Position numbers and translations under genes: made by a program
Part shown: piece after piece, positions 1 to 64,000 of the stretch
How positions within the stretch are numbered: position 1 is the stretch's first letter
Layout of the letters: each line of letters starts with the position of its first letter
The notes under the pieces: generated by a model
Databases searched by the model: none
What the model was told of the DNA's origin: nothing
Seen by the model: only the letters and a program-made list of their open reading frames with translations
Assembly: GCF_002157685.2 (NCBI RefSeq)
Contig: NZ_AP026738.1
Coordinates: forward strand, 5,704,001 to 5,768,000
DNA from: Comamonas thiooxydans
GTDB taxonomy: Bacteria > Pseudomonadota > Gammaproteobacteria > Burkholderiales > Burkholderiaceae_C
DNA: 64,000 nucleotides
Direction: 5' to 3'

Positions 1-45
1 CAGCAATGCAGCAGCGATAACTACCTGGCGACGAATGTTTTTCAT
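1..45 (-). CDS. N-terminal fragment of an exported protein (partial)
   Basis: Only the first 15 codons are inside the window (MKNIRRQVVIAAALL). They read as the start of a Sec signal peptide: a short positively charged n-region (K, R, R) followed by a hydrophobic stretch. The rest of the gene lies to the left of the window, so the product cannot be named. It follows the VOC gene in the same direction. A Bug-type binding protein or a porin would fit such a catabolic locus, but that is only a guess. No clear Shine-Dalgarno precedes the ATG. Confidence 0.5.
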   Translation of the reverse strand, partial: MKNIRRQVVIAAALL

Positions 46-110
46 GAAATAGCCCGTGGGGTTGTGGTTAAGCCTCTAGCCAGCCAGAGGATCTGGAGAA
101 TTCGCTCACA

Positions 111-207
111 TCAGAGACACCGAGCAAGGGCCGCCCCGCAGCGAGGGTGTTGTCCCCCTCCCGCGAAGCGAGAGAGGGGGAAGGCGCGAAGCGACTCAGA
201 GGGTGTT
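111..207 (-). repeat. Dispersed 3'-end-associated repeat, copy 1
   Basis: A GC-rich element of about 97 bp that begins immediately behind the stop codon of the VOC gene. Read in the gene direction it runs from a CCCTCTGAGTCGC-like start, through C-rich and G-rich arms that can pair, to a GGGCGGCCCTTGCTCGG-type end and GTGTCTCTGA. Related copies lie at 6091-6173, 20046-20125 and 60981-61072, each also directly behind a minus-strand stop codon. Confidence 0.75.
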
Positions 208-1167
208 TCATTTCTTGTCGGTCAGGAACTTGCCGTCGGCGGCGCCCACGCCCTTCTGACGCCGGGTATTGCCGTCGAGGCCGCCGTCGATGGCCCATTC
301 GGCAAACACCGTCGGGCCGGGCTCGAACTCGCGCGGCTGCCAGTCAGCCGTGAGCTGGTCCTCGTCTGCGTAGTACTCGACCAAGGCGCCGGCGGGGTTC
401 TTGAAGTACCAGAAGTAGGCCGACGACACCGGATGCCGGCCCGGGCCGAGCTGGGTGTCCCAGCCGCAGCGCGAGATATGCATGCCGCCGCCGAAGACCT
501 CGTGGATATCTCGCACGGTGAAGGCCACATGGTTCAGGCCGGCGTGCCTGTCGGGGCGCTGCAGCAGGAAGATGTCGTGGTGGCCGCCGTCTGGCGCGGT
601 GCGCAGGAAGGCGCCGCGCTCGGGGTAGCGGTCCGAGGCCGCGAAGCCGAAGTTGTCCACATAGAAGCGCTCGCAGGCCTGCACGTCCTTGACGAAGAAC
701 ACCACATGGCCGACCTCGATGGGCTGGGCGCGCTCGTAGGCCGGGCTGGCCTGGTTGATGCGGCCCTTGCGGTCCCAGGTGTTGTACTCGGCGCTGTGCA
801 TCTGCACTTCGCGCTTTTGCGTGAGCTGCAGGCGCACGGCCAGGCCGTTGGGGTCGGTGCAGCCGATGCGGCCATTGCCTTGAACGAAGCCCGGCAGCGC
901 ACGGATGCGGTCCGCATACAGCGCGAGGTCGGCCTCGCCCTGCACGCCCCACACCACTTCGCGCAGCGTGGGGCCAGCCTCGATGGCGGGCGGCAGGCCG
1001 GGGTGGCCGGTGGCGGCCACGACCACGCGGCAGCCGTTCAGCGTTTCGAACACCAGCCGGTCGGCCTCTTCCTGCACCAGCTTCAGTCCCCAGTCCAGGA
1101 AGAACTGGCGGCAGGCCGGCAGGTCGTCGGCGCCGTAGCTGATTTCGTCAATGCCCAGTACGCTCAT
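208..1167 (-). CDS. Two-domain VOC / extradiol dioxygenase-like protein
   Basis: A 319-aa protein with two vicinal-oxygen-chelate repeats, the architecture of type I extradiol dioxygenases and related metalloenzymes. The C-terminal repeat keeps the expected metal triad: His154 (GHVVFFVKD), His213 (LNHVAFTVRD) and Glu264 (ALVEYYAD). The N-terminal repeat is more degenerate, as in the dioxygenase family. Its stop lies against a dispersed repeat, and it is the last gene of the IclR-SDR-ThDP-ALDH-VOC series, 9 bp behind the ALDH stop. A ring-cleavage or other oxygenase role in a catabolic pathway is likely; a non-oxygenase VOC function is possible. The substrate is unknown. Confidence 0.8.
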   Translation of the reverse strand: MSVLGIDEISYGADDLPACRQFFLDWGLKLVQEEADRLVFETLNGCRVVVAATGHPGLPPAIEAGPTLREVVWGVQGEADLALYADRIRALPGFVQGNGRIGCTDPNGLAVRLQLTQKREVQMHSAEYNTWDRKGRINQASPAYERAQPIEVGHVVFFVKDVQACERFYVDNFGFAASDRYPERGAFLRTAPDGGHHDIFLLQRPDRHAGLNHVAFTVRDIHEVFGGGMHISRCGWDTQLGPGRHPVSSAYFWYFKNPAGALVEYYADEDQLTADWQPREFEPGPTVFAEWAIDGGLDGNTRRQKGVGAADGKFLTDKK

Positions 1168-1176
1168 GATCTTTCC

Positions 1177-2652
1177 TTAGTTTGCCCAGGCCAGGGGGTT
1201 TGCGTTCAGGCCCCAGTACAGGCTCTTTTGCTCCATGTACTGCTGGATGCCCATGCGGCCCTTCTCGCGGCCCAGGCCGCTGTCGCGCCAGCCGCCGAAC
1301 GGCGTGGAGATCGAGAACTGCTTGTAGGTGTTGATCCACACGGTGCCTGCCTGCACCGCGCGGCCGATGCGCCATGCGGCCTTGTAGTCGCGCGTCCAGA
1401 TGCCGGCGGCCAGCGCGTAGACGCTGTCGTTGGCCTGCTCCAGCAGCGCCTCTTCGTTGTCGAAGGGCATGGCCACGAGCACGGGGCCAAAAATCTCCTG
1501 CTGGCAGATCTGGTCGGTGTTGCTCACACCTTCGAGGATGGTCGGTCGGTAGTAGTAGCCGCGCTCGTACAACGTGCCCTCGGGGCGGTGGCCGCCGGTG
1601 CGCAGCTGGCCGCCTTCGGACAGGCCCAGGGCCACATAGCTCTCGATGGATTCGCGGTGCTTGGCGGTGATCAGCGGGCCCATCTGCGTGCGCTCGTCGG
1701 CCGGGTCGCCCACGCGCAGCGCGGCGGCCTTGGCCGTGAGGCGCTCCATGAAGTCGCCATAGAGCTTGCGGGCCACGAACAGGCGCGAGCCCGCGATGCA
1801 GGATTCGCCCGAGGAGCTGAAGATGCCGTAGAGCACGCCGTTGACGGCGTGGTCGAGGTCGGCGTCTTCCAGCACCATGGTGGCCGACTTGCCGCCCAGC
1901 TCCAGCGAGACGGGCATCATCTTGTCGGCCGCGATGCGGGCGATATGCTTGCCGGTGGAGGTGCCGCCGGTGAACGACACGCGCTTGACCAGCGGGTGCT
2001 TGGTGATGGCGTCGCCGATCACCGAGCCACGGCCCGGCAGCACGCTGACGATGCCTTTCGGAACACCGGCTTCTTCGCAGATTTTGGCCAGCTCCAGCGC
2101 CAGCAGCGGCGTGGCTTCGGCGGGCTTGACGACCACGGCGTTGCCTGCCGCCAGCGCGGGGGCGAGCTTCTGCGCCTCGCTGGCGATGGGCGAGTTCCAC
2201 GGCGTGATGGCCGCGACCACGCCCATGGGTTCGTACACGCTCATGGTCATGAAGTCACCACGCGAAGGCGTGATGGTCTCTTCCATGGTTTCGCAGGCCG
2301 CCGCGAAGTACTGGAAGGTGCTGGCGGCGCTGGCCACCAGGGCGCGCGTCTCGTTGATCGGCTTGCCGTTGTCGAGGCGCTGCAGCTGGGCCAGCGGCTC
2401 GGCGCGCTCGCGGATCAGCTGGGCCACGCGGTGCAGCACGGCCGCGCGCTCGTGGGGCTTCTTCTGCGCCCAGCCGCTGGTGCGGAACGCATGGTCGGCC
2501 TTCTGGATGGCCTCTTCCACATCGGCCAGGCTGGGCGCGCGCAGGCGGCCCACCACTTCGCCGGTCGCGGGGTAGAGCGTGGCGGATTCGTCGCCGCCGC
2601 CAAGACGCCATTCGCCGGCGATATTGATGGGTAGCAGTTCTAGCTTGGACAT
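1177..2652 (-). CDS. Aldehyde dehydrogenase (NAD(P)+)
   Basis: A 491-aa enzyme of the ALDH superfamily that oxidises an aldehyde to a carboxylic acid. Visible active-site elements are Asn153 (PWN), Glu251 in LELGGKS and the nucleophile Cys285 in GESCIAGSR. The length is typical. The open frame extends about 110 codons further upstream, but MSKLELLP is chosen because GAGGAG lies about 9 bp before it and because the extension would run into the ThDP enzyme gene. It follows the decarboxylase-like gene by 11 bp, which suggests that it removes the aldehyde this enzyme forms. The native substrate cannot be read from the sequence. Confidence 0.9.
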   Translation of the reverse strand: MSKLELLPINIAGEWRLGGGDESATLYPATGEVVGRLRAPSLADVEEAIQKADHAFRTSGWAQKKPHERAAVLHRVAQLIRERAEPLAQLQRLDNGKPINETRALVASAASTFQYFAAACETMEETITPSRGDFMTMSVYEPMGVVAAITPWNSPIASEAQKLAPALAAGNAVVVKPAEATPLLALELAKICEEAGVPKGIVSVLPGRGSVIGDAITKHPLVKRVSFTGGTSTGKHIARIAADKMMPVSLELGGKSATMVLEDADLDHAVNGVLYGIFSSSGESCIAGSRLFVARKLYGDFMERLTAKAAALRVGDPADERTQMGPLITAKHRESIESYVALGLSEGGQLRTGGHRPEGTLYERGYYYRPTILEGVSNTDQICQQEIFGPVLVAMPFDNEEALLEQANDSVYALAAGIWTRDYKAAWRIGRAVQAGTVWINTYKQFSISTPFGGWRDSGLGREKGRMGIQQYMEQKSLYWGLNANPLAWAN

Positions 2653-2663
2653 GGTGAAACTCC

Positions 2664-4358
2664 TCACTGAGCCTTGGTGGTGGCCGGGATCTGGTCCAGC
2701 TTGTTCACCGGAGGGCCCGAGAACGTGGTCTTGAAGCTGCCGATGGCGCGCATGTCGATCTCGAGCAGGAAAGGGCCCTTCTTGCCCCAGGCACCTTCCA
2801 GCACCGCGGGCAGCTCGTCGAGATGGCTCACGCGGGCATGGGGCAGCTTGATGGACGCGCACAGCTGGGCATAGTCGGGCGTGTGCAGTTCCACATAGCA
2901 GCGGCGGCCGCCGTAGGAGGCGTCCTGGATGTTCTGGATCACGCCATAGCGCTGGTCGTTCATCAGCACGATCATGGTGTCGCACTCTTCCTGCACCAGG
3001 GTGGCGAGCTCGCCGAGGTTCAGGATGAAGCCGCCGTCGCCGGCCAGGCCCAGGGTCTTGCGGCCCGAGCCGCTTTCGGCCGCGCCGATGGCCGCACCGA
3101 TGGCCATGGGCATGCCCATGCCGATGCCGCCGCCCGTGGCGTGCACGCCCGCGTTGGACTCGAAGAAGCGCAGTTCGCGGTTGCCCCAGGTGCTGTTGGA
3201 GACGGTCACGTCACGCACCCAGTTGAAGTTGCGGCCCACGGCCTGCTGCAGCTGCTGCACCAGGGCGCTGTACGGGCCCAGGCCGTCGCGCATGGTGGCC
3301 ACGACTTCGTCGTGCACCTGGCGCAGGTCGGCCAGCAGCTCGGGATCGGCCTTGTAGCCGCGCGCTTCCAGGCGGTCGGCCAGGCCGTTCAGGGCCAGGG
3401 CCGAGTCGCCGCAGACAAAGCCGTCATCCATATAGCAGCGGCCTTGCTGGGCGGCGTCCACATCGATGCGCAGCAGCGGGCGCGGCAGCTTGAGTTCGTA
3501 CTTCAGGGTTTCGTTGCTGCGCAGGCGCGTGCCCACGGCCAGCATGGCGTCGCAGCGCTGGTAGAAGGCTTCGACGGGCTTCTGGATGTTGTAGGCGCCC
3601 AGGGATGCGGGATCGTCCTCGGCCACGATGCCGCGGCCCTGGCCGGTGCTCACGATACCGAAGCCCAGGGCCTTCAGACGCTGCACGGCAGCGCCGGCAT
3701 GGCGGGCGCCGCCGCCCAGCCACAGCAGCGGACGCCTGGCCTTGGCCAGCTGCTCGGCCAGCGCGTCGAGCGCGGCTTCGCTGGGCGCCAGCACGGCCAC
3801 CGGCAGCGGTGACAGGTCGGCAGGCATGTCAATCAGCGCCTGCTGGATGTCGATCGGGATCTCCACGCTGACCGGGCCCGTCGGGGCGGTCATCGCGGTC
3901 TGCACCGCGGCCTTGAGCGTGGACAGGCAGGTCTCGGCGCTCAGCACGCGGAAGGCAGCCTTGGAGACGGACTTCAGCATGGTCAGCTGGTCCGGCGCCT
4001 CGTGGATGTACGACAGCTTCTTGTCCAGATACTGGGTCTCGATCTGGCCCGTGATGTGCAAGAGCGGCGTGCCGGCCGTATAGGCTTCCACCAGGCTGCC
4101 GGCGATGTTGCCCGACGCCGGGCCGGTGCTGGTGATGCACACGCCCAGGCTGGAGGTGGAACGCGCGCAGGCGTCGGCCATGTTGCCGGCGCCGGCCTCG
4201 CCACGCGCCATCACGAAGCGGACCTTGCCGCGCGCAAACATGGCATCGAGGATGGGCATGTTGTGGATGGAGATCACCCCGAAGGCAGCCTTCACGTCGC
4301 AATGCTCGAGGAACTCGGCAATGACGGCGCCGACGGTGATTTGATTTTGCTTAGGCAT
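2664..4358 (-). CDS. Thiamine diphosphate-dependent decarboxylase / acetolactate synthase-like enzyme
   Basis: A 564-aa protein of the ThDP-dependent pyruvate decarboxylase / acetolactate synthase superfamily. Glu54 in ARGEAGAGNMADA is the cofactor-activating glutamate of the N-terminal Pyr domain. The C-terminal PP domain has the GDG-(X)24-NDQ signature starting at Gly440, which binds Mg-ThDP. The start MPKQNQ overlaps the SDR stop by 8 bp (ATGCCTAA) and has GGAGG upstream, so translational coupling is likely. No small regulatory subunit gene of the IlvH kind is nearby and an ALDH follows, so 2-oxo acid decarboxylation to an aldehyde is more likely than branched-chain biosynthesis. This role is inferred from context. 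Confidence 0.87.
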   Translation of the reverse strand: MPKQNQITVGAVIAEFLEHCDVKAAFGVISIHNMPILDAMFARGKVRFVMARGEAGAGNMADACARSTSSLGVCITSTGPASGNIAGSLVEAYTAGTPLLHITGQIETQYLDKKLSYIHEAPDQLTMLKSVSKAAFRVLSAETCLSTLKAAVQTAMTAPTGPVSVEIPIDIQQALIDMPADLSPLPVAVLAPSEAALDALAEQLAKARRPLLWLGGGARHAGAAVQRLKALGFGIVSTGQGRGIVAEDDPASLGAYNIQKPVEAFYQRCDAMLAVGTRLRSNETLKYELKLPRPLLRIDVDAAQQGRCYMDDGFVCGDSALALNGLADRLEARGYKADPELLADLRQVHDEVVATMRDGLGPYSALVQQLQQAVGRNFNWVRDVTVSNSTWGNRELRFFESNAGVHATGGGIGMGMPMAIGAAIGAAESGSGRKTLGLAGDGGFILNLGELATLVQEECDTMIVLMNDQRYGVIQNIQDASYGGRRCYVELHTPDYAQLCASIKLPHARVSHLDELPAVLEGAWGKKGPFLLEIDMRAIGSFKTTFSGPPVNKLDQIPATTKAQ

Positions 4359-5151
4359 GACGAGAATGGCCTCCGGAAACGTCGATATGGCTGCCCGTCG
4401 TGTATGACGACAGTGGCGTAGCAAGAAAGAAAATGGCGCGGGCCGCTTCGGCGGGCTTGCCAAGGCGCCCCATGGGGATGTGCTTTGTGCTTGCGAGCGC
4501 GCCGCTCCACTGCTCCCAGGTCTGGCCCTTGTCCTCGCGAGCCTCGAAGCGGCGGCGCCACTGGCCGGACTCGATCAGGCCGACCAGGATGCCGTTGACG
4601 CGTATGCCCTTGGGTGCGAACTCGGTGGCCATGGAACGCACCAGGTTCTTGAGGCCGGCGCGCGCGGCCGAGGTGGCGACCATGTGCGGCTCGGGCTGGG
4701 AGGCCAGCAGCGAGTTCACGCAGACAATGGCCGAGCCTTCGCCGCGCTCGAGCTGGGGCAGAAAGGCGCGCGTGGGATGCAGCACCGAGAAAAACTTCAG
4801 GTGCAGCTCCTCGGTCCAGGCTTCGTCACTGGTGTTCTCGAAGGTGGAGACGCGTCCCTGCCCCGCGTTGTTGATGAGGATGGAAGCCGGGCCCAGGGCC
4901 GCTTCGCTGGCGCGGGCGAACTGCTGCACCTGCTCGGCATCGAGCACGTCGCAGGCCTGTGCGAACAGGCGCGTGCCAGCCTCGGGGTGGCGCTCCAGCA
5001 GCTGCCTTACGGCCTGCTCCAGACGCTCGGGATTGCGGCCGCACAGGGCCACGCGTGCGCCCTGGGCCAGCAGCAGCTCCACCGTGGCCAGGCCTATGCC
5101 AGAAGAGCCGCCGGTGACGACGGCCGTGGCGTCGAGTGTGAAATCATGCAT
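4351..5151 (-). CDS. SDR-family protein lacking the catalytic Tyr/Lys pair
   Basis: A 266-aa short-chain dehydrogenase/reductase fold: TGGSSGIG dinucleotide-binding loop at 13-20, NNAG at 94-97 and the catalytic-type Ser147. At the usual spacing of 13 residues after the Ser, the Tyr of YxxxK is Thr160 and the Lys is Arg164; both codons were checked in the DNA. The protein may therefore be a non-classical oxidoreductase or have another function. It overlaps the upstream IclR gene by 8 bp (ATGCATGA) and the downstream ThDP gene by 8 bp, so it belongs to a tightly coupled operon. Confidence 0.85.
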   Translation of the reverse strand: MHDFTLDATAVVTGGSSGIGLATVELLLAQGARVALCGRNPERLEQAVRQLLERHPEAGTRLFAQACDVLDAEQVQQFARASEAALGPASILINNAGQGRVSTFENTSDEAWTEELHLKFFSVLHPTRAFLPQLERGEGSAIVCVNSLLASQPEPHMVATSAARAGLKNLVRSMATEFAPKGIRVNGILVGLIESGQWRRRFEAREDKGQTWEQWSGALASTKHIPMGRLGKPAEAARAIFFLATPLSSYTTGSHIDVSGGHSRHA

Positions 5152-6016
5152 GGCCGCCTCCTGCGCGCCTTGAAGTGATGGACAGAACCTGCGCGCTGGA
5201 CTGCGGCCGGTAGTTGAGCAGCTCCGACAGTTCGGCGGCCGCCGCGCAGACGCGCGGCACCAGCTCCGTCTGGCGCGCGAGGTCGATCTGGGCCGAGGCC
5301 AGGGTCACCCCAAGGGCTGCGATGACTCGGCCGCTGTGATCGCGCACGGGCGCCGCGATGGTGGAGATCGAGCTTTCGTAGAAGCCCGCACCGGCCACAT
5401 GGCCACGCTCGCGATCGGACTGAACCAGGTCGAAGAGATCGATCACGGTCCTGGGCGTATTGGGCGAATGGCCTTCCAGCTGCTCTTCGGGATAGAGGGC
5501 GCGCAGCTCTGGCAGCGACAGGTCGGCCAGCAGGATGCGACCCAGCAGCGTGGCATGGGCGGGCAGCCGCGTGCCCACACGCACCGAGCTGGTCAGCGGT
5601 GTCGGCGGCGTGACCTTGGCCACATAGACGATGGAGCGGCCGTCGCGCACCACGATGTTGCAGGGGAAACGGATTTCGTCGCACAGCCGCGCGATCACGG
5701 GCTGGCCCAGCTCGGTCAGGTCCATGGAGGACAGGAACTCGAAACCCAGACGCAGCACGGACAGGCCCAGCCGGTAGTCGTTGCCGCCCTCTGCGCGCTG
5801 CAGAAAGCCCATGCTCTCCAGCGTGTTGAGCATGCGAAACACCGTGGCGCGCGGCAGCTGCAGGCGACGTGCCAGCTCGGGAGCACCCAGCGTGGCGTTG
5901 TCGCGGCCGAACTCCTGCAGCAGGCGCAGACCGCGCTCCAGCGCGGGCACCATGTACTTGTCGGCGCCGCCGTCCGGCGCACCACCGGTATCTTCAGGAA
6001 TAGTGGAAGCAGACAT
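5144..6016 (-). CDS. IclR-family transcriptional regulator (first copy)
   Basis: A 290-aa IclR-type regulator. An N-terminal winged helix-turn-helix (about residues 20-80, with LGAPELARRLQLPRATVFRM) is followed by an effector-binding domain containing the family's conserved LPAHATLLGR region. It is the first gene of an overlapping operon (IclR, SDR, ThDP enzyme, ALDH, VOC) and so probably controls that operon and itself. The start is uncertain: MSASTIPED is used, but MNRKLD six codons upstream is equally open and neither has a strong ribosome site. It resembles the second IclR at 10188-10994 over its whole length, suggesting duplication. Confidence 0.87.
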   Translation of the reverse strand: MSASTIPEDTGGAPDGGADKYMVPALERGLRLLQEFGRDNATLGAPELARRLQLPRATVFRMLNTLESMGFLQRAEGGNDYRLGLSVLRLGFEFLSSMDLTELGQPVIARLCDEIRFPCNIVVRDGRSIVYVAKVTPPTPLTSSVRVGTRLPAHATLLGRILLADLSLPELRALYPEEQLEGHSPNTPRTVIDLFDLVQSDRERGHVAGAGFYESSISTIAAPVRDHSGRVIAALGVTLASAQIDLARQTELVPRVCAAAAELSELLNYRPQSSAQVLSITSRRAGGGHA

Positions 6017-6090
6017 ATCCAACTTTCGGTTCATTCCAGCTTGTTGCACCCAAGCCGGAAGCTCCCCCGCTGTATGCACCGTTTCTTTCG

Positions 6091-6173
6091 CCAGAGACAG
6101 CAAGCAAGGGCCGCCCCACAGCGAGGCTGTCGTCCCCCTGGGGGGAAGGCGCGCAGCGACTCAGGGGGCTCTT
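6091..6173 (-). repeat. Dispersed 3'-end-associated repeat, copy 2
   Basis: This is the second copy of the GC-rich element, ending 6 bp before the stop codon of the SDR gene that begins at 6180. Pairable TCCCCC and GGGGGA arms lie in its middle. The flanks match copy 1 closely (CAGAGACAGCAAGCAAGGGC at one end, GCGACTCAGGGGG at the other). Confidence 0.75.
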
Positions 6174-6179
6174 CATTTT

Positions 6180-6956
6180 TCAATTCATGACGAAGCCGCC
6201 GTTGACGGGCAGGACCTGCCCCGTCACGAAGCGCGCACCGTCCGACAACAGATAGGACACGGCACCCGAAACATCCTCTGGCCCTTGCTCACGCTGCAGC
6301 GCGCGCTGGTCGATGTAGAGGCGATGACGGTGCTCGGGCACGTACTCGGTGGCCTCGACCAGAACCAGGCCCGGAGCCACGGCATTGATGGTGATGGCAT
6401 CCGCGCCCAGCTCGCGCGCCATGGAGCGCGTCATGGCCATCACGGCGCCCTTGCTGGCCACATAAGCCATCAGATTGGGGGCGCCCCACATGGCGGTGTC
6501 GGAAGCCAGATTGACGATGGCGCCGCGCCCGCTGTCCTTGAGCGCCGCACGGCAGGCACGGGTCATCAGCCAGACGCCGCGCACATTGACGTTCATCACC
6601 TGATCCCATTTTTCCAGGGCGATGTCGTCCATACCCTTGCCGCCGGAGTCCGTCACGGCCGCGTTGTTGACCAGGCCATCCAGACCGCCGAGCGTCTGCA
6701 CGGCCTGCTGTGCGCACTGTTCTATGGAAGCCGGGTTGCTCGCATCAAAGGCGACGCCGTGAGCCTCGAAGCCCATGGCACGCAGCTTGGCAACTGCTTC
6801 GCTCAGCAATTCGGCGCGCAGATCGGCCAAGACGAGCCGCGCCCCCTGCTGGCACAGCGTCTGCGCAAAAGCAAAACCCAGGCCGCGCGCAGCGCCGGTG
6901 ACAAGGATCCGGCGCCCAGCGAGCTGACCGGTGGAAGGCATGGTGTTGAGGGTCAT
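6180..6956 (-). CDS. SDR-family NAD(P)-dependent oxidoreductase
   Basis: A 258-aa classical SDR. It has the TGAARGLG cofactor loop near the N-terminus, a NNAA motif, and the catalytic triad residues Ser (NLASDTAMW) and Tyr/Lys (AYVASKGAV). In contrast to its neighbour at 4351-5151, the catalytic tetrad is intact, so this is the locus's likely working alcohol/ketone oxidoreductase. MTLNTMPS is taken as the start, with AAGG about 8 bp upstream; MPSTG, five codons on, is an alternative. It lies behind its own upstream region with inverted repeats and is separated from the IclR gene by a dispersed repeat, so it is probably its own transcription unit. Confidence 0.88.
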   Translation of the reverse strand: MTLNTMPSTGQLAGRRILVTGAARGLGFAFAQTLCQQGARLVLADLRAELLSEAVAKLRAMGFEAHGVAFDASNPASIEQCAQQAVQTLGGLDGLVNNAAVTDSGGKGMDDIALEKWDQVMNVNVRGVWLMTRACRAALKDSGRGAIVNLASDTAMWGAPNLMAYVASKGAVMAMTRSMARELGADAITINAVAPGLVLVEATEYVPEHRHRLYIDQRALQREQGPEDVSGAVSYLLSDGARFVTGQVLPVNGGFVMN

Positions 6957-6971
6957 CTTAAACCTTGTTTG

Positions 6972-7008
6972 TTTCAAATATGAAATGACACTTTTTTCTT
7001 GAAACAAG
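6972..7008 (-). promoter_or_regulatory. Inverted repeats upstream of the SDR gene (candidate operator)
   Basis: TTTCA-N4-TGAAA (6972-6985) lies 16 bp before the SDR start, and CTTG-AAA-CAAG (6998-7008) lies just upstream. IclR-type regulators bind short AT-rich palindromes of this size. Binding by either local IclR is an inference. Confidence 0.35.
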
Positions 7009-7087
7009 CCTGCAGTTTAGTGAGCCTTGTTTTGAGTCAATACCCGGAGAAACCCGTAGTCAGCACACCACAGCGACATACGGGCGT

Positions 7088-7111
7088 AAAAAAACCGCGA
7101 CAAGCGCGGTT
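7088..7111 (-). terminator. Rho-independent terminator of the nucleosidase gene
   Basis: A 7-bp perfect stem (AACCGCG / CGCGGTT, loop of 5) is followed on the minus strand by a run of seven T. It lies about 160 bp behind the stop codon at 7273. Confidence 0.7.
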
Positions 7112-7272
7112 GAAAGGAAAACGGAGCAACAAAAGGTATCCGGCCCGCAGTTGTCGGCAGGCTGGATCAGAAGTCATCAGTACCAATAGCTTATAGCGCC
7201 TATCAATGAATGAGCTCAGGTTTAAAACACCCTAAAACTCATATTTATCAATCGCTTACAGCTATTAAAAGA

Positions 7273-8031
7273 TTAGCAAACAGTCTGCTTTTTCGCGGGC
7301 GTCAGGCGCAGAAAGTCCAGCACCACGCGTTGCGCGTAGCGGCTTGCCACCGTGCGCACGAAATCCGAAAAATCCACATGGGCGCTGTCGTCCGCCCGGT
7401 CCGAGATGGTGCGCATTGCGGTAAATGGCGTGCCGTAATCCAGGCAGGTCTGGGCCACGGCAGCGCCCTCCATCTCCACGGCCAGCACGGCATGGCCGGC
7501 TGCCTCCAGATCGGCTCTGAGTTGTGCGCTGGCCTGGCGCGAGCTGACAAACTGATCGCCGCTGGCAATCAGGCCCTCATGGACGCAGGCCGAAGCATAT
7601 GAAGCCACGATGCCCGAGCGCAGCGCCGAGTCTGCGGCCTGCACCAGTCGGTCCGTCGCCGCCTCGTCGCAGGCCAGGGTGCTGCGGCCGTAACCGGGCA
7701 ATTGCCAGCGCGGAAAGATCGGCGAGGCATCCATGTCATGCTGCAGGAAAGTCCGCGCGATCACCACATCGCCCACGTTCACGTCGGCGCCGATGCCGCC
7801 AGCCACGCCGGTGAACAGAATGCCGCGCACGCCAAAGCGCTCGATCAGCGCGGCGGTGGTGGTGGCAGCGGCCACCTTGCCGATGCCCGACAACGCGCAC
7901 ACCACCTCGTGGCCATGCAGCCGGCCCAGCCAGAAATCGCGCCCGGCATGGCGCAGGCATTGCATGTCCTGCATGGCGTCGACCAGGCCGTGTTGTTCTT
8001 CGGCAAGAGCGCTGAGAATGGCAAGCGTCAT
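7273..8031 (-). CDS. mtnN: 5'-methylthioadenosine/S-adenosylhomocysteine nucleosidase
   Basis: A 252-aa cytosolic hydrolase of the PNP/UDP phosphorylase fold that cleaves adenine from methylthioadenosine and S-adenosylhomocysteine. Diagnostic segments are the N-terminal ILSALAEE, GIGKVAAATTTAALIERF, the FTGVAGG loop and VEMEGAAVAQ, whose Glu binds the ribose; SDRADDS carries the catalytic-type Asp. MTLAILSALAEE is used as the start, with GGAG upstream; the frame extends further but the family begins here. It has its own terminator. The gene is housekeeping in the SAM cycle and may have no link to the neighbouring catabolic genes. Confidence 0.9.
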   Translation of the reverse strand: MTLAILSALAEEQHGLVDAMQDMQCLRHAGRDFWLGRLHGHEVVCALSGIGKVAAATTTAALIERFGVRGILFTGVAGGIGADVNVGDVVIARTFLQHDMDASPIFPRWQLPGYGRSTLACDEAATDRLVQAADSALRSGIVASYASACVHEGLIASGDQFVSSRQASAQLRADLEAAGHAVLAVEMEGAAVAQTCLDYGTPFTAMRTISDRADDSAHVDFSDFVRTVASRYAQRVVLDFLRLTPAKKQTVC

Positions 8032-8079
8032 GGATGGGGGTACTCCGGAACATGGGCCAGGCGGCCCTGGTGAAAGCAC

Positions 8080-8102
8080 AAAAGCGGCACAGGGCCGCTT
8101 TT
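8080..8102 (-). terminator. Terminator behind the Bug binding-protein gene
   Basis: A perfect 9-bp stem (AAAAGCGGC / GCCGCTTTT, loop of 5) lies 38 bp behind the stop codon at 8140. It separates the Bug gene from the nucleosidase gene. Confidence 0.7.
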
Positions 8103-8139
8103 GTGGGAAGCGCAAGAGGCGCGATTAGAGCATGGCGGT

Positions 8140-9138
8140 TTACTGCGCCACGATATTGTGGCTCTTGACCACGGGCGCCCACAGCGCGGTCTCCTTGCGG
8201 ATCAGCTCGCCAAAGGCATCGCCCTTGACCACCCAGGGGGTCATGCCCTGGGCCTTGAGCTGGTTCTGCGCGGCCTGGGTCTTCATGACCTTGTCGATGT
8301 CCTCGGCCAGCTGCTTGACCACTTCGGGCGGTGTGTTCTTCGGAGCCAGCACGCCATACCAGGACGAAACGGCAATACCCGGAACACCAGCCTCGGCCAG
8401 TGTCGGCACATTGGGCAGGAAGCTCGAGCGCGTGGCATCGGTCACGGCCAGGGCGCGCAGCTTGCCCGACTGCACATGGGGCAGCACGGTGGGCATGTTG
8501 GCGATCAGCATGGGGATGGTACCGCCCAGGGCATCGTTCAGGCCCTGTCCCGAGCCCTTGTAGGCCACGTGCATGATGTCGGCACCCGACTTGTCCTTGA
8601 ACAACTCGCCGGCCAGGTGCAGGCTGGAGCCCACGCCGGGCGAGGCATAGCTGATCGAATTGGGCTTGGACTTGGACAGGGCCACCAGCTCCTGGATGGT
8701 CTTGGCCGGCACCTGCGGATTGACGACGATGACATTGGCCGCACGCCCCATGGAGGCCACGGGCACGAAGTCGCCGAACACGTTGTAGGGCAGCTTGGGC
8801 ATCAGCGTGGGATTGATGGTCAGGTTGCCCTGAGGCACGACCAGCAAGGTATGGCCGTCGGGCTTGGCGCGCTTGACCATGTCGATGCCGATGTTGCCGT
8901 TGGCACCGGGGCGGTTGTCGACGATGGAGGCCTGCTTGTACTCCTCGGTCAGGCCTGTGGCCAGGATGCGGGACAGGATGTCCACCGCGCCGCCGGCGGG
9001 GAACGGCGCAATGATGGTGAACTGACCGCTGGACAGCTGTTCGGCGGCACTGGCAGCGAAGGCCGGGGACATGGCGGCGGGCAGCGCAGCGGTGCAGGCC
9101 AGCGCCAGGCAGGACTTGAGGAAGGCGGAACGTTGCAT
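8140..9138 (-). CDS. Tripartite tricarboxylate transporter (Bug family) substrate-binding protein
   Basis: A 332-aa periplasmic binding protein. A signal peptide (about residues 1-28, MQRSAFLK ... AFAAS) precedes a mature part with family motifs such as APFPAGGAVDILSRILA, VDNRPGANGNIG and SYASPGVGSSLHLAGE. AGGAGA lies about 11 bp upstream of the ATG. Bug proteins bind small carboxylates, amino acids or aromatic acids. No TctA/TctB membrane genes lie in the window, so it probably uses a distant permease, as is common in this family. As the last gene of the cupin/hydrolase/IclR/AspDH series it may bind the substrate of the pathway. Confidence 0.9.
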   Translation of the reverse strand: MQRSAFLKSCLALACTAALPAAMSPAFAASAAEQLSSGQFTIIAPFPAGGAVDILSRILATGLTEEYKQASIVDNRPGANGNIGIDMVKRAKPDGHTLLVVPQGNLTINPTLMPKLPYNVFGDFVPVASMGRAANVIVVNPQVPAKTIQELVALSKSKPNSISYASPGVGSSLHLAGELFKDKSGADIMHVAYKGSGQGLNDALGGTIPMLIANMPTVLPHVQSGKLRALAVTDATRSSFLPNVPTLAEAGVPGIAVSSWYGVLAPKNTPPEVVKQLAEDIDKVMKTQAAQNQLKAQGMTPWVVKGDAFGELIRKETALWAPVVKSHNIVAQ

Positions 9139-9344
9139 GGTCTTGTCTCCTGGGAGAACGGAAATTTCAAAAAGGCTAAATGCCGATGCGCATCAGGCTT
9201 GATGCAGCGCAAAGGCCGGCGGGCAAAGACCTGACACCATGGATGCCATGCTCAGATGGGCGGTGCTTGCGCGCATTTTTGCAAGCACGCAAGCAAGACC
9301 GATGCCACCGGCACGGCACATGGCTGGAACGGGTCAGTACCGGG

Positions 9345-10145
9345 TTAGATGGCCAGGGAAGCCACGTTGTTGAGCACGGCGCGCACCACGCTGTACACGG
9401 TCAGCGCCGATGTCTTGGGGTTGGCCGCCAGCGGCTTGCCGCGCATGGTCAGCTCCATGGCGCCGAAAGCGCCGCGCGCCTCGACGTGGTGCACGTTTTC
9501 ATCGACGGCCGGGTCGGCGAAAAGGCGCACCATGGTCTTGTCCAGGCCCAGGCCCGCCAGCGACAGCGTGGCCGCCACATTGGCATTCTTGGGATAGAGC
9601 TGGGCCGCCTCGCGGGCCGTGCCTTCAAAGATGCAAAAGGCTTCGGTCAAGGCCTCCAGATCGCAGACTTGCTCGGCCGGAGTGCCGCTCCAGGCTCTGG
9701 GCGGCTTGCGGCCCGTGTAGACCACCGTGTCCAGTCCGCCGACACGCGCCGCCGCCAGGGCATCAATGCCGCCGATGGCGCCCGACAACAGCTGGGCCTG
9801 CGTCTTGCCAGCCTCGGCCGCAGCCTGTACGCGCTCGGCCATGCCCGGCGCGCTCAAAGCGCCTATGGATGCGATGACCGCAGGAATGCCGCGCGCCAGG
9901 GCCGGCAGCACATGCTCCTCGATGGCTGCGTGACCCGCGCATTCCACCAGCAGATCCGGCACCGCGTCAGCGGGCAAGGCCTGCAGCAGCTGCGCCTGTG
10001 GCGCCAGGCGGGCAGCCGTCTCGCGCACGGCTGCCGTAATCTCGGGAACCAGTACCCAGCCCACCTGCAACCGGGTATCTCCGCTCAAAAGCTCCAGAAC
10101 ACTGGAGCCAATCGCGCCGCAGCCAATCAAAGCAATATTTTTCAT
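9345..10145 (-). CDS. Aspartate dehydrogenase-type NAD(P)-dependent enzyme (NadX/DUF108 family)
   Basis: A 266-aa protein. The N-terminal Rossmann motif GCGAIGSS (residues 8-15) is followed by a C-terminal domain with GAIGGIDAL and the PKNANVAATLSLAGLG region characteristic of L-aspartate dehydrogenases. AGGAGG sits about 9 bp before the ATG. Characterised members oxidise L-aspartate to iminoaspartate/oxaloacetate with NAD(P)+. No nadA or nadC gene is nearby and a catabolic set surrounds it, so a degradative role on aspartate or another amino acid is more likely than NAD synthesis. It follows the second IclR gene by 42 bp. Confidence 0.85.
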   Translation of the reverse strand: MKNIALIGCGAIGSSVLELLSGDTRLQVGWVLVPEITAAVRETAARLAPQAQLLQALPADAVPDLLVECAGHAAIEEHVLPALARGIPAVIASIGALSAPGMAERVQAAAEAGKTQAQLLSGAIGGIDALAAARVGGLDTVVYTGRKPPRAWSGTPAEQVCDLEALTEAFCIFEGTAREAAQLYPKNANVAATLSLAGLGLDKTMVRLFADPAVDENVHHVEARGAFGAMELTMRGKPLAANPKTSALTVYSVVRAVLNNVASLAI

Positions 10146-10187
10146 CTCTAGCCTCCTGAAAAATGCGCTGGCCCGGCGTGATCGGGG

Positions 10188-10994
10188 TCAGCGCAAATGG
10201 TCCGGGTGCTGCTGGCGCAAATGAGCGGACAGAGTCTCTGCCGCCTCCTGCACCTTCTGCACCCAGAGTTGGGTTTTTTCGGGCCCCAACTCGGTAAACG
10301 GAATGGCCATGGCCAGCCCCGCTACCACCCGCCCGTCTGCGGCGCGCACCGGCGCTGCAATACTGGAAACGCCAGGCTCGTAAAAGCCCTCGCCCATGGC
10401 ATAGCCACGCTCGCGATCCTCGGCCAGCAGGCGCAGCAGCTCGTCGATATTGCGCGGCGTGCTCTCGGAGAACTGGGGCAGTTCCTCGCCGCCAAACACC
10501 GAGCGCAGCTGCGCGGCATCCATGTCATGCAGCAGGGCTCGTCCCAGCACCGTCGCGTGCGCCGGCAGACGCGATCCCACGCGCACAGCGCCCTGGAATG
10601 CTCCGGACGGAGTGACGCGTGCCACATAGACCACGGAAGTGCCGTCGCGCAATGCAAGATTGCTGGTCATGCCCAGCTCCTCGCACAAGGCCTGCAGCAC
10701 AGGCTCGGCCAGTTGCGCCAGCGGCTGGGTGGACAGGTAGTCATAGCCCAGGCGCAGCACGGCCAGACCGAGCCGGTATTCGGTTCCGCTGCGCTGCAGA
10801 TACCCCGAGTTTTCAAGCGTGGTCAACATGCGAAACACCGTGGAGCGCGGCAGCTCGAGGCTGCGCGCCAGCTCGGGCGCACTCCAGACCGGCTGCGCCG
10901 GACCAAAGCAGGCCAGCAGGCGCAGTCCTCGATCCAGAGCTGGCACGGTGTAACGATCTTGTTCGTTGGTTGAAATCTCAGGGGTTTCGCTCAT
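10188..10994 (-). CDS. IclR-family transcriptional regulator (second copy)
   Basis: A 268-aa IclR regulator with an N-terminal winged HTH (SAPELARSLELPRSTVFRMLTTL) and a C-terminal ligand-binding domain containing LPAHATVLGRALL. It is collinear with the IclR at 5144-6016, sharing the PALxRGLRLL start, the HTH and the LRLG segments. Unusually it lies inside an operon, 5 bp behind the hydrolase stop and 42 bp ahead of the AspDH gene. The two IclR copies probably respond to related effectors of one pathway. No strong ribosome site is seen, so its translation may depend on the upstream gene. Confidence 0.88.
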   Translation of the reverse strand: MSETPEISTNEQDRYTVPALDRGLRLLACFGPAQPVWSAPELARSLELPRSTVFRMLTTLENSGYLQRSGTEYRLGLAVLRLGYDYLSTQPLAQLAEPVLQALCEELGMTSNLALRDGTSVVYVARVTPSGAFQGAVRVGSRLPAHATVLGRALLHDMDAAQLRSVFGGEELPQFSESTPRNIDELLRLLAEDRERGYAMGEGFYEPGVSSIAAPVRAADGRVVAGLAMAIPFTELGPEKTQLWVQKVQEAAETLSAHLRQQHPDHLR

Positions 10995-10999
10995 AGCAA

Positions 11000-11878
11000 T
11001 CAGCTGGTATTAGGGCAATAGCTTTGGTTCAACAAAGATGCCAGCCTATGCGCGACCTCCATTGGTTGTTCCACGGGTGAAGCATGACCGGCAGCCGCAA
11101 GCGTACCGTAGTGCGCGCCCAGCATTTCGGACCAGGACTTGCAAGCTGCAGGTGTAGTCACGACATCGTGCTCGCCGACCCAAACCTCGACCGGCATGCC
11201 AAGCCTGCCCCGTGCCTGTGCCAGATCGCTGCCGCAAAGCAGCTCGACCGCCTGCGCATAGCCCTGCGGCTGCATGCGCGCCGTATTCCAGCGCACCCAT
11301 GCACGCACGGCTTCAGGAGCCTCGGAGGACACCAGGCGCTGATCGATGACGGCCGCCAGACCGGCGACACCCTTCTCGGCCAGCGAAGCCAGACGACCCT
11401 CGCGCACCTTGGCCTGCTGCTCGGCCTTGGCTGGGGCGCCGTAGCCGCCTGCCGGACTGATGAGCACCAGTTGCTCGACCAGTCCTGGTGCGGCCATGGC
11501 AGCCAGCCTGGCTGCCATCAGGGCGCCCAGCGAGTGTCCGACCAGCATGCAGCGCCGCACGCCCAGCACAAGCAGCGACTGGGCCAGCGTCTGCGCATAG
11601 TCGGCATCGGCAGGCGCCGGCTGGGCCAGCGGCGTCGACACGCCATAACCGGGCGCATCCCAGGCCAGGACACGCACTTTGTCAGCCAGCTGCAGCGCCA
11701 CATCCAGCCAGGATGCAGCCCCGGAGCTGATGCCATGCAGCAGCACCACCGCGAAATCGGAGCCGGCGTCGCCTGCCTCGCGCCAGGCGACCTGGGCCTT
11801 CTGCGGAAGCTTCACCAGCCGCTCGGGAAAACCGGTCTGCAGCTGCTGCAGTTTCAGCGACAGCAAATCCTCGTGCAT
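11000..11878 (-). CDS. Alpha/beta-fold hydrolase
   Basis: A 292-aa alpha/beta hydrolase. The oxyanion motif LLHG (47-50), nucleophile elbow GHSLGA with Ser116, acid Asp238 (VGEHD) and His265 (AAGHASPVEQP) form a complete triad. The frame extends 29 codons upstream into the cupin gene; MHEDLLS is chosen because it starts 8 bp behind the cupin stop. Hydrolysis of a meta-cleavage product, ester or lactone would fit the VOC and cupin genes of the locus, but the sequence alone does not identify the substrate. Confidence 0.85.
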   Translation of the reverse strand: MHEDLLSLKLQQLQTGFPERLVKLPQKAQVAWREAGDAGSDFAVVLLHGISSGAASWLDVALQLADKVRVLAWDAPGYGVSTPLAQPAPADADYAQTLAQSLLVLGVRRCMLVGHSLGALMAARLAAMAAPGLVEQLVLISPAGGYGAPAKAEQQAKVREGRLASLAEKGVAGLAAVIDQRLVSSEAPEAVRAWVRWNTARMQPQGYAQAVELLCGSDLAQARGRLGMPVEVWVGEHDVVTTPAACKSWSEMLGAHYGTLAAAGHASPVEQPMEVAHRLASLLNQSYCPNTS

Positions 11879-11886
11879 GACAAAGC

Positions 11887-12420
11887 TCAGCGCTTGATCT
11901 TGGCCAGAGGATGCTCGGGTGGATAGGTCGGGGTGACGGGCTTTTTGGCGCCCAACATCACGCACATCAGCGCATCCTCATCACCGACATTGATCTCTTC
12001 GCGGTAGACGCCGGGCGGCACCGAAACCACATCGCGATCGGTCAGGATGGTCTCGAAACGCTCGCCGTCCTTTTCCAGCACCAGCTTGAGCTTGCCGCGC
12101 ATCACGAAGAACACTTCCTCCACATCGGTGTGCAGATGCGAAGGGCCTTCATGGCCGGCGGGAATCACCATGGTGGAGAAGGTGAAGTTCTCCGACGGAA
12201 TGGTGTTGCTGTCGGAGGCCACGCCCGTGCCGCCCGTGCCGATGTAACGCATCTGGCCGCGGCGGTATTTGGGATCAAAGTCGGCCTGGAACTTCAGGGC
12301 ATCGAAGTCGTACTTGCGCGTGGCAAAGCGCGCAATGCGTGTGCTCATCCAGTCTTCAAAGCTGGAGCCCTCGGGGCGATCCCAAGTACGGGCGCTGTTG
12401 TCTTGTGCGATCTCGCTCAT
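11887..12420 (-). CDS. Cupin-domain protein
   Basis: A 177-aa single-domain cupin. Motif 1 is present as HLH at 95-97 with Glu101/102 (HLHTDVEEVFFVMRG). In motif 2 (PPGVYREEIN) the usual metal-binding His is Arg140. AGGAGA precedes the ATG. It is the first gene of the second operon, so its upstream region should carry the operon's promoter. The role could be isomerase, lyase or dioxygenase. The missing fourth ligand argues against a standard 3-His/1-Glu dioxygenase site. Confidence 0.8.
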   Translation of the reverse strand: MSEIAQDNSARTWDRPEGSSFEDWMSTRIARFATRKYDFDALKFQADFDPKYRRGQMRYIGTGGTGVASDSNTIPSENFTFSTMVIPAGHEGPSHLHTDVEEVFFVMRGKLKLVLEKDGERFETILTDRDVVSVPPGVYREEINVGDEDALMCVMLGAKKPVTPTYPPEHPLAKIKR

Positions 12421-12468
12421 ATGTCTCTCCTGAAACCGTTGTAGAACACAAAAAGCGATTTGCTTTTT

Positions 12469-12484
12469 GTTTTACTAATAAAAC
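12469..12484 (-). promoter_or_regulatory. Inverted repeat upstream of the cupin operon (candidate operator)
   Basis: GTTTTA-N4-TAAAAC is a perfect palindrome 49-64 bp upstream of the cupin start, in an AT-rich stretch unlike its surroundings. Its position suits an operator for one of the two IclR regulators. This is an inference. Confidence 0.35.
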
Positions 12485-12620
12485 CAGGTTCATTTGGCGA
12501 AACAATTATAAGAAGACTTGCCCGATATCAACAAGCACATTTCCTTGTTGCTGCGGTGGAGACAGGTATCGGTGCGGCGTTTGCCCCCGCCCACACAGGC
12601 ACCGACCTGAAAACAGGCAT

Positions 12621-12645
12621 AAAAAAAGGAGCGCCAAGCGCTCCT
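12621..12645 (-). terminator. Terminator of the acyl-CoA ligase gene
   Basis: A 7-bp stem (AGGAGCG / CGCTCCT, loop of 5) is followed on the minus strand by seven T. It lies about 35 bp behind the stop codon at 12680. Confidence 0.75.
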
Positions 12646-12679
12646 GTGAACTCGCCTTGAAGGACAAGATGAAAAACTC

Positions 12680-14356
12680 TCAAGCGTCGCGCAGCTCCCT
12701 GCGCAGGATCTTGCCCACGGGAGTCTTTGGCAGATCGGTGCGAAAGACGATGTGGCGCGGACGCTTGTAGCCAGTCAGATTGGCATGGCAGTAGTCGCGG
12801 ATGGCCTGCTCCGTCAATGCCGGGTCTTTTTTGACGACGACGAGCTTGATGGCCTCGCCGGACTTTTCGTCGGGTACGCCGACCACCGCGCACTCCAGCA
12901 CGCCGGGGCAGTTGGAGACCACGTCCTCGACCTCGTTGGGGTAGACATTGAAGCCGCTGACGATGACCATGTCTTTCTTGCGATCCACGATCTTCACAAA
13001 GCCGCGCTCGTCCATGGTGCCGATGTCGCCGGTGAGGAAGTAGCCATCGGCCGTCATGACCTTGGCGGTCTCGTCAGGGCGCTGCCAGTAACCAGCCATG
13101 ACCTGCGGCCCCAGCACGGCGACTTCACCGGGCAGACCCGGCTCGCTCACGTCCTGGCCGTCGCTGCCGACCAGCTTCACATAGGTGCTGGGCAGGGGCA
13201 CGCCTATGGTGCCCGAGTAAGCCGTGGCCGTGACCGGATTGCAGGTCACCGAGGGACTGGTTTCCGAGAGGCCGTAACCCTCGCAGATGGGACAGCCGGT
13301 CTTCTTGAGCCACAGCTCGGCCACGGCACTCTGCACGGCCATGCCGCCGCCCACCGAGACCTTGAGATGGCTCCAGTCCACGGTGCCGAAGTCGGGGTGG
13401 TTGGCCAGTCCGTTGAACAAGGTGTTCACGGCCGGAAAGCTGTGGAAACGATGTCTGGACAGCTCCTTGAGCGTGGCCTTGAGATCGCGCGGATTGGGGA
13501 TCAGCACGGTCTTGCCGCCGGTACGCATGGCCAGCATCATGTTCACCGTGAACGCGAAGATGTGATAGAGCGGCAGCGCGCAGATGCTGGTGGGCTGTTC
13601 GCCGGCCGGCACCTTCTTCATGGCAGGCTCGTTCCAGGCTTCGGACTGCAGCACGTTGGCGATGATGTTCCTGTGCAGCAGCACAGCCCCCTTGCTCACG
13701 CCCGTGGTGCCGCCCGTGTATTGCAGCAGTGCCATGTCGTCTGCCTTGAGCACCGGTGCGTTCAAGGTCGCACCACGCCCCTTGGCCAGTGCATCCTTGA
13801 AGCGCACGGCACCGGGCAGGCTGAAAGGCGGCACCAGCTTCTTGACGGAGCGCACCACGTAATTGACCAGCATGCCCTTCAAAAGGCCCAGCTCGTCGCC
13901 CATGGCGCAAAGCACGATGTGCTGCACGGCGCTGCCATGCATGCCGTCCTGCAGCGTCTTGGCGAAGTTCTCGATGATGACGATGGCCTTGGCGCCCGAA
14001 TCCTTGAGCTGATGCTCGAGCTCGCGTGCCGTGTAGAGCGGGTTGACGTTGACCAGCACATAGCCGGCACGCAGCACCCCGGCCACGGCCACCGGGTACT
14101 GGGGAATATTGGGCATCATCAGCGCCACGCGGTCGCCGCGCTGCAGCCCCAGGCTTTGCAGATAGGCGGCAAAGAGCTTGCTCTGCGCATCGACCTGGGC
14201 GAAGGTCAGCTCCTTGCCCATGAAGGAATAGGCCACCTTGTCGGCATGCTTGGCAAATGCCTCTTCCATCAAGGCCACCAGCGATGGATACTGGGACGCA
14301 TCGATGTCCGCAGGAACTCCCTCTGGATATGCATTCAGCCAAGGACGGTCACTCAT
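12680..14356 (-). CDS. fadD: Long-chain fatty acid--CoA ligase
   Basis: A 558-aa adenylate-forming enzyme that activates fatty acids as acyl-AMP and then acyl-CoA. The P-loop YTGGTTGVSKG is at 213-223. The adenine-binding motif GYGLSETSP, the hinge-proximal GDIG and the C-terminal GKILRREL with the catalytic Lys are all present. CGGAG lies about 11 bp upstream of the start MSDRPW. Length and motifs match FadD of beta- and gammaproteobacteria; a specialised acyl or aryl substrate cannot be excluded given the neighbouring catabolic locus. The gene has its own terminator and stands alone. Confidence 0.9.
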   Translation of the reverse strand: MSDRPWLNAYPEGVPADIDASQYPSLVALMEEAFAKHADKVAYSFMGKELTFAQVDAQSKLFAAYLQSLGLQRGDRVALMMPNIPQYPVAVAGVLRAGYVLVNVNPLYTARELEHQLKDSGAKAIVIIENFAKTLQDGMHGSAVQHIVLCAMGDELGLLKGMLVNYVVRSVKKLVPPFSLPGAVRFKDALAKGRGATLNAPVLKADDMALLQYTGGTTGVSKGAVLLHRNIIANVLQSEAWNEPAMKKVPAGEQPTSICALPLYHIFAFTVNMMLAMRTGGKTVLIPNPRDLKATLKELSRHRFHSFPAVNTLFNGLANHPDFGTVDWSHLKVSVGGGMAVQSAVAELWLKKTGCPICEGYGLSETSPSVTCNPVTATAYSGTIGVPLPSTYVKLVGSDGQDVSEPGLPGEVAVLGPQVMAGYWQRPDETAKVMTADGYFLTGDIGTMDERGFVKIVDRKKDMVIVSGFNVYPNEVEDVVSNCPGVLECAVVGVPDEKSGEAIKLVVVKKDPALTEQAIRDYCHANLTGYKRPRHIVFRTDLPKTPVGKILRRELRDA

Positions 14357-14481
14357 TCTTCTGTCTCCGTGTCTTATCGTCTGATCCGGCCATTGTGATA
14401 AAAAGCACGGTCGTTCGATACTGTAGTAACCCTAGGAAACAAGCCGGGTCACCTTGGTAACAGAAGTCAAAACCCATGAAA

Positions 14482-14511
14482 AAAGCCCGCAGGCATCAGA
14501 CTGCGGGCTTT
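14482..14511 (-). terminator. Terminator of the aldolase gene
   Basis: A perfect 11-bp stem (AAAGCCCGCAG / CTGCGGGCTTT, loop of 8) with an A-rich left flank, giving T-rich 3' ends on the minus strand. It lies about 60 bp behind the stop at 14570. Confidence 0.8.
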
Positions 14512-14520
14512 AAATGTTTT

Positions 14521-14562
14521 CAGCCTCCAGCGCTTACTGATAAAGCGCTGACAGCTATCAAA
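14521..14562. repeat. Short AGCGCT...GCTATCA dispersed repeat
   Basis: An imperfect palindrome CCAGCGCTTACTGATAAAGCG followed by CTGACAGCTATCAAA. The same core recurs at 19983-20027, 30284-30321, 47684-47773, 54181-54220 and 62637-62672. Confidence 0.7.
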
Positions 14563-14569
14563 CTTGAGT

Positions 14570-15634
14570 TTACTTGACCAGCTGGGCCAGATCGCCGGCG
14601 GTGTACTTCTTGGCCATTTGCTCCAGGCTATAGCCCTTGATCTTGGCGCCCTGGCCTTCGCAGCCGAACTCGATGTAGCGGGCCTTGCAGACTTGCTTGG
14701 CCGCTTCGCGGGCAGGCTTGAGCCATTCGCGGGCGTCGAACTTGTCGGGGTTCTCTGCCAGGAACTTGCGCACGGCGCCAGTCATCGCCAGACGGATGTC
14801 GGTGTCGATATTGATCTTGCGCACGCCGTACTTGATGGCTTCCTGGATCTCTTCCACGGGCACGCCGTAGGTTTCCTTCATCTTGCCACCGTACTGGTTG
14901 ATGATGGCCAGCAGCTCCTGGGGCACGGAAGAGGAACCATGCATCACCAGGTGGGTGTTGGGGATGCGGGCGTGGATTTCCTTGACGCGCGAGATCGCCA
15001 GGATGTCGCCCGTGGGCTTGCGGCTGAACTTGTAGGCGCCGTGGCTGGTGCCGATGGCGATCGCCAGCGCGTCCAGCTGGGTCGCCTTGACGAACACGGC
15101 GGCTTCTTCGGGGTCGGTCAGCATCTGGCTGTGGTCCAGCTTGCCCTCGGCACCGATGCCGTCTTCTTCGCCGGCTTCGCCGGTTTCCAGGTTGCCCAGG
15201 CAACCCAGCTCGCCTTCCACGGTGGCGCCGATCTGGTGGGCCATGGCCACCACCTTCTGGGTCACGTCCACGTTGTAGTCGAAGGACGAAGGGGTCTTGC
15301 CGTCGCTCATCAGCGAGCCGTCCATCATCACCGAGCCGAAGCCCAGGTTCAGCGCGCCCTGGCAGACTTCAGGCGTGGTGCCATGGTCCTGGTGCATCAC
15401 CAGGGGGATGTGGGGGTACATCTCGGCGGCCGCCTGGATCAGGTGCTTGATGAAGGGCTCACCGGCGTACTTGCGGGCACCGGCGCTGGCCTGCAGGATC
15501 ACGGGCGCGCCGACTTCGTCAGCCGCCGACATCACGGCCTGGACCTGCTCCAGGTTGTTCACGTTGAAGGCGGGGATGCCATAGCCGTTTTCAGCAGCAT
15601 GGTCCAGCATTTCGCGCATCGAGATCAAAGGCAT
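14570..15634 (-). CDS. fba: Fructose-bisphosphate aldolase, class II
   Basis: A 354-aa class II (zinc) aldolase that interconverts fructose-1,6-bisphosphate with dihydroxyacetone phosphate and glyceraldehyde-3-phosphate. HQDHG places the catalytic Asp83 and zinc ligand His84; further ligands are His198 (GTSHGAYK) and His232 (VMHGSSSVP). The insert with [10 protein letters not shown] is typical of the class IIB/Calvin-type subgroup of proteobacteria. Together with pyk, tkt and gap in this window it serves central carbon metabolism. A perfect hairpin lies about 50 bp upstream of its start. Confidence 0.95.
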
Positions 15635-15684
15635 GGTGGGTTCCGTTCAAAGTTTTGAGAGGCAACGCCCCCGGCGATGAATCA

Positions 15685-15705
15685 CTGCAGTGCGCCGCAC
15701 TGCAG
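15685..15705 (-). promoter_or_regulatory. Perfect hairpin upstream of the aldolase gene
   Basis: CTGCAGTGC-N3-GCACTGCAG, with 9-bp arms, lies 50 bp upstream of the aldolase start and 60 bp behind the histidine kinase stop. No T tract follows on the minus strand, so it is a weak terminator candidate. It may be a protein-binding site or a leader structure. Confidence 0.4.
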
Positions 15706-15764
15706 CTGTGGCCCGGGGAAAGACCAGCGGCCACACTTCGGTAACCGCTTAGTAACCGGGCATT

Positions 15765-17123
15765 TTAACCGGCTAGCGGTATTTCCATGCGATAGCAGGT
15801 GGTGAAGCCTTGCGGTGCCTCGGCCACCATGAAGCGCCCGCCATGGGCCTGCATGACACGGCTGACGATTTCATGGCCCAGATGCAGGCTGTCCACGGGC
15901 GGCACATGTACCGGTGCGGCATCACGTCGGCCGTCATCGCAGACCTGCACCCAGGCCCGTTCCTGGACGCTGTCAAGGCCGGCCTGCACCTCGATCTGCG
16001 TGCCCGTCGGCGTGTGACGCACAGCGTTTTCCACCAGATTGCGCAGGGCCGAATCGAGCAGCAGCGCATTGCCGCGCACTGGCAGCTCCTGCGGGGCCTC
16101 CACGGAGATCATGTCTTCACGCTGCCAGGCATGCTGGGCCTGCGCCGCCGCCACATTGCGCACCACATCGGCCCAGTTCACGGTCTGCAAAGGCGCATCC
16201 AGCATGCCGCGTCCAGCCCGGGCCAGAGTCAGCAACTGATCGAGCACATGGCCGGCATGCAGGGCGTCCTGACCGATGCGCTGCAGCGCGGCCTGCATGA
16301 CAGCGGTATCGGTCTGCCCCCCCGACTTCAGTGCCTGGGCCTGCAAAGCGATGGAGGCCAGAGGCGTGCGCAGTTCGTGGGCCACTTCATTGGCCAGATT
16401 GCGCTCGCGCTCCAATGCCTCCTGCTGGCGGTCGAGCAAGGTATTGATGGAGCTGACCATGGGCGAGAGCTCGCGCGGCACATGGGCGTCGGACAGACGC
16501 TGGTCACGACTCAGATCCAGCGCCTCCACGCGCTGCGTGAGCTGATTGAGCGGGCGCATGCCGCGGCGCATGGCCACACCCAGCGCAATCACAATCACGG
16601 GCAGCAGCCAGAAGCCTGGCTCTATCATCTGCATGGCGATGTCGTCGGCCAGACTGTCGCGCTCGGCCAGGTCAATCATCACCGTGACCTTGGCTGTCCT
16701 GTCATGGCTCCACTGGGTATAACTGCGCCAGGCCTTGCGTTCATCCGCACCAATCGTGGCAAAGCCCTGCTCGATGTCGAAATTCGGTAAAGGCGCCTGT
16801 CCGGTGCGCGAGATCAGCAGGCCTTGCGCATTCCAGAGCATCACGCTCAGCGACTCCTGATAGTCGTGGGCGTGCAGGCCTGCAGGCGGCTGGACAGCCG
16901 TGGTCTGCCCGACCGGCACATCGTCCTGCACATGCCAGTTCAAGGTCAGCGCAGCCACTCCTGCCAGGTGTCCATCGGTCAGCTCATCGGCCTCGTGCAC
17001 CCCTGTCTGGTAGCCCCAGATGACAAAGCTGCCCCAGACCAGCGCCAGCGCGCCCAGCACCCAGGCCAGCAGATTCAGCTGCAGCGAGCTGCGGCGCATG
17101 CCGGTCTGCGGGATGGCCTTCAC
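15765..17123 (-). CDS. Sensor histidine kinase (QseC/PmrB type)
   Basis: A 452-aa inner-membrane kinase. TM1 (about 15-37), a periplasmic domain of about 130 residues, TM2 (about 170-186), a HAMP-like region and the dimerisation box EVAHELRTPLASI with phospho-acceptor His249 are visible. The N-box is RNLVENAVRH (361-370). The G1 box reads DDGRRD in place of the usual DxGxG, while a G2-like stretch (HLGHEIVSRVMQAHGG) remains. The GTG start overlaps the regulator's stop by 4 bp (GTGA); a later ATG at codon 9 is an alternative. It is paired with the response regulator and faces the PAP2 genes. Confidence 0.9.
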   Translation of the reverse strand: MKAIPQTGMRRSSLQLNLLAWVLGALALVWGSFVIWGYQTGVHEADELTDGHLAGVAALTLNWHVQDDVPVGQTTAVQPPAGLHAHDYQESLSVMLWNAQGLLISRTGQAPLPNFDIEQGFATIGADERKAWRSYTQWSHDRTAKVTVMIDLAERDSLADDIAMQMIEPGFWLLPVIVIALGVAMRRGMRPLNQLTQRVEALDLSRDQRLSDAHVPRELSPMVSSINTLLDRQQEALERERNLANEVAHELRTPLASIALQAQALKSGGQTDTAVMQAALQRIGQDALHAGHVLDQLLTLARAGRGMLDAPLQTVNWADVVRNVAAAQAQHAWQREDMISVEAPQELPVRGNALLLDSALRNLVENAVRHTPTGTQIEVQAGLDSVQERAWVQVCDDGRRDAAPVHVPPVDSLHLGHEIVSRVMQAHGGRFMVAEAPQGFTTCYRMEIPLAG

Positions 17124-17815
17124 TCCTGCTCCTGCGGCATGAAGTAGCCCACACCGCGCATGGTCACAATGATCTTCTGGCCCAGCTTCTTGCGAAGATG
17201 GTGGACATAGACCTCCACGGCATTGCTCTCCACCGTATCGCCCCAGCTGTAGAGATGCTCCTCGATTTGCGGGCGCGACAGCACCCGCCCGCGCGCAAGC
17301 AACAAGGCCCAGAGCACGGCAAATTCGCGCGGTGAAACCTCCACCTTCTGCCCCGCCTGCCTGATGGTGCGGGCAGCCGGGTCCACCTCCAGATCCGCAT
17401 GGCGGATCACCGGCGATGCCTGACCGGCCGCGCGGCGCATCATGGCGCGCAAGCGGGCCTCCAGCTCGTCCATGTCAAAGGGTTTGACCAGATAGTCATC
17501 GGCGCCCAGATTGAGCCCCGCGACCCGGTCCTGCACCTGATCGCGTGCCGTGAGGATCAGCACCGGCGTGGCCGGATCGGGCAGTTGCGGCACACCGGGC
17601 CGGCCTGTCTGCAGGCGCAGGCGGCGCACGACCTCGCTGCCATCACCGTCGGGCAGACCCAGGTCCAGCAACACGGCATCGAAGCGCTCGGCACTCAGGG
17701 CATGCCAGGCCTCGGCCACGCTGGCGCACACATCCACCGCATAGCCGCGCTGCATGAGATTGGTTCGCAGCCCTGCTGCAATGCCTTCGTTGTCTTCGAC
17801 CACCAGAATTCGCAT
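17120..17815 (-). CDS. Response regulator, OmpR/PmrA/QseB type
   Basis: A 231-aa two-domain regulator. The receiver domain has the acidic pocket VVEDNE, phospho-acceptor Asp51 (LLDLGLPDGDG), a Thr in ILTARD and Lys in YLVKPFD. A winged-helix OmpR-type domain follows, ending RGVGYFMPQ. The frame is open 46 codons further upstream; MRILVVEDN is the family start. It is co-translated with the kinase and divergent from the PAP2 genes across about 155 bp, so these genes are likely targets. Confidence 0.92.
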   Translation of the reverse strand: MRILVVEDNEGIAAGLRTNLMQRGYAVDVCASVAEAWHALSAERFDAVLLDLGLPDGDGSEVVRRLRLQTGRPGVPQLPDPATPVLILTARDQVQDRVAGLNLGADDYLVKPFDMDELEARLRAMMRRAAGQASPVIRHADLEVDPAARTIRQAGQKVEVSPREFAVLWALLLARGRVLSRPQIEEHLYSWGDTVESNAVEVYVHHLRKKLGQKIIVTMRGVGYFMPQEQE

Positions 17816-17970
17816 GCACGCATTGTGCGCGGCAATCCGCAATCCGCTCAACTGGCCGGTCAACGCCGATGCCCACCTCCCCTGCTTGCGCATGGGCTTG
17901 ACATCCGCAAGCCAGCATTTCGCTTTAACATCGGCCACCCTCCATTGCCGCAATCTGCCGCAGCGCCTTC

Positions 17971-18561
17971 ATGTTCTTCTTCGATCCATTTCTGTTTGCG
18001 CTGTTCAATGCCGATGCCCAGACGCACTGGTTCAGCATCCAGCTGGCACGAACACTCTCGGCCTGGCTGCCCAATCTCAGCGGCATTCTTGTCCTCATCG
18101 CCCTGGTGTTCGGCTCACCGGCAACACGCCGCACCATGTTGATGCTGCTGCTGTCCATGGCCACGGCCTGGCTGATCGCCAGACTCATACGCTGGGGCTT
18201 CCCGGCTCCGCGCCCGTTCCAGCTCAATCTGGGCACGCTATGGATTCAGCATGGCGGACGTGCCGGCTTTCCCAGCCTGCATGCCAGCGGAGCCTTTGCC
18301 CTGGCGATGGCCCTCAGCCTGGGCGCAACCCGCCACCGCAAGCCGCTGGTCTGGCTGGCCTGGATAGCCGCCATCGGCATCGCCTGGAGCCGCGTCCATC
18401 TGGGGGTGCACTTTGCGTCCGATCTGATGGCCGGCGCGCTGGTAGGCATCAGCGGTGCGCTCATCGTCTGGCATATCGCCTTCCAGTTGCGTCGTCGCCG
18501 TCATCTGCGCGTCATGCCGCATCTCAAGCGCTTGCGCAGCGCATGGGCGGCCCAGGGCTGA
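17971..18561 (+). CDS. PAP2-family phosphatase (first of three)
   Basis: A 196-aa multi-pass membrane protein of the PAP2/acid phosphatase superfamily. Motif 1 is RLIRWGFPAPRP (71-82), motif 2 PSLHAS (101-106) and motif 3 SR-(X)5-H-(X)3-D with Ser140, Arg141, His147 and Asp151, so all active-site residues are present. Likely substrates are undecaprenyl pyrophosphate, phosphatidyl phosphates or lipid A phosphate, acting at the outer face of the inner membrane. It is collinear without gaps with the third PAP2 protein (19391-19966) over the motifs. It is the first gene of a unit divergent from the two-component system. Confidence 0.87.
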   Translation: MFFFDPFLFALFNADAQTHWFSIQLARTLSAWLPNLSGILVLIALVFGSPATRRTMLMLLLSMATAWLIARLIRWGFPAPRPFQLNLGTLWIQHGGRAGFPSLHASGAFALAMALSLGATRHRKPLVWLAWIAAIGIAWSRVHLGVHFASDLMAGALVGISGALIVWHIAFQLRRRRHLRVMPHLKRLRSAWAAQG

Positions 18562-18568
18562 GCCTGCT

Positions 18569-18585
18569 CTTAAGCGCTTGTTAAG
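18569..18585 (+). promoter_or_regulatory. PmrA/QseB-box-like direct repeat before the second PAP2 gene
   Basis: CTTAAG-N5-GTTAAG, an 11-bp-period direct repeat matching the known PmrA/QseB consensus CTTAA-N6-CTTAA except for one base. It sits 23-40 bp before the second PAP2 start. The same bases overlap a hairpin of two AAGCGCTT palindromes (18572-18592), so a terminator-like structure is an alternative reading. Confidence 0.45.
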
Positions 18586-18608
18586 AAGCGCTTTCTATCG
18601 TGGCGGCC

Positions 18609-19364
18609 ATGAAGTCGTCCGCCCCCTCGCTCCCCCTCCCTCCTCTTCGCCGAGCCTCCGCTCCAGCCCTGCTGAGCTGGACCGTCATTGCCCTGACCTG
18701 CATACTGGCCTGGGACATGAGCAGCCTGGACATGCCCATGGCGCACTGGTTTGGCAGCAGCCAGGGCTTTGCCCTGCAGAACGACTGGTTCATGGTCAAC
18801 ATTGCCCATGAAGGTGCGCGCAAACTGGCCTGGGCCATCGTCATGGGGCTGAGCCTGATGATCTGGTGGCCTATCGGCTGGATGCGAAAAGTGTCTTACC
18901 CACGCCGGATACAACTGGTGGTGGGCGCGCTGGTCTCGCTCATCATCATGGCGCTGATGAAACGCATCAGCGTGACCAGCTGCCCCTGGGACCTCGCCGA
19001 CTTCGGCGGTGTAGGACACTATGTCTCGCACTGGGCCTGGGGTGTCATAGATGGCGGCGGCGGCCACTGCTTTCCGGCCGGTCACGCCTCGGCGGGCTTT
19101 GCCTTCATCAGCGGCTACTTCGCGCTGCGCCACGACCTGCCGCGCGTAGCGCGCCTGTGGCTTGCCACTGCTCTGGTTGCAGGTTTTGCCCTGGGCCTGG
19201 CCCAACAGATGCGCGGCGCTCACTTCATGAGCCACACGCTGTGGACCGCCTGGCTGTGCTGGACGGCCAGCTGGTTTTGCGATCTGCTGACCACCCGCCG
19301 CCTGGCGCACCAGGCACCGGCGGATGCAGCCCTTTCTCCCGACGAACTGCTTGCCCAGGACTGA
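18609..19364 (+). CDS. PAP2-family phosphatase (second, LpxE/LpxF-like)
   Basis: A 251-aa membrane phosphatase of a different PAP2 subfamily from its two neighbours. Motif 1 region is MKRISVTSCPWDL, motif 2 PAGHAS (156-161), and motif 3 RGAHFMSHTLW with Arg202, His205 and His209. Several hydrophobic spans surround them. Proteins of this type are often placed beside PmrAB-type systems and lipid A modification genes. A GTG three codons upstream (18600) is an alternative start; no clear ribosome site is seen and the PmrA-box-like repeat is very close, so the message may have a very short leader. Confidence 0.82.
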   Translation: MKSSAPSLPLPPLRRASAPALLSWTVIALTCILAWDMSSLDMPMAHWFGSSQGFALQNDWFMVNIAHEGARKLAWAIVMGLSLMIWWPIGWMRKVSYPRRIQLVVGALVSLIIMALMKRISVTSCPWDLADFGGVGHYVSHWAWGVIDGGGGHCFPAGHASAGFAFISGYFALRHDLPRVARLWLATALVAGFALGLAQQMRGAHFMSHTLWTAWLCWTASWFCDLLTTRRLAHQAPADAALSPDELLAQD

Positions 19365-19390
19365 GCGCAGCACACACGCAAAGGTCATTC

Positions 19391-19966
19391 ATGCTGCTTT
19401 TCGATGCCCCCGTATTTCACTTTCTGAATGCCAACACCCAGAGCCCGCTGTGGTGGATTCAGGCCTCGCGCTTTGCCTCGAACTGGTTGCCCGGCCTATG
19501 CGCCCTGCCCGTAATTGCCGCCATGCTGGCACTTGGCAAAGGCTGGCGGCGCAGCCTGCAACTGGCCTTGCTGTCCATGGCATGTGCCTGGGTGACCTGC
19601 CGTCTGATTCGCTGGGGCTTTCCCATGCCCAGGCCGGCGCAACTGGGCATGGGCATGCAGTGGATATCACATGGTGCCAGCGCCAGCTTTCCCAGCATGC
19701 ACGCCGCCGGCGCCTTTGCCCTGGCTCAGGGCGTCAACCTGGGTGTGGGCAGACATCAGCGCTGGCTGGTTGTTGTCGCATGGCTTCTCGCCACCAGCGT
19801 GGCACTCAGCCGCGTGGTGCTGGGCGTGCATTTCCCGTCGGACGTTCTGGCCGGCATGCTGGTCGGTACCGCCAGCGCCGTGCTGGTCTGGCGCAGCGCC
19901 CTGCAGATTAAACAAGCCCGTCGTCGCCAACAGCTCAAACGCCGCCTGCAACCCCAGCTCGGCTGA
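19391..19966 (+). CDS. PAP2-family phosphatase (third of three)
   Basis: A 191-aa membrane phosphatase. Motifs RLIRWGFPMPRP (71-82), PSMHAA (101-106) and SR-(X)5-H-(X)3-D (Ser140, Arg141, His147, Asp151) sit at exactly the same residue numbers as in the first PAP2 protein, so the two are recent-looking paralogues around an unrelated PAP2 gene. The frame extends upstream antiparallel to nothing useful and overlaps the second PAP2 gene; the ATG at 19391 is chosen because it lies 26 bp behind that gene's stop. A strong bidirectional terminator follows. Confidence 0.87.
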   Translation: MLLFDAPVFHFLNANTQSPLWWIQASRFASNWLPGLCALPVIAAMLALGKGWRRSLQLALLSMACAWVTCRLIRWGFPMPRPAQLGMGMQWISHGASASFPSMHAAGAFALAQGVNLGVGRHQRWLVVVAWLLATSVALSRVVLGVHFPSDVLAGMLVGTASAVLVWRSALQIKQARRRQQLKRRLQPQLG

Positions 19967-19982
19967 TTCACGCCATCAAAAA

Positions 19983-20027
19983 AAGAAAGCTGCCAGCGCT
20001 TATGCATAAAGCGCTGGCAGCTTTCTT
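19983..20027 (+). terminator. Bidirectional terminator built on the short dispersed repeat
   Basis: A perfect 19-bp stem (AAGAAAGCTGCCAGCGCTT with its complement) around a 7-base loop ATGCATA. It lies 16 bp behind the third PAP2 gene, between it and the convergent pyruvate kinase gene, and contains the AGCGCTGGCAGCT core of the short repeat family. Confidence 0.8.
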
Positions 20028-20045
20028 GATGAGGCATGCTTCAAG

Positions 20046-20125
20046 TCAGAGACATCGAGCAAGAGCCGCCTCGCAGCGAAGATGCCGTCCCCCCTCGGGG
20101 GAAGCGGCATAGCCGCCCAGGGGGC
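20046..20125 (-). repeat. Dispersed 3'-end-associated repeat, copy 3
   Basis: An 80-bp copy that ends exactly at the pyruvate kinase stop codon. It is more diverged than copies 1 and 2 but keeps the CAGAGACATCGAGCAAGAGC end, pairable CCCCCC/GGGGGG arms and the CCCAGGGGGCTCA end next to the stop. Confidence 0.7.
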
Positions 20126-21562
20126 TCACTCCACCCTGCAGATCTTGAGCATATTGGTGCCACCGGGCTGGCCCATGGGCTCGCCGCAGGTGATGGCGTA
20201 CACATCGCCGGACTGCACGATGCCGCGGGCCAGCAAATGGCCCTTGGCCTGGTCCAGCGCCATGTCGCGCTCGGCGCTGGTGTCCATCAGCAGAGGGCGC
20301 ACGTTGCGGTACAGCGCCATCTTGCGCTGCGTGGCCAGCTTGGGTGTCAGGGCGTAGATGGGAATATGGATGCGGTGACGGCTCATCCACAGCGCGGTCG
20401 AGCCGGAGTCCGTCAGCGCCACGATGGCCTTGGCACCGAGGTGATGAGCGGTGAACAGCGCGCCGATGGCGATGGCCTGGTCGGTACGCTTGAACTGGCT
20501 GTTGCTGAAGTCGGCATCCTTGACGCGGTCTTCGGCCGCTTCCGCAGCGGCGCAGATGGCGGCCATTTCACGCACGGTTTCCAGCGGGTACTTGCCGGCA
20601 GCGGTTTCGGCGCTCAGCATCACGGCATCGGTGCCGTCCAGCACGGCATTGGCCACGTCGCTCACTTCGGCACGGGTGGGCACGGGGTTGGTGATCATGG
20701 ACTCCATCATCTGGGTCGCGGTGATCACCACCTTGTCCATGTCGCGCGCCATGCGGATCATCTTCTTCTGCAGCGCGGGCACGGCGGCATTGCCCACTTC
20801 CACGGCCAGATCGCCACGGGCGACCATGATGCCGTCGGAGACCTTGAGAATCTCTTCCAGACGTGGAATGGCCTCGGCACGCTCGATCTTGGCGATCAGG
20901 CCGGGCTTGTGGCCGTACTGGGCAGCGGCCACATTGCACAGCTGGCGCGCCATTTCCATGTCGGTGGCGTTCTTGGGAAAGCTCACGGCCACGTAGTCGG
21001 CCTGGAAGGACATCGCGGTCTTGATGTCTTCCATGTCCTTGGCGGTCAGTGCGGGAGCCGTCAGGCCGCCACCCTGCTTGTTGATGCCCTTGTTGTTGGA
21101 CAGCTCGCCACCCAGCTTGACGACGGTGTGCACCTCTTCACCGCGCACTGCGTCCACGGTCAGCACGATCAGGCCGTCGTTGAGCAGCAGCACATCGCCC
21201 GCCTTCACATCACGGGGCAGCTCCTTGTAATCCAGGCCCACGCCGTTGATGTCGCCCAGTTCGGTGCGCGATGCATCGAGCACGAAGCGCTCACCGGGCT
21301 CGAGCATGACCTTGCCCTCGGCAAACTTGCCGACGCGGATCTTGGGACCCTGCAGGTCGGCCATGATGGCCACTTCGCGGCCTGCACGCTGGGCGGCCTC
21401 GCGCACCATGGTGGCACGGTCGATATGGTCCTGCGCCTTGCCATGGCTGAAGTTCAGGCGCACGACGTTCACGCCTTCGCGCACCATTTGTTCAAGCAGT
21501 TGCGGATCGCTGGAAGCGGGGCCCAGTGTGGCGACGATCTTGGTAGCACGACTCACTTGCAT
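20126..21562 (-). CDS. pyk: Pyruvate kinase
   Basis: A 478-aa glycolytic enzyme that converts phosphoenolpyruvate and ADP to pyruvate and ATP. Motifs include ATLGPASSD, RLNFSHG, the active-site KIERAEAIPRLEEIL stretch, VARGDLAVEVG and TATQMMESM, and a C-terminal allosteric domain is present. The frame continues 37 codons upstream, but MQVSRATKIVATLGPASS is the normal N-terminus and has GAGAGAGAC in front. The length is normal. The gene stops directly at a dispersed repeat. Confidence 0.95.
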   Translation of the reverse strand: MQVSRATKIVATLGPASSDPQLLEQMVREGVNVVRLNFSHGKAQDHIDRATMVREAAQRAGREVAIMADLQGPKIRVGKFAEGKVMLEPGERFVLDASRTELGDINGVGLDYKELPRDVKAGDVLLLNDGLIVLTVDAVRGEEVHTVVKLGGELSNNKGINKQGGGLTAPALTAKDMEDIKTAMSFQADYVAVSFPKNATDMEMARQLCNVAAAQYGHKPGLIAKIERAEAIPRLEEILKVSDGIMVARGDLAVEVGNAAVPALQKKMIRMARDMDKVVITATQMMESMITNPVPTRAEVSDVANAVLDGTDAVMLSAETAAGKYPLETVREMAAICAAAEAAEDRVKDADFSNSQFKRTDQAIAIGALFTAHHLGAKAIVALTDSGSTALWMSRHRIHIPIYALTPKLATQRKMALYRNVRPLLMDTSAERDMALDQAKGHLLARGIVQSGDVYAITCGEPMGQPGGTNMLKICRVE

Positions 21563-21872
21563 GAAATGTCTCTCTCGCGATGGAATGTAATCGGGTTTCA
21601 ATTCTGGCACGAATGCGGTTACATGACTGCATCTTGCACAGCGTAACAGCGCAGTGCAAGCCAGCTGCAGCACAGCAAAAACAGTAGCTGCTTGCGCATG
21701 CCTTTTCTTTAGATCACAGTGAATAAACCATGAAATGTTGATATTTCAAGTGCTTGCAGCTACTGATTTAGAAGCATAAGAGCGAAATTCGCCCCCGAAT
21801 CGGTGCGCCTGCTGCAGCGCATCAAAGACCGCGTCGAAACAGTTTTGCCCGGCAGGTTCAAATGTGCGGACC
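21563..21872. other. Intergenic region upstream of pyruvate kinase (310 bp)
   Basis: No gene seen. It should hold the pyk promoter and the end of the CPBP gene transcript. A diverged copy of the short GCTTGCAGCTACT-type repeat lies at about 21741-21780. No clear -10/-35 pair or terminator could be picked by eye. Confidence 0.5.
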
Positions 21873-22652
21873 TCAGATCAGCCCGTGCGAGAGCAGATAG
21901 GTCACCACATGCGTGAGCATGGCAGCCTCGAGTCCGTAGCGCCAGAACATGATGCCCGCCAGCAACCCGTAGACGCTTTCACACACCAACAGCTGCAGTA
22001 CGACCGGCACCGGAAGCTCGCCGACCACGGTCCAGTCCAGAAACACCGGGATGCAGCCGGACAGCAAGGCCGCCAATGCAATTGCCGCCCAGCCCAGCCG
22101 CCAGTCCGGGCGCTGCCGGGGGCTGCCGAAGGCCTTCCACAACATCCACATCACGCCGGTCAGCATGCCAAGACGCAACAGCAACTCTTCGGTAATCGCG
22201 CCGTAGAGCAGCTTGGGCCATAACGGCAGGCCGTAGACCGGGTCCACAAAAGACATGCTTTCGGGCCAGACCACGGCCAACGTCACCAGCCATGCGGCAC
22301 CGATCACGCCACCCGCCACGCCGGGCAGGCTCAGCACGCGCACGCCGCGCCAGGGCATGCGCCCCTCGGCCACGGCATGAATCAATGGTGCGCTCAAGCC
22401 CAGCTTCGGGCCCAGCCTGCCCCCCAGGCCCACGCTCAGCGCCAGCAGAACGCTCAACCCCGCCGTCGCAGCCCAGCCAACCACAATGTCGGAGCCGCCA
22501 CTGGCCAGAGCGGCCAGCCAGGCCGGCGGCGTCGTCCAGGCCAGTGCCACCACGCCTGGCAGACCCAGCAACCAAAGCAGCAAGCCCATGCGCGCGGCAG
22601 ACTGTGGCCTAGCCGCAGCGCGATGAGACAGGTGGGTAAAGGTCTGCGGCAT
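21873..22652 (-). CDS. CPBP-family intramembrane metalloprotease
   Basis: A 259-aa multi-pass membrane protein of the CAAX protease/bacteriocin-processing (CPBP, Abi) family. The EExxxR motif (Glu155, Glu156, Arg160 in TEELLLRLG) and His248 in MLTHVVTYL mark the putative metal site. The hydrophobic segments are abundant. A GTG at 22682 would overlap the pepP stop; ATG 22652 with AGGG upstream is preferred. Either way it is closely coupled to pepP. The substrate is unknown; many family members have no proven protease activity. Confidence 0.8.
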   Translation of the reverse strand: MPQTFTHLSHRAAARPQSAARMGLLLWLLGLPGVVALAWTTPPAWLAALASGGSDIVVGWAATAGLSVLLALSVGLGGRLGPKLGLSAPLIHAVAEGRMPWRGVRVLSLPGVAGGVIGAAWLVTLAVVWPESMSFVDPVYGLPLWPKLLYGAITEELLLRLGMLTGVMWMLWKAFGSPRQRPDWRLGWAAIALAALLSGCIPVFLDWTVVGELPVPVVLQLLVCESVYGLLAGIMFWRYGLEAAMLTHVVTYLLSHGLI

Positions 22653-22674
22653 GATGAACCCTGGCTCAGGCCTC

Positions 22675-24063
22675 TCAGTCACGCATCAACGCTTCGATCT
22701 CGTCGGCCTTGACCGGCACGCCGCGGGTGATGAGCTCGCAGCCGGTCTCGGTGACGATGGCATCGTCCTCGATGCGGATACCGATGTTGTGGAACTGTTC
22801 GGGTACGCCGGGCGCAGGACGCACATAGATGCCCGGCTCCACCGTCGTGACCATGCCGGGGCGCAGGATGCGGCTGGGGCGATTGGCAATGGTTTCGCCC
22901 GAGATCGGGTCCTTGCGCTCGCTGACCACGCCCAGCTCGCTGGGTTCCACATAGCTGCCGCAGTCATGCACATCCATGCCCAGCCAGTGGCCGGTGCGGT
23001 GCATGTAGAACTGGAAGTAGGCACGCGACTCGATCACATCCTCGGCTGTGCCGTACTTGGTACGGTCCAGCAGCCCCAGGTCCAGCATGCCCTGGGCCAG
23101 CACAGCGACGGTGGCGTCATGCGGGTCGTTGAAGCGCTTGCCGGCCTTGGTGACGGCAATCGCCGCTTCCTGACTGGCCAGCACCAGGTCGTACAGCGCA
23201 CGCTGCGCTCCGCTGAATTTGCCGTCGGCCGGGAAGGTGCGCGTGATGTCGCTGGCATAACCATCCAGTTCACAGCCCGCGTCGATCAGCACCAGCTCGC
23301 CCGCGCGCACCGGCGCCTTGTCGGCCTGATAGTGCAGCACGCAGGCATTGGCACCGGCTGCCACGATGGAGCCGTAGGCCACGTACTGCGAGCCATGCTG
23401 GCGAAATTCGTGCAGCAGCTCGGCGTCCAGATGGTATTCGCGCACCTCCTCGCCATTGCGGATCATGCGGGCCGAGCGCTGCATGGCACGCACATGGGCC
23501 TGGGCACTGATCTGCGCGGCGCGGCGCATGATGTCCTGCTCGTGCGCGTCCTTGACCAGACGCATCTCGTCCAGCAGCACACAGGCATCGCCCTGCTGTG
23601 TGGGACAGAGCACGCCAAAGCGCGAGCGGGCACGCACCTGGCCCAGCCAGCCTTCGACCTCTTCGGCCAGGCCCTTGTGGGTGGCGAAGGGGAACCAGAC
23701 GCGCTCACGGTTTTCCAGCAGGCGCGGCAGGCGGGAATTGATTTCATCGCTGGAGAACGCCTGAGTCATGCCCAGCTTGGTCTTGGCAGCCTCGGGACCC
23801 AGGCGATAGCCGGTCCAGACCTCGCGCTCCAGATCCTTGGGCTGACAGAACAGCACGCTCTTGCCGTCACTGGTCAGCACCAGGCAGGCATTGGGCTCGG
23901 AAAAGCCCGTGAGGTAGTAGAAGTAGCTGTCGTGGCGATACAGATACTCGGTATCGCGGTTGCGATGCAGCTCGGGAGCCGTAGGGATGATGGCGACACC
24001 GCCGTCGCCCAACTGGGCGGCCAAGCGTGCGCGGCGTTGGGCATATACAGAAGTCATGGGCAT
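22675..24063 (-). CDS. pepP: Xaa-Pro aminopeptidase (aminopeptidase P)
   Basis: A 462-aa M24B metallopeptidase that removes N-terminal residues before proline. All five dinuclear-metal ligands are visible: Asp261 and Asp272 (LIDAGCELDGYASDITRTFP), His359 (RTGHWLGMDVHDCG), Glu409 (TVEPGIY) and Glu432 (GIRIEDDA). The N-terminal creatinase-like domain is complete. The start is uncertain among 24084, 24063 and 24057, all without a strong ribosome site; MPMTSVYAQRR is chosen by family resemblance. It precedes the CPBP gene with almost no gap. Confidence 0.93.
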   Translation of the reverse strand: MPMTSVYAQRRARLAAQLGDGGVAIIPTAPELHRNRDTEYLYRHDSYFYYLTGFSEPNACLVLTSDGKSVLFCQPKDLEREVWTGYRLGPEAAKTKLGMTQAFSSDEINSRLPRLLENRERVWFPFATHKGLAEEVEGWLGQVRARSRFGVLCPTQQGDACVLLDEMRLVKDAHEQDIMRRAAQISAQAHVRAMQRSARMIRNGEEVREYHLDAELLHEFRQHGSQYVAYGSIVAAGANACVLHYQADKAPVRAGELVLIDAGCELDGYASDITRTFPADGKFSGAQRALYDLVLASQEAAIAVTKAGKRFNDPHDATVAVLAQGMLDLGLLDRTKYGTAEDVIESRAYFQFYMHRTGHWLGMDVHDCGSYVEPSELGVVSERKDPISGETIANRPSRILRPGMVTTVEPGIYVRPAPGVPEQFHNIGIRIEDDAIVTETGCELITRGVPVKADEIEALMRD

Positions 24064-24115
24064 ATCGTAATGCTGGCCGGGCATCTGTACATCAGCTTAC
24101 ATCTGCGGATGTCAG

Positions 24116-24943
24116 CTATTGCGCTCCTGCCCTTGCGTCGGTCTGAATCCCGGTGGCCAGCAGTGCCATCGCATCACCGGGCACCAGGGCCTCGGGCTGA
24201 CTCGCGCGCCAGCCCGACCAGAGCAGGCTTGCCCCAGACAGAATCAGCAGGCCGCAGACCAGCCATTCCACCAGCCTTTTGGGCCAGGCAGGCGGATGTC
24301 TGGCACTCCACCAGGTCACGCCCGTGACGACAGGAAAGGCCAGCGCCGTCCAGCCCATGACCGCCCAGTTCAGCTGCCCCTCCACAGCCACCATGGCAGC
24401 GCGCAGCAAGGAGCAGGAGACAAACATGGCAAACAGGCAGTGGCGCACCAGCATGCGATCCAGCGGCTGACGGTAGAGGTGATAGACCATGGGCGGGCCA
24501 GGTGTGGCAAACAAACCACCGAGCAGCCCCGACGACACGCCGGCCACCCACATGGAAACAGGGCCTGAAGGCTGGTCCAGCGCCTTCTTCTGCATCAGCA
24601 GCAACATGGCGCACAGCACGATCACCATGCCCAGCAGCATGCGCAGGCCGTTGAGCGTATTGCCGCTGAGCCAGTGCAGCAGCAGCACCCCGCCGACTAC
24701 GCCCAGCACACTGCTCATGAGCATGGGTTTGAGCATGGCCCAGTCCGGCTCGAAGCGGTAGGCGCGCATATAGCTGACGCCGTTGATGATGGACAGCAGA
24801 CAGGCCACATTGGCCGCATCGGCAATATTCATCAGGCCCGTGGCCCCTGCCACGCCGACAAAGATCAGCCCGAACGCGAAGCCCGTGAGGTTCTGGCAGA
24901 ACGCGGCCAGCCCCACCAGAGCCATGAAGAAAACGATTTGCAT
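24116..24943 (-). CDS. TSUP (TauE/SafE) family membrane transporter
   Basis: A 275-aa protein with about eight hydrophobic segments in two homologous halves. Each half starts with a similar LVGLAAFCQNLTGFAFGLIF- or WVAGVSSGLLGGLFATPGPPMV-type stretch, the pattern of the TauE/SafE sulfite/sulfoacetate exporters. MQIVFF is chosen over the upstream MWPSSGEC because a GGGTGAG lies close to it. Substrates of the family are sulfur-containing or organic anions; here none can be assigned. It is followed by pepP after 52 bp. A striking palindrome lies upstream. Confidence 0.85.
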   Translation of the reverse strand: MQIVFFMALVGLAAFCQNLTGFAFGLIFVGVAGATGLMNIADAANVACLLSIINGVSYMRAYRFEPDWAMLKPMLMSSVLGVVGGVLLLHWLSGNTLNGLRMLLGMVIVLCAMLLLMQKKALDQPSGPVSMWVAGVSSGLLGGLFATPGPPMVYHLYRQPLDRMLVRHCLFAMFVSCSLLRAAMVAVEGQLNWAVMGWTALAFPVVTGVTWWSARHPPAWPKRLVEWLVCGLLILSGASLLWSGWRASQPEALVPGDAMALLATGIQTDARAGAQ

Positions 24944-24973
24944 GCACTCACCCGATGACGGCCACAAGAGGAA

Positions 24974-25059
24974 CTGTGGATTTGCATCCGGTTGCGCCAG
25001 TCAGAAAAGTAAAAAGCATAGCAGATGCTTGCCATGGCAAGCATTCGTGCAATCCACAG
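24974..25059 (-). promoter_or_regulatory. Nested inverted repeats upstream of the TSUP transporter
   Basis: The outer arms CTGTGGATT (24974-24982) and AATCCACAG (25051-25059) enclose a perfect 20-bp palindrome at 25025-25044 (centre GCCATGGC). The palindrome lies 82 bp upstream of the transporter start. Together they look like a regulator-binding region or a leader structure. No matching regulator gene is adjacent. Confidence 0.5.
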
Positions 25060-25115
25060 AGAGGCGCCTCAACTCATAGCTTCGTGCGCATTGCCGGCAT
25101 GAGTTCCAAGGAAGT

Positions 25116-26144
25116 TTAGGGAGCAAGTATTTTGATCTGCTGCGCCGACCACTCGACCAGCTCGCCGCACTGAGCGTGCCAGCCTTGGGGCGCGAAATCC
25201 GGCCAGTGACAAAGCAGCTCGCGGGTTGGCACATCCCAGAGCCAGCCCTGCCCTTCACCCACCACCAGCAAGCGACCGTTCACGCAGTGCAGATACCGGG
25301 CGCGCGGCAAGCCGGGCATGGGCCAGAGTTGGCCCGCATGGCCCTCCTCGGGCACAGGCACATGGATATCGAAGATCACCACGCCAGGCGCATGCAGGCA
25401 GTCGCCAAAGCCATCGTCATCCCAGTTGCCCACGTTCCAGATCGCGACGCGCGAGTCATCCAGCCACACGCAAGGCTGGTCCCAGCCCTCGCCCTGGGCC
25501 AGCCGCTTGCGCGAGGAGCCGTCCTCGGACTCCCAGCGGTTGCCATCCAGCCAGGCGGGCAGCGACCACACGGCGGGAATGCCCACGGGCGCCCAAACCC
25601 AGCCGTCGTCCAGCAACCATTGCTGCGAAGGACTGGGCAGAAGACGGCCATGAAAATAGTCCAGATAGTGCGGCTGCTCGAATGCCAGCCCATCGCGCTC
25701 GGTCAGGTTCTCGCCCGTCGCGCAATCCATGGCATCGAGCCGATTCCACTGCGTGCGGTGAATCAGCACATCGCGGCCCTGATGCTGGACAAATGCGATG
25801 GAAAAAGGCACGGTCCTGGGGTGGTAGTCGCCCCCAAAAAGCTGCACGACGCGCTCGCCCGTACGCAAATTTACCAGCACGCCAAATGTGCCTCCATCAT
25901 CTGCAATCACCGCATAGTTGCCACTGAGCGCGCAATGTACTTTGAAGCCATGCGTCCAGTGCGGTGTAGGCGGTGTGGACTCTGGCAAATCCAGCTGCGC
26001 CAGTTGCTGGCTCCGGCCGCTTGGCAGCTTCAACGCATGCAGGCCGCCGTCCCGGGTCAGCAGCAGCAACTGGCCCCAGTCTGCCCGCGCGGTGCAGGCG
26101 TGGACGATGTGCGAGCCTTGCCAGTCGATGCTGCGTGCGCTCAT
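25116..26144 (-). CDS. Uncharacterised protein, possibly a beta-propeller
   Basis: A 342-aa soluble protein without signal peptide or membrane segments. It is rich in Trp and Asp and shows repeated blade-like stretches of strand, turn and 'DDGxxW' or 'DxxxG' (LLLLTRDGGLHALKL, ADDGGTFGVLVNL, LLDDGWVWAPV, DSRVAIWNVGNWDDDG, LLVVGEGQGWLWDV), which suggests a WD40/PQQ-like propeller. I do not recognise a named family. It starts 3 bp behind the murU stop, so the two genes are co-translated. A role linked to cell-wall sugar recycling is possible but unproven. Confidence 0.65.
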   Translation of the reverse strand: MSARSIDWQGSHIVHACTARADWGQLLLLTRDGGLHALKLPSGRSQQLAQLDLPESTPPTPHWTHGFKVHCALSGNYAVIADDGGTFGVLVNLRTGERVVQLFGGDYHPRTVPFSIAFVQHQGRDVLIHRTQWNRLDAMDCATGENLTERDGLAFEQPHYLDYFHGRLLPSPSQQWLLDDGWVWAPVGIPAVWSLPAWLDGNRWESEDGSSRKRLAQGEGWDQPCVWLDDSRVAIWNVGNWDDDGFGDCLHAPGVVIFDIHVPVPEEGHAGQLWPMPGLPRARYLHCVNGRLLVVGEGQGWLWDVPTRELLCHWPDFAPQGWHAQCGELVEWSAQQIKILAP

Positions 26145-26147
26145 GTC

Positions 26148-26915
26148 TCAGCCCCGATTGAGCTGGGCCAGTCGCTCGGGCGTGCCCACATCGACCCAGC
26201 GACCGGTGTAGAGCGAGGCCCCCACGCGGCCGTCCTGCATGGCGCGGCGCAGCAACGGGGCCAGCGGGGCACGCTGGCCTTCGGGGTTTCCGGGCTGCAC
26301 ATCGAACCACGGTGCTGCAAACAACTCGGCTTTCAACAGCGCAATCGTGCTGTAGGTGTAGCGTGGCCGCTCGTCGTCGGCAGGCAGATCCAGTGCCTTG
26401 CCGTCCTCGCTCAGACCAAAGTCGCCACGCGGATTGTGTCCAGGATTGGGCACCAGCCACAGGTGAGCCAGTTCATCGCTTTGCGCAAACGCCTGGGCAT
26501 CCTGCACCGCAAAGCTGAAATCCGGCGCATAGACATCACCTGCGGCCAGCCAGAAAACCCGGTCCAGCTGCGGCAGGGCGCGGCTGATTCCGCCCGCGGT
26601 TTCAAAGGCTTTCTCGGGTTCCGCCGAATAGGAAAGCGATAGCTTCGCGCTCGCACCCGCATCGGGCTGCGGCACGAATTCATCGCCGAAATACGCGGGA
26701 ATCTGCATCCCCAGCCAGCCGGTATTGATGACGGCCCGCGCCACGCCGGCAGCCAGCAGCGCCTGCATGTGCAACTGCAGCAGCGGCACGCCCTGCACCT
26801 TGAGCAACGGCTTTGGCGTGACATCTGTCAGCGGCCGCATGCGCTCGCCCCGGCCTGCGGCCAGCAGCATTGCAGGGGGTTGCACCAGGAGGGAAGCAGC
26901 GTTTTCTACAGTCAT
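26148..26915 (-). CDS. murU: N-acetylmuramate-1-phosphate uridylyltransferase-like nucleotidyltransferase
   Basis: A 255-aa sugar-nucleotide transferase. LLAAGRGERMRPLTDVTPKPLL is the nucleotide-binding signature and WLAAGDVYAPD contains the metal-binding Asp; GRWVDVGTPERL closes the domain. In peptidoglycan recycling MurU makes UDP-MurNAc from MurNAc-1-phosphate, and the length fits this better than RmlA or GalU. The open frame runs hundreds of codons upstream over the antisense of transketolase and is not real; MTVENAASL is the first sensible start, giving a short N-terminal extension. The companion kinase AmgK is not in the window. Confidence 0.82.
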   Translation of the reverse strand: MTVENAASLLVQPPAMLLAAGRGERMRPLTDVTPKPLLKVQGVPLLQLHMQALLAAGVARAVINTGWLGMQIPAYFGDEFVPQPDAGASAKLSLSYSAEPEKAFETAGGISRALPQLDRVFWLAAGDVYAPDFSFAVQDAQAFAQSDELAHLWLVPNPGHNPRGDFGLSEDGKALDLPADDERPRYTYSTIALLKAELFAAPWFDVQPGNPEGQRAPLAPLLRRAMQDGRVGASLYTGRWVDVGTPERLAQLNRG

Positions 26916-27068
26916 TGCAATCAGCTTTTCAACACGGTTTGAGGTGCGCAAGACACCTGTTTCTGGGGTTGCACTGTAGAGCATTGACCCGCATCCCGCC
27001 TGCGAAAATTGGGCCTCCATTAAAATGACGGGCTTAGCAGAATTACCCCTCCTTTTCGGAGCGCCCTG

Positions 27069-29117
27069 ATGGCCAACACTCAAAATATGGCGAATGCAAT
27101 CCGTGCACTCGCAATGGATGCCGTTCAACAAGCCAATTCCGGCCACCCCGGTGCCCCCATGGGCATGGCCGACATGGCCGTAGCGCTGTGGAGCCGCCAC
27201 CTCCAGCACAACCCCGTGAACCCTCACTGGGCCAATCGCGACCGCTTCATTCTGTCGAACGGTCACGGCTCCATGCTGATCTATGCGCTGCTGCACCTGA
27301 GCGGCTACGACCTGCCCATCGAAGAGCTGAAGAACTTCCGTCAGCTGCACAGCAAGACTGCCGGCCACCCCGAAGTGGGCATCACGGTTGGTGTGGAAAC
27401 CACCACCGGCCCTCTGGGCCAGGGCATCACCAATGCCGTGGGCTTTGCACTGGCTGAAAAGCTGCTGGCTGCCGAGTTCAACAAGGACAAGCACGAGATC
27501 GTCGATCACCACACTTATGTGTTCCTGGGTGATGGCTGCCTGATGGAAGGCATCTCGCATGAAGCCGCCGCCTTGGCCGGTGCCTGGAAGCTGAACAAGC
27601 TGATCGCCCTGTACGACGACAACGGCATCTCCATCGACGGCAAGGTAACCCCCTGGTTCATCGACAACACGCCCGAGCGCTTCGAAGCCTATGGCTGGAA
27701 CGTGATCCGCGCCGTGGACGGCCACAATGTGGACGCCCTGGACAAGGCCATCGCCGCCGCCAAGAAGAGCGCCGACAAGCCCACGCTGATCTGCTGCAAG
27801 ACCCATATCGGCAAGGGCTCGCCCAACCGTCAGGACACGGCCAAGGCCCACGGCGAACCTCTGGGCGCCGAAGAAATTGCACTGACCCGCGCTGCTCTGG
27901 GCTGGACCTACGGCCCCTTCGAGATCCCTGCCGAGGTCTACACCGACTGGAACGCCAAGGATCTGGGTACCAAGGCCGAAGCTGCCTGGAACGAAAAGTT
28001 CGCTGCCTACACGGCCGCCTTCCCCGAGCAAGCCGCCGAGTTCACGCGCCGCATGGCTGGCGATCTGCCCGCCAACTTCGGTGAAATCGCCGCCAAGATC
28101 GCCTCCGACGCCCATGACGCCGGCGCCACCGTGGCCAGCCGCAAGGCCAGCCAGCTGGCCCTGGAAGGCCTGACAGCCGCTCTGCCCGAGCTGCTGGGCG
28201 GCTCTGCCGACCTGACCGGCTCCAACCTGACCAACACCAAGTCCACTCCCTCTTTCCGCGTGGACGACAAGGGTGCCGTGGTCAAGACCGAAGAAGGCCA
28301 GATCGGCCGCCACATCAACTACGGTGTGCGCGAGTTCGGCATGGCCGCCATCATGAACGGTGTGGCGCTGCACGGCGGCTTCATCCCCTACGGCGGCACC
28401 TTCCTGACCTTCTCCGACTACAGCCGCAACGCCATCCGCATGGCGGCCCTGATGAAGCAGCGCGTGATCCACGTCTTCACGCACGACTCCATCGGCCTGG
28501 GCGAAGATGGCCCCACCCACCAGTCCATCGAGCACGCAGCCTCCCTGCGCCTGATTCCCGGTCTGGACGTGTGGCGCCCCGCCGACACCACCGAGACCGC
28601 CGTGGCCTGGACCGTGGCCCTGAGCCAGAAGAACAAGCCCACAGCCATGCTGCTGAGCCGCCAGAACCTGGCTTACTCGCCCAAGAGCGAAGATGCGCTG
28701 GACGACATCGCCTGCGGCGCCTATGTGCTCTCCGAGCCCAAGGACGTGGGCCTGAAGGGCAAGAAGGCCCAGGCCGTGATCATCGCCACCGGCTCCGAAG
28801 TGCAGCTGGCTCTGGCTGCCCAGAAGCAGCTGGCCGAACGCAAGATCGCCGTGCGCGTGGTCTCCATGCCCAGCACCACGACCTTCGACAAGCAGGATGT
28901 GAAGTACAAGAAGGCCGTGCTACCCGCCGGCCTGCCCCGCATCGCCGTGGAAATGGGTGTGACCGACTTCTGGTGGAAGTACGGCTGCGCCGCCGTGGTC
29001 GGCATCGACACCTACGGTGAGTCCGCCCCCGCAGGCGTGCTGTTCAAGCACTTCGGCTTCACCGCCGAGAATGTGGCCGACACCGTGCAGGTCGCCCTGC
29101 AGAACGCTGGCAAGTAA
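27069..29117 (+). CDS. tkt: Transketolase
   Basis: A 682-aa ThDP enzyme of the pentose phosphate and Calvin pathways that transfers two-carbon units between sugar phosphates. The N-terminal signature [18 protein letters not shown], ThDP-binding [13 protein letters not shown] and the middle-domain [10 protein letters not shown] are present. GGAG lies about 9 bp before the ATG. Length is normal. A terminator follows at 29122-29146 and gap is the next gene in the same direction. Codon usage is strongly GC-ending as expected for a highly expressed gene here. Confidence 0.96.
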
Positions 29118-30257
<1,140 letters not shown>

Positions 30258-30283
30258 TCTTCACGATTACATGCCAAAACAGG

Positions 30284-30321
30284 CTCAATCGCTTATCAGA
30301 TAAGCGCTGACAGCTATCAAA
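30284..30321. repeat. Short AGCGCT...GCTATCA dispersed repeat behind gap
   Basis: Contains the inverted ATCGCTTATC-AGATAAGCG pair followed by CTGACAGCTATCAAA, nearly identical to the copies at 14521-14562 and 62637-62672. It is joined directly to the gap terminator. Confidence 0.7.
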
Positions 30322-30354
30322 AAGCCAGCATGGGACGCCATGCTGGCTTTTTTT
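30321..30354 (+). terminator. Terminator of gap
   Basis: A perfect 13-bp stem (AAAGCCAGCATGG with its complement, loop GACG) is followed by TTTT on the plus strand. Confidence 0.9.
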
Positions 30355-30466
30355 CGTCCCGCAAGACCGGAGCCGGCCGGAGCATGTCTCGGATACATTT
30401 GTAACAAGCAGCCACCACCAACGCCCAAGAGCATGAAGCGCTGCCACTTCCTCGGACAAGGCCGCC

Positions 30467-31969
30467 ATGTTTATTGCGATTCCTCTTGAGAACAAGCCTT
30501 CCTGGCGCTCCCCGCCCTGGATGACGGTGCTGCTCATCATCATCAACTGCGTGATCTTCTGGGGCTGGCAGGCGCCCGAGGAACAGGCCGTGGAAAAAGC
30601 GGCCCGGCAATATGCCCAGACCGCTTTGCCGACGCTGGAGCTGCCACCGTTCCTGGCCTATCTGGAGGAGCAGTCCGCCCAGGGCAGCAAGCGCTTCGAC
30701 CAGAAAACGCTGCAGGCTGTGCGCAAGCTCTATCAGCACAAGGCCTATGCCCAGCTCTATGCGCTGCTGTGGCAGGAGAAGAAATTCCGCCAGCGCCTGC
30801 TGGACGGCCAGATCATCACTGCCAGCCACCCGCGCCATGCGCAATGGCAAGCTGCACGTGCCGCCTTCACGCCCCATGAGCCGCGCGGCAGCTTTACCGA
30901 GCGCTGGTCCATAAGCTATGAGAGCGGCGCCGGCTGGCAGCCTCTGCAGGCCTTCACCTCCATCTTCCTGCACGGCAGCACCAGCCATCTGCTGGGCAAT
31001 ATGGTGTTTCTGTTCCTGTTCGGCTTCACCCTGGAGCTGGCTTTGGGAGCCTTCACCTATCTGGCCTTTTACGTGATCGGCGGCATCGGCGCCTCGCTGT
31101 TCGCGCTGCTGTTCTATGCCGGCATGGGCGGTTACGGCCTGGGAGCATCGGGTGCGATTTCGGCCCTCATGGCCATGTATGCGGTGATGTACCGCATGCG
31201 CCGCATCCGCTTCTTCTACATGCTGCTGTTCTACTTCAACTACGCGCGCTGGCCGGCCCTGATCATGCTGCCGGTCTGGATGGGCGTGGAGCTGGTCCAG
31301 CATCTGCTGGGTGGCAAGCAGGTGGCCTATATGGCGCACTTTGGCGGTCTGCTGACGGGTGCCCTGCTGATGTGGAGCTATATGCGTCTGCAGACCGTCT
31401 CGGCGCCGGTCAACGAAGAAGAGCAGGCACTGGCCGCCGCCCGGCCGCTGGCCGAAGCCGTGGCCCGTGCCCAGCGCCATACCGATGCACTGGAATTTGA
31501 CCGCGCCGCTCCGGCCTGGCGCGAAGCGGCGCGCCTGGCCCCCTCGGACCCGGCCATTCTGCGGGCCTGGTTTGAAAGCTCGCGCCATCAGCCCGCCAGC
31601 GAGGACTTCCATGCTGCGGCGCGACGCATCTTCAAGCTGCCGGCCACCACGGACGCCGAACGCCAGCTGCAACTGGTCAGCTACCGCAGCTATCAGCAGC
31701 GCGCACAGCCCGGCATGCGCATGAGCGCGGACACCATGCACGGCCTGGTGCGCAGCTTCGTGCGCCTGGGCGCCCTGCCCGAAGCCGAAAAGCTATGCCG
31801 CTCCCTGCACAAGCTGGCGGACCATCCCCAATGGCCGGCAAGCTTGCTGCTGCTGGTCAACGGCATGGCCCAGGCCGGACGCGTTCAGGAAGCCAAAGCC
31901 TGGCTGCCTGTGCTGCAGCAATCGGCGCCTGAAGAAGCTCTCACGCGTTGGCTGGCACAACAGCGCTAA
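30467..31969 (+). CDS. Rhomboid-family intramembrane serine protease with helical-repeat C-terminus
   Basis: A 500-aa protein. The rhomboid core spans about 20-310, with an insert before HGSTSHLLGNM (169-179). The active-site Ser228 (GASGAISALM) and His291 (YMAHFGGLLTG) form the rhomboid dyad. The last 190 residues are soluble, alanine- and leucine-rich and repeat-like (TPR type, for example ALPEAEKLCRSLHKLADHP). The enzyme cleaves membrane proteins within the bilayer; the tail may recruit partners. It is convergent with another protein of membrane-plus-helical-repeat layout, with 17 bp between the stop codons. Confidence 0.87.
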   Translation: MFIAIPLENKPSWRSPPWMTVLLIIINCVIFWGWQAPEEQAVEKAARQYAQTALPTLELPPFLAYLEEQSAQGSKRFDQKTLQAVRKLYQHKAYAQLYALLWQEKKFRQRLLDGQIITASHPRHAQWQAARAAFTPHEPRGSFTERWSISYESGAGWQPLQAFTSIFLHGSTSHLLGNMVFLFLFGFTLELALGAFTYLAFYVIGGIGASLFALLFYAGMGGYGLGASGAISALMAMYAVMYRMRRIRFFYMLLFYFNYARWPALIMLPVWMGVELVQHLLGGKQVAYMAHFGGLLTGALLMWSYMRLQTVSAPVNEEEQALAAARPLAEAVARAQRHTDALEFDRAAPAWREAARLAPSDPAILRAWFESSRHQPASEDFHAAARRIFKLPATTDAERQLQLVSYRSYQQRAQPGMRMSADTMHGLVRSFVRLGALPEAEKLCRSLHKLADHPQWPASLLLLVNGMAQAGRVQEAKAWLPVLQQSAPEEALTRWLAQQR

Positions 31970-31986
31970 CCAAGGCCTTGTCGCGC

Positions 31987-33321
31987 TCAGGCCTTGGCTT
32001 CCAGCTCCTGCAGCTCATCACGCAGCACCCACTGCGCTTCCTGGGTGCTCTCGTGCTCGGGAAAGAGCTGCTTCATGCGCATGTAAACGGCCACCCCCTG
32101 CATGGGCTGCTCCAGACCCTGCTTGTAGGCGCGCACCACCAACTCCAGCATGGACGGAATCAGACTGCTGCCGGCAAAGCGCTTCTCAAAATCCTTGGCC
32201 AGGATCAAAACATACCTGGGCTTGCCGGCCTTCCAGGCCTGCTGTGCCAGCTCGTAACTGAGCTGGGCCGAGTCGGGCTTGAAGTCCGGCTTGCGCTTGA
32301 CGCAGCTCACCCAGGCTTCCAGGGCCTCGCTGGCACGCTGCTGGGCGAGCAGCATGGGAATGAAACGCTGGCCCAGCTCCGCCAGGGCATCCGCGCGCTC
32401 GGTCAGCTTGAGCACCCGGAAGTAACGGCGGCAATCGGGCAGGCTCTCATAGTCCTCCCGCTGCCATTCGCGCGCCTGGTTCACGGCCTCGTCCATCTTG
32501 TTGTCCTGCACCAGCCTGGCCACCAGCGCATCGCGACGCCTGGCCTCCAGGGCCGCCGGATCGATCTGCACGGTCGCAGGCCCCTCGGGCGCCTGCACGG
32601 GATCGATATCCAGAGCGGCATGATGCTGGTACATGACATAGCCGATCATGGCCGCCATCACCCAGCTGAAATAAATCATCACAAAGCTCACCAGGGGCAG
32701 TACCAATCCGGGTGCCGCAACCTTGAGCAGCATCGCCAGAACCATGGGCGAGCCCTGCTGCAACAGAAACAGGAAAAAGCACAGCAGCAGATAGGACTTG
32801 CCGATACCGATAATCGTGGCCAGCAGCTCGAAGGGATTAACAGCCGAGCTCAGGCTATTGGTATTGATCAGCACCATCCAGGTAGCAGGAATCAGGAAGG
32901 CCACCAACAGATTGGCCACCACGCCCAAGGTCAGGCTGCGGGTCGCCATAAAGCCCACAAATATCCCGAAAACGACGAGTACCCCGAAGAATTTCCAGGG
33001 CAGCCATTTCCAGTCCTCATCGACCTGACTGGATCGGAAATCGGAGCTATGAGTAATTCCACGAGATGCGAGCGCCGAAACCTTGAATGCATAACGGCTG
33101 ACTGCCAGCATCAAGCCCAGACCCACAAACAAGATTCCAATCCACCCGAACATCAAGCCATAACTGCATGCCGACAACAGCAATGCATAGAGCAAAGGCT
33201 CGGTCTGCAGAGGAAACAGAAAAAAGCTATTGAGCTTTTGCCAGAACGGAGGGATTTTCCACTCGGAAGAATCACCTTTTTGGTGAACACCACGTATCGA
33301 ATTCAATGCCTGCTCTCCCAC
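31987..33321 (-). CDS. Uncharacterised membrane protein with helical-repeat C-terminus
   Basis: A 444-aa protein of no family I can name. About six hydrophobic helices occupy residues 35-240. A cytoplasmic-looking region of about 190 residues follows, with charged helices that look like TPR repeats (DEAVNQAREWQ, ASEALEAWVSC, QLSYELAQQAWKAGKPRYVL). The start is a GTG preceded by a weak AAACCGAGA, so it is uncertain. The layout (membrane part, then helical repeats) mirrors the convergent rhomboid gene, but the membrane part has no rhomboid motifs. The two may act in the same process; this is speculation. Confidence 0.7.
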   Translation of the reverse strand: MGEQALNSIRGVHQKGDSSEWKIPPFWQKLNSFFLFPLQTEPLLYALLLSACSYGLMFGWIGILFVGLGLMLAVSRYAFKVSALASRGITHSSDFRSSQVDEDWKWLPWKFFGVLVVFGIFVGFMATRSLTLGVVANLLVAFLIPATWMVLINTNSLSSAVNPFELLATIIGIGKSYLLLCFFLFLLQQGSPMVLAMLLKVAAPGLVLPLVSFVMIYFSWVMAAMIGYVMYQHHAALDIDPVQAPEGPATVQIDPAALEARRRDALVARLVQDNKMDEAVNQAREWQREDYESLPDCRRYFRVLKLTERADALAELGQRFIPMLLAQQRASEALEAWVSCVKRKPDFKPDSAQLSYELAQQAWKAGKPRYVLILAKDFEKRFAGSSLIPSMLELVVRAYKQGLEQPMQGVAVYMRMKQLFPEHESTQEAQWVLRDELQELEAKA

Positions 33322-33610
33322 TCTCGGTTTGATGAATCATCTGCAAGCACGCTTGCAGTGACCTAATCCGCTCCGGTATTGCCCGATTTTTCTTTGAAAT
33401 CGGGTCATTGCGGAATTCTGCGGTAGAAATTCGCCCTGAATCCAAATACCGATAAACAGCCGGCATATTGCTTTTTTCGCTTGCCAGAAACCCCGCAAAC
33501 GCTTTTGCAGCCGCGCTGGCTGGCCAAACCGCCTCGAACCGATAACGGATATGACTGCAAGGATTGCAGGCAGCGCTTAAAGTGGCCCAGGTTTTATGGA
33601 GAAGCAGCGA

Positions 33611-34027
33611 ATGATTCACAGCGCACACGCACAAAGCAGCCCCACCCCGTACCGCATCACTCTGACCGATGCCCAAGGCCATGTCTGGCATGCCGATGAA
33701 CCCGTGAATGATGGCGGTGCCGACACTGCACCCAACCCCATGCAGCTCATGCTCTCGGCCCTGGGAGCCTGCACGGCCATCACCCTGCATATGTACGCGG
33801 GTCGCAAGCAGTGGCCGCTAAGCCATGTCGATGTGGATCTGCAGCTCAACCCCGAAGGCAAGCCTGCGGACGCCAATCAGATCACGCGCAGCATCACCCT
33901 GCATGGCGAACTGGATGACGAGCAGCGCCAGCGCCTGCTGCAGATTGCCAATGCCTGCCCCGTGCACAAGCTGCTGGAAGGCAAGGTTTCCATCCCCACC
34001 GCCTTGACCGAAGCCGCACAGGTATGA
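33611..34027 (+). CDS. OsmC/Ohr-family protein
   Basis: A 138-aa protein of the OsmC superfamily, whose members reduce organic hydroperoxides through two cysteines. Cys54 lies in ALGACTAITLHMYA and Cys116 in ANACPVHKLLEG, the expected pair. The upstream ATG at 33596 is also open, but GGAGA about 9 bp before 33611 supports this start. It is monocistronic and is followed by a hairpin shared with the convergent small gene. The precise substrate is unknown; the closest subgroup by motif is the YhfA/OsmC-like type rather than classic Ohr. Confidence 0.87.
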   Translation: MIHSAHAQSSPTPYRITLTDAQGHVWHADEPVNDGGADTAPNPMQLMLSALGACTAITLHMYAGRKQWPLSHVDVDLQLNPEGKPADANQITRSITLHGELDDEQRQRLLQIANACPVHKLLEGKVSIPTALTEAAQV

Positions 34028-34093
34028 ACCCCCACTGCGAGGTGCTCGTCTCCTTAGGGATGGATGCCTTCATCTTGGGGACTGCCCGGCGAT

Positions 34094-34125
34094 AAAAAAA
34101 GCCCTGCAGTCACCGGCAGGGCTTT
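34094..34125. terminator. Terminator between the OsmC gene and the small convergent gene
   Basis: A 10-bp stem (AAAGCCCTGC / GCAGGGCTTT) with a run of A on its left serves the minus-strand gene that ends at 34149, and may also stop plus-strand transcripts. Confidence 0.7.
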
Positions 34126-34148
34126 GGTCGCTGTTGCGTGTAACTTGA

Positions 34149-34430
34149 TTACACCGTCACCTCCAGCGCACCCACTTCCACATAGTGTTCGAACTCGCGT
34201 TTGGCCAGAGATGCGGTTTCGGGCTGCTGGTCCTCTGGGTCGACCCAGGACAGCACGTAGCTTGCGATGGCGGTATCGACCTTCATCTCTATGCCCATGG
34301 GAATCTGCTCGGACGGACCATCTCCGACACGATGCTCCACCTTGCCCGTGACGCGAGCGGCAAAGTGCTCGGGATACAGCTGGATCTCGACTGCCGAGAT
34401 CTGGTTGCCTTGAGTGCTGTGTTCGTTCAT
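34149..34430 (-). CDS. Small uncharacterised protein
   Basis: A 93-aa acidic, soluble protein without signal peptide, cysteines or membrane segments. A perfect AGGAGG lies 8 bp before the ATG and a terminator follows, so it is a real and probably well-translated gene. I do not recognise the family. It contains beta-strand-like stretches (AVEIQLYPEHFAARVTG, HYVEVGALEVTV), which would fit a small barrel or an adaptor. It stands alone between OsmC (convergent) and pirin (divergent), so context gives no function. Confidence 0.75.
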   Translation of the reverse strand: MNEHSTQGNQISAVEIQLYPEHFAARVTGKVEHRVGDGPSEQIPMGIEMKVDTAIASYVLSWVDPEDQQPETASLAKREFEHYVEVGALEVTV

Positions 34431-34663
34431 GTTTATTCCTCCTGCAGTTGTTAGGTCGCTGCGCACGAATTGCGCCACGTGAAAGCCACTGCTAGCGGCC
34501 TACGCCTTTAACTTAGCCGACTCCTGGCGGAGCCCGTGTCAGCCTATTGGCTGAATCCTCACAGTGATGTAACTGCGTGCAAGGCGTTGCTGCATTCTGC
34601 CGTCTGATTGCGCGAATACCGCATATCCCTGACACTCGAATCCCCTCGCCGTCAGGATTTGTC

Positions 34664-35596
34664 ATGAGTGAATCAAAGAACTTACAACGTCTGCCCACCC
34701 GCATAGCCGATGTCGGCGGCATCCCCATCCACCGAGCCATTCCTCAGGCCGCGCTGCGCAAAGTAGGGGCCTGGTGCTTCCTCGACCACGCCGGCCCGGC
34801 CGTCCCCCCTCCACCCGGCATGCAGGTCGGGCCCCATCCTCACATCGGCCTGCAGACTTTCACCTGGATGATCGAGGGTGAGGTACTGCATCGCGACAGC
34901 CTGGGCAGCGAGCAGATCATCCGCCCCGGCCAGGTCAATCTGATGACGGCCGGCCACGGCATTGCCCACTCCGAAGAGGCCCAGACACTGGGCGTGCATG
35001 CAGCCCAGTTGTGGATTGCCTTGCCCGACAGCCATCGCCATATCGCGCCCCGCTTCCAGCATTACCCCGACCTGCCCAGGACCGAGATCGGCGACTTTGC
35101 AGTGACCGTGCTGGCCGGTGAAGCCCTGGGTCTGACGGCCCCCGCAGAAGTCCACTCCCCGCTGATGGGCGTGGACCTTCTGGCCTGCGGCACGGCCGGC
35201 CAAGCGTGCGCCACCATGCCGCTGCGCACCGACTTCGAGCATGCGGTGATGAGCCTGTCAGGCGAGGTGAAGGTTGAAGGCCAGGTGCTGCCCTCGCAGG
35301 AGCTGATCTATCTGCCCGTGGGCACGCAGGAAGTGCAGCTGGAATGCACGCCCGGCAGCCGCCTCATCATCATCGGGGGCGAACCCATGGATGAAGCCAT
35401 CTTGCTGTGGTGGAACTTTGTGGCCCGCACCACCGAAGAGATGCAACAGGCCCAGAAACAGTGGGAGGCAGAGGCGGCCACCGATGCGGAACTCGTCAAC
35501 GGCCAGCCACGCCGTTTTGGCAAGCCTGTGGCTTCGCCTCTGAAGTCGTTGCACTCTCCCTCACTGGCTGGCGTCAGCCTGCGCGCCTCCAGATAA
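34664..35596 (+). CDS. Pirin-family protein (first copy)
   Basis: A 310-aa bicupin. The N-terminal cupin holds the metal-binding residues in PHPHIGLQTFTWMIEGE and GHGIAHSEE, as in human pirin and bacterial YhhW/YhaK quercetinases. A pirin C-terminal domain follows (LLWWNFVARTTEEMQQA). The frame opens 29 codons earlier, but MSESKNLQ with AGGA in front is preferred. Function ranges from quercetin 2,3-dioxygenase to redox-sensing cofactor and cannot be chosen here. A second pirin is at 48416-49471. Confidence 0.88.
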   Translation: MSESKNLQRLPTRIADVGGIPIHRAIPQAALRKVGAWCFLDHAGPAVPPPPGMQVGPHPHIGLQTFTWMIEGEVLHRDSLGSEQIIRPGQVNLMTAGHGIAHSEEAQTLGVHAAQLWIALPDSHRHIAPRFQHYPDLPRTEIGDFAVTVLAGEALGLTAPAEVHSPLMGVDLLACGTAGQACATMPLRTDFEHAVMSLSGEVKVEGQVLPSQELIYLPVGTQEVQLECTPGSRLIIIGGEPMDEAILLWWNFVARTTEEMQQAQKQWEAEAATDAELVNGQPRRFGKPVASPLKSLHSPSLAGVSLRASR

Positions 35597-35610
35597 TCCT
35601 GCCGACGCTT

Positions 35611-35643
35611 ATTCAATTCGCACCAATTTGGTGCGAATTGAAT
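35611..35643 (+). promoter_or_regulatory. NtrC-type palindrome upstream of aspartase
   Basis: A perfect inverted repeat of 15-bp arms with 3-bp spacer whose core is GCACC-N5-GGTGC, the known NtrC enhancer pattern. It lies about 240 bp before the aspartase start and 15 bp behind the pirin stop. It lacks a T tract, which makes a simple terminator less likely. Confidence 0.6.
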
Positions 35644-35799
35644 CTTTCAAAAAGAAAAATAAAAGCATCTTTGCAAGTTTTGATGGATTTTGAAAGCTTT
35701 TAGAGGCAACGCACTCTCTTCAAGAGAAGGCAGCCCAGACGTTATGCATGAAACGTTTGGACTCATGCACGCCAAGCTTTCATAATCGAGCCAACGCCC

Positions 35800-35815
35800 T
35801 GGCCACGAGAATGCG
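35800..35815 (+). promoter_or_regulatory. Sigma54 -24/-12-like element before aspartase
   Basis: TGGCCACGAGAATGCG shows GG and GC separated by 10 bases, the fixed spacing of sigma54 promoters; the flanking bases match the consensus only partly. It is 67 bp before the aspartase start and about 160 bp downstream of the NtrC-like palindrome, a usual enhancer distance. Confidence 0.4.
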
Positions 35816-35882
35816 ACCGCCGCTTTTCGTCCGGGGCGTTGCCACGTCCTGCCCAACTCAACTTTGCAAAGAAAGCCGATCA

Positions 35883-37283
35883 ATGCGTCAAGAACATGAC
35901 TTCATTGGCATCAAAACCATCCCTCCCGACGCGTATTGGGGTGTTCATTCCGCACGCGCAGTGGAGAACTTCCCCATCACCGGTCACTCGGTCGCGCACA
36001 TGCCCGAGCTGATCCGCGCGTTTGCCTTTGTCAAAAAGGCAGCGGCCCAGGCCAATCTGCAGTTTGGCGCCATCAATCTCAAACAAGCCACCGCCATCTC
36101 CCAAGCCTGCGATGATCTGATTTCCGGCCAGCTGCATGAGCAGTTTGTGGTCGATGTGATCCAGGGCGGCGCTGGCACCTCCACGAATATGAACGCCAAT
36201 GAGGTGATCGCCAACCGTGCACTCGAGCACCTGGGATTACCCAAAGGCACGTACGACGTGATCCACCCCAATGATCATGTCAATGCTTCGCAGTCCACCA
36301 ACGACTCCTACCCCACAGCCGTCAAGCTTGCCACCTACGCTGGCATCCAGAAGCTGCTAATCGCCCTGGCCGCGTTGCGCTCTGCTTTCGAAGCCAAGGC
36401 CGGCGAATTCGCCCATATCCTGAAAATCGGCCGCACACAATTACAAGATGCCGTGCCCATGACTTTGGGTCAGGAGTTTTCCGCTTTTGCAGCCATGATC
36501 GCCGACGATGAAAAGCGTCTGCGCGAGTCTGCCTATCTGATGACCGAAGTGAACATGGGTGGCACTGCCATCGGCACCGGCATCAATGCTCCCGTGGGTT
36601 ACACCGATGCCGTGATCAAGGCACTGGCGGAAATCTCGGGCGTGCCCGTGGTCAGGGCGGCAGACCTGATCGCCGCCACCGGCGACACCGGCGCCTTTGC
36701 CGACATTTCCGGCATCTTGAAGCGTATTGCCGTCAAGCTGTCCAAGATCAGCAACGACCTGCGCCTGCTCTCTTCCGGCCCTCAGGCGGGTGTGGCAGAC
36801 ATCAAGCTGCCGGCGCGCCAGGCCGGCTCGTCCATCATGCCCGGCAAGGTGAATCCCGTGATTCCCGAGGTCATGAACCAGGTCTGCTTTGAAGTGATAG
36901 GCAACGATGCCGCCATCACCATGGCCGTGGAAGCCGGCCAGTTGCAGCTCAACGCCTTCGAGCCGCTGATGGCCTGGGCTCTGCACAAAAGCCTGAGCCA
37001 CCTGAGCAGCGCCTGCAAGACGCTGCAAGTCAACTGCGTGGAAGGCATTGTGGCCAATGAAGCGCTGCTGGATTCCCGCATTGCCGAGTCGGTGACGCTG
37101 GTGACGGCGCTGAACCCTCTGATCGGCTACGAAAAGGCCGCCAAAATTGCCAAGACCGCCATTGCCAACGGCAAGCAGATTGCCGTGGTGGCGGAAGAAC
37201 TGGGCATCATGAGCCGGACCGAAATGAACAAGCTGCTGGTCGCCGACAAGCTGACCCAGGCCGGCGCATTGACCGCCGCATAA
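35883..37283 (+). CDS. aspA: Aspartate ammonia-lyase (aspartase)
   Basis: A 466-aa member of the fumarase/aspartase superfamily that deaminates L-aspartate to fumarate and ammonia. Conserved blocks are GGAGTSTNMNANEV (96-109), the HPNDHVNASQSTNDSYPTA block and the mobile-loop signature GSSIMPGKVN (315-324). The sequence resembles aspartase more than fumarase C (it begins with HDFIGIKTIPPDAYWGVHSARA). An upstream frame is open but MRQEHDF is the family start. Fumarase C is the only serious alternative. An NtrC-like site and a sigma54-like element upstream suggest nitrogen control. Confidence 0.92.
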   Translation: MRQEHDFIGIKTIPPDAYWGVHSARAVENFPITGHSVAHMPELIRAFAFVKKAAAQANLQFGAINLKQATAISQACDDLISGQLHEQFVVDVIQGGAGTSTNMNANEVIANRALEHLGLPKGTYDVIHPNDHVNASQSTNDSYPTAVKLATYAGIQKLLIALAALRSAFEAKAGEFAHILKIGRTQLQDAVPMTLGQEFSAFAAMIADDEKRLRESAYLMTEVNMGGTAIGTGINAPVGYTDAVIKALAEISGVPVVRAADLIAATGDTGAFADISGILKRIAVKLSKISNDLRLLSSGPQAGVADIKLPARQAGSSIMPGKVNPVIPEVMNQVCFEVIGNDAAITMAVEAGQLQLNAFEPLMAWALHKSLSHLSSACKTLQVNCVEGIVANEALLDSRIAESVTLVTALNPLIGYEKAAKIAKTAIANGKQIAVVAEELGIMSRTEMNKLLVADKLTQAGALTAA

Positions 37284-37305
37284 GCACACTCTTTATCGAC
37301 AATGC

Positions 37306-37340
37306 AAAAGGGCATGTTCGCCATGAACATGCCCTTTTTG
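37306..37340 (+). terminator. Terminator of aspartase
   Basis: A perfect 14-bp stem (AAAAGGGCATGTTC with its complement, loop of 5) ends in a T run 23 bp behind the aspA stop. Confidence 0.9.
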
Positions 37341-37407
37341 ATTGATATGGTTTTAATAGCTTTCCACGCCTGTATTCAAAGGGCTGAAAGCCTAAAACGC
37401 TTCATAC

Positions 37408-37785
37408 TCAAGCCACTGCGGCATTCTCGTCACTGGGGTCATCCACGCCGCGTACGCTTTCACGCAGATTTTTGTCCTTGAGCTTGCCAAGATCGGTCTC
37501 CACCGCGCGTTTGAGCTTTTCGATCGCTGCGCTGAAGGCCTCCTTGACCTTTTCGGCTTCCGCATTCACTGCAATGGGGGGGCGACCTGTGGCCCGGGTC
37601 TCGAGCACACAGCGTTTGCCTGGGCCGCCCGTGGTCTTGAGGGCATCAACGCCCGTGAGGAAGACCTCCACACGCACCACATACTCCTTCAGGCGGGCCA
37701 GCTTGGCATTGATCTCCTCCTGCGCCCATTGAGCCAGAGACTCTCCACCCTGGATGGAATCGTCGGCATGAACCTGTACTTGCAT
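37408..37785 (-). CDS. HPF/RaiA-like ribosome-associated protein
   Basis: A 125-aa protein with the beta-alpha-beta-beta-beta-alpha pattern of the HPF/RaiA family: an N-terminal strand and helix (ALAQWAQEEINAKLARL), strands ending in KRCVLETRATGRPP, and a C-terminal helix (AFSAAIEKLKRAVETDLG). A perfect AGGAGG stands before MQVQVHAD; the frame further upstream lacks support. It would bind the 30S decoding region and dimerise or silence ribosomes, but the similarity is weaker than for the HPF at 45910-46269. An unrelated dodecin-like role cannot be excluded. Confidence 0.72.
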   Translation of the reverse strand: MQVQVHADDSIQGGESLAQWAQEEINAKLARLKEYVVRVEVFLTGVDALKTTGGPGKRCVLETRATGRPPIAVNAEAEKVKEAFSAAIEKLKRAVETDLGKLKDKNLRESVRGVDDPSDENAAVA

Positions 37786-38034
37786 GCAAATCCTCCTAGT
37801 CACCAAATGCCGCAACCGCTGCGGCGAAATCTGTAGGGGTGCCATAAAGGCAGGCGAAAACATCGTAACGCCAGAACCTTGTTCTGCCCATCGGGGCTTG
37901 TTACGCCAGCAAAGGACAGGGGCTTTGAGCATTGTGGAGGCAGCTTCTCCCGGATTTGAAAGAGATAGCAACAAGGGTAGGTTCTATGAGCTTTGCCCTT
38001 GAGCCAAAGCAAAAAGTGCTGACCGGTGATTTGC

Positions 38035-38057
38035 AAAAAGTAAGCGTTTTTACGCCT
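38035..38057 (-). terminator. Weak terminator behind exbD
   Basis: A short 6-bp stem (AAGCGT / ACGCCT, one mismatch) followed on the minus strand by ACTTTTTG, 8-30 bp behind the exbD stop. Confidence 0.4.
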
Positions 38058-38064
38058 CGGGCCG

Positions 38065-38508
38065 TCAGTTAATGCCAGCCTTCGATTCAGGCTCCGCGAC
38101 AAAGCCGATGCGCGTCAGGCCTGCTGCGTGGGCCCAGCCCATGACCTGTACCACGCGACCATAGGGCACGCTGGTGTCGGCACGCAACTGCACCTCGGCC
38201 TGAGGATTGCGCCGCCCCAGCTCTTCAAGTTGTTGCTGCACTGCCGCATCGTCCGCCACGGCCCCCTGAATCCAGATTTCGCCGGCAGGGCTGACCTCCA
38301 CCATCAAGGCATCGCTCTTGCTCACGGAAGTCTGCTGCACTGCTGTTTGCGCCTTGGGCAGTTGCACGCGCAAGGTGGCAGCCAGCATGGGAGCAGCCAG
38401 AATGAAGATCACCACCAGCACCAGCATCACATCCACCAGCGGCGTGACATTGATGGTGTTGATCGGGGTTTCCGCCCCCTGACGGCGGCTCATGCGACCG
38501 AATGCCAT
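38065..38508 (-). CDS. exbD: ExbD/TolR-type biopolymer transport protein
   Basis: A 147-aa single-span inner-membrane protein. The TM helix (about 22-45, TPLVDVMLVLVVIFILAAP) carries Asp26, the proton-conducting residue of ExbD/TolR/MotB stators, and a periplasmic domain follows. It lies 11 bp behind the exbB stop, so the two form the proton channel that energises TonB. No tonB gene is in the window. TolR would be expected in a tol-pal cluster, which is absent, so ExbD is preferred. Confidence 0.9.
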   Translation of the reverse strand: MAFGRMSRRQGAETPINTINVTPLVDVMLVLVVIFILAAPMLAATLRVQLPKAQTAVQQTSVSKSDALMVEVSPAGEIWIQGAVADDAAVQQQLEELGRRNPQAEVQLRADTSVPYGRVVQVMGWAHAAGLTRIGFVAEPESKAGIN

Positions 38509-38519
38509 GACGCCATCCT

Positions 38520-39179
38520 TTATGAAGCATCCACTCCGAACTGGGCATGCAGATCATGGGCAAACCCCTCCAGCACAGCCTCTAGCTGGCTGGCCGAGCG
38601 CCCGAGCAGGTTATAGGCCAGCACGGCAGGCAAAGCGACAGCCAGACCGGCGGCCGTCATGACCAGGGCTTCGCCCACAGGCCCGGCAAGCTGAGCGATA
38701 TCGACCTGACCGCTGCCCGCCAGCGTTCCCAGTGCATGGTGAATGCCCCAGACCGTCCCCAACAGGCCCACAAACGGTGCCGTTGCACCAATGGTGGCGA
38801 GCAGGGTCTGACCCCATTGCAATTGGGTCGATGCCTGGCCCAGAGCCTCACGCAGGCTGCGCAACAACCGCTGCCCCTGCGCCGCGCGTTGCGCCAGAGA
38901 GCCTTGCGCAGCCATTCCGCCCTGCGCCACGGCATCGGCCATGGCCTGTACCAGCCCCGGTCTATCCAGCGCCTTGACCTGCGCCATAGCCTGGACCAGA
39001 TCGGGCATCTGCCAGAACGCAGCCACGGCCTGCGGCACGCTTCGGCGCGCTACGGCCATAAACCAGAGCTTGTAGAGGATGACCACCCAGCTGAGCACGG
39101 ACATCAGCAGCATCAAGGCCGCCGTCGCCCATGTGACCGCATCGCCCTCTGCCAGCCATTGCCACATTCCTGCAGACAT
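38520..39179 (-). CDS. exbB: ExbB/TolQ-type proton channel protein
   Basis: A 219-aa inner-membrane protein of the MotA/TolQ/ExbB family. TM1 is at about 17-37, and two further helices follow a cytoplasmic loop (TLLATIGATAPFVGLLGTVWGIHHAL and GEALVMTAAGLAVALPAVLAYNLL), with the conserved Thr/Pro/Gly positions of the channel. It pairs with exbD. Two genes upstream is dapB, separated by a hairpin. Fur, 1.7 kb away and divergent from bamE, could govern iron-dependent expression, but no clear Fur box was found. Confidence 0.9.
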   Translation of the reverse strand: MSAGMWQWLAEGDAVTWATAALMLLMSVLSWVVILYKLWFMAVARRSVPQAVAAFWQMPDLVQAMAQVKALDRPGLVQAMADAVAQGGMAAQGSLAQRAAQGQRLLRSLREALGQASTQLQWGQTLLATIGATAPFVGLLGTVWGIHHALGTLAGSGQVDIAQLAGPVGEALVMTAAGLAVALPAVLAYNLLGRSASQLEAVLEGFAHDLHAQFGVDAS

Positions 39180-39204
39180 CGCTCACCTCGCTCCCAGAAA
39201 CAGC

Positions 39205-39225
39205 AAGGGGCCGTCACGGCCCCTT
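39205..39225 (-). terminator. Hairpin between dapB and exbB
   Basis: A 9-bp stem (AAGGGGCCG / CGGCCCCTT, loop TCA) in the 60-bp gap behind the dapB stop. No T tract follows, so it may attenuate rather than stop transcription into exbB. Confidence 0.4.
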
Positions 39226-39239
39226 TGCAAATTGCGCGG

Positions 39240-40073
39240 TCAGCGCAGATTCAGCACATCGTACATATCGTACTGGCCAGTCTTTTTGTCGGCCAGATAG
39301 GCCACGGCGCGCAGGCTGCCGTTGGCATAGCCTGCACGGCTGCTGGACTTGTGCGAGATCTCGATGCGCTCGCCGGTACCGGCAAACAGCACGGTGTGAT
39401 CGCCCACGATATCGCCGCCGCGCACGGTGGCAAAGCCAATGGTGTCGGCCTTGCGCTCTCCGGTGTGGCCGAAGCGCTCATACACGGCACGGTCGGCCAG
39501 CTTGGTGCCCTGGGCTTCGGCAATCACTTCGCCCATCTTCAGGGCCGTTCCAGAAGGTGCGTCGACCTTGTGCTTATGGTGAGCCTCGACGATCTCGATG
39601 TCGTAGCCGCCTTGCTGCAAGGCCTTGGCCGCCATCTCCAGCAGCTTGAAGGTCACGTTCACGCCCACGCTCATATTGGGGGCAAAAACGATGGAAGTCT
39701 TTTGGGCAAACTCGGCGATCTGCGTCTTTTGCTCATCCGAGAAGCCTGTGGTGCCGATGACCACGCCAACGCCCAGATCGGCTGCAACGGCCAGGTGCTC
39801 CATCGTGCCTTCGGGGCGCGTGAAGTCGATCAGGCAGTCGGCCTTCGACAGGGCTTCGCGCACATCGCTTTCGATCTTCAACCCGCTTGGCTTACCCAGG
39901 AATGCAGAAGGATCGGTGCCGATGGCAGGGCTGTCGGCGCGGTCCAGTGCCGCAGCCAGCACGCAGTCGCTGCTGTTCAGAATCGCTTCGATCAGCATAT
40001 GGCCCATGCGGCCGGAGGCACCCGCCACAGCAACGCGCTGAGGGGTGGAGGAATGGGTGGTGGATGCGGTCAT
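39240..40073 (-). CDS. dapB: 4-hydroxy-tetrahydrodipicolinate reductase
   Basis: A 277-aa enzyme of lysine and meso-diaminopimelate synthesis that reduces the dihydrodipicolinate intermediate with NAD(P)H. The Rossmann loop VAGASGRMG is near the N-terminus, and the C-terminal signature [20 protein letters not shown] carries the catalytic His and Lys. The length is normal. The dapB gene is followed by exbB after a hairpin and preceded by bamE; the bamE-dapB pairing is common in this family of bacteria. Confidence 0.95.
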
Positions 40074-40179
40074 GGCGCTATCACTCGATCAAATGAAAGA
40101 CGGCAGGATCGCATCCACGCCGTCATAAAAAGAGAGCATCCACCGCTTTCTGCAAGCGGGGAACAACCTGTTCTGATGC

Positions 40180-40737
40180 TTAACGCGATTCCAGCGAAGG
40201 ATAGCTGGTGGCGGCGGGCGGCAGATTGGCCGCAGCCTGCTCGGCTTCGGTGTTATTGCGTGCGGGGTATTTGGCCAGCTGGGCTTCGCTGGCTTCCAGC
40301 TGCGGAACCTTGGGCGTGCCCTTCATGCCTTTGAGGCTGGCCACGAAATCGGCCTCGGAAGGCATCTCGTCACCTTCGGCGCGCGCAAAGGCGTCGCCAT
40401 TGAAGAAGACGGTGAGCTTGCGGATCTGCGACTCCACACCAGGGCGATTGATGGTGAACACGTATTCCCAGCGATCGCCGTGGAACACGCTGGTCACGAG
40501 CGGTGTGCCCAGGATGTCGCGAATCTGCTGACGGCTCATGCCGGGCTGCAAGGCCTCGACCTGTTCCTTGGACACGAAATTGCCCTGCACCACATCGATC
40601 TTGTAAGGAGTGACGGCGTTGGCAACACGGTGCGCGGCGCCATCGATACTATTGCAGCCGGCCAGTGCCGCTGCGATTGCCAACGTCAGGGCCAGACCTG
40701 CGCGGCTACGGGCTTGAACATGCATGGGTAATGGCAT
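40180..40737 (-). CDS. bamE: Outer-membrane protein assembly factor BamE (OmlA/SmpA), long form
   Basis: A 185-aa outer-membrane lipoprotein of the Bam complex that inserts beta-barrels. The lipobox LAGC puts the acylated cysteine at 28. The SmpA/OmlA domain (NFVSKEQVEALQPGMSRQQIRDILGTPLV ... WEYVFTINRPG) is complete. The C-terminus extends about 60 residues beyond the E. coli protein with low-complexity segments. The start could be four codons later (MHVQARSR). It is divergent from fur, as in many beta- and gammaproteobacteria. Confidence 0.93.
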   Translation of the reverse strand: MPLPMHVQARSRAGLALTLAIAAALAGCNSIDGAAHRVANAVTPYKIDVVQGNFVSKEQVEALQPGMSRQQIRDILGTPLVTSVFHGDRWEYVFTINRPGVESQIRKLTVFFNGDAFARAEGDEMPSEADFVASLKGMKGTPKVPQLEASEAQLAKYPARNNTEAEQAAANLPPAATSYPSLESR

Positions 40738-40871
40738 AGGGATATGATCGGGTTCATTGTAGCGGCAGGCCCCGGAGACACTTGGAGATTCCCTTTATCT
40801 GCGTGTAAAGCTTCTCCTTAAACAAGTGAGTCCAGCCTTCCATGTGCCCGTAGTCCACCAAGAGAGCCGAC

Positions 40872-41297
40872 ATGAAAAATATTGATGAACTCAAAAGCAC
40901 GGGCCTCAAAGCCACTTTGCCGCGTCTGAAAATCCTGGAAATCTTCCAGAAGGGAGCCCAGCGCCACATGACGGCGGAAGATGTTTTCCGCGTGCTGCTG
41001 GACGAGCGCTCGGACATCGGTCTGGCCACGGTTTACCGCGTGCTGACCCAGTTCGAGCAGGCCGGCATCCTGATCCGCAGCAACTTCGAAAGCGGCAAGG
41101 CCGTCTACGAGCTCAACGAAGGTCAGCACCACGACCACTTCGTCTGCACCAGCTGCGGCAAGGTTGAAGAGTTCTATGACGCCGAAATCGAAAAGCGCCA
41201 GAACCTGATCGCCAAGGAAAAGGGCTGGGTGATCCAGGATCACTCCATGGCGCTCTACGGTCAGTGCGCCGAATGCGCCACACGCGCCGCCAAGTAA
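40872..41297 (+). CDS. fur: Ferric uptake regulator
   Basis: A 141-aa iron-responsive repressor. The N-terminal winged helix ([16 protein letters not shown] ... [17 protein letters not shown]) and the metal-binding C-terminal domain with [16 protein letters not shown] and a CAECA-type motif are present. GAGAG lies upstream of the ATG. Divergent placement from bamE is the usual order. Regulation by its own product is likely but no clear Fur box could be fixed by eye. Confidence 0.95.
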
Positions 41298-41459
41298 GAA
41301 CGCAAAACGCGACGGCGAACCCAGGGGCAGGACATGCAGATGTCTTGCCCTTTTTACATTTGGTGAGGACTTCTTTACATAGCTCCATCAAGCCTCGAAC
41401 CAAACGCGAGCCGGACTGCGTATGCTGCAGTCATTCCCGCGCTTGAGGAGACCCGGTTC

Positions 41460-43055
41460 ATGCGGCTGCTACCGTTTTCACCTGTCCAGGGCCTGCTCTG
41501 TCTGGCCGCCCTCGCCTTGACCGCCTGTGCACCGCTGCCCCCCTCATCGGGCCGCCCCAGCGCCGAGGTACTGCAGACGCTGAACAGCAGCGCCCTGCCC
41601 GACAAGCCCAGCGCGCTGCAAAGCCAGCAATGGCTGGACCGGGTCACCTGGGGTGCCACCGACCATGATGCCGCCCGGCTGCAGCAGCAAGGCCTGAAGC
41701 GCTGGCTGGCCGCCCAGCTCAGCCCCTCCACCGCGCCCATGCCTGCCGAGGTGCAGCAGCACATCGACGCCCTGGGCATCAGCCAGAAGCCCATGACGCA
41801 GATCCAGCGCGAAATTGCCGACCAGCGCCTGGCCATTCGCAACAGCCAGGATCCCGAGGAGGCCGCCAAACTGCGCAGCGAGCTGCAGCGCCAGCTCAAT
41901 CAGCTCGGTGCCGAAGCCCAGAAACGCCAGATCTGGCGCGCGCTTTACTCGCCCCACCAGCTGCAGGAGCAAATGACCTGGTTCTGGATGAATCACTTCA
42001 ACGTCAGCACCCGCAAGGGCGATGTGCGCATGTGGGTGGGCGACTACGAGGAACAGGCCATTCGCCCCCATGCGCTGGGCAAATTCCGCGAGCTGCTGAC
42101 GGCCAGCATGCGCCATCCGGCCATGCTGCTGTATCTGGACAATGCCAGCAATGCCGCCGGGCGCATCAATGAAAACTACGCTCGCGAACTGCTGGAGCTG
42201 CACACCATGGGCGTGGGCAGCGGCTACACCCAGGCCGATGTGCAGGCCATGGCCCATGTGCTGACCGGTGTGGGCTTCTCCACCCGGGAAGCCGATGCCC
42301 CGCCACCCAGGCTGCGCCCCGAACGCCAGGGCGACTATCTGCGCCATGGCTTCTTCGAATTCAACCCCAATCGCCACGACTACACGCCCCAGGTCTTGCT
42401 CGGCAGGCCGCTGGAAAAAAGCGGACTGGCCCAGGTCAACGAGGCGGTAGATCGCATCGTGGCCTCGCCCGTCACTGCGCGCTTCATAGCACGCAAGCTC
42501 TGCGTCTATTTTCTCGGCGACAAGCCGCCCCAGGCCGTGGTCGAGCGCACGGCCCAGGCTTTCGAACGCAGCCATGGCGATATTGCCGCCACGCTGGCGG
42601 CCCTGCTGAGCGACCCGCAGGCTCAGCAGTTCGGCCAGGGCTTCAAGGACCCGGTCCACTATGTGCTGGGCGCCACGCGCCTGGCCTATGACCAGCGCGT
42701 GGCCAGCGACGTGTCCCCGGTACAGAACTGGCTCAACCAGCTGGGCCAGCCGTTGTACGGCCACGAAACGCCCGACGGCTACCCCGTGACGCAATCGGAC
42801 TGGTCCAGCTCCGGCCAGATGAATGCCCGCTTCGAGGTGGCAAGGCAGATTGGCAGCCGCGGCGCGCTGCTGTTCCGCAACAGCCCGCAGCAGCCACTGG
42901 AGAAACCGCCCTATCCCGACCTGGACAAGCGCAGCAGCGTCCAGGCTCGCGTGCCGGCATTGGGTGCCGCCACACGCGCCGCACTGGCCCAGGCCAGGAA
43001 CCCGGCGGACTGGAACAGCTTTTTCCTCTCCGCCCCCGAAATGATGTACCGCTAA
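41460..43055 (+). CDS. DUF1800-family exported lipoprotein
   Basis: A 531-aa protein with a lipoprotein signal (LTAC, acyl Cys23), so it is membrane-anchored outside the cytoplasm. Conserved DUF1800 segments include NHFNVSTRKGDVRMWVGDYE, HPAMLLYLDNASN, NYARELLELHTMGV and FIARKLCVYFLGD. GAGGAG precedes the ATG. It is followed by a DUF1501 gene after 11 bp; this pair is found together in many bacteria, but its activity is unknown. The pairing suggests one exported complex. Confidence 0.88.
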   Translation: MRLLPFSPVQGLLCLAALALTACAPLPPSSGRPSAEVLQTLNSSALPDKPSALQSQQWLDRVTWGATDHDAARLQQQGLKRWLAAQLSPSTAPMPAEVQQHIDALGISQKPMTQIQREIADQRLAIRNSQDPEEAAKLRSELQRQLNQLGAEAQKRQIWRALYSPHQLQEQMTWFWMNHFNVSTRKGDVRMWVGDYEEQAIRPHALGKFRELLTASMRHPAMLLYLDNASNAAGRINENYARELLELHTMGVGSGYTQADVQAMAHVLTGVGFSTREADAPPPRLRPERQGDYLRHGFFEFNPNRHDYTPQVLLGRPLEKSGLAQVNEAVDRIVASPVTARFIARKLCVYFLGDKPPQAVVERTAQAFERSHGDIAATLAALLSDPQAQQFGQGFKDPVHYVLGATRLAYDQRVASDVSPVQNWLNQLGQPLYGHETPDGYPVTQSDWSSSGQMNARFEVARQIGSRGALLFRNSPQQPLEKPPYPDLDKRSSVQARVPALGAATRAALAQARNPADWNSFFLSAPEMMYR

Positions 43056-43066
43056 GGAGGGCAGCC

Positions 43067-44287
43067 ATGCAAAGACGTCAATTTCTCAGCCTCGGCCCTG
43101 CCCTGCCGCTGTTCTGCCAGCTGGGCCAAGGTCTGGCCGCGCCCTTGCAAAGCGGCTCGCCCCGTTTTCTGCTGGTCTTCCTGCGCGGCGCCTACGACAG
43201 CAACAGCCTGCTGGTGCCAACCCATAGCGACTTCTACTATCAGGCCAGGCCCAGCATCGCCATAGCGCGCCCGGGATCGGCCGACGGGGCCCTGGCCCTG
43301 AACCCTCAATGGGGACTGCATCCCGCGCTGCAAAGCAGTCTGCTGCCGCTGTACGAACAGGGCCAGGCCTGTTTTGTGCCGTTCGCGGGCAGCAACGACC
43401 TCTCGCGCAGCCATTTCGAAACCCAGGACTCGATCGAGCTGGGCCAGCCCCAGGAAGGCGGGAAAAGCTATCAGAGCGGCTTTCTGAACCGGCTGACCCG
43501 TGTGCTGCAGGCCGACAGCCAGAGCCGGCTCAGCCTCAGCCCCATGGCCTTCACCGCCCAGCTGCCCCTATGCCTGCGCGGCAGCGCCCAGGTGGCGAAC
43601 ATGGCGCTGGCCTCCGTGCGCAAGACGGCCGTGGACGAGCAGCGCAGCCAGATCATTGCCTCCATGTACCAGGGCTCGGCACTGGAGACGCCGGTGCGCG
43701 AAGGCTTTTCGGTACAGCGTGCCGTGCAACGCAGCATGCAGGAGGAAATGGACCAGGCCGGGCGCAATGCCATCAGTGCCAAGGGCTTCAGCTTGGTCGC
43801 ACAGCGCATGGCGCATCTGATGCGCGAGCAATTCGACCTGGGCTTTGTCGATATCGGAGGCTGGGACACCCATGTCAACCAGGGCGCCGCCAGCGGCAAT
43901 CTGGCCAACCGGCTCGGCGACCTGAGCCAGGGCCTGGCGACTTTCGCCGAGGCCATGGGAGCCGAAACCTGGCGCCATACCGTGGTGGCAGTGATCAGCG
44001 AGTTCGGCCGCACCTTCCGCGAAAACGGCAACAAGGGCACGGACCACGGCCATGGCACGGCCTACTGGTTTCTCGGCGGCGGCCTGTCGGCCCAGGCTGG
44101 CGGCAAGGTGCTGGGCGAGCAGATCGAAGTCACCGAAAAAGCGCTGTTCCAGAACCGCGACTACCCCGTGCTCAACGAATACCGTTCCCTGCTTGGCGGC
44201 CTGTTTGCGCGCATGTACGGCTTGAACGCAGCGCAGCTGCAGCAGATCTTTCCGACGTCCCAGCCAGGCAGGCTACAGCTGGTCTAG
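43067..44287 (+). CDS. DUF1501-family Tat-exported protein
   Basis: A 406-aa protein whose N-terminus [16 protein letters not shown] carries a twin-arginine (Tat) export motif. It is a predicted sulfatase/alkaline-phosphatase-fold protein; blocks [43 protein letters not shown] and [19 protein letters not shown] hold the putative metal-binding Asp and His residues. A good AGGAGG precedes the ATG. It forms an operon with the DUF1800 gene. Its stop codon overlaps the stop codon of convergent hprK (shared CTAG). Confidence 0.88.
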
Positions 44288-45243
44288 AACGACTCGCCGC
44301 TTTCCATGGCGCGGCGGTGGCGCATCACGAATTCCTGGTAGGTGTCGATGCCGCGCAGCTGCAAAATGGCATTGCGCACTGCGGCCTCCACCAGCACGGC
44401 GATGTTTCGACCCGCCACCACCTGAATCACCACCTTGCGCACGGGCACGCCCAGCACATCCTGGGTCAGCGGCTCGGCGGGCAGGCGCTCGTATTCGCGC
44501 TCCATGGTCTCCTTGCGCACCAGATGCACGATGAGCTTGAGCCGCATCTTGCGGCGCACCGCCGTCTCGCCAAAGATGGCGCGAATATCGAGCAGGCCGA
44601 TGCCACGCACCTCAAGCAGGTTCTGCAGCAGCTCGGGGCATTTGCCTTCGACCGTGGTCTGGTTGATGCGATACAGGTCCACCGCATCGTCGGCCACCAG
44701 ACCATTGCCGCGCGTGACCAGCTCCAGCCCCAGCTCGCTCTTGCCCAGGCCCGATTCGCCCGTGATCAGCACCCCCATGCCCAAAATATCCATGAACACG
44801 CCGTGCATGGTGATGCGGTCGGCGAAATGCTTGGACAGATAGGCACGCAGCACGTCGATGACAAAGGCCGACTGCTCCTTGGTGGAGAACAGCGGGATAT
44901 GCGCGCGCTCGCACATGGAGATCAGCTCGTCGGGAGCATCCTGACCGTCGGCCAGCACCAGCACCGGCGGCTCCAGCGTGACGATGCGGGCAATGCGGCG
45001 CAGGCAGTCCTGCGAGGTGGCATTGGTCAGATAGGCGATTTCACGCTCACCCAGCACCTGCAGACGGTAGGGGTGGATGTAATTGAGGTAGCCCACCAGG
45101 TCGGCACCCGAACGCGCCGAGCGCACGGCCATCTCGTCGAAGCGGCGCTCGGAGGCGCCCAGCCCCGCTATCCACTGCCAGCGCAGGCTGGAGTTGCGAA
45201 ATGCCTCGAACAATACGTCGGCACTGATGGCGCTGGGTCTCAT
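44284..45243 (-). CDS. hprK: HPr kinase/phosphorylase
   Basis: A 319-aa bifunctional enzyme that phosphorylates and dephosphorylates a seryl residue of HPr or NPr. The N-terminal domain is followed by the Walker A loop GESGLGKSE (162-170), His147 in TMHGVFMD and the family signature [17 protein letters not shown] (209-225). The gene follows ptsN after 36 bp, the standard beta- and alphaproteobacterial arrangement, so it regulates the nitrogen PTS rather than sugar uptake. Confidence 0.95.
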
Positions 45244-45279
45244 GGCAAGGCCCTGTCAGTCAAAAAGAAGGGCCAGGAC

Positions 45280-45753
45280 TCAGGCCTGGGAGGTGATTGA
45301 GGACTGCCAGCTGTCGATCATGCCGTGCAGCTGCTGTGCATCGGTGGACGACTTCAGACGCTCGCGCAACTGGCTGTCACTGAGCAGCTCGGCGATCTCG
45401 GAGAGGATTTCCAGGTGCTTTTGCGTCGCCGCCTCGGGCACCAGCAAAAAGATCAGCAGGCCGACCGGCTGCTCATCGGGCGCATCGAAGCCGATGGGGT
45501 TGGCCAGCTGGAACACGGCCGCCATGGGAGCCGTCAGGCCCTTGATGCGGCCATGGGGAATGGCAACTCCATGCCCCAGACCGGTAGAGCCCAGGCGTTC
45601 GCGTGCGAACAGGCTATCGGTGATCAGGGCACGAGACAGACCATGCAAGCTCTCAAAGAGCAAACCCGCTTCCTCGAAAGCGCGTTTCTTGCTGGTGACA
45701 TCAACGCTCACAAGCACTTGAGCGGCGGGAAGGATAGAAGCTAGGCGATTCAT
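45280..45753 (-). CDS. ptsN: Nitrogen PTS EIIA component
   Basis: A 157-aa EIIA-Ntr protein that accepts a phosphoryl group from NPr on His67 (GHGVAIPHGRIKG). The fold-typical start (MNRLASILPAAQVLVSVDVTSKKRAFEEAG) and LLIFLLVPEA segment are present. The frame continues upstream but MNRLASIL is the normal start. Between it and hpf lies a terminator, yet hpf-ptsN-hprK are in the standard order. It regulates potassium uptake, stress and carbon/nitrogen balance in other bacteria. Confidence 0.95.
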   Translation of the reverse strand: MNRLASILPAAQVLVSVDVTSKKRAFEEAGLLFESLHGLSRALITDSLFARERLGSTGLGHGVAIPHGRIKGLTAPMAAVFQLANPIGFDAPDEQPVGLLIFLLVPEAATQKHLEILSEIAELLSDSQLRERLKSSTDAQQLHGMIDSWQSSITSQA

Positions 45754-45814
45754 GGTGTGATCAACAATTATGCACCGCAGCGCTGAAAACCGTGGGGAAA
45801 CCCTGATCACCATC

Positions 45815-45835
45815 AAAAACCGCCCCGTAGGGCGG
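45815..45835 (-). terminator. Terminator behind hpf
   Basis: A 6-bp stem (CCGCCC / GGGCGG, loop of 4) is followed on the minus strand by five T. It lies 75 bp behind the hpf stop and before ptsN. Confidence 0.65.
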
Positions 45836-45909
45836 CGCTTTTAGCGTTGTAACAAGGCGACAGCCCTGCAACAAACCGGCGCAAAAGCTAGGTTTGCGCC
45901 TCGCTTTCA

Positions 45910-46269
45910 TCAAGCTGACACCTGCGCCAGTTGCAAGCCCCCGGAGTCCAGTCGCTTGGCTGTGGCACGCAGGCCTTGCTGACGAGTCTTGTAGCGCATC
46001 ACCACACGGTCGAGTTTGTCGGCCAGGGCGTCCACGGCGGCATAGAGGTCGAAATGCTGCGTCTCCACGAACAAGTCTTGCCCTTTCACGCGCACCGTGC
46101 AACCGGCGCGCTGTCGTTTGTCTTTTTCCTTTTGCTTGTGGACTGTGAGCAGTACCTTCACGTCCACGACCTGATCGAAGTGCCTGAGAATGCGTTCCAG
46201 CTTGGCCATGACATAGCTGCGCAGCGAGGGAGTGACCTCCAGGTGATGCCCGCTAATCGTCAAATTCAT
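45910..46269 (-). CDS. hpf: Ribosome hibernation promoting factor, short form
   Basis: A 119-aa protein of the HPF family ([27 protein letters not shown] start, [22 protein letters not shown] near the end) that binds ribosomes in the decoding centre and makes inactive dimers in stationary phase. AAGGAG stands about 12 bp before the ATG. Its place before ptsN and hprK matches the rpoN-hpf-ptsN-hprK type cluster, although rpoN is not the upstream gene here. Confidence 0.92.
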
Positions 46270-46709
46270 AACAAAACACTCCTTAGCTCTCGGTGAAATC
46301 ACTGCGGTTTCACAGCGCCTGATGGCTGTGCCGCAGCCTGGCAGTTCGGAATGCGCATTCGTCTTTGCTGTGAACCCACTATGCGCCCGCCCCACGCCAA
46401 AGGCAACGAAATGACCGTGATAGCGCAGGCTCGCCAGGGGCCTTGTTTGACGGTTTGATGACAGGCGGTTTTGACGCCACAATGAGTGGCTTTGGCCCGC
46501 ATGCAAGGGATACGTCGGCATGCCCCAGGGCCTCGATCGCAGCAGGCGCGCACTGGCAAAGACCGTGACCGTCCAAACCCCTGCCTGCGCCATTAAAATC
46601 GCGTTTTTACGCAGCCGCCTCTCGGGCCTGCGACGCTGGCAGCCCCCGGGCTTTCAGGCGCCTGCCGACCGACTGCACGCCTGAATTGCCTGACAGCCCT
46701 ATCTCGACC
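46270..46709. other. Intergenic region between hpf and purC (440 bp)
   Basis: Divergent promoters for hpf and purC must lie here. An inverted repeat GTGAAA-N9-TTTCAC is at 46293-46313, 24-44 bp before the hpf start. Open frames on both strands are short, lack ribosome sites and overlap this regulatory region, so none is called. Confidence 0.5.
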
Positions 46710-47627
46710 ATGACCACCCAGCCCTCCGCCCTGCATACCTCCAACATTGCCTCGCTGCCCCTGCTCGCACGTGGCAAGGTCCGCGACAACTACGCCGTGG
46801 GCGACGACCGCATCCTGATGGTGGCCTCCGACCGCCTGTCCGCCTTTGACGTGATCATGGGCGAGCCCATTCCCGGCAAGGGCGTGCTGCTGACGCAGAT
46901 GGCGCTGTTCTGGTTCGACAAGCTGGGCCATATCTGCCCCAACCATCTGACCGGCGAAGCGCCCGAGTCCGTGGTCAAGCCCGAGGAAGTCAAGCAGGTC
47001 GAAGGCCGCTCCATGCTGGTCAAGCGCCTCAAGCCCGTGCTGATCGAGGCCGTGGTGCGCGGCTATCTGGCCGGCAGCGGCTGGAAGGAATACCAGGAAT
47101 CGCAGTCGGTCTGCGGCGTGAAGCTGCCCGCCGGCCTGACCAACGCGGCCAAGCTGCCCGAGCCCATCTACACCCCCGCGGCCAAGGCCGAAATGGGTGA
47201 CCACGACGAGAACATCACCTACGAGCGCACCGTGGAAATGGTGGGCGAGCAGCTCGCTGCCCAGATCCGCGACACCGCCATCCGCATCTACAAGGAAGCG
47301 GCCGAGATCGCGCTGACCAAGGGCATGATCATTGCCGACACCAAGTTCGAGTTCGGTCTGACCGAAGACGGCACCCTGGTGCTGATGGACGAGGTGCTGA
47401 CCCCCGACAGCTCGCGCTACTGGCCTGTGGAAGGCTACGAGGACGCGCTGGCCAAGGGCGAGAACCCTCCCAGCTACGACAAGCAGTTCGTGCGCGACTG
47501 GCTGGAGCAGGCGCAGGTCAACGGCAAGGCCTGGGACAAGAAGGCTCCCGCGCCCCGCCTGCCCAAGGAAGTGATCGACAGGACCGCGGCCAAGTACCGC
47601 GAAGCGCTGGATCGCCTGACCGCCTGA
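46710..47627 (+). CDS. purC: Phosphoribosylaminoimidazole-succinocarboxamide synthase
   Basis: A 305-aa SAICAR synthetase that joins aspartate to CAIR in purine synthesis. Signatures include [31 protein letters not shown] at the start, the long-form (yeast-like) insert [13 protein letters not shown], and [12 protein letters not shown] with the nucleotide-binding residues. The longer frame starting at 46686 has no support; [16 protein letters not shown] is chosen. It is followed by a strong terminator and is convergent with slyD. Confidence 0.95.
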
Positions 47628-47647
47628 GCGATCGGCTCCAAGCAGAC

Positions 47648-47684
47648 AAAAGGCCCCCGGAACAGAAGTTCGGGGGCCTTTTGT
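47648..47684 (+). terminator. Terminator of purC
   Basis: AAAAGGCCCCCGGAAC pairs with GTTCGGGGGCCTTTT (one bulged G) around a 4-base loop, followed by a T-rich stretch 20 bp behind the purC stop. Confidence 0.85.
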
Positions 47685-47773
47685 TTTGATAGCTGCTTGC
47701 GCTTTCAGGCAAAGGACTTCAGCTTCAAATAATACTGAAATCCTTTATCAGCATGCGCTGGCAGCTATGTTTT
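47684..47773. repeat. Large inverted structure of the short dispersed repeat family
   Basis: ATAGCTGC (47689-47696) pairs with GCAGCTAT (47761-47768), and AAAGGACTTCAG (47711-47722) pairs with CTGAAATCCTTT (47735-47746) with one wobble. The structure fills the gap between the convergent purC and slyD genes and ends at the slyD stop codon. Confidence 0.65.
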
Positions 47774-48258
47774 TAGTGGTGATGGCCGTGACCGCCGTGC
47801 ACATGCTTGTGGGCAATTTCTTCTTCGGAGGCCGCACGCACTTCGTTGACCACCGCGCTGAAGCGCAGCGCGAAACCGGCCAGAGGGTGGTTGCCATCCA
47901 ACAGGACCACGGGGCCCTTGATCTTCACCACGTTGTAGATCTGGGGCAGGCCCTGGTCGTTGGTGCCGCGCAGCTGGCCGCCCACCTTCACACCCGCGGG
48001 AAATTCACCCTTGGGAATGGTGCGCTTGAGGCTTTCGTCGCGCTCGCCGAAGGCGTCCGCCACAGCCAGGTCCACGGTCACGACATCGCCTTTCTGCTTG
48101 CCGTCCAGAGCGGCTTCGACCTTGGCGAAGATATTGTCATAGCCGCCGTGCAGATAGGCCACATCGCCCTTGTCCAGCAGTTTGACGGCCACGCCGCCCG
48201 CGAGCAGCTCGTGAATCTTGTAGTTGATGGTGACGGCAGTGTCTTTGGTGATGTTCAT
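47773..48258 (-). CDS. slyD: FKBP-type peptidyl-prolyl isomerase, SlyD-like
   Basis: A 161-aa cytosolic prolyl isomerase and metallochaperone. The split FKBP domain with the insert-in-flap part (DNIFAKVEAALDGKQKGDVVTVDLAVADAFGERDESL) is typical of SlyD. The tail HVHGGHGHHH is a short histidine-rich metal-binding end. The start MNITKDTAVTINYK is the family start; the upstream frame is not supported. It assists folding and nickel handling. Its short tail is less Cys/His-rich than in E. coli. Confidence 0.92.
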   Translation of the reverse strand: MNITKDTAVTINYKIHELLAGGVAVKLLDKGDVAYLHGGYDNIFAKVEAALDGKQKGDVVTVDLAVADAFGERDESLKRTIPKGEFPAGVKVGGQLRGTNDQGLPQIYNVVKIKGPVVLLDGNHPLAGFALRFSAVVNEVRAASEEEIAHKHVHGGHGHHH

Positions 48259-48415
48259 GACAGTTTGGAGATTCCGCGAGCGACTCGCACCATTCGGCCC
48301 ATCGCAGGCAGCGGTTTGAGCGGCTCCAAAACAAAGCCGCCACGGCCAGCATGGGTCATGGCGGTCAGGCGCACATTGTCGCAGCGTTTGAGCAACCGCC
48401 TCCAGCAGCGAAATT

Positions 48416-49471
48416 TCAGGTGGCAGCCAGCACGGGAGGCTGCTCGTCGACGTCGGCCCCCGGGTAGCGCGCAAAGCGGCGGTTCTCGGCGCCATGCACC
48501 GGGTCACTGTCCTTCCAGGGCCAGCCGCCGAACTGGGTGCGGCGGTAGTCCTGCATGGCCTGCATGATCTCCTCCTGCGTGTTCATCACAAAGGGGCCGT
48601 ATTGCGCCACCTTCTCGCCAATCGGCTTGCCCTGCAGCAGCACCAGTTCTGCACTGACATCGCCGGTGTTGACCAGCTCCAGCTCACGCTGAGCGTCGAC
48701 ATGCATGGCCAGATGTCCGTCCACGGCTTCGCCACCCACAGTCATGCTCTTGCCTACGAAAAAGTAGAGCATGCGGTGAGTTTGATCACCTGCTGCCCTG
48801 GGCAGGGTCCAGCGAGCTCCGGGCTCCAGCTCCAGCGTCCAGATGGCCACATCGCTGCCGACCTGGGAAGCCCAGGATTCGGGCGGAGGCGGCAAGGCCT
48901 CGTTCGCCCCGTCCAGGGCACCAGCTACTACGGTCACGCTCGTTTTGCGGCCCGCCGCATCGCTGAAGCTCAGGCGCGGAATCTGCTCGTTCCAGAACAT
49001 GGTGAAGTGAGGCTCCACCATCTTGTTCCTGGCGGGCAGGTTCAGCCAGATCTGGAACAGTTCCAACGGATTGGGCTTGTCGCTGTTCAGCAGCGGGAAC
49101 ATCTCCGAGTGCTGGATGCCCTTGCCGGCCGTGAGCCACTGCACATCGCCGCCACCGAAGCGCGCGGCCGCGCCCAGCGAGTCCGCATGGTCGATGCGGC
49201 CCTTGCGCACCAGGGTCACGGTCTCGAAACCGCGATGCGGATGGCCCGGGAAGCCCGGGATCGGCTCGCCGTGGTACATGGAGAAGCCGTTGCGGGCGCT
49301 GAAGTCGCTGCCCATCTCGCGCCCCTCGAACTCCACGGCCTGCACGCCCATCTTTCCGTTGCTGGCCGGATAGCTGTCATCGTGGTGAGCACAGAACAGG
49401 AAAGGGTCCAGGCAGGGCCAGCGCGGCCCCAGGGGGGCGCTTTCCAGAATGGGTGGGCGATTCGTGGTCAT
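48416..49471 (-). CDS. Pirin-family protein (second copy)
   Basis: A 351-aa bicupin of the pirin family, longer than the first copy. The metal-binding part is FPGHPHRGFETVTLVRKG and GKGIQHSEMFP, with the HxH and HSE residues preserved. A pirin C-terminal domain follows. AGGAGA precedes MTTNRPP; the frame upstream of it is not supported. Dioxygenase activity on flavonoids or a regulatory role is known in the family and cannot be chosen here. Confidence 0.87.
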   Translation of the reverse strand: MTTNRPPILESAPLGPRWPCLDPFLFCAHHDDSYPASNGKMGVQAVEFEGREMGSDFSARNGFSMYHGEPIPGFPGHPHRGFETVTLVRKGRIDHADSLGAAARFGGGDVQWLTAGKGIQHSEMFPLLNSDKPNPLELFQIWLNLPARNKMVEPHFTMFWNEQIPRLSFSDAAGRKTSVTVVAGALDGANEALPPPPESWASQVGSDVAIWTLELEPGARWTLPRAAGDQTHRMLYFFVGKSMTVGGEAVDGHLAMHVDAQRELELVNTGDVSAELVLLQGKPIGEKVAQYGPFVMNTQEEIMQAMQDYRRTQFGGWPWKDSDPVHGAENRRFARYPGADVDEQPPVLAAT

Positions 49472-49619
49472 GGAGTTCTCCTCTTGAGAGGCCGCTGCCA
49501 GCTGCAGGGCCTGAAGTCTCGAAGATAAGGCCAGCCCACGGGTTTGAAAGACATCACCGCTGGGACAGTACTTGCCGCTTTTGCAACAACGGCCAGCCTG
49601 CAACTGCCCGAGTCGGCGC

Positions 49620-50342
49620 TCAGCCGCGCGGCGGAATGTTCAGGCCTTTTTGCGTCGCCGGGCGGGCCACGAAGGCCTTGAGCACGCGCTGCAGCTCGGG
49701 GAACCCGCTCCAGCCCACCAGCTCTGCCGCGTTGTAGCCGTTCTCGTCGACCATATTGCGCACCCAGGGCCAGATGGCAATGTCGGCAATGGTGATCTGC
49801 GCGCCCATGATCCACTCGCGGCCCTGCATGCGCTGCTCCAGCACGCCCAGCAGGCGTTTGGACTCGTTGATATAGCGGTCGCGCGGACGCTTGTCCTCGA
49901 AGTCCTTGCCCGCGAACTTGTGGAAGAAGCCGACCTGGCCGAACATGGGTCCCACGCCGCCCATCTGGAACATCAGCCACTGCAGCGTCTCGTAGCGCGC
50001 AGCGGGGTCGGCGGGCAGCAGCGGGCTGCTGCTCTTCTCGGCCAGGTAGATCAGGATGGCGGCCGACTCGAACAGTGCCAGCGGCTTTCCGCCCGGACCT
50101 TGCGGGTCGATGATGGCGGGAATCTTGTTGTTGGGGAAAGTGCCGACAAACTCCGGCGTGAGCTGGTCATTGGTCTGAAAGCTGACCAGATGCGCCTCGT
50201 AGGGCAGTTGCATTTCCTCCAGCGCAATCGACACCTTCACGCCATTGGGCGTGGGCAGCGAGTACAGCTGGATGCGCTCGGGGTGCTGCGCGGGCCATTT
50301 GCGGGTCACGGAAAAATCGGCGAGGACTTGGGGTTGCGTCAT
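49620..50342 (-). CDS. Glutathione S-transferase family protein (YghU/Gst-like)
   Basis: A 240-aa GST. The thioredoxin-fold N-terminal half starts with an extra segment and IQLYSLPTPNGVKVSIALEEM, then NNKIPAII and LFESAAILIYLAEK (the glutathione gamma-glutamyl-binding ES motif); the C-terminal helical half contains WLMFQMGGVGPMFGQ and ITIADIAIWPW. The Asn in TPNG matches YghU/Ure2-type proteins, which act as disulfide-bond reductases. AAGGAAA lies before the ATG. The frame extends 24 codons upstream but lacks support. Confidence 0.88.
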   Translation of the reverse strand: MTQPQVLADFSVTRKWPAQHPERIQLYSLPTPNGVKVSIALEEMQLPYEAHLVSFQTNDQLTPEFVGTFPNNKIPAIIDPQGPGGKPLALFESAAILIYLAEKSSSPLLPADPAARYETLQWLMFQMGGVGPMFGQVGFFHKFAGKDFEDKRPRDRYINESKRLLGVLEQRMQGREWIMGAQITIADIAIWPWVRNMVDENGYNAAELVGWSGFPELQRVLKAFVARPATQKGLNIPPRG

Positions 50343-50578
50343 GGGTTTCCTTCGGAGCGTGTTGGCAATCTCTGCGGCCCCGCAAGGGGCTGGCGGCGTG
50401 GCCTGGCAAGCCACGACACAGAGCGCCCGAGCATCCTAACGGTTGTCATGCTGCCTTGCAGGCAGCGCTGCCGATGGCTGGGATGGCCAGATGCGGGTAC
50501 GCAGATTCCCTCATCGAAGCCAGTGCCTGAGCCGGTGATATTGGGTGTTTGACAAAAAGTGAACCACGGAGACATTAC

Positions 50579-51619
50579 ATGCATCAGCTAGCTTGCAAGC
50601 CCGATTCCTTCTTCGCCAGCACAACGACGCCTGCCTGCGCTTTGCCAAGCCGGCGGCGCGCCCTGGGCCTGGCCGCCGCGCTAGGTGCAGGGCTGCTGCT
50701 GGCTGGCGGCGCGGCCTCCGCCGCAGGTTTCCCAGAGCGCGCCGTGACGGTCGTCGTGCCGTATGCGCCGGCTGGAGGCGTGGACATCGTGACCAGGCTA
50801 GTCACCACGCCCATGGCGGAGTTTCTGGGTCAGTCCATCGTGGTGGAAAACAAGCCCGGAGGCGGCACGAATATCGGCATGGCGGCAGTGGCACGCTCCG
50901 CGCCCAATGGCTATACGCTGCTGACGGCCTCGAACACGTTGACCACCAACAAGGCGCTGTACTCCAAGCTCAGCTTCGACCCCGCGACCGACCTGATTCC
51001 GGTAGGGCGCATCGGCGAGGCGCCACTGGTGGTCGTGGTCAACGCCAAGTCACCGTACAAAAGCCTGGCCGAACTGATCGCAGCGGGCAAGGCCAAGCCC
51101 GGCGCTCTGTCCTATGGCACGGCAGGCGTTGGCAGTTCGGGCCATATGGCAAGCGCCTTGCTGGAAAAGGCAGGACAGTTCAAGGGCGTCCATATTCCCT
51201 ACAAGGGAGGATCCACCGCCGTGACGGACCTGCTGGGCGGGCGTCTGGACTTCATGGCGATCAATCCACTGGAAGTCGCGGGCCATGTGAACAGCGGCAA
51301 CCTGCGCGCACTGGCTGTGCTCAACAAGAATGGCTCGCGCCTGCTGCCCCAGGTGCCTTCCGCACGCTCCCTGGGTGTGGATGTACAGGCCACCGTATGG
51401 TGGGGTCTGGTAGCCCCCAAGGGAACGCCCGAGGCCGTGATCCAGACGCTGAGCGCCGCACTCAACAAGGCACTGACCACGCCTGCGGTGACCCAGACGC
51501 TGGCCGATATGGGTGCCACGCCCCTGGGTGGAACACCGGCACAGTTCGGCAGCTTCATCCAGGCCGAAACCCGGGAACTCGGCGACGTCATCCGAGCCGC
51601 CGATATTCGCGCGGACTGA
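50579..51619 (+). CDS. Bug-family (TTT) substrate-binding protein with a twin-arginine-like signal
   Basis: A 346-aa periplasmic binding protein. Signal region SRRRALGLAAALGAGLLLAGGAASAAG (about 32-60) carries a Tat-like RRR and leads into VPYAPAGGVDIVTRLV, VENKPGGGTNIGM and SYGTAGVGSSGHMA, the Bug signatures. GGAG lies 8 bp before the ATG; a longer frame from 50549 has no ribosome site. No permease gene is nearby. A LysR gene is convergent behind it. The ligand is unknown. Confidence 0.88.
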   Translation: MHQLACKPDSFFASTTTPACALPSRRRALGLAAALGAGLLLAGGAASAAGFPERAVTVVVPYAPAGGVDIVTRLVTTPMAEFLGQSIVVENKPGGGTNIGMAAVARSAPNGYTLLTASNTLTTNKALYSKLSFDPATDLIPVGRIGEAPLVVVVNAKSPYKSLAELIAAGKAKPGALSYGTAGVGSSGHMASALLEKAGQFKGVHIPYKGGSTAVTDLLGGRLDFMAINPLEVAGHVNSGNLRALAVLNKNGSRLLPQVPSARSLGVDVQATVWWGLVAPKGTPEAVIQTLSAALNKALTTPAVTQTLADMGATPLGGTPAQFGSFIQAETRELGDVIRAADIRAD

Positions 51620-51636
51620 TATCGGCGAACGCCGCC

Positions 51637-52521
51637 CTAGCGCAGCAACTGCCAGAACATCTGCACGCAGGGTGATGGCGCCTGCTGCATGCTGACCAGC
51701 GCAATGCGCGAGTGGCGCGCGGCATCGGCCAGCGGTTGCAGCACCACGCCGGGCGGGCAGATGCGCTCATAGACGCTGGGCACGATGGACAGACCCAGGC
51801 CTGCGGCCACCAGCGCCATCATGGTCGAGGTCTCGCGTGCCGGCTGGGTAATGCGCGGCACAAAGCCGGCCTCGCTGCACAGCGCCAGAATATGTTCGTG
51901 CAGACCGCCGCCGAGCACGGCCGGGTGCAGCACAAATGGCTGATCGGCCAGGCTGCTCAGTGCCAGTGCTTCACCCGCAGCCGCCTTGGCATGTGCCACC
52001 GGCAGGGCCAGCTTCAGCTCGTCGCGCCACAGCGTCTGCTCCCGGATCGGCACGGGGATGCGAAACGTCGGCGAGGGGCGCATGAAGCCGATGTCGATCT
52101 GCCCGGCCGTCAGCGCCGCGATCTGCTCGCCCGTGGTCATATGCTGCAGATCCAGCTCCACCTGCGGGTGGCGGCTGCGAAAGTCGCGCAACATGGTGGA
52201 GAACTCGTCAAACAACGGCACCGATGCCGTGAAGGCGATGCGCAACCGCCCCGCCAGACCATGGGCCGCCATGCGCACCAGCTCGCCGGCCTGCTGGTGC
52301 AGCTCCACGATCTGCCGTGCCTTGTCCTGCAGCAACAGGCCTGCCGGCGTCAGCGCCACGGCGCGGCGCGAGCGTTCGAACAACTGCGCCCCCATCTCCT
52401 GCTCCAGCAGACGGATCTGCTGGCTCAGCGGGGGCTGGCTCATATGCAAGCGCTGGGCCGCACGGCTGAAATTCAGCTCCTCGGCCACAGCCAGAAAACA
52501 GGTCAGACGGCGCAAATCCAT
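51637..52521 (-). CDS. LysR-family transcriptional regulator
   Basis: A 294-aa LTTR. The N-terminal helix-turn-helix (residues 1-60, DLRRLTCFLAVAEELNFSRAAQRLHMSQPPLSQQIRLLE) is textbook; a periplasmic-binding-protein-like effector domain follows (GLGLSIVPSVYERICPPGV near the end). It is convergent with the Bug gene and divergent from the binding-lipoprotein gene (gap about 165 bp), so that gene is its likely target. The subgroup resembles CatR/CbnR-type regulators of aromatic catabolism, judged by the start sequence only. Confidence 0.92.
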   Translation of the reverse strand: MDLRRLTCFLAVAEELNFSRAAQRLHMSQPPLSQQIRLLEQEMGAQLFERSRRAVALTPAGLLLQDKARQIVELHQQAGELVRMAAHGLAGRLRIAFTASVPLFDEFSTMLRDFRSRHPQVELDLQHMTTGEQIAALTAGQIDIGFMRPSPTFRIPVPIREQTLWRDELKLALPVAHAKAAAGEALALSSLADQPFVLHPAVLGGGLHEHILALCSEAGFVPRITQPARETSTMMALVAAGLGLSIVPSVYERICPPGVVLQPLADAARHSRIALVSMQQAPSPCVQMFWQLLR

Positions 52522-52685
52522 AGGACGATTTTCGTATCAAGTCCAGACGCAAACGGTATTGGACGCAAAGACCGCAGCTTTTCACAATCCGGTCAGCCGC
52601 AGAAGCTATGACAACCGTAGCTGTCTGCGTTGATTCAATAAGGGTTCCAGGCCTATCCAGACCGGCCCAATACAGAGAGACATTG

Positions 52686-53495
52686 ATGAAGCCGCTTCCC
52701 CTTTTCACCGTCCGCCGAGCCCTTCTGATCAGCGCCGTGGCCCTGGCCGCAGGCTGCGCCCAGCAGCCAAGCAGTACGCCCAAGGAGCCCGTGCGCCTGA
52801 TGACCTCGGGCGGCTTCACCGCTGCGCACAAGCTGCTGGCGCCGCAGTTCACGGCCCAGACCGGCCTGGTGGTGGAATCGGCCTATGGCTCGTCCATGGG
52901 TGCCTCGCCCACCTCCATTCCCAACCGCCTGAGCAAGGGCGAGAAGGCTGACGTGGTGATCCTGGCGCGTGGTGCGCTCGACGATCTGGCCGCCAAGGGC
53001 CTGGTGCGCAACGGCACCCAGATCGACCTGGTGCGCTCTGCCGTGGGCGTGGCCGTGAAGAAAGGTGCCCCCATCCCCGACATCAGCAGCGAGGACAAGC
53101 TGCGCCAGGTGCTGCTCAACGCCAGGAGCATTGCCTATTCGGCCAGCGCCAGCGGCACCTACTACGAAACCCAGATGCTCAAGAAGCTCGGCATTCACGA
53201 TCAGGTCATGCCCAAGAGCAGGAAGATCGTGACCGAGCGCGTGGGCACCATCGTGGCGCGAGGCGAGGCCGAAATCGGCCTGCAGCAGGTCAGCGAGCTG
53301 CTGCCCATCGAGGGCATCAGCTATGTCGGAACCCTGCCCGATTCGGTGCAGCACTACACCATCTTCTCGGCCGGCACGGCCAGTACCTCCACCAACCCGC
53401 AGGGGCTGGAGCAACTGCTCAAGTACTACACCTCGCCCGCCGCCGCCAAGACGATCCGCGAAACCGGCCTGGAGCCCGTCGCCAAGCCCCGCTGA
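52686..53495 (+). CDS. Molybdate/tungstate-type substrate-binding lipoprotein
   Basis: A 269-aa lipoprotein (lipobox LAAGC, Cys24) of the ModA-like periplasmic binding protein superfamily. It contains GGFTAAHKLLAPQFTAQTGLVVE, KGEKADVVILARGALDDLAAKGL and ASGTYYETQMLKKLGI, the usual ModA-type blocks. The frame opens earlier but GAGAGA stands before MKPLPLF. Expected ABC genes (modB, modC) are absent, so the true ligand may differ. It is divergent from the LysR gene, which may regulate it. A bidirectional terminator follows. Confidence 0.82.
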   Translation: MKPLPLFTVRRALLISAVALAAGCAQQPSSTPKEPVRLMTSGGFTAAHKLLAPQFTAQTGLVVESAYGSSMGASPTSIPNRLSKGEKADVVILARGALDDLAAKGLVRNGTQIDLVRSAVGVAVKKGAPIPDISSEDKLRQVLLNARSIAYSASASGTYYETQMLKKLGIHDQVMPKSRKIVTERVGTIVARGEAEIGLQQVSELLPIEGISYVGTLPDSVQHYTIFSAGTASTSTNPQGLEQLLKYYTSPAAAKTIRETGLEPVAKPR

Positions 53496-53512
53496 GCGCC
53501 ACACGGTCCCGC

Positions 53513-53549
53513 AAAAAAGCCCGCCAGGCAGACGCCTGCGGGCTTTTTT
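53513..53549. terminator. Bidirectional terminator
   Basis: A stem with runs of six A and six T at its ends (AAAAAAGCCCGC...AGGC / GCCT..GCGGGCTTTTTT, loop AGAC) stops the binding-lipoprotein gene and the convergent DUF1439 gene. Confidence 0.85.
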
Positions 53550-53562
53550 GTCGCCTGGCAGC

Positions 53563-54138
53563 TCAGCGCTTGCTGCCCGCGCTGGCTTTCTGCACCAGGG
53601 CCACGGTCAGCCCCTGGGCGGTGACGGTGATGGCACCGGGCTCCATCGCCAGCGCATCGACCAGGGCTAGATCCTGGTCCTGCAGCTGATAGAGCACCAC
53701 CTGGCCCATGGCCTGCTCGGCCAAGGCCGTGGCATAAGTGCCCAGCATATCGCTGAGCGCGGGCGACAGCCCGTCCATGCTGAGCTGGTTGACCTTGATC
53801 TGGTAGGCGCGCAAGGTGCGGTCGGTGGGCTCATAGCGCAGCGCGAAATCGACATTGAGCAGGCCGCTGTACTGCTCCTTGAGCACCTTGCCGCTGAGCT
53901 CGGCCGGGATCACGGCGTTGAGCATATTGCGCTCGGGCACCATGCTCAGCTGCGGCGCCTTCAGGTCCAGCTGCAACAGCCCTGCCACGGGGAACTGTCT
54001 GGGGAAACGCCTGGCCAGCATCTCCTGCAGCTTCTGCTGGCTCACGCTCACGCTGCTGGGCACGGACTTGCCCGAGCAGCCCGTGGCAGCCATTCCCAAT
54101 CCCAACACTGTCACCGCCAACCATGCGCGCCGATTCAT
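53563..54138 (-). CDS. DUF1439-family lipoprotein (YceB-like)
   Basis: A 191-aa outer-membrane-type lipoprotein (ATGC lipobox, acyl Cys21). The mature part begins with a serine-rich stretch and QQKLQEMLARRFPRQFPVAGLLQLDLKAPQLSMVPERN, characteristic of DUF1439/YceB, a TULIP-like lipid-binding fold. The open frame continues to 54198, but MNRRAWLAV is the sensible signal-peptide start. Function in the cell envelope is unknown. A copy of the short dispersed repeat lies upstream. Confidence 0.82.
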   Translation of the reverse strand: MNRRAWLAVTVLGLGMAATGCSGKSVPSSVSVSQQKLQEMLARRFPRQFPVAGLLQLDLKAPQLSMVPERNMLNAVIPAELSGKVLKEQYSGLLNVDFALRYEPTDRTLRAYQIKVNQLSMDGLSPALSDMLGTYATALAEQAMGQVVLYQLQDQDLALVDALAMEPGAITVTAQGLTVALVQKASAGSKR

Positions 54139-54180
54139 CACGACCACCGAACTCCGTAAAACCTGATTCAAAACCCGTGC

Positions 54181-54220
54181 AAACGCTTGATAAACCAACG
54201 CTATCAGCTATGGTTTTTGA
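54181..54220. repeat. Diverged copy of the short dispersed repeat
   Basis: AAACGCTTGATAAACCAACG followed by CTATCAGCTATGGTTTTT keeps the CGCTT and GCTAT blocks of the family. It lies upstream of the DUF1439 gene. Confidence 0.5.
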
Positions 54221-54379
54221 GCAATCCATTGTCTCCGAGCCTGCTATTCCACAGAGTCTCGATGGGTGTTCGCAGTTCCCTATCTGACGCAATCTGCAGG
54301 TAAAAGACTGTTATCTAACGTCCGACGCCATCCAGGGTTGACTGTCAACGCTAGTGGCAGTGCATGCACAATGATTTGC

Positions 54380-55042
54380 ATGACTGCATATCCCTCTTCC
54401 CTCAGCCATGAGGCGCTGACCGCCGCCGCCCAGGACACCAGCCTGCCCGACCAGATTCTGACCCAGTGGTTCGGCAGCCCCAGGCCCGGCAATGCCGATG
54501 CCCTGAAGCACAAGGCGCAGTGGTTCACCAAATCGGCGGCCTTCGACGAGGAGCTGCGCCAGCGCTTCGGCACTGCCGTGGAGGCCGCTCTGGGCGGTGC
54601 ACTGCAGCACTGGAGCACACAGGGTCCGTGGCAGCAGCTGGCACTGGTGATCCTGCTGGACCAGTTCACGCGCAATATCCACCGCAACACTCCCAAGAGC
54701 TTTGCAGGTGACGCGCAGGCCCTGGCACTGGCGCTGCAGGCAATGGACGCCGGCAGCGACCGACTGCTGCCCGAGGTGGCCCGCGTCTTTATGTATCTGC
54801 CGCTGGAACATGCCGAAGACCCGGCCATGCAGCAACGCAGCGTGGCCGCCTTCGAGGCTTTGCTGCAGAGTGCCACGGACGCCGAACTGCGCGAGTATCT
54901 GGCCGGAACGCTGGACTACGCCCATCGCCATCAGGTGGTGATAGAGCGCTTTTGCCGCTTCCCGCACCGCAACCACATTCTGGGCCGCGCCAGCACCGCC
55001 GAGGAGGCCGAGTACCTGGCCCAGCCCGGCTCAGGCTTCTAG
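54380..55042 (+). CDS. DUF924-family protein
   Basis: A 220-aa soluble, mostly helical protein of the DUF924 family, with the conserved blocks ILTQWFGSPRPGNADALKHKAQWFTKSAAFD, LVILLDQFTRNIHRNTPKSFAGDA and MYLPLEHAEDPAMQQRSVAAFE. It resembles a TPR-like helical bundle. No enzymatic role is established. Alternative starts at 54371 and earlier are open, and no ribosome site decides between them. It is convergent with the acyltransferase gene, 5 bp between stop codons. Confidence 0.82.
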   Translation: MTAYPSSLSHEALTAAAQDTSLPDQILTQWFGSPRPGNADALKHKAQWFTKSAAFDEELRQRFGTAVEAALGGALQHWSTQGPWQQLALVILLDQFTRNIHRNTPKSFAGDAQALALALQAMDAGSDRLLPEVARVFMYLPLEHAEDPAMQQRSVAAFEALLQSATDAELREYLAGTLDYAHRHQVVIERFCRFPHRNHILGRASTAEEAEYLAQPGSGF

Positions 55043-55047
55043 GGCAA

Positions 55048-56220
55048 TCACGAGCTGCGCGTAGCCTCGCGCAGCGCGGGTTCCTGGCGTGCCTGAGGCT
55101 GGCGCTCGGGCCTCTTGCTCGCCCCCAGATCGCGGTGGCGCATGGCCCAGCGCTCCAGCGTGTAGAACGACAGCGCCGACAGCGCGGTAGAGATCAGCAG
55201 GCCTGCGACCACGGTCACGGGCCAGGAGTAATCGGCACGCAGATAGCGCACCACCGGGTAATGCCAGAGGTAGATGCCATAGGACAGCTGGCCCAGCTTG
55301 ATGAGCAGTGGCGCCGTCAGCATTTCATAGACCAGGCCCGCGGGCTTTTGCACGGCCAGTAGCACCACCAGGGCGGCACACTCCACCACCGTGATGCCCC
55401 AGACCATGGCGTGCTGGTTGTCCCACTCCAGCTCCATGATCAGCGGCACGGCCAGCACAAACCACATGGTGTAGGCGCGCAACGACTGCAGACGCTCGAC
55501 CCATTGGGGGCGCTCCATCATCAGCGCCGCCAGCAAGGCGCCGGCCAGCAGACCCGAGGCCCGCGTATCGAAGCGGAAAAAGATTTCGTAGAACTGCTGG
55601 CCCTGCACCACCCAGAAGATGCGCCACAGCGTGCTCAGCAGCCACAGCGCCGCAAGCGGCGCCCAGACCCGGCCCGGCGTGGCCTTGCGCAGCAGCAGAA
55701 CCAGCAGCGGCGGCCAGATCAGATAGAAATGCTCCTCCACCGACAGCGACCACATATGCAGCAGCGTGTCCGGACTGTCGAAGAAGGCAATGCCGTAATC
55801 GGCCAGATAGAGAATGGAGACCAGGGCGTCCGAATAGATGTCCGTGAGGTCTGGCCAGATAAAGGGGGCGAACACGCAGTACGCAACCAGAAACAGCGCC
55901 AGCGCAGGCATGAGCCGGAAGAAGCGGCGGCGGTAAAAGCGCCAGTAGTCGAGCTTGCCATGCTGCTGGTATTCCATCAGCAGCAGCGAGGTGATCAAAA
56001 AGCCGCTGAGCACGAAGAACAGATCGACGCCGAAGAAGGCGCCATCGAACATCGGGGCATGTGCATGCGAGAGCAGCACCAGCACAATGGCTATGCCTCT
56101 CAATCCATCGAGCGCTGGGTTGTAGCGCAGCTTGAACGCCGACTCCACCAAAACCGGACACCTTTCCTTTCGCCCGGGCACGGGCCGGGCTTGCAGACAA
56201 ACAATCACAGCCATGCACAA
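55048..56220 (-). CDS. OafA/YrhL-type membrane acyltransferase
   Basis: An acyltransferase-3 family protein of up to 390 aa with about ten hydrophobic helices. The conserved start block RYNPALDGLRGIAIVLVLLSH (catalytic His), FFGVDLFFVLSGFLITSLL and RRRFFRLMPAL are visible, as is the LSVEEHFYLIWPPLL block. It transfers acyl (often acetyl) groups to extracytoplasmic sugars. The true start is probably a TTG or GTG near residue 24-28 (AAGGAAAGG lies just before), so the first part listed may be untranslated. Confidence 0.85.
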   Translation of the reverse strand: MCMAVIVCLQARPVPGRKERCPVLVESAFKLRYNPALDGLRGIAIVLVLLSHAHAPMFDGAFFGVDLFFVLSGFLITSLLLMEYQQHGKLDYWRFYRRRFFRLMPALALFLVAYCVFAPFIWPDLTDIYSDALVSILYLADYGIAFFDSPDTLLHMWSLSVEEHFYLIWPPLLVLLLRKATPGRVWAPLAALWLLSTLWRIFWVVQGQQFYEIFFRFDTRASGLLAGALLAALMMERPQWVERLQSLRAYTMWFVLAVPLIMELEWDNQHAMVWGITVVECAALVVLLAVQKPAGLVYEMLTAPLLIKLGQLSYGIYLWHYPVVRYLRADYSWPVTVVAGLLISTALSALSFYTLERWAMRHRDLGASKRPERQPQARQEPALREATRSS

Positions 56221-56586
56221 GACATGGCTGAAGCAGTATTCAGAGTTTGAGCAAAGAGGCAGTAACAGCTCTTTGCAGCGACCCGGGGGTCACTGAGCGC
56301 ATGAAAACGCGCTCGGGGGTGCCGGAACCTGGCAGGCGATTTGTCTGCTTCAGCTCACTGACGGTGAGACGGCAGATTGTTATGAATGCCCACAGCCAGA
56401 CGGCTTGGCGTCTGTTGACAGGTGAACAGACCGTGCCCATTTGAACAGATTTTTGCCACCGGCCCAAGCAGGGAGCGGAGCTTGCCGGGCTCTGGCAGGG
56501 TCTTGCCAAGCCGTGTTAACAATTAAGAACAAAAACAGCAGGCCGCGCTCCACCCATCGGCACCATCAGCTATCAATTTCGAAGCT
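56221..56586. other. Intergenic region between acyltransferase and hydroxylase genes (366 bp)
   Basis: No gene found. A 65-codon frame at 56247-56444 has no ribosome site or recognisable product. Trailing bases near 56560-56590 resemble the GCTATCAATT part of the short repeat family. The promoter of the acyltransferase gene should lie at its left end. Confidence 0.5.
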
Positions 56587-57357
56587 TCAGGATGACTTGC
56601 GGCGCCCGCAGGCGGGCGCACTCTGGTGCACATCGCGCCACAGCAGCATCTCGGCCACGCGCTCGGACTTGTCGTCATCAAAGCCCAGCTTCTGCGCGCG
56701 CTCGGCGGGGTTGGTCCAGGTGCCGAACAGCATGTCCCACAGCGGCAGACCGTAGTTCTGCGCATGGTGGCCATGCTGATGGTGCACGGTATGCATTTCC
56801 GGGCGCTGCAGCACATAGCCGAGCCAGCGCGGCGTGCGCAGATCGGCATGGGTGAATAGGTCGAAGGCCGCCGTCAGCCCCAGGGCCACGGCCGCCGCCG
56901 CCGGGCTGGCACCCAGCACCCAATAGCTGGAAATCACGCTCAGCAGCATGGCCGCGCAGGAGTCCAGCGGGTGGGCATAGAACGAGGTCAGCACCTCGAT
57001 GCGCCGCGCGCTGTGATGCAGCTGGTGAAACACGCGCCACAGCAGATCGGAGGCATGGGTGGCGCGGTGCCACCAGTAAAAGACAAAGCTGGTGATGAAA
57101 AAGCTCAGCAGTCCCACCAGCAGCGGGTTCCAGCGCGCGCCCACATCCAGCAGCGCATGCTGGCGAATCCGGTCTTCCAGCAACCAGCCCAGCGCCAGCG
57201 TGCAGACCAGCGTCAGTGCGCCCAGGGCGCTGCTATAGATCAGCCAGCGCCGGTCGCAGAGATTGCGCGAGGCGGGCGCAATCACCTCGCGCGTGAAGAC
57301 CGCCACGAACAGCAGCGCAATCAGCGGATAGACCAGGTACTCCAGCACGGCAATCAT
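56587..57357 (-). CDS. Sterol desaturase/fatty-acid hydroxylase superfamily protein
   Basis: A 256-aa multi-pass membrane di-iron protein. Histidine boxes are HRATH (97-101), HQLHH (111-115) and HTVHHQHGHH (189-198), the pattern HX3H, HX2HH, HX2HH of the superfamily. Several hydrophobic helices surround them. Such proteins hydroxylate or desaturate lipids, ceramides or carotenoids; the substrate is unknown. The C-terminal tail is short and basic. It lies 50 bp behind the binding-protein gene's stop, in the same direction. Confidence 0.88.
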   Translation of the reverse strand: MIAVLEYLVYPLIALLFVAVFTREVIAPASRNLCDRRWLIYSSALGALTLVCTLALGWLLEDRIRQHALLDVGARWNPLLVGLLSFFITSFVFYWWHRATHASDLLWRVFHQLHHSARRIEVLTSFYAHPLDSCAAMLLSVISSYWVLGASPAAAAVALGLTAAFDLFTHADLRTPRWLGYVLQRPEMHTVHHQHGHHAQNYGLPLWDMLFGTWTNPAERAQKLGFDDDKSERVAEMLLWRDVHQSAPACGRRKSS

Positions 57358-57407
57358 TCCCCTTGAGGTTTGCCTTGCAGTCTATCGGCTGATGTGGGCC
57401 TGCTGCT

Positions 57408-58370
57408 TTATTGGGGCAATACGAACTGCTCCAGCGGCGTGTCGTTGGGCACGGCCAGCTGTTTCTTGAGCACCTCGCCCATGGGCAGGTTCAGGTTCAC
57501 GTTCTTGGGCGGAATCGGCTGCATGAACCATTTGTTGTAGAGCTTGTGCAGCTCGCCCGAGCGGATCATCTGCAAAATGGCGCCGTCCACGGCCTTCTTG
57601 ATCTGCGGGTCGTTCTTGCTGAACTGGATGGCAATCGGCTCGGCACCGATCACCTCGCCCACGATCCTGTAGCCCTTGGGACTCTTGCTCTGGCCGATCA
57701 CGCCGGCCAGCATGTTGTCGTCCAGCACAAAGGCATCGACGCGACCCGACTCCAGCATCAGAAAACTCTCGAACTGGTCCTTGCTCATCAGCGTCTTGAA
57801 GTTCAGTTCGTTGTCGCTGGCGTACTTGCGCAGAATCTGCACCGCCGTCGTTCCCGTGATGGCGCCCACATTGCGCCCCTGCAGCTGCTTGAAGGAGGTG
57901 ATGCCCGAGTCGGCACGCACGGCCATGCGCACCTCGCTCACATAGGTGGTCAGGCCAAACGCCACCTGCTTCTGGCGCGTGAGATTGTTGGTCATGCTGG
58001 CGCAATTGAAATCGGCCGTGCCGTTGTTGATCAGCGGCATGGTGTTCTGCGGCGTCAGCACCATGTATTTGATCTGGGCCCTGGGCGCGATCGCATGCAC
58101 CACGCGCTCGCAGAGGTCCATGTGATAGCCGACGAACTTCTCGTTGGCACCAATCGCATAGGACATGGGAACTGCCGCCTCCCGTACCCCCAGCACCACG
58201 GTGCCGCCGGCCTGCCAGCGCTGCAGCGTGGGCGATGCGGACAGATCCACTGCCGTATCGATACCGGAGCCGATATTGGAACTCGCCGCTTCGGCCTTGC
58301 CCGCAGCCATGGCCGAAACCGCACATACCAGCGCTGCTGCCAGCCCAACCCATTTCAAGGACATGCCCAT
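57408..58370 (-). CDS. Amino-acid ABC transporter substrate-binding protein (family 3, GltI-like)
   Basis: A 320-aa periplasmic binding protein. The signal region MGMSLKWVGLAAALVCAVSAMAAGKAEA leads into GGTVVLGVREAAVPMSYAIGANEKFVGYHMDLC, the family 3 start. The mature part closes with the LHKLYNKWFMQPIPPKNVNLNLPM block typical of glutamate/aspartate-binding proteins. GGGAG precedes the start; an upstream MTRGLG has no support. No permease or ATPase genes are adjacent, so it is an orphan partner. Ligand assignment to glutamate or aspartate is by resemblance only. Confidence 0.88.
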   Translation of the reverse strand: MGMSLKWVGLAAALVCAVSAMAAGKAEAASSNIGSGIDTAVDLSASPTLQRWQAGGTVVLGVREAAVPMSYAIGANEKFVGYHMDLCERVVHAIAPRAQIKYMVLTPQNTMPLINNGTADFNCASMTNNLTRQKQVAFGLTTYVSEVRMAVRADSGITSFKQLQGRNVGAITGTTAVQILRKYASDNELNFKTLMSKDQFESFLMLESGRVDAFVLDDNMLAGVIGQSKSPKGYRIVGEVIGAEPIAIQFSKNDPQIKKAVDGAILQMIRSGELHKLYNKWFMQPIPPKNVNLNLPMGEVLKKQLAVPNDTPLEQFVLPQ

Positions 58371-58526
58371 CACCCACTCCCGAAAAACAAAAGCGCCGAG
58401 ACCCCTGGTCATCGGCGCTCATCAACCACCCGATCCGGCACACACCTCATGCAGTCATGAGGCCCTGAGCCGATTGTCGTTGCTCGCTTATCGCTTTGAG
58501 TGGAATGCTTATGCCTGCGCGTCGCC

Positions 58527-59372
58527 TCATGCCTCGCGTTTGGCGGTGACGGCCCCCATCAGTTCACGCAGGCGCTGGTGGACGCTGCTGGCCTCATCGA
58601 CCGGCTGCTGGTGCTTGGCCCGCAGATAGCGCTCGGTGAACACGCCCAGATAGCTCTCCAGTACCTGGCCGGCCAGCACATCGCCGGCATCGCCCACCAG
58701 CTCCAGACACAGGGCCGCCACCTCGCTGGTACAGAAATGGTCGTCGCGCTTGGACCTGCGCAATTGGTAGCGAGAGATCAGATCCGGGTGCAGACTGAGC
58801 ACGGGAAAGCCATCGAGATACGGGCTTTTGCGGAACATCTTGCGCGCCTCGGACCAGGTCGCGTCCAGCAATATGAACAGCGGACGCCTGCCGGGCTGCA
58901 GCGCACGGCTGTCGCCACCCTCCAGCGTCTCCAGCACCCGCTCTGCAGGCTCGGCATATTCGCCGGGAAACACCACATAGGGCTGCCATTGCGGATCGGC
59001 CAGCAAGGCCTCCAGCTGCGGGTCCACCTCGGTGCGAGACCAGCCAAAGGCATGGGTGTCCTGCACCACGTCGGCAATCAGCCAGCCCGTGTTGCTGGGC
59101 TTGAGCGGCTCGGCATCATGCATCAGCAGGCAGAAGGCCGCGCGCGTGGCCAGCTCGGGCCGCAGCGCGCACATGCAGTGGGAGGGGCGCAAACGGCAGC
59201 CCTCGCAGCGCTCGCCCTTGGGGCCGCCGCGCGCCAGAAACGGCCGCGTGCTGCGCGCCAGCCGCGCCTGGCGCAAGCGCGAGACGGCATGTGGGGGCAG
59301 CGTGGGGGCAAGGGTTTTCTGCGAGGTCAGAGCGGCAAGGGACAAAGGCGTGGAAGCGGGCAAGACGGACAC
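58527..59372 (-). CDS. DTW-domain tRNA-uridine aminocarboxypropyltransferase
   Basis: A 281-aa protein of the DTW domain/TapT family that transfers the aminocarboxypropyl group of SAM to uridine (acp3U) in tRNA. Four cysteines RCEGCRLRPSHCMCA (56, 59, 66, 68) form a zinc-binding knuckle, and LLDATWSEARKM (169-180) is the DTW motif. The gene follows a lipoprotein gene in the same direction with 72 bp between. The first 40 residues look poorly conserved and the start may be later (MSVLPAST is the listed one). Confidence 0.87.
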   Translation of the reverse strand: MSVLPASTPLSLAALTSQKTLAPTLPPHAVSRLRQARLARSTRPFLARGGPKGERCEGCRLRPSHCMCALRPELATRAAFCLLMHDAEPLKPSNTGWLIADVVQDTHAFGWSRTEVDPQLEALLADPQWQPYVVFPGEYAEPAERVLETLEGGDSRALQPGRRPLFILLDATWSEARKMFRKSPYLDGFPVLSLHPDLISRYQLRRSKRDDHFCTSEVAALCLELVGDAGDVLAGQVLESYLGVFTERYLRAKHQQPVDEASSVHQRLRELMGAVTAKREA

Positions 59373-59444
59373 CAGCAGGTTCAGACAGATGCCCGGATTG
59401 TCCCGCCTTTGCCAATTCCAGTGCTGATGCGGCAGGAGCGCCGC

Positions 59445-60227
59445 TTAGTCGCAGTCGCCCTGCTCGAAGGTCGGCCCGCGGCCGAAGCTGAATACCGTGG
59501 GTCTGGCATTCCTGAGTCCGGCAGAGATCACGTTCCTGAAGCGGTTCGGCTCGCAGTTGAAGCGCGTGTCCAGCACATAGTCGTCGGACTCGGCCTTGAC
59601 CATGGCATCGCGCCAGGCGGCCGTCGCATCCAGCACCTTGCCGTCCACCATCGGGGCCTGCACCGAGTAATTGATGAAGTTGGTCAGGCGCGAGCCCTTG
59701 GCCTCCAGATAGACCACGGGGTCGGCGGCATTGCCGCACAGCGTCAGGCAGTCGGCGTAGTAGCGGCTGTCCAGCAGAGGCTCGAAGCCGCCAAAGGTCA
59801 GATCGCCGAGCTTGATATCGGGCTGGCCCTCGGACACATTGAGCACGCTCTTGAGCGAGAGATTGCAGCTGGGAGCGATATCGACCTCGACAGACTCGAT
59901 CACCTTGTCGGCCTCGTCGCTGACCAGGGTGATATCGCAGCCGTCGGCACGGAACTGGTGGCGGTGAAACTCCGAGCGCATGGCCGGGCCGGCAATCTTT
60001 TGCGCATAGGCCAGATTCATGCCTATGGTCTCGGTGCTGAACAGCTGGTCGATCACACGCCTGGCTTCGGCAGCGGGCTGCGCAGGCGCGGGGGCCGGCG
60101 CAGCGGCCGGTGCCTGTTCCGGGGGCGCGGCGCCCTCGGTCTTGGAATCCGAGCAGGCCAGCAGCAGGGCTGCGCCAGCCATGGCAGCGGTCCAGACTGC
60201 GCAGCGTTTGATCCAGCGATGAGGCAT
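59445..60227 (-). CDS. Uncharacterised lipoprotein
   Basis: A 260-aa lipoprotein (LLLACS, Cys25) with a proline/alanine-rich linker (about 35-55) and a soluble C-terminal domain. Several cysteines appear (DGCDITLV, APSCNLSL, DCLTLCGNA, FNCEPNRF, GDCD), suggesting two or three disulfides in the periplasm. I do not recognise the domain. MPHRWIKR is chosen as the start because AAGGA stands 7 bp before it; MQMPHRW would be too close. It lies between the methyltransferase and the DTW genes, all in the same direction. Confidence 0.75.
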   Translation of the reverse strand: MPHRWIKRCAVWTAAMAGAALLLACSDSKTEGAAPPEQAPAAAPAPAPAQPAAEARRVIDQLFSTETIGMNLAYAQKIAGPAMRSEFHRHQFRADGCDITLVSDEADKVIESVEVDIAPSCNLSLKSVLNVSEGQPDIKLGDLTFGGFEPLLDSRYYADCLTLCGNAADPVVYLEAKGSRLTNFINYSVQAPMVDGKVLDATAAWRDAMVKAESDDYVLDTRFNCEPNRFRNVISAGLRNARPTVFSFGRGPTFEQGDCD

Positions 60228-60299
60228 CTGCATATCCTTGTGAGTTCGCAAGCCCCGCAATATAGGTGCAGGCCCCGAAATCACCAAGAACGCCAGGCC

Positions 60300-60911
60300 T
60301 CAGCCCCCCAGGCACTCCAGCTCGAACAGCGGCATATCGGCCTGACGACTCAGCCACACGCCGCCGCCCAGCTCCTTGAAGTGAGGCTGCAGGCCGCGGC
60401 GATACAGCTCGGCACGGTGGCGGTACAGGCGCGGGTCGGTCAGTTCCTCGTCGATGATGTCGCGCTCGTAGTCCTCGCGCGCAACGGCCTCGATGTAGAG
60501 CCCGCCGCGCGACAGCCGCCCCAGGTTGGCCAGCGCCTTCTTCAGATCGGCCGGACTCAGATAGGGCAGCACGCCCTGGCAGATCACCAGATCGAAAGGC
60601 CGGCCGTCTTTGGGCTGCCAATCCACCACCGAGCCCTGCTCCCAGCCATAGCGCTCGCACAGATAGGGGCTGAACTCCACGCCCTGATACTGCACGCCCG
60701 GGAAGTGCATCTGCACCGCCTCGCGCCACAGACCGATGCCGCAGCCCACATCGAGCACCCGCTGCACGGGCACGCGCAGATACGCAAGATACGAGCAGAC
60801 AAACGCACCCAGCCGCCGCGCGTGCTCGGGGTCGATCACGCTGGTCTTTTTGTCAAAGTAAAAGCGCTGGTAATACGCCTCGTCAAACCACTCGTTGCTT
60901 GCTGATTGCAC
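60300..60911 (-). CDS. Class I SAM-dependent methyltransferase
   Basis: A 203-aa methyltransferase. Motif I VLDVGCGIG is at 52-60 (SAM-binding), motif II-like YQGVEFSPYLCERYG follows, and FDLVICQGVLPYL precedes motif III. No substrate motif is recognisable. A GTG start with GAAGGAGG just upstream is chosen instead of the listed long frame, which begins MFFEGG. It lies 70 bp upstream of the lipoprotein gene and may be co-transcribed with it. Confidence 0.82.
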   Translation of the reverse strand: MQSASNEWFDEAYYQRFYFDKKTSVIDPEHARRLGAFVCSYLAYLRVPVQRVLDVGCGIGLWREAVQMHFPGVQYQGVEFSPYLCERYGWEQGSVVDWQPKDGRPFDLVICQGVLPYLSPADLKKALANLGRLSRGGLYIEAVAREDYERDIIDEELTDPRLYRHRAELYRRGLQPHFKELGGGVWLSRQADMPLFELECLGG

Positions 60912-60980
60912 GCAGCCTCCTTCAAAAAACAAACGGCGCCCGAAGACGCCGAAACTTCAAAACCTGATGCTGACTCGGGA

Positions 60981-61072
60981 AAGAGACAGCCAGCAAGGGC
61001 CTGGACGGCCCCGCCCCGTAGCGAGGCTGTCGCCTCATCCGGAGGAAAGCGCGTAGCGCCCGCCTCAGAGGG
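60981..61072 (-). repeat. Dispersed 3'-end-associated repeat, copy 4
   Basis: A copy of the GC-rich element that abuts the stop codon of the zinc-ribbon gene at 61073. It carries an extra GGACGG insertion compared with copies 1-3 but keeps AGAGACAGCCAGCAAGGGC at one end and the CCTCAGAGGG end next to the stop. Confidence 0.7.
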
Positions 61073-61315
61073 TTAGATTCGGCCGACCACGGACCAGCCC
61101 TTGCGCTGGTCCTGCTTGTTGTTCTCGTAGTCCCACACCGTGCCGCAGCGCTCGCAGACATAACGGGTCACCGTCGCCGTGGTCGAGCCGCGCTCCTCCT
61201 TACGGTTGCCGCGCTGCATCAGTTCGGCATGGCCGGGGGCTTTGCGCCAGTTGCGCTGAATGCCGGCACAGGCGTCGCACAGATGGTCTTCGGCAGGAGT
61301 GGTGGTGTTGGTCAT
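61073..61315 (-). CDS. Small zinc-ribbon protein
   Basis: An 80-aa soluble protein with a paired CxxC motif: Cys13-Cys16 (CDAC) and Cys54-Cys57 (CERC), the usual four-cysteine zinc ribbon. A charged loop (NRKEERG) separates them. The start MTNTTTPAEDH is chosen from the open frame; no clear ribosome site is seen. It may be a nucleic-acid- or protein-binding adaptor. It ends at a dispersed repeat. The family is not named by me. Confidence 0.7.
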   Translation of the reverse strand: MTNTTTPAEDHLCDACAGIQRNWRKAPGHAELMQRGNRKEERGSTTATVTRYVCERCGTVWDYENNKQDQRKGWSVVGRI

Positions 61316-61526
61316 GAAAAAAATACTGAATGTGGTGCATGCCCCGGACATCCGCCCGCGCTGCAAAGCAGCCATTGTGCCGCCTGCACCGGTTTTGCAC
61401 CGGCAGCCGGCGCAGCATCACCGCTTGCAGGTCGGGCATGGCCGCGCTCCCTGTTGCCAATCGGGGCTCAAGGCCTTACCCGGAAAGCGCAGACAGCTCC
61501 TGTTTTTGAGTCCCACTTCTGAAGAC

Positions 61527-61549
61527 AAAAAAAGGCCGCTTGCGCGGCC
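61527..61549 (-). terminator. Terminator behind the glyoxalase-like gene
   Basis: GGCCGC-N4-GCGGCC followed on the minus strand by seven T, 20 bp behind the stop at 61569. Confidence 0.8.
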
Positions 61550-61568
61550 CTGGTTCAGTCAGCCTGGA

Positions 61569-61943
61569 TCAGGCCTTGGCGGGGCGATAGGCCAGACAGA
61601 TCTTGTTGCCGTCGGGGTCGCGCAGATAGGCCAGATACATGGAGTCGCCGCGCCAGCCCGGCGCGTCCTCGATCGACACACCACCGGCTGCCAGGCCTGC
61701 CGCATGGGCCGCGTTCACCTGATCGGTGGACTGGGCCAGAAAGCCCGTGGTCGCGCCATTGCCCGAGCTGGCCGACTCGCCGTTGATGGGCGTGGAGATG
61801 GCAAACACGCCCGTGGGGCTGCGGTAGAAGAATCGGTTCTTGTTGGCAACGCCGGGCGCAATGCCCAGCTGACCCAGCAGCGCGTCGTAAAAGCGCTTGC
61901 TGGACTCCAGATCATTTACACCCAGCATGATGTGGCTAAACAT
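61569..61943 (-). CDS. Glyoxalase/VOC-family single-domain protein
   Basis: A 124-aa single VOC domain. MFSHIMLGVNDLESSKRFYDALLGQLG is the typical VOC start with His4, and YLAYLRDPDGNKICLAYR contains the last strand's residues. It lacks some canonical metal ligands (Glu at the end is replaced), so it may be a binding/resistance-type VOC. AGGAGA precedes the ATG; the 62030 start has no support. It is divergent from the flavin reductase gene, about 100 bp apart. Confidence 0.83.
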   Translation of the reverse strand: MFSHIMLGVNDLESSKRFYDALLGQLGIAPGVANKNRFFYRSPTGVFAISTPINGESASSGNGATTGFLAQSTDQVNAAHAAGLAAGGVSIEDAPGWRGDSMYLAYLRDPDGNKICLAYRPAKA

Positions 61944-62046
61944 GGTTGTCTCCTGGAAAAGCCCTGTTTCGGGCGAAGATGGGAAATCAGCAAGCCATCG
62001 TAACGGGAGCTTGCCGCCCTCTTCTGTCACCCATATTCAGCCCACC

Positions 62047-62622
62047 ATGCTGCCAGACCATTTCACCCCGGTTCCCCTGGACAAGTCCTACCGCCTGCTC
62101 AATCACGGCCCCACGGTCATCGTCTCGGCCCAGCATGCGGGCGAGCGCAACGCCATGAGCGCTGCCTGGGCCTGCGCACTCGATTTCGCTCCGCCCAAGA
62201 TCAGCGTGGTGCTCGACAAGGCCACGCGCACGCGCGTCCTGGTCGAGGGCAGCGGCCTCTTCGCCCTGCAGCTGCCCACCGTACCCCAGGCCGCCCTGAC
62301 GGTGGGCATAGGCACGGACAGCGCCGCGACCGAGACCCACAAACTCGCCAAGCATGGCGTGCAACTGTTCGATGCACCGGGCTTCGAGGTCCCGCTGGTG
62401 GCAGGCTGCGCCGCCTGGCTGGTCTGCAGGCTGATCCCCGAGCCGCACAACCAGCAGAGCTATGACCTGTTCATCGCCGAAGTCGTGGCGGCCTGGGCCG
62501 ACGAGCGCGTGTTCCGCAACGGACACTGGGAGTTCGGCTCCGCCCCCGCCGAGCTGCGCACCCTGCACTATGTGGCCGGCGGGCAGTTCTTCGCGATTGG
62601 CGAGTCGGTGCTCGTGAAGTAG
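62047..62622 (+). CDS. Flavin reductase-like (FMN-binding split-barrel) protein
   Basis: A 191-aa protein of the flavin reductase domain family. NAMSAAWACALDFAPPKISVVLDKATRTRVLVEGSGLFALQLP contains the typical barrel strands and substrate-shielding loop. The family reduces FMN with NAD(P)H for two-component monooxygenases or other partners. The frame extends back to 61897 but only MLPDHFTPVPLDKSYR is well placed. No oxygenase gene is adjacent. Divergent from the VOC gene. Confidence 0.85.
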   Translation: MLPDHFTPVPLDKSYRLLNHGPTVIVSAQHAGERNAMSAAWACALDFAPPKISVVLDKATRTRVLVEGSGLFALQLPTVPQAALTVGIGTDSAATETHKLAKHGVQLFDAPGFEVPLVAGCAAWLVCRLIPEPHNQQSYDLFIAEVVAAWADERVFRNGHWEFGSAPAELRTLHYVAGGQFFAIGESVLVK

Positions 62623-62636
62623 AAGGTTTTATGGCT

Positions 62637-62672
62637 GTATCGCTTATGTATCAAGCGCTGACAGCTATCAAA
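62637..62672. repeat. Short AGCGCT...GCTATCA dispersed repeat
   Basis: GTATCGCTTATGTATCAAGCG followed by CTGACAGCTATCAAAT, nearly identical to the copies at 14521-14562 and 30284-30321. It lies 15 bp behind the flavin reductase stop. Confidence 0.7.
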
Positions 62673-62868
62673 TAATGCGCACTTTGCCGTGGCGGTCACT
62701 GACACCCTCAGGCGCCCTGGCCCGCAGCACCTGCGCACCCGGGTATTTGTAACCGCCTTGATTTAGACTGCATCACTGACTGACATATCAAACAACCCAT
62801 GACTGCAGGTGCCGTACCGCCGCATAGGGCAGCGATCTCTGCTATCAATCACCGTGAAGTGACAGGCA

Positions 62869-63687
62869 ATGGCGCAAGAGTTTTTTGATCCCGTGCTGTT
62901 CATCAAGGAAGATGCGCCGACGTCGGTCGATCTGTCGCAGACACCGTTTTTCTGCAATATCCACGGGTTCCCGCACTATTGCGCAGAACCGCCCACAGGC
63001 TTGCAGCTGCTGGAGCCTGCCACCAGTGACCCGGCGGCCGTCATCGGCAACGCATACCGCGTCCTTTCTGCGACCACCACCCGCCCCGACCCCAAGTACG
63101 GCAATCAGACCCGGCTGGAGTTCCAGGCCGATCAGGTCGAGTACGAAGCCATTGCAGTCACGCATCAAACTGCAGCGGCGTTCGGCATGACGCTGATAGA
63201 GCCGGGCCAGGGAGTTCGCATTACCAGCCCCCAGCCCCATCTTTCGCTGGTCGACTATGAGTACGGCATGTTTGCCGGGCACCGCTCGCCCTATGAGGGA
63301 ACCGGCTACCGCCTGCTGGGCAAGGTCTGCACCGATCTCGAGCATCACGATTTCCCGCATGTCTTCACCTCCATCGACCCTCACCTGCCGCTGGTGATTT
63401 CGGTGGGAAAGTACTGGCCACAGCAGCAGAAAATCTGTCTCGCCGACCTCTGGCTGCCGCGCGGCATGGCCTTGTATGTGCCGCCCCGGCCCAGCCTGCC
63501 CGGCCAGACCTGCCTGGATCTGCACGGCAACCGCAACTCGGCCCTGGCCTGCTGGCGCGGGATAGAGCGCTCCAGCGTCAAAACCCAGACCCTGCTGCAG
63601 ACCGAAGGCGGCTATTTCTACTGGTTCTGGAACGAGCTGCCCACCACCCACCCTCTTCTCGATCTGACAGGAGCGCCCCATGCTTGA
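62869..63687 (+). CDS. Uncharacterised protein coupled to a PAS sensor
   Basis: A 272-aa soluble protein without signal peptide or membrane spans. It has no motif I recognise; it contains many prolines, aromatics and histidines (for example FFCNIHGFPHYC and LEHHDFPHVFTSIDPHLP) which might bind a metal or cofactor. AGTGACAGGC precedes the ATG. Its stop overlaps the start of the PAS gene by 8 bp, so the two are translated together. This suggests a sensor-associated or chemoreceptor-like accessory protein, but that is an inference. Confidence 0.6.
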   Translation: MAQEFFDPVLFIKEDAPTSVDLSQTPFFCNIHGFPHYCAEPPTGLQLLEPATSDPAAVIGNAYRVLSATTTRPDPKYGNQTRLEFQADQVEYEAIAVTHQTAAAFGMTLIEPGQGVRITSPQPHLSLVDYEYGMFAGHRSPYEGTGYRLLGKVCTDLEHHDFPHVFTSIDPHLPLVISVGKYWPQQQKICLADLWLPRGMALYVPPRPSLPGQTCLDLHGNRNSALACWRGIERSSVKTQTLLQTEGGYFYWFWNELPTTHPLLDLTGAPHA

Positions 63688-64000
63688 AGCCCGCCCCCGC
63701 CTGCGCACCCTTGAGCCCGACACGGATAACGGCCTCTACCAGACGCTGCTGGAATCCACCCTGGCGATTCCGTTCAAGATTGACTGGACCACGAAGAAAT
63801 ACAGCTATATCGGCCCGCAGATCGCCGATCTGCTGGGCTGGAGCCCCGAGAGCTGGGAGACCGTGAACGACTGGGCCGAACGCATCCACCCCGACGAGCG
63901 CGAGCAAACCGTCTCGCGCTGCGTGGAGCTGTGCCTGGCGGGTGTGGACCACGAGGCCGAGTACCGTGCGCTGACCAGCGACAACCGCTTTGTCTGGGTC
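63680..64000 (+). CDS. PAS-domain sensor protein (partial, N-terminus)
   Basis: The first 107 codons of a protein cut by the right edge of the window. A PAS fold (PAS_3 type) starts at about residue 25: FKIDWTTKKYSYIGPQIADLLGWSPESW, then WAERIHPDERE and DHEAEYRALTSDNRFVWV, the standard PAS_3 pattern. The output domain is outside the window (GGDEF/EAL or kinase is usual). The ATG overlaps the upstream gene's stop by 8 bp. It is a signal-sensing protein of unknown output. Confidence 0.82.
   Translation, partial: MLEARPRLRTLEPDTDNGLYQTLLESTLAIPFKIDWTTKKYSYIGPQIADLLGWSPESWETVNDWAERIHPDEREQTVSRCVELCLAGVDHEAEYRALTSDNRFVWV

Follow-up and report, generated by a model that had tools for sequence, protein, structure and literature searches.

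A conserved gene set with an aspartate dehydrogenase in Comamonas thiooxydans and its possible role in the breakdown of kynurenate

The window, by which we mean the whole 64,000-nucleotide stretch of Comamonas thiooxydans contig NZ_AP026738.1 that was analyzed, carries near its beginning a locus described in the first-pass annotation as two operons with VOC, ALDH, ThDP, SDR, aspartate dehydrogenase (AspDH), hydrolase and cupin genes and two IclR regulators. All of these were located, all on the minus strand, in two blocks. Between the blocks lie an MTA/SAH nucleosidase gene and a Bug/TctC gene that the annotation did not mention. The end of the locus at position 208 corresponds to the window edge, and the same direction of transcription continues beyond it with a second Bug gene, the genes for a Rieske oxygenase and the reductase belonging to it, and then porin and MFS transporter genes. 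The features are the following (window positions, or C1 coordinates for genes outside the window):

208..1167, minus strand: VOC protein, type I extradiol dioxygenase; putative ring cleavage of 7,8-dihydroxykynurenate as predicted substrate (PF00903)
1177..2652, minus strand: ALDH; putative oxidation of a formylethyl side chain, substrate predicted (PF00171)
2664..4358, minus strand: ThDP enzyme; putative decarboxylase of a 2-oxo acid side chain (three TPP domains, NF005470)
4351..5151, minus strand: SDR1, non-canonical SDR; putative ene reductase (NF005468, nearest structure 3lf1)
5144..6016, minus strand: IclR1 regulator (PF09339, PF01614)
6180..6956, minus strand: SDR2, canonical SDR; putative dihydrodiol dehydrogenase (S152, Y165, K169)
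7273..8031, minus strand: MTA/SAH nucleosidase, probable bystander (NF004079, above cut-off)
8140..9138, minus strand: Bug/TctC binding protein, putative uptake (PF03401)
9345..10145, minus strand: AspDH; putative reduction of iminosuccinate to aspartate (PF03447, PF01958, NF009827)
10188..10994, minus strand: IclR2 regulator (PF09339, PF01614; 50% to IclR1)
11000..11878, minus strand: alpha/beta hydrolase; putative hydrolysis of a dihydroxypicolinate ring (PF12697; S116, D238, H265)
11887..12420, minus strand: cupin (PF07883; H95, H97, E101)
1..45, minus strand: second Bug gene, its start reaching window position 45, the rest outside the window
C1:5701659-5702684, minus strand, same direction as the locus: Rieske oxygenase, outside the window
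C1:5700703-5701662, minus strand: reductase of the Rieske oxygenase, outside the window
C1:5699588-5700652, minus strand: porin, outside the window
C1:5698167-5699507, minus strand: MFS transporter, outside the window

The 8-bp overlaps reported among three genes are indeed there, two in number (ThDP/SDR1, 4351-4358, and SDR1/IclR1, 5144-5151), and the two regulators, taken to be paralogs, share 50% identity across 246 residues.

The VOC residues H154, H213 and E264, which we take to be the metal ligands of type I extradiol dioxygenases, form a 2-His-1-Glu pattern in the C-terminal half and are invariant in 30/30 aligned sequences, an alignment that includes outgroup-type sequences from L123 and L124. 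VOC relatives with 31-38% identity were defined as the outgroup, and fumarylacetoacetate hydrolases are found in both of these loci, the two that we examined in context. Similarly, C285, E251 and N153 of the ALDH are unchanged across 29 alignment rows, S116, D238 and H265 of the alpha/beta hydrolase are invariant in 32 rows, the cupin residues H95, H97 and E101 are invariant in their alignment, and catalytic-type residues are conserved in the Rieske subunit and AspDH as well. AspDH carries an NAD-binding domain (PF03447) and an Asp_DH_C domain (PF01958) and reaches 476 bits against NF009827 (cut-off, 226). The ThDP enzyme scores 895 bits against NF005470 (cut-off, 495), a model that names no function, and SDR1 scores 450 bits against NF005468, with no function given by the models above cut-off among the NCBIfam matches listed; the cupin and the Rieske subunit have no NCBIfam model among those matches. 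The solved relatives closest to the Rieske subunit are a mixed set. We also considered the cupin as a 3-hydroxyanthranilate dioxygenase, to which its similarity is marginal (E about 0.04-0.08).

The two SDRs differ in their active sites. SDR2 keeps Ser plus Tyr-xxx-Lys (S152, Y165 and K169) in 32/33 rows, the remaining row being gapped, and is 57% identical to a Klebsiella SDR that adjoins a Rieske gene. SDR1 lacks the classical Tyr-xxx-Lys, with Thr160 and Arg164 in place of Tyr and Lys in 30/30 sequences. Its closest solved structure by far is 3lf1, 'Short Chain Oxidoreductase Q9HYA2' (408 bits; the next, 121), presumably PA3507 of Pseudomonas aeruginosa. This lends some support to the parallel drawn earlier with the AspDH locus near PA3505, which we assume to hold the same gene types as the Comamonas locus.

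The annotation had proposed a comparison of gene neighborhoods as its own check, and this comparison reveals that the enzyme set co-occurs in other genera and orders; the idea of a single catabolic locus is supported. Most of the locus enzymes are clustered in Variovorax, Cupriavidus, Burkholderia, Caballeronia, Klebsiella, Acinetobacter and alphaproteobacteria, the recurrent set being the Rieske oxygenase, an SDR2-type SDR, VOC, an SDR1-type SDR, ThDP enzyme, ALDH, alpha/beta hydrolase, cupin and AspDH. With presence called at E<=1e-120 for the ThDP enzyme and E<=1e-15 for AspDH, AspDH occurs in 15/15 genomes with the ThDP enzyme and in 26/383 without it (the same 398 genomes), so that co-occurrence is far above chance (Fisher p about 1e-16, shared ancestry ignored). 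Each of the 15 phylum-sample genomes with the ThDP enzyme has a VOC gene, whether a close or a divergent one, next to the ThDP gene or in its vicinity, and a Rieske subunit is present in 8/8 further cluster genomes tested, in 6 of them on the cluster contig. AspDH sits inside the cluster at most of the loci seen, often flanked by the ThDP and ALDH genes, and these three genes adjoin one another in many loci.

The arrangement is less constant. Two blocks with a second IclR are seen in Comamonas, Delftia, Paracidovorax and one Burkholderiaceae MAG, while Variovorax and its relatives have a single run, and gene orders differ between bacterial orders that share similar sets. Of the 7 loci that the order sample contributed, 5 miss one or more set genes: L165 is without AspDH, both SDRs, the hydrolase and the cupin, L166 without SDR1 and the hydrolase, L167 without AspDH, L169 without SDR1 and ALDH, and L170, on an 8 kb contig, without SDR1, AspDH and ALDH; L165, L167 and L170 all keep the ThDP gene. 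The alphaproteobacterial L131 is without ALDH at the locus. In Novosphingobium, a ThDP-AspDH-ALDH block is separate from VOC and Rieske, with SDR2 absent from the stretch seen. The MTA/SAH nucleosidase was also considered as a pathway gene, a role we discarded: among 40 loci it is found only in those of the Comamonas/Delftia type, and one Comamonas genome (G082) retains it together with AspDH while ThDP and VOC are absent, so it is probably a bystander.

This variability, the one IclR per block in Comamonas and the genome that retains AspDH and the nucleosidase without the rest could be read as at least two small operons that serve no single pathway and stay linked through gene transfer or because their hosts share a habitat. 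We regard this as very unlikely, as similar sets recur in several orders with differing gene order, the Comamonas genes overlap by 8 bp and other genomes have the set as a single run.

Regarding the substrate, six replicons carry a xanthine-dehydrogenase-family molybdenum hydroxylase <=10 kb from VOC, pointing to an N-heteroaromatic substrate; those of five replicons are 60-65% identical to the Caballeronia one, and homologs at 62% are found away from the cluster in the window's genome and in those of C. testosteroni ATCC 11996 and Variovorax 770b2. Some clusters have an accessory flavin hydroxylase that is closest to 6-hydroxynicotinate 3-monooxygenase (NicC). The possibility that it replaces the Rieske oxygenase in the alphaproteobacterial loci L127-L129 was dropped, as a Rieske gene lies 10-11 kb from the ThDP gene on the same contig in 3/3 cases, and we therefore treat the flavin hydroxylase as an optional extra.

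With a Rieske oxygenase at the locus and, in some genomes, a molybdenum hydroxylase beside it, a bicyclic N-heteroaromatic acid becomes the likelier input, with AspDH fitting the end. The ring opening and hydrolysis suggested earlier suit VOC and the hydrolase. The route from an amino acid through a 2-oxo acid and an aldehyde to an acid, with AspDH as the first enzyme, is not supported; it is probably reversed, AspDH coming last. A version of that route would have AspDH deaminate an amino acid, the ThDP enzyme decarboxylate the 2-oxo acid (if the substrate were aspartate, oxaloacetate to malonate semialdehyde) and ALDH oxidize the aldehyde, leaving the ring enzymes to another substrate. The adjoining of the three genes in many loci, and their separation from VOC and Rieske in Novosphingobium, would suit it, but the constancy of VOC (15/15) and Rieske (8/8) and the three loci that keep ThDP without AspDH make it highly improbable.

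The bacterial route for kynurenate outlined in the 1960s begins with 7,8-dihydroxylation and oxidation of the dihydrodiol, followed by cleavage of the ring. The side chain is then reduced, decarboxylated and, as an aldehyde, oxidized, before the pyridine ring that is left is hydrolyzed. The classical work is reportedly that of Dagley and Johnson, Rosenfeld and Feigelson, Behrman, and Taniuchi and Hayaishi. This kynurenate (quinoline) branch of tryptophan degradation includes EC 1.14.99.2, 1.3.1.18 and 1.13.11.10, to which, to our knowledge, no gene is attached. The enzyme classes of the route match the locus stepwise, including the decarboxylation and aldehyde oxidation on a dihydroxypicolinate side chain: gene classes for a Rieske oxygenase with reductase, a dihydrodiol dehydrogenase, an extradiol dioxygenase and a 2-oxo acid decarboxylase with ALDH are all present, the reactions being predicted. 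As the order of the chemistry matches, kynurenate catabolism with AspDH as the last enzyme is the best reading. We infer, with a modest leaning in its favor, that the genes of the locus serve to take up and fully degrade kynurenate (4-hydroxyquinoline-2-carboxylate) or a closely similar quinoline-2-carboxylate, substrate, reactions and order included.

In this pathway, the Rieske oxygenase and reductase would form kynurenate 7,8-dihydrodiol, SDR2 would oxidize it to 7,8-dihydroxykynurenate, and VOC would open the benzene ring to give 5-(3-carboxy-3-oxopropenyl)-4,6-dihydroxypicolinate. SDR1 could then reduce the side-chain double bond, the ThDP enzyme would decarboxylate the resulting 2-oxo acid, giving the formylethyl compound, and ALDH would convert the latter to 5-(2-carboxyethyl)-4,6-dihydroxypicolinate. 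The alpha/beta hydrolase, possibly aided by the cupin, would hydrolyze the pyridine ring into iminosuccinate (2-aminofumarate) and probably glutarate, and AspDH would reduce iminosuccinate to L-aspartate; where AspDH is absent, iminosuccinate could decay to oxaloacetate and ammonia. The IclR proteins would be regulatory, with the Bug proteins, porin and MFS transporter involved in acid uptake. Quinaldate may enter as kynurenate where a molybdenum hydroxylase lies alongside, and xanthurenate where the NicC-like flavin hydroxylase does. A 2-oxoquinoline 5,6-dioxygenation route was set aside, as by chemical reasoning it would release no C4 imino acid. Several points count against the kynurenate route: gene content varies between loci, 26/41 AspDH genomes are without the ThDP enzyme, the cupin fits no clear step, and ene reduction would be an unusual function for an SDR. 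The putative ene reductase SDR1 is non-canonical, and it is absent at L165, L166, L169 and L170.

It is less probable, although worth weighing, that the substrate is another fused aromatic acid (a quinoline- or isoquinoline-carboxylate, or an N-free bicyclic one) degraded by the same upper steps, with AspDH peripheral, for example in nitrogen balance. The upper steps suit any such acid, the Rieske relatives are mixed, some loci have no AspDH, and AspDH occurs without the ThDP enzyme in 26/41 AspDH genomes. However, AspDH is in the cluster at most loci, often between ThDP and ALDH, the molybdenum hydroxylase and NicC-like neighbors indicate nitrogen rings, and, among common substrates, no other is known to us to yield a C4 imino acid.

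Known systems resemble the locus only in part. VOC and ALDH are distantly like HpaD and HpaE of homoprotocatechuate meta-cleavage, with scores far under the curated cut-offs, and the Comamonas-type set includes genes for Rieske, ThDP and AspDH enzymes, none of which the Hpa route is known to need. With vitamin B6 and nicotinate catabolism, the shared relatives are the enamide hydrolase 3kxp (among the 60 matches listed for the alpha/beta hydrolase), NicC, and SDR2, which is near pyridoxal 4-dehydrogenase; in those routes, a fused benzene ring is not known to be opened by a Rieske oxygenase together with a VOC enzyme.

Tryptophan dioxygenase is encoded in 18/28 cluster genomes, near the cluster in one (G208, about 11 kb off) and about 1.16 Mb from it in the window's genome; a general linkage of the cluster to kynurenine genes was not found among the 28. 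The dioxygenase is enriched, at 9/14 versus 84/350 (p 0.002, on the premise that the 398 genomes include these 364), an enrichment in which genome size and ancestry are confounders.

Kynurenic acid is a by-product of tryptophan. If our reading is true, a pathway of the 1960s gains genes, the presence of AspDH genes in catabolic operons is explained, and the consumption of this acid becomes readable from the genomes of bacteria that live in soil or in association with plants and humans. A conserved gene set previously known by enzyme family alone would receive a function, with the last step as the likely job of AspDH. It is possible, though we would not count on it, that the locus holds the missing genes of the bacterial pathway (at least three orphan enzymes), that the non-NadB AspDHs investigated with a view to amino-acid production are natural iminosuccinate reductases, catching the final fragment of kynurenate that still carries nitrogen, and that SDR1 is an ene reductase without the SDR Tyr and Lys. 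PMC11354673 describes signaling roles of kynurenic acid in animals and its occurrence in plants, so that organisms consuming it matter to the study of gut and root microbiomes.

In the open-licence literature we found no paper assigning bacterial genes to the kynurenate route. Names of its compounds appear in PMC10543884, PMC11364965 and PMC13188826, the last of which places the carboxyethyl compound within tryptophan metabolism. The title of Horibata et al. 1961, as given in the reference list of PMC11354673, names glutamic acid, in contrast to the aspartate and glutarate proposed here. PMC5554190 treats AspDHs for amino-acid production, and its searched text contains 'operon' and 'gene cluster' 0 times. 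It gives the AspDHs of Delftia sp. Cs1-4 and K. pneumoniae 34618 as 65% and 42% identical to the R. eutropha enzyme, and the cluster AspDHs of Delftia and Klebsiella are 65.5% and 42.1% identical to a Cupriavidus AspDH, a match between the identity figures. These probable orthologs are reported there to be active on aspartate or oxaloacetate.

Domain searches recovered all of the genes named in the first-pass annotation on the minus strand: a VOC protein (the proposed extradiol dioxygenase), an aldehyde dehydrogenase (ALDH), a three-domain ThDP decarboxylase-type enzyme, two SDRs, two IclR regulators, an aspartate dehydrogenase (AspDH), an alpha/beta hydrolase, and a cupin. The 8-bp overlaps are likewise present, two in number, linking ThDP, SDR1, and IclR1. 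Ten of the locus proteins (IclR1 and the Bug-type binding protein left out) were compared with NCBIfam, with the best 25 matches per protein where there were more. Among the matches listed, models above the cut-off named a function only for AspDH (NF009827, 476 bits versus a cut-off of 226) and the MTA/SAH nucleosidase. The models matched by ThDP and SDR1 carry no function. The matches listed for VOC, ALDH, SDR2, IclR2, and the hydrolase all fell short of their cut-offs, and the cupin had no match.

The locus is truncated by the window edge. In the host genome, a single contig of 5.91 Mb (window, C1:5704001-5768000), the VOC gene is followed on its 3' side, in the same direction, by a second Bug gene (Bug2), a Rieske subunit, a reductase, a porin, and an MFS transporter, including:

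C1:5701659-5702684, same direction as VOC, Rieske oxygenase subunit, 70% to the Variovorax one
Downstream of VOC, same direction as VOC, reductase with a 2Fe-2S domain

Among named genomes, Comamonas is closest, with AspDH at 95% in C. testosteroni (records very close to the host genome were possibly excluded). The stretch separating Bug2 from the Rieske gene contains a short HTH_62-like match (38%), and in many loci an HTH_62 (PF20552) protein of ca. 100 residues directly precedes the Rieske subunit (e.g., L059, 11020-11328; L067, near 17713).

In the classical route, kynurenate is converted through the 7,8-dihydrodiol to 7,8-dihydroxykynurenate and 5-(3-carboxy-3-oxopropenyl)-4,6-dihydroxypicolinate, and the oxopropenyl compound passes through the propyl form and the 2-formylethyl compound to the 2-carboxyethyl compound. 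Judging by family membership, one enzyme class would fit each step: Rieske oxygenase, canonical SDR, extradiol VOC, second SDR, ThDP, and ALDH. Papers PMC10543884, PMC11364965, and PMC13188826 between them name 7,8-dihydroxykynurenate and the oxopropyl and carboxyethyl compounds. After the ALDH step, a substituted 4,6-dihydroxypicolinate would be left over; on paper, hydrolysis at C4-C5 and of the lactam would yield glutarate and 2-aminofumarate, a tautomer of iminosuccinate. The hydrolase and AspDH are the leftover classes that could serve this ring hydrolysis end, with the cupin having no assigned step. Relatives of the hydrolase include 3kxp (among the best 60 of 89 matches), an enamide hydrolase of vitamin B6 breakdown. 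Against the proposed end product, the title of Horibata et al. 1961 names glutamate, not aspartate. This is a real, conserved catabolic locus. Kynurenate is its best-supported substrate, with AspDH as the last step, a reading that we consider somewhat more probable than not. The earlier proposal that AspDH opens a route from an amino acid to an acid is not supported; the enzyme would fit the end, acting on iminosuccinate from the leftover picolinate. As far as our literature search reached, we found no published assignment of this catabolic locus.

The locus enzymes co-occur elsewhere, as expected for a shared pathway in the first-pass annotation. Among 40 loci from named genomes retrieved via AspDH, we found the hydrolase in 40, the cupin in 39, SDR2 in 38, ThDP and SDR1 in 37 each, ALDH in 36, VOC in 35, and the Rieske subunit in 24. 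Comamonas/Delftia-type loci make up 12 of the 16 without Rieske, and in the host genome, with more DNA retrieved, Rieske lies just past VOC; L006, L009, L013, and L035 end at contig ends, and L012 (Delftia sp. PS-11) runs ca. 9 kb past the nucleosidase without a second block. Two architectures were seen. Variovorax, Ramlibacter, Xylophilus, a Rubrivivax MAG, and an Alcaligenaceae MAG carry a single run (SDR2-cupin-hydrolase-IclR-SDR1-ThDP-AspDH-ALDH-VOC). In Comamonas, Delftia, Paracidovorax, and one Burkholderiaceae MAG, the genes are split into two blocks, and a second IclR and the nucleosidase are present. The nucleosidase gene, at 7273-8031 in the window, is close to AspDH in the Comamonas/Delftia-type loci. 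In annotated records of Klebsiella, Acinetobacter, and Caballeronia, a Rieske ferredoxin and alpha subunit, SDRs, VOC, and an FAD-dependent reductase cluster with the cupin, hydrolase, AspDH, ALDH, and ThDP; the Novosphingobium set lacks an annotated ferredoxin and, over the stretch examined, SDR2. Between Comamonas and Klebsiella, the Rieske subunits (56% identical) and companion SDRs (57%) are conserved but the reductases are unrelated, which indicates that the electron supply was swapped and the oxygenase retained. Caballeronia sp. NK8 pNK84 (L125) also carries a second, incomplete cluster with a Rieske ferredoxin and alpha subunit, ThDP, VOC, a molybdenum hydroxylase, and XdhC, in which AspDH, ALDH, and hydrolase of these families were not detected within 29 kb at the thresholds used.

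PMC5554190 reports active Delftia and Klebsiella AspDHs that share 65% and 42% identity, respectively, with the R. eutropha enzyme. The cluster AspDHs are 65.5% (Delftia) and 42.1% (Klebsiella) identical to that of Cupriavidus campinensis; by these matching figures, the published enzymes are probably those of the cluster, from different strains.

Residues with roles assigned from their families are kept in VOC (H154, H213, and E264 in 30/30 aligned sequences) and, counting only rows without a gap there, in the hydrolase (S116, D238, H265; 32 rows), ALDH (C285, E251, N153; 29), Rieske (C63, H65, C82, H85, H175, H180; 31), and AspDH (H219; 31). The Ser, Tyr, and Lys of SDR2 are conserved in 32 of 33 rows, with one gap. 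In SDR1 (4351-5151), Thr and Arg replace the catalytic Tyr and Lys in 30/30, a pattern in keeping with some chemistry other than alcohol oxidation, though no proof of it; its nearest solved structure, 3lf1, is titled only "Short Chain Oxidoreductase Q9HYA2." The cupin keeps its first metal motif and, read by eye, has Arg at the expected second-motif His in 28 of 32 rows. Alphaproteobacterial-type loci encode a cupin protein of ca. 318 residues, apparently with two cupin domains (L198, 2403-3359). The nearest solved relative of VOC, 3b59, has a generic name only and could be a structure of the same dioxygenase group.

ThDP (E ≤ 1e-120) occurred in 15 of 398 genomes sampled from the phylum; in this same set, VOC at E ≤ 1e-40 occurred in 14 and AspDH at E ≤ 1e-15 in 41. 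All 15 ThDP genomes have AspDH. VOC passes its threshold in nine of them and is present in divergent form (26 to 35%) near ThDP in the remaining six; in the five genomes with VOC and no ThDP, the VOC relatives are 31 to 36% identical. VOC (E ≤ 1e-85) was found in 14/389 genomes of the order. The Rieske subunit was present in 8/8 genomes searched (six on the cluster contig, two on another), and three alphaproteobacterial-type genomes have Rieske, SDR2, and the longer cupin protein 10 to 11 kb from ThDP. Two observations count against kynurenate breakdown ending in AspDH: 26 of the 41 AspDH genomes lack ThDP, and Comamonas G082 (L146) has the nucleosidase, AspDH, and FadD together, with ThDP and VOC absent from the genome.

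The order sample added seven loci (L165 to L171, two of them contigs of 8 kb or less), with VOC in 7/7 and full-length ThDP and Rieske in 6/7, L168 having a ThDP fragment and no Rieske. L171 has the full set and L168, at 6 kb, is too short for judging gene content. Missing at the locus are AspDH, both SDRs, the hydrolase, and the cupin in L165 (G524); SDR1 and the hydrolase in L166 (G560); AspDH in L167 (G729); SDR1 and ALDH in L169 (G565); SDR1, AspDH, and ALDH in L170 (G406, 8 kb); and ALDH in L131 (G059). Loss of AspDH could be tolerable because iminosuccinate should hydrolyze spontaneously; absence of SDR1 is less easily accounted for.

Tryptophan dioxygenase is present in 18/28 cluster genomes versus 93/364 in the phylum sample. 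Against the kynurenate assignment, it was seen near the cluster in one genome, G208; elsewhere, in the genomes where it could be placed, it lies on separate contigs or at a distance. In the host, a family search placed it within the stretch C1:4540.8-4548.0 kb (L069), ca. 1.16 Mb from the locus, near frames that, read by eye, resemble formamidase, kynureninase, and an amino acid permease.

Two neighboring genes offer clues to the substrate. Molybdenum hydroxylases of the xanthine dehydrogenase family hydroxylate N-heteroaromatic rings, among other substrates. In a scan of 55 VOC loci, many of them flanked by little sequence, six replicons had one no more than 10 kb from VOC (partial in the stretch for two): Caballeronia NK8 pNK84 and, 60 to 65% identical to that copy, Ramlibacter, Variovorax paradoxus ISL-3, G328, G524, and G560. 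Homologs at 62% lie away from the cluster in the host genome, C. testosteroni ATCC 11996, and Variovorax 770b2. The nearest solved structures are mixed: 4-hydroxybenzoyl-CoA reductase ranks first, quinoline 2-oxidoreductase fourth. A flavin hydroxylase adjoins VOC in 18/40 loci and several further ones; it is 57% identical to an alphaproteobacterial copy, for which 6-hydroxynicotinate 3-monooxygenase is the nearest solved structure.
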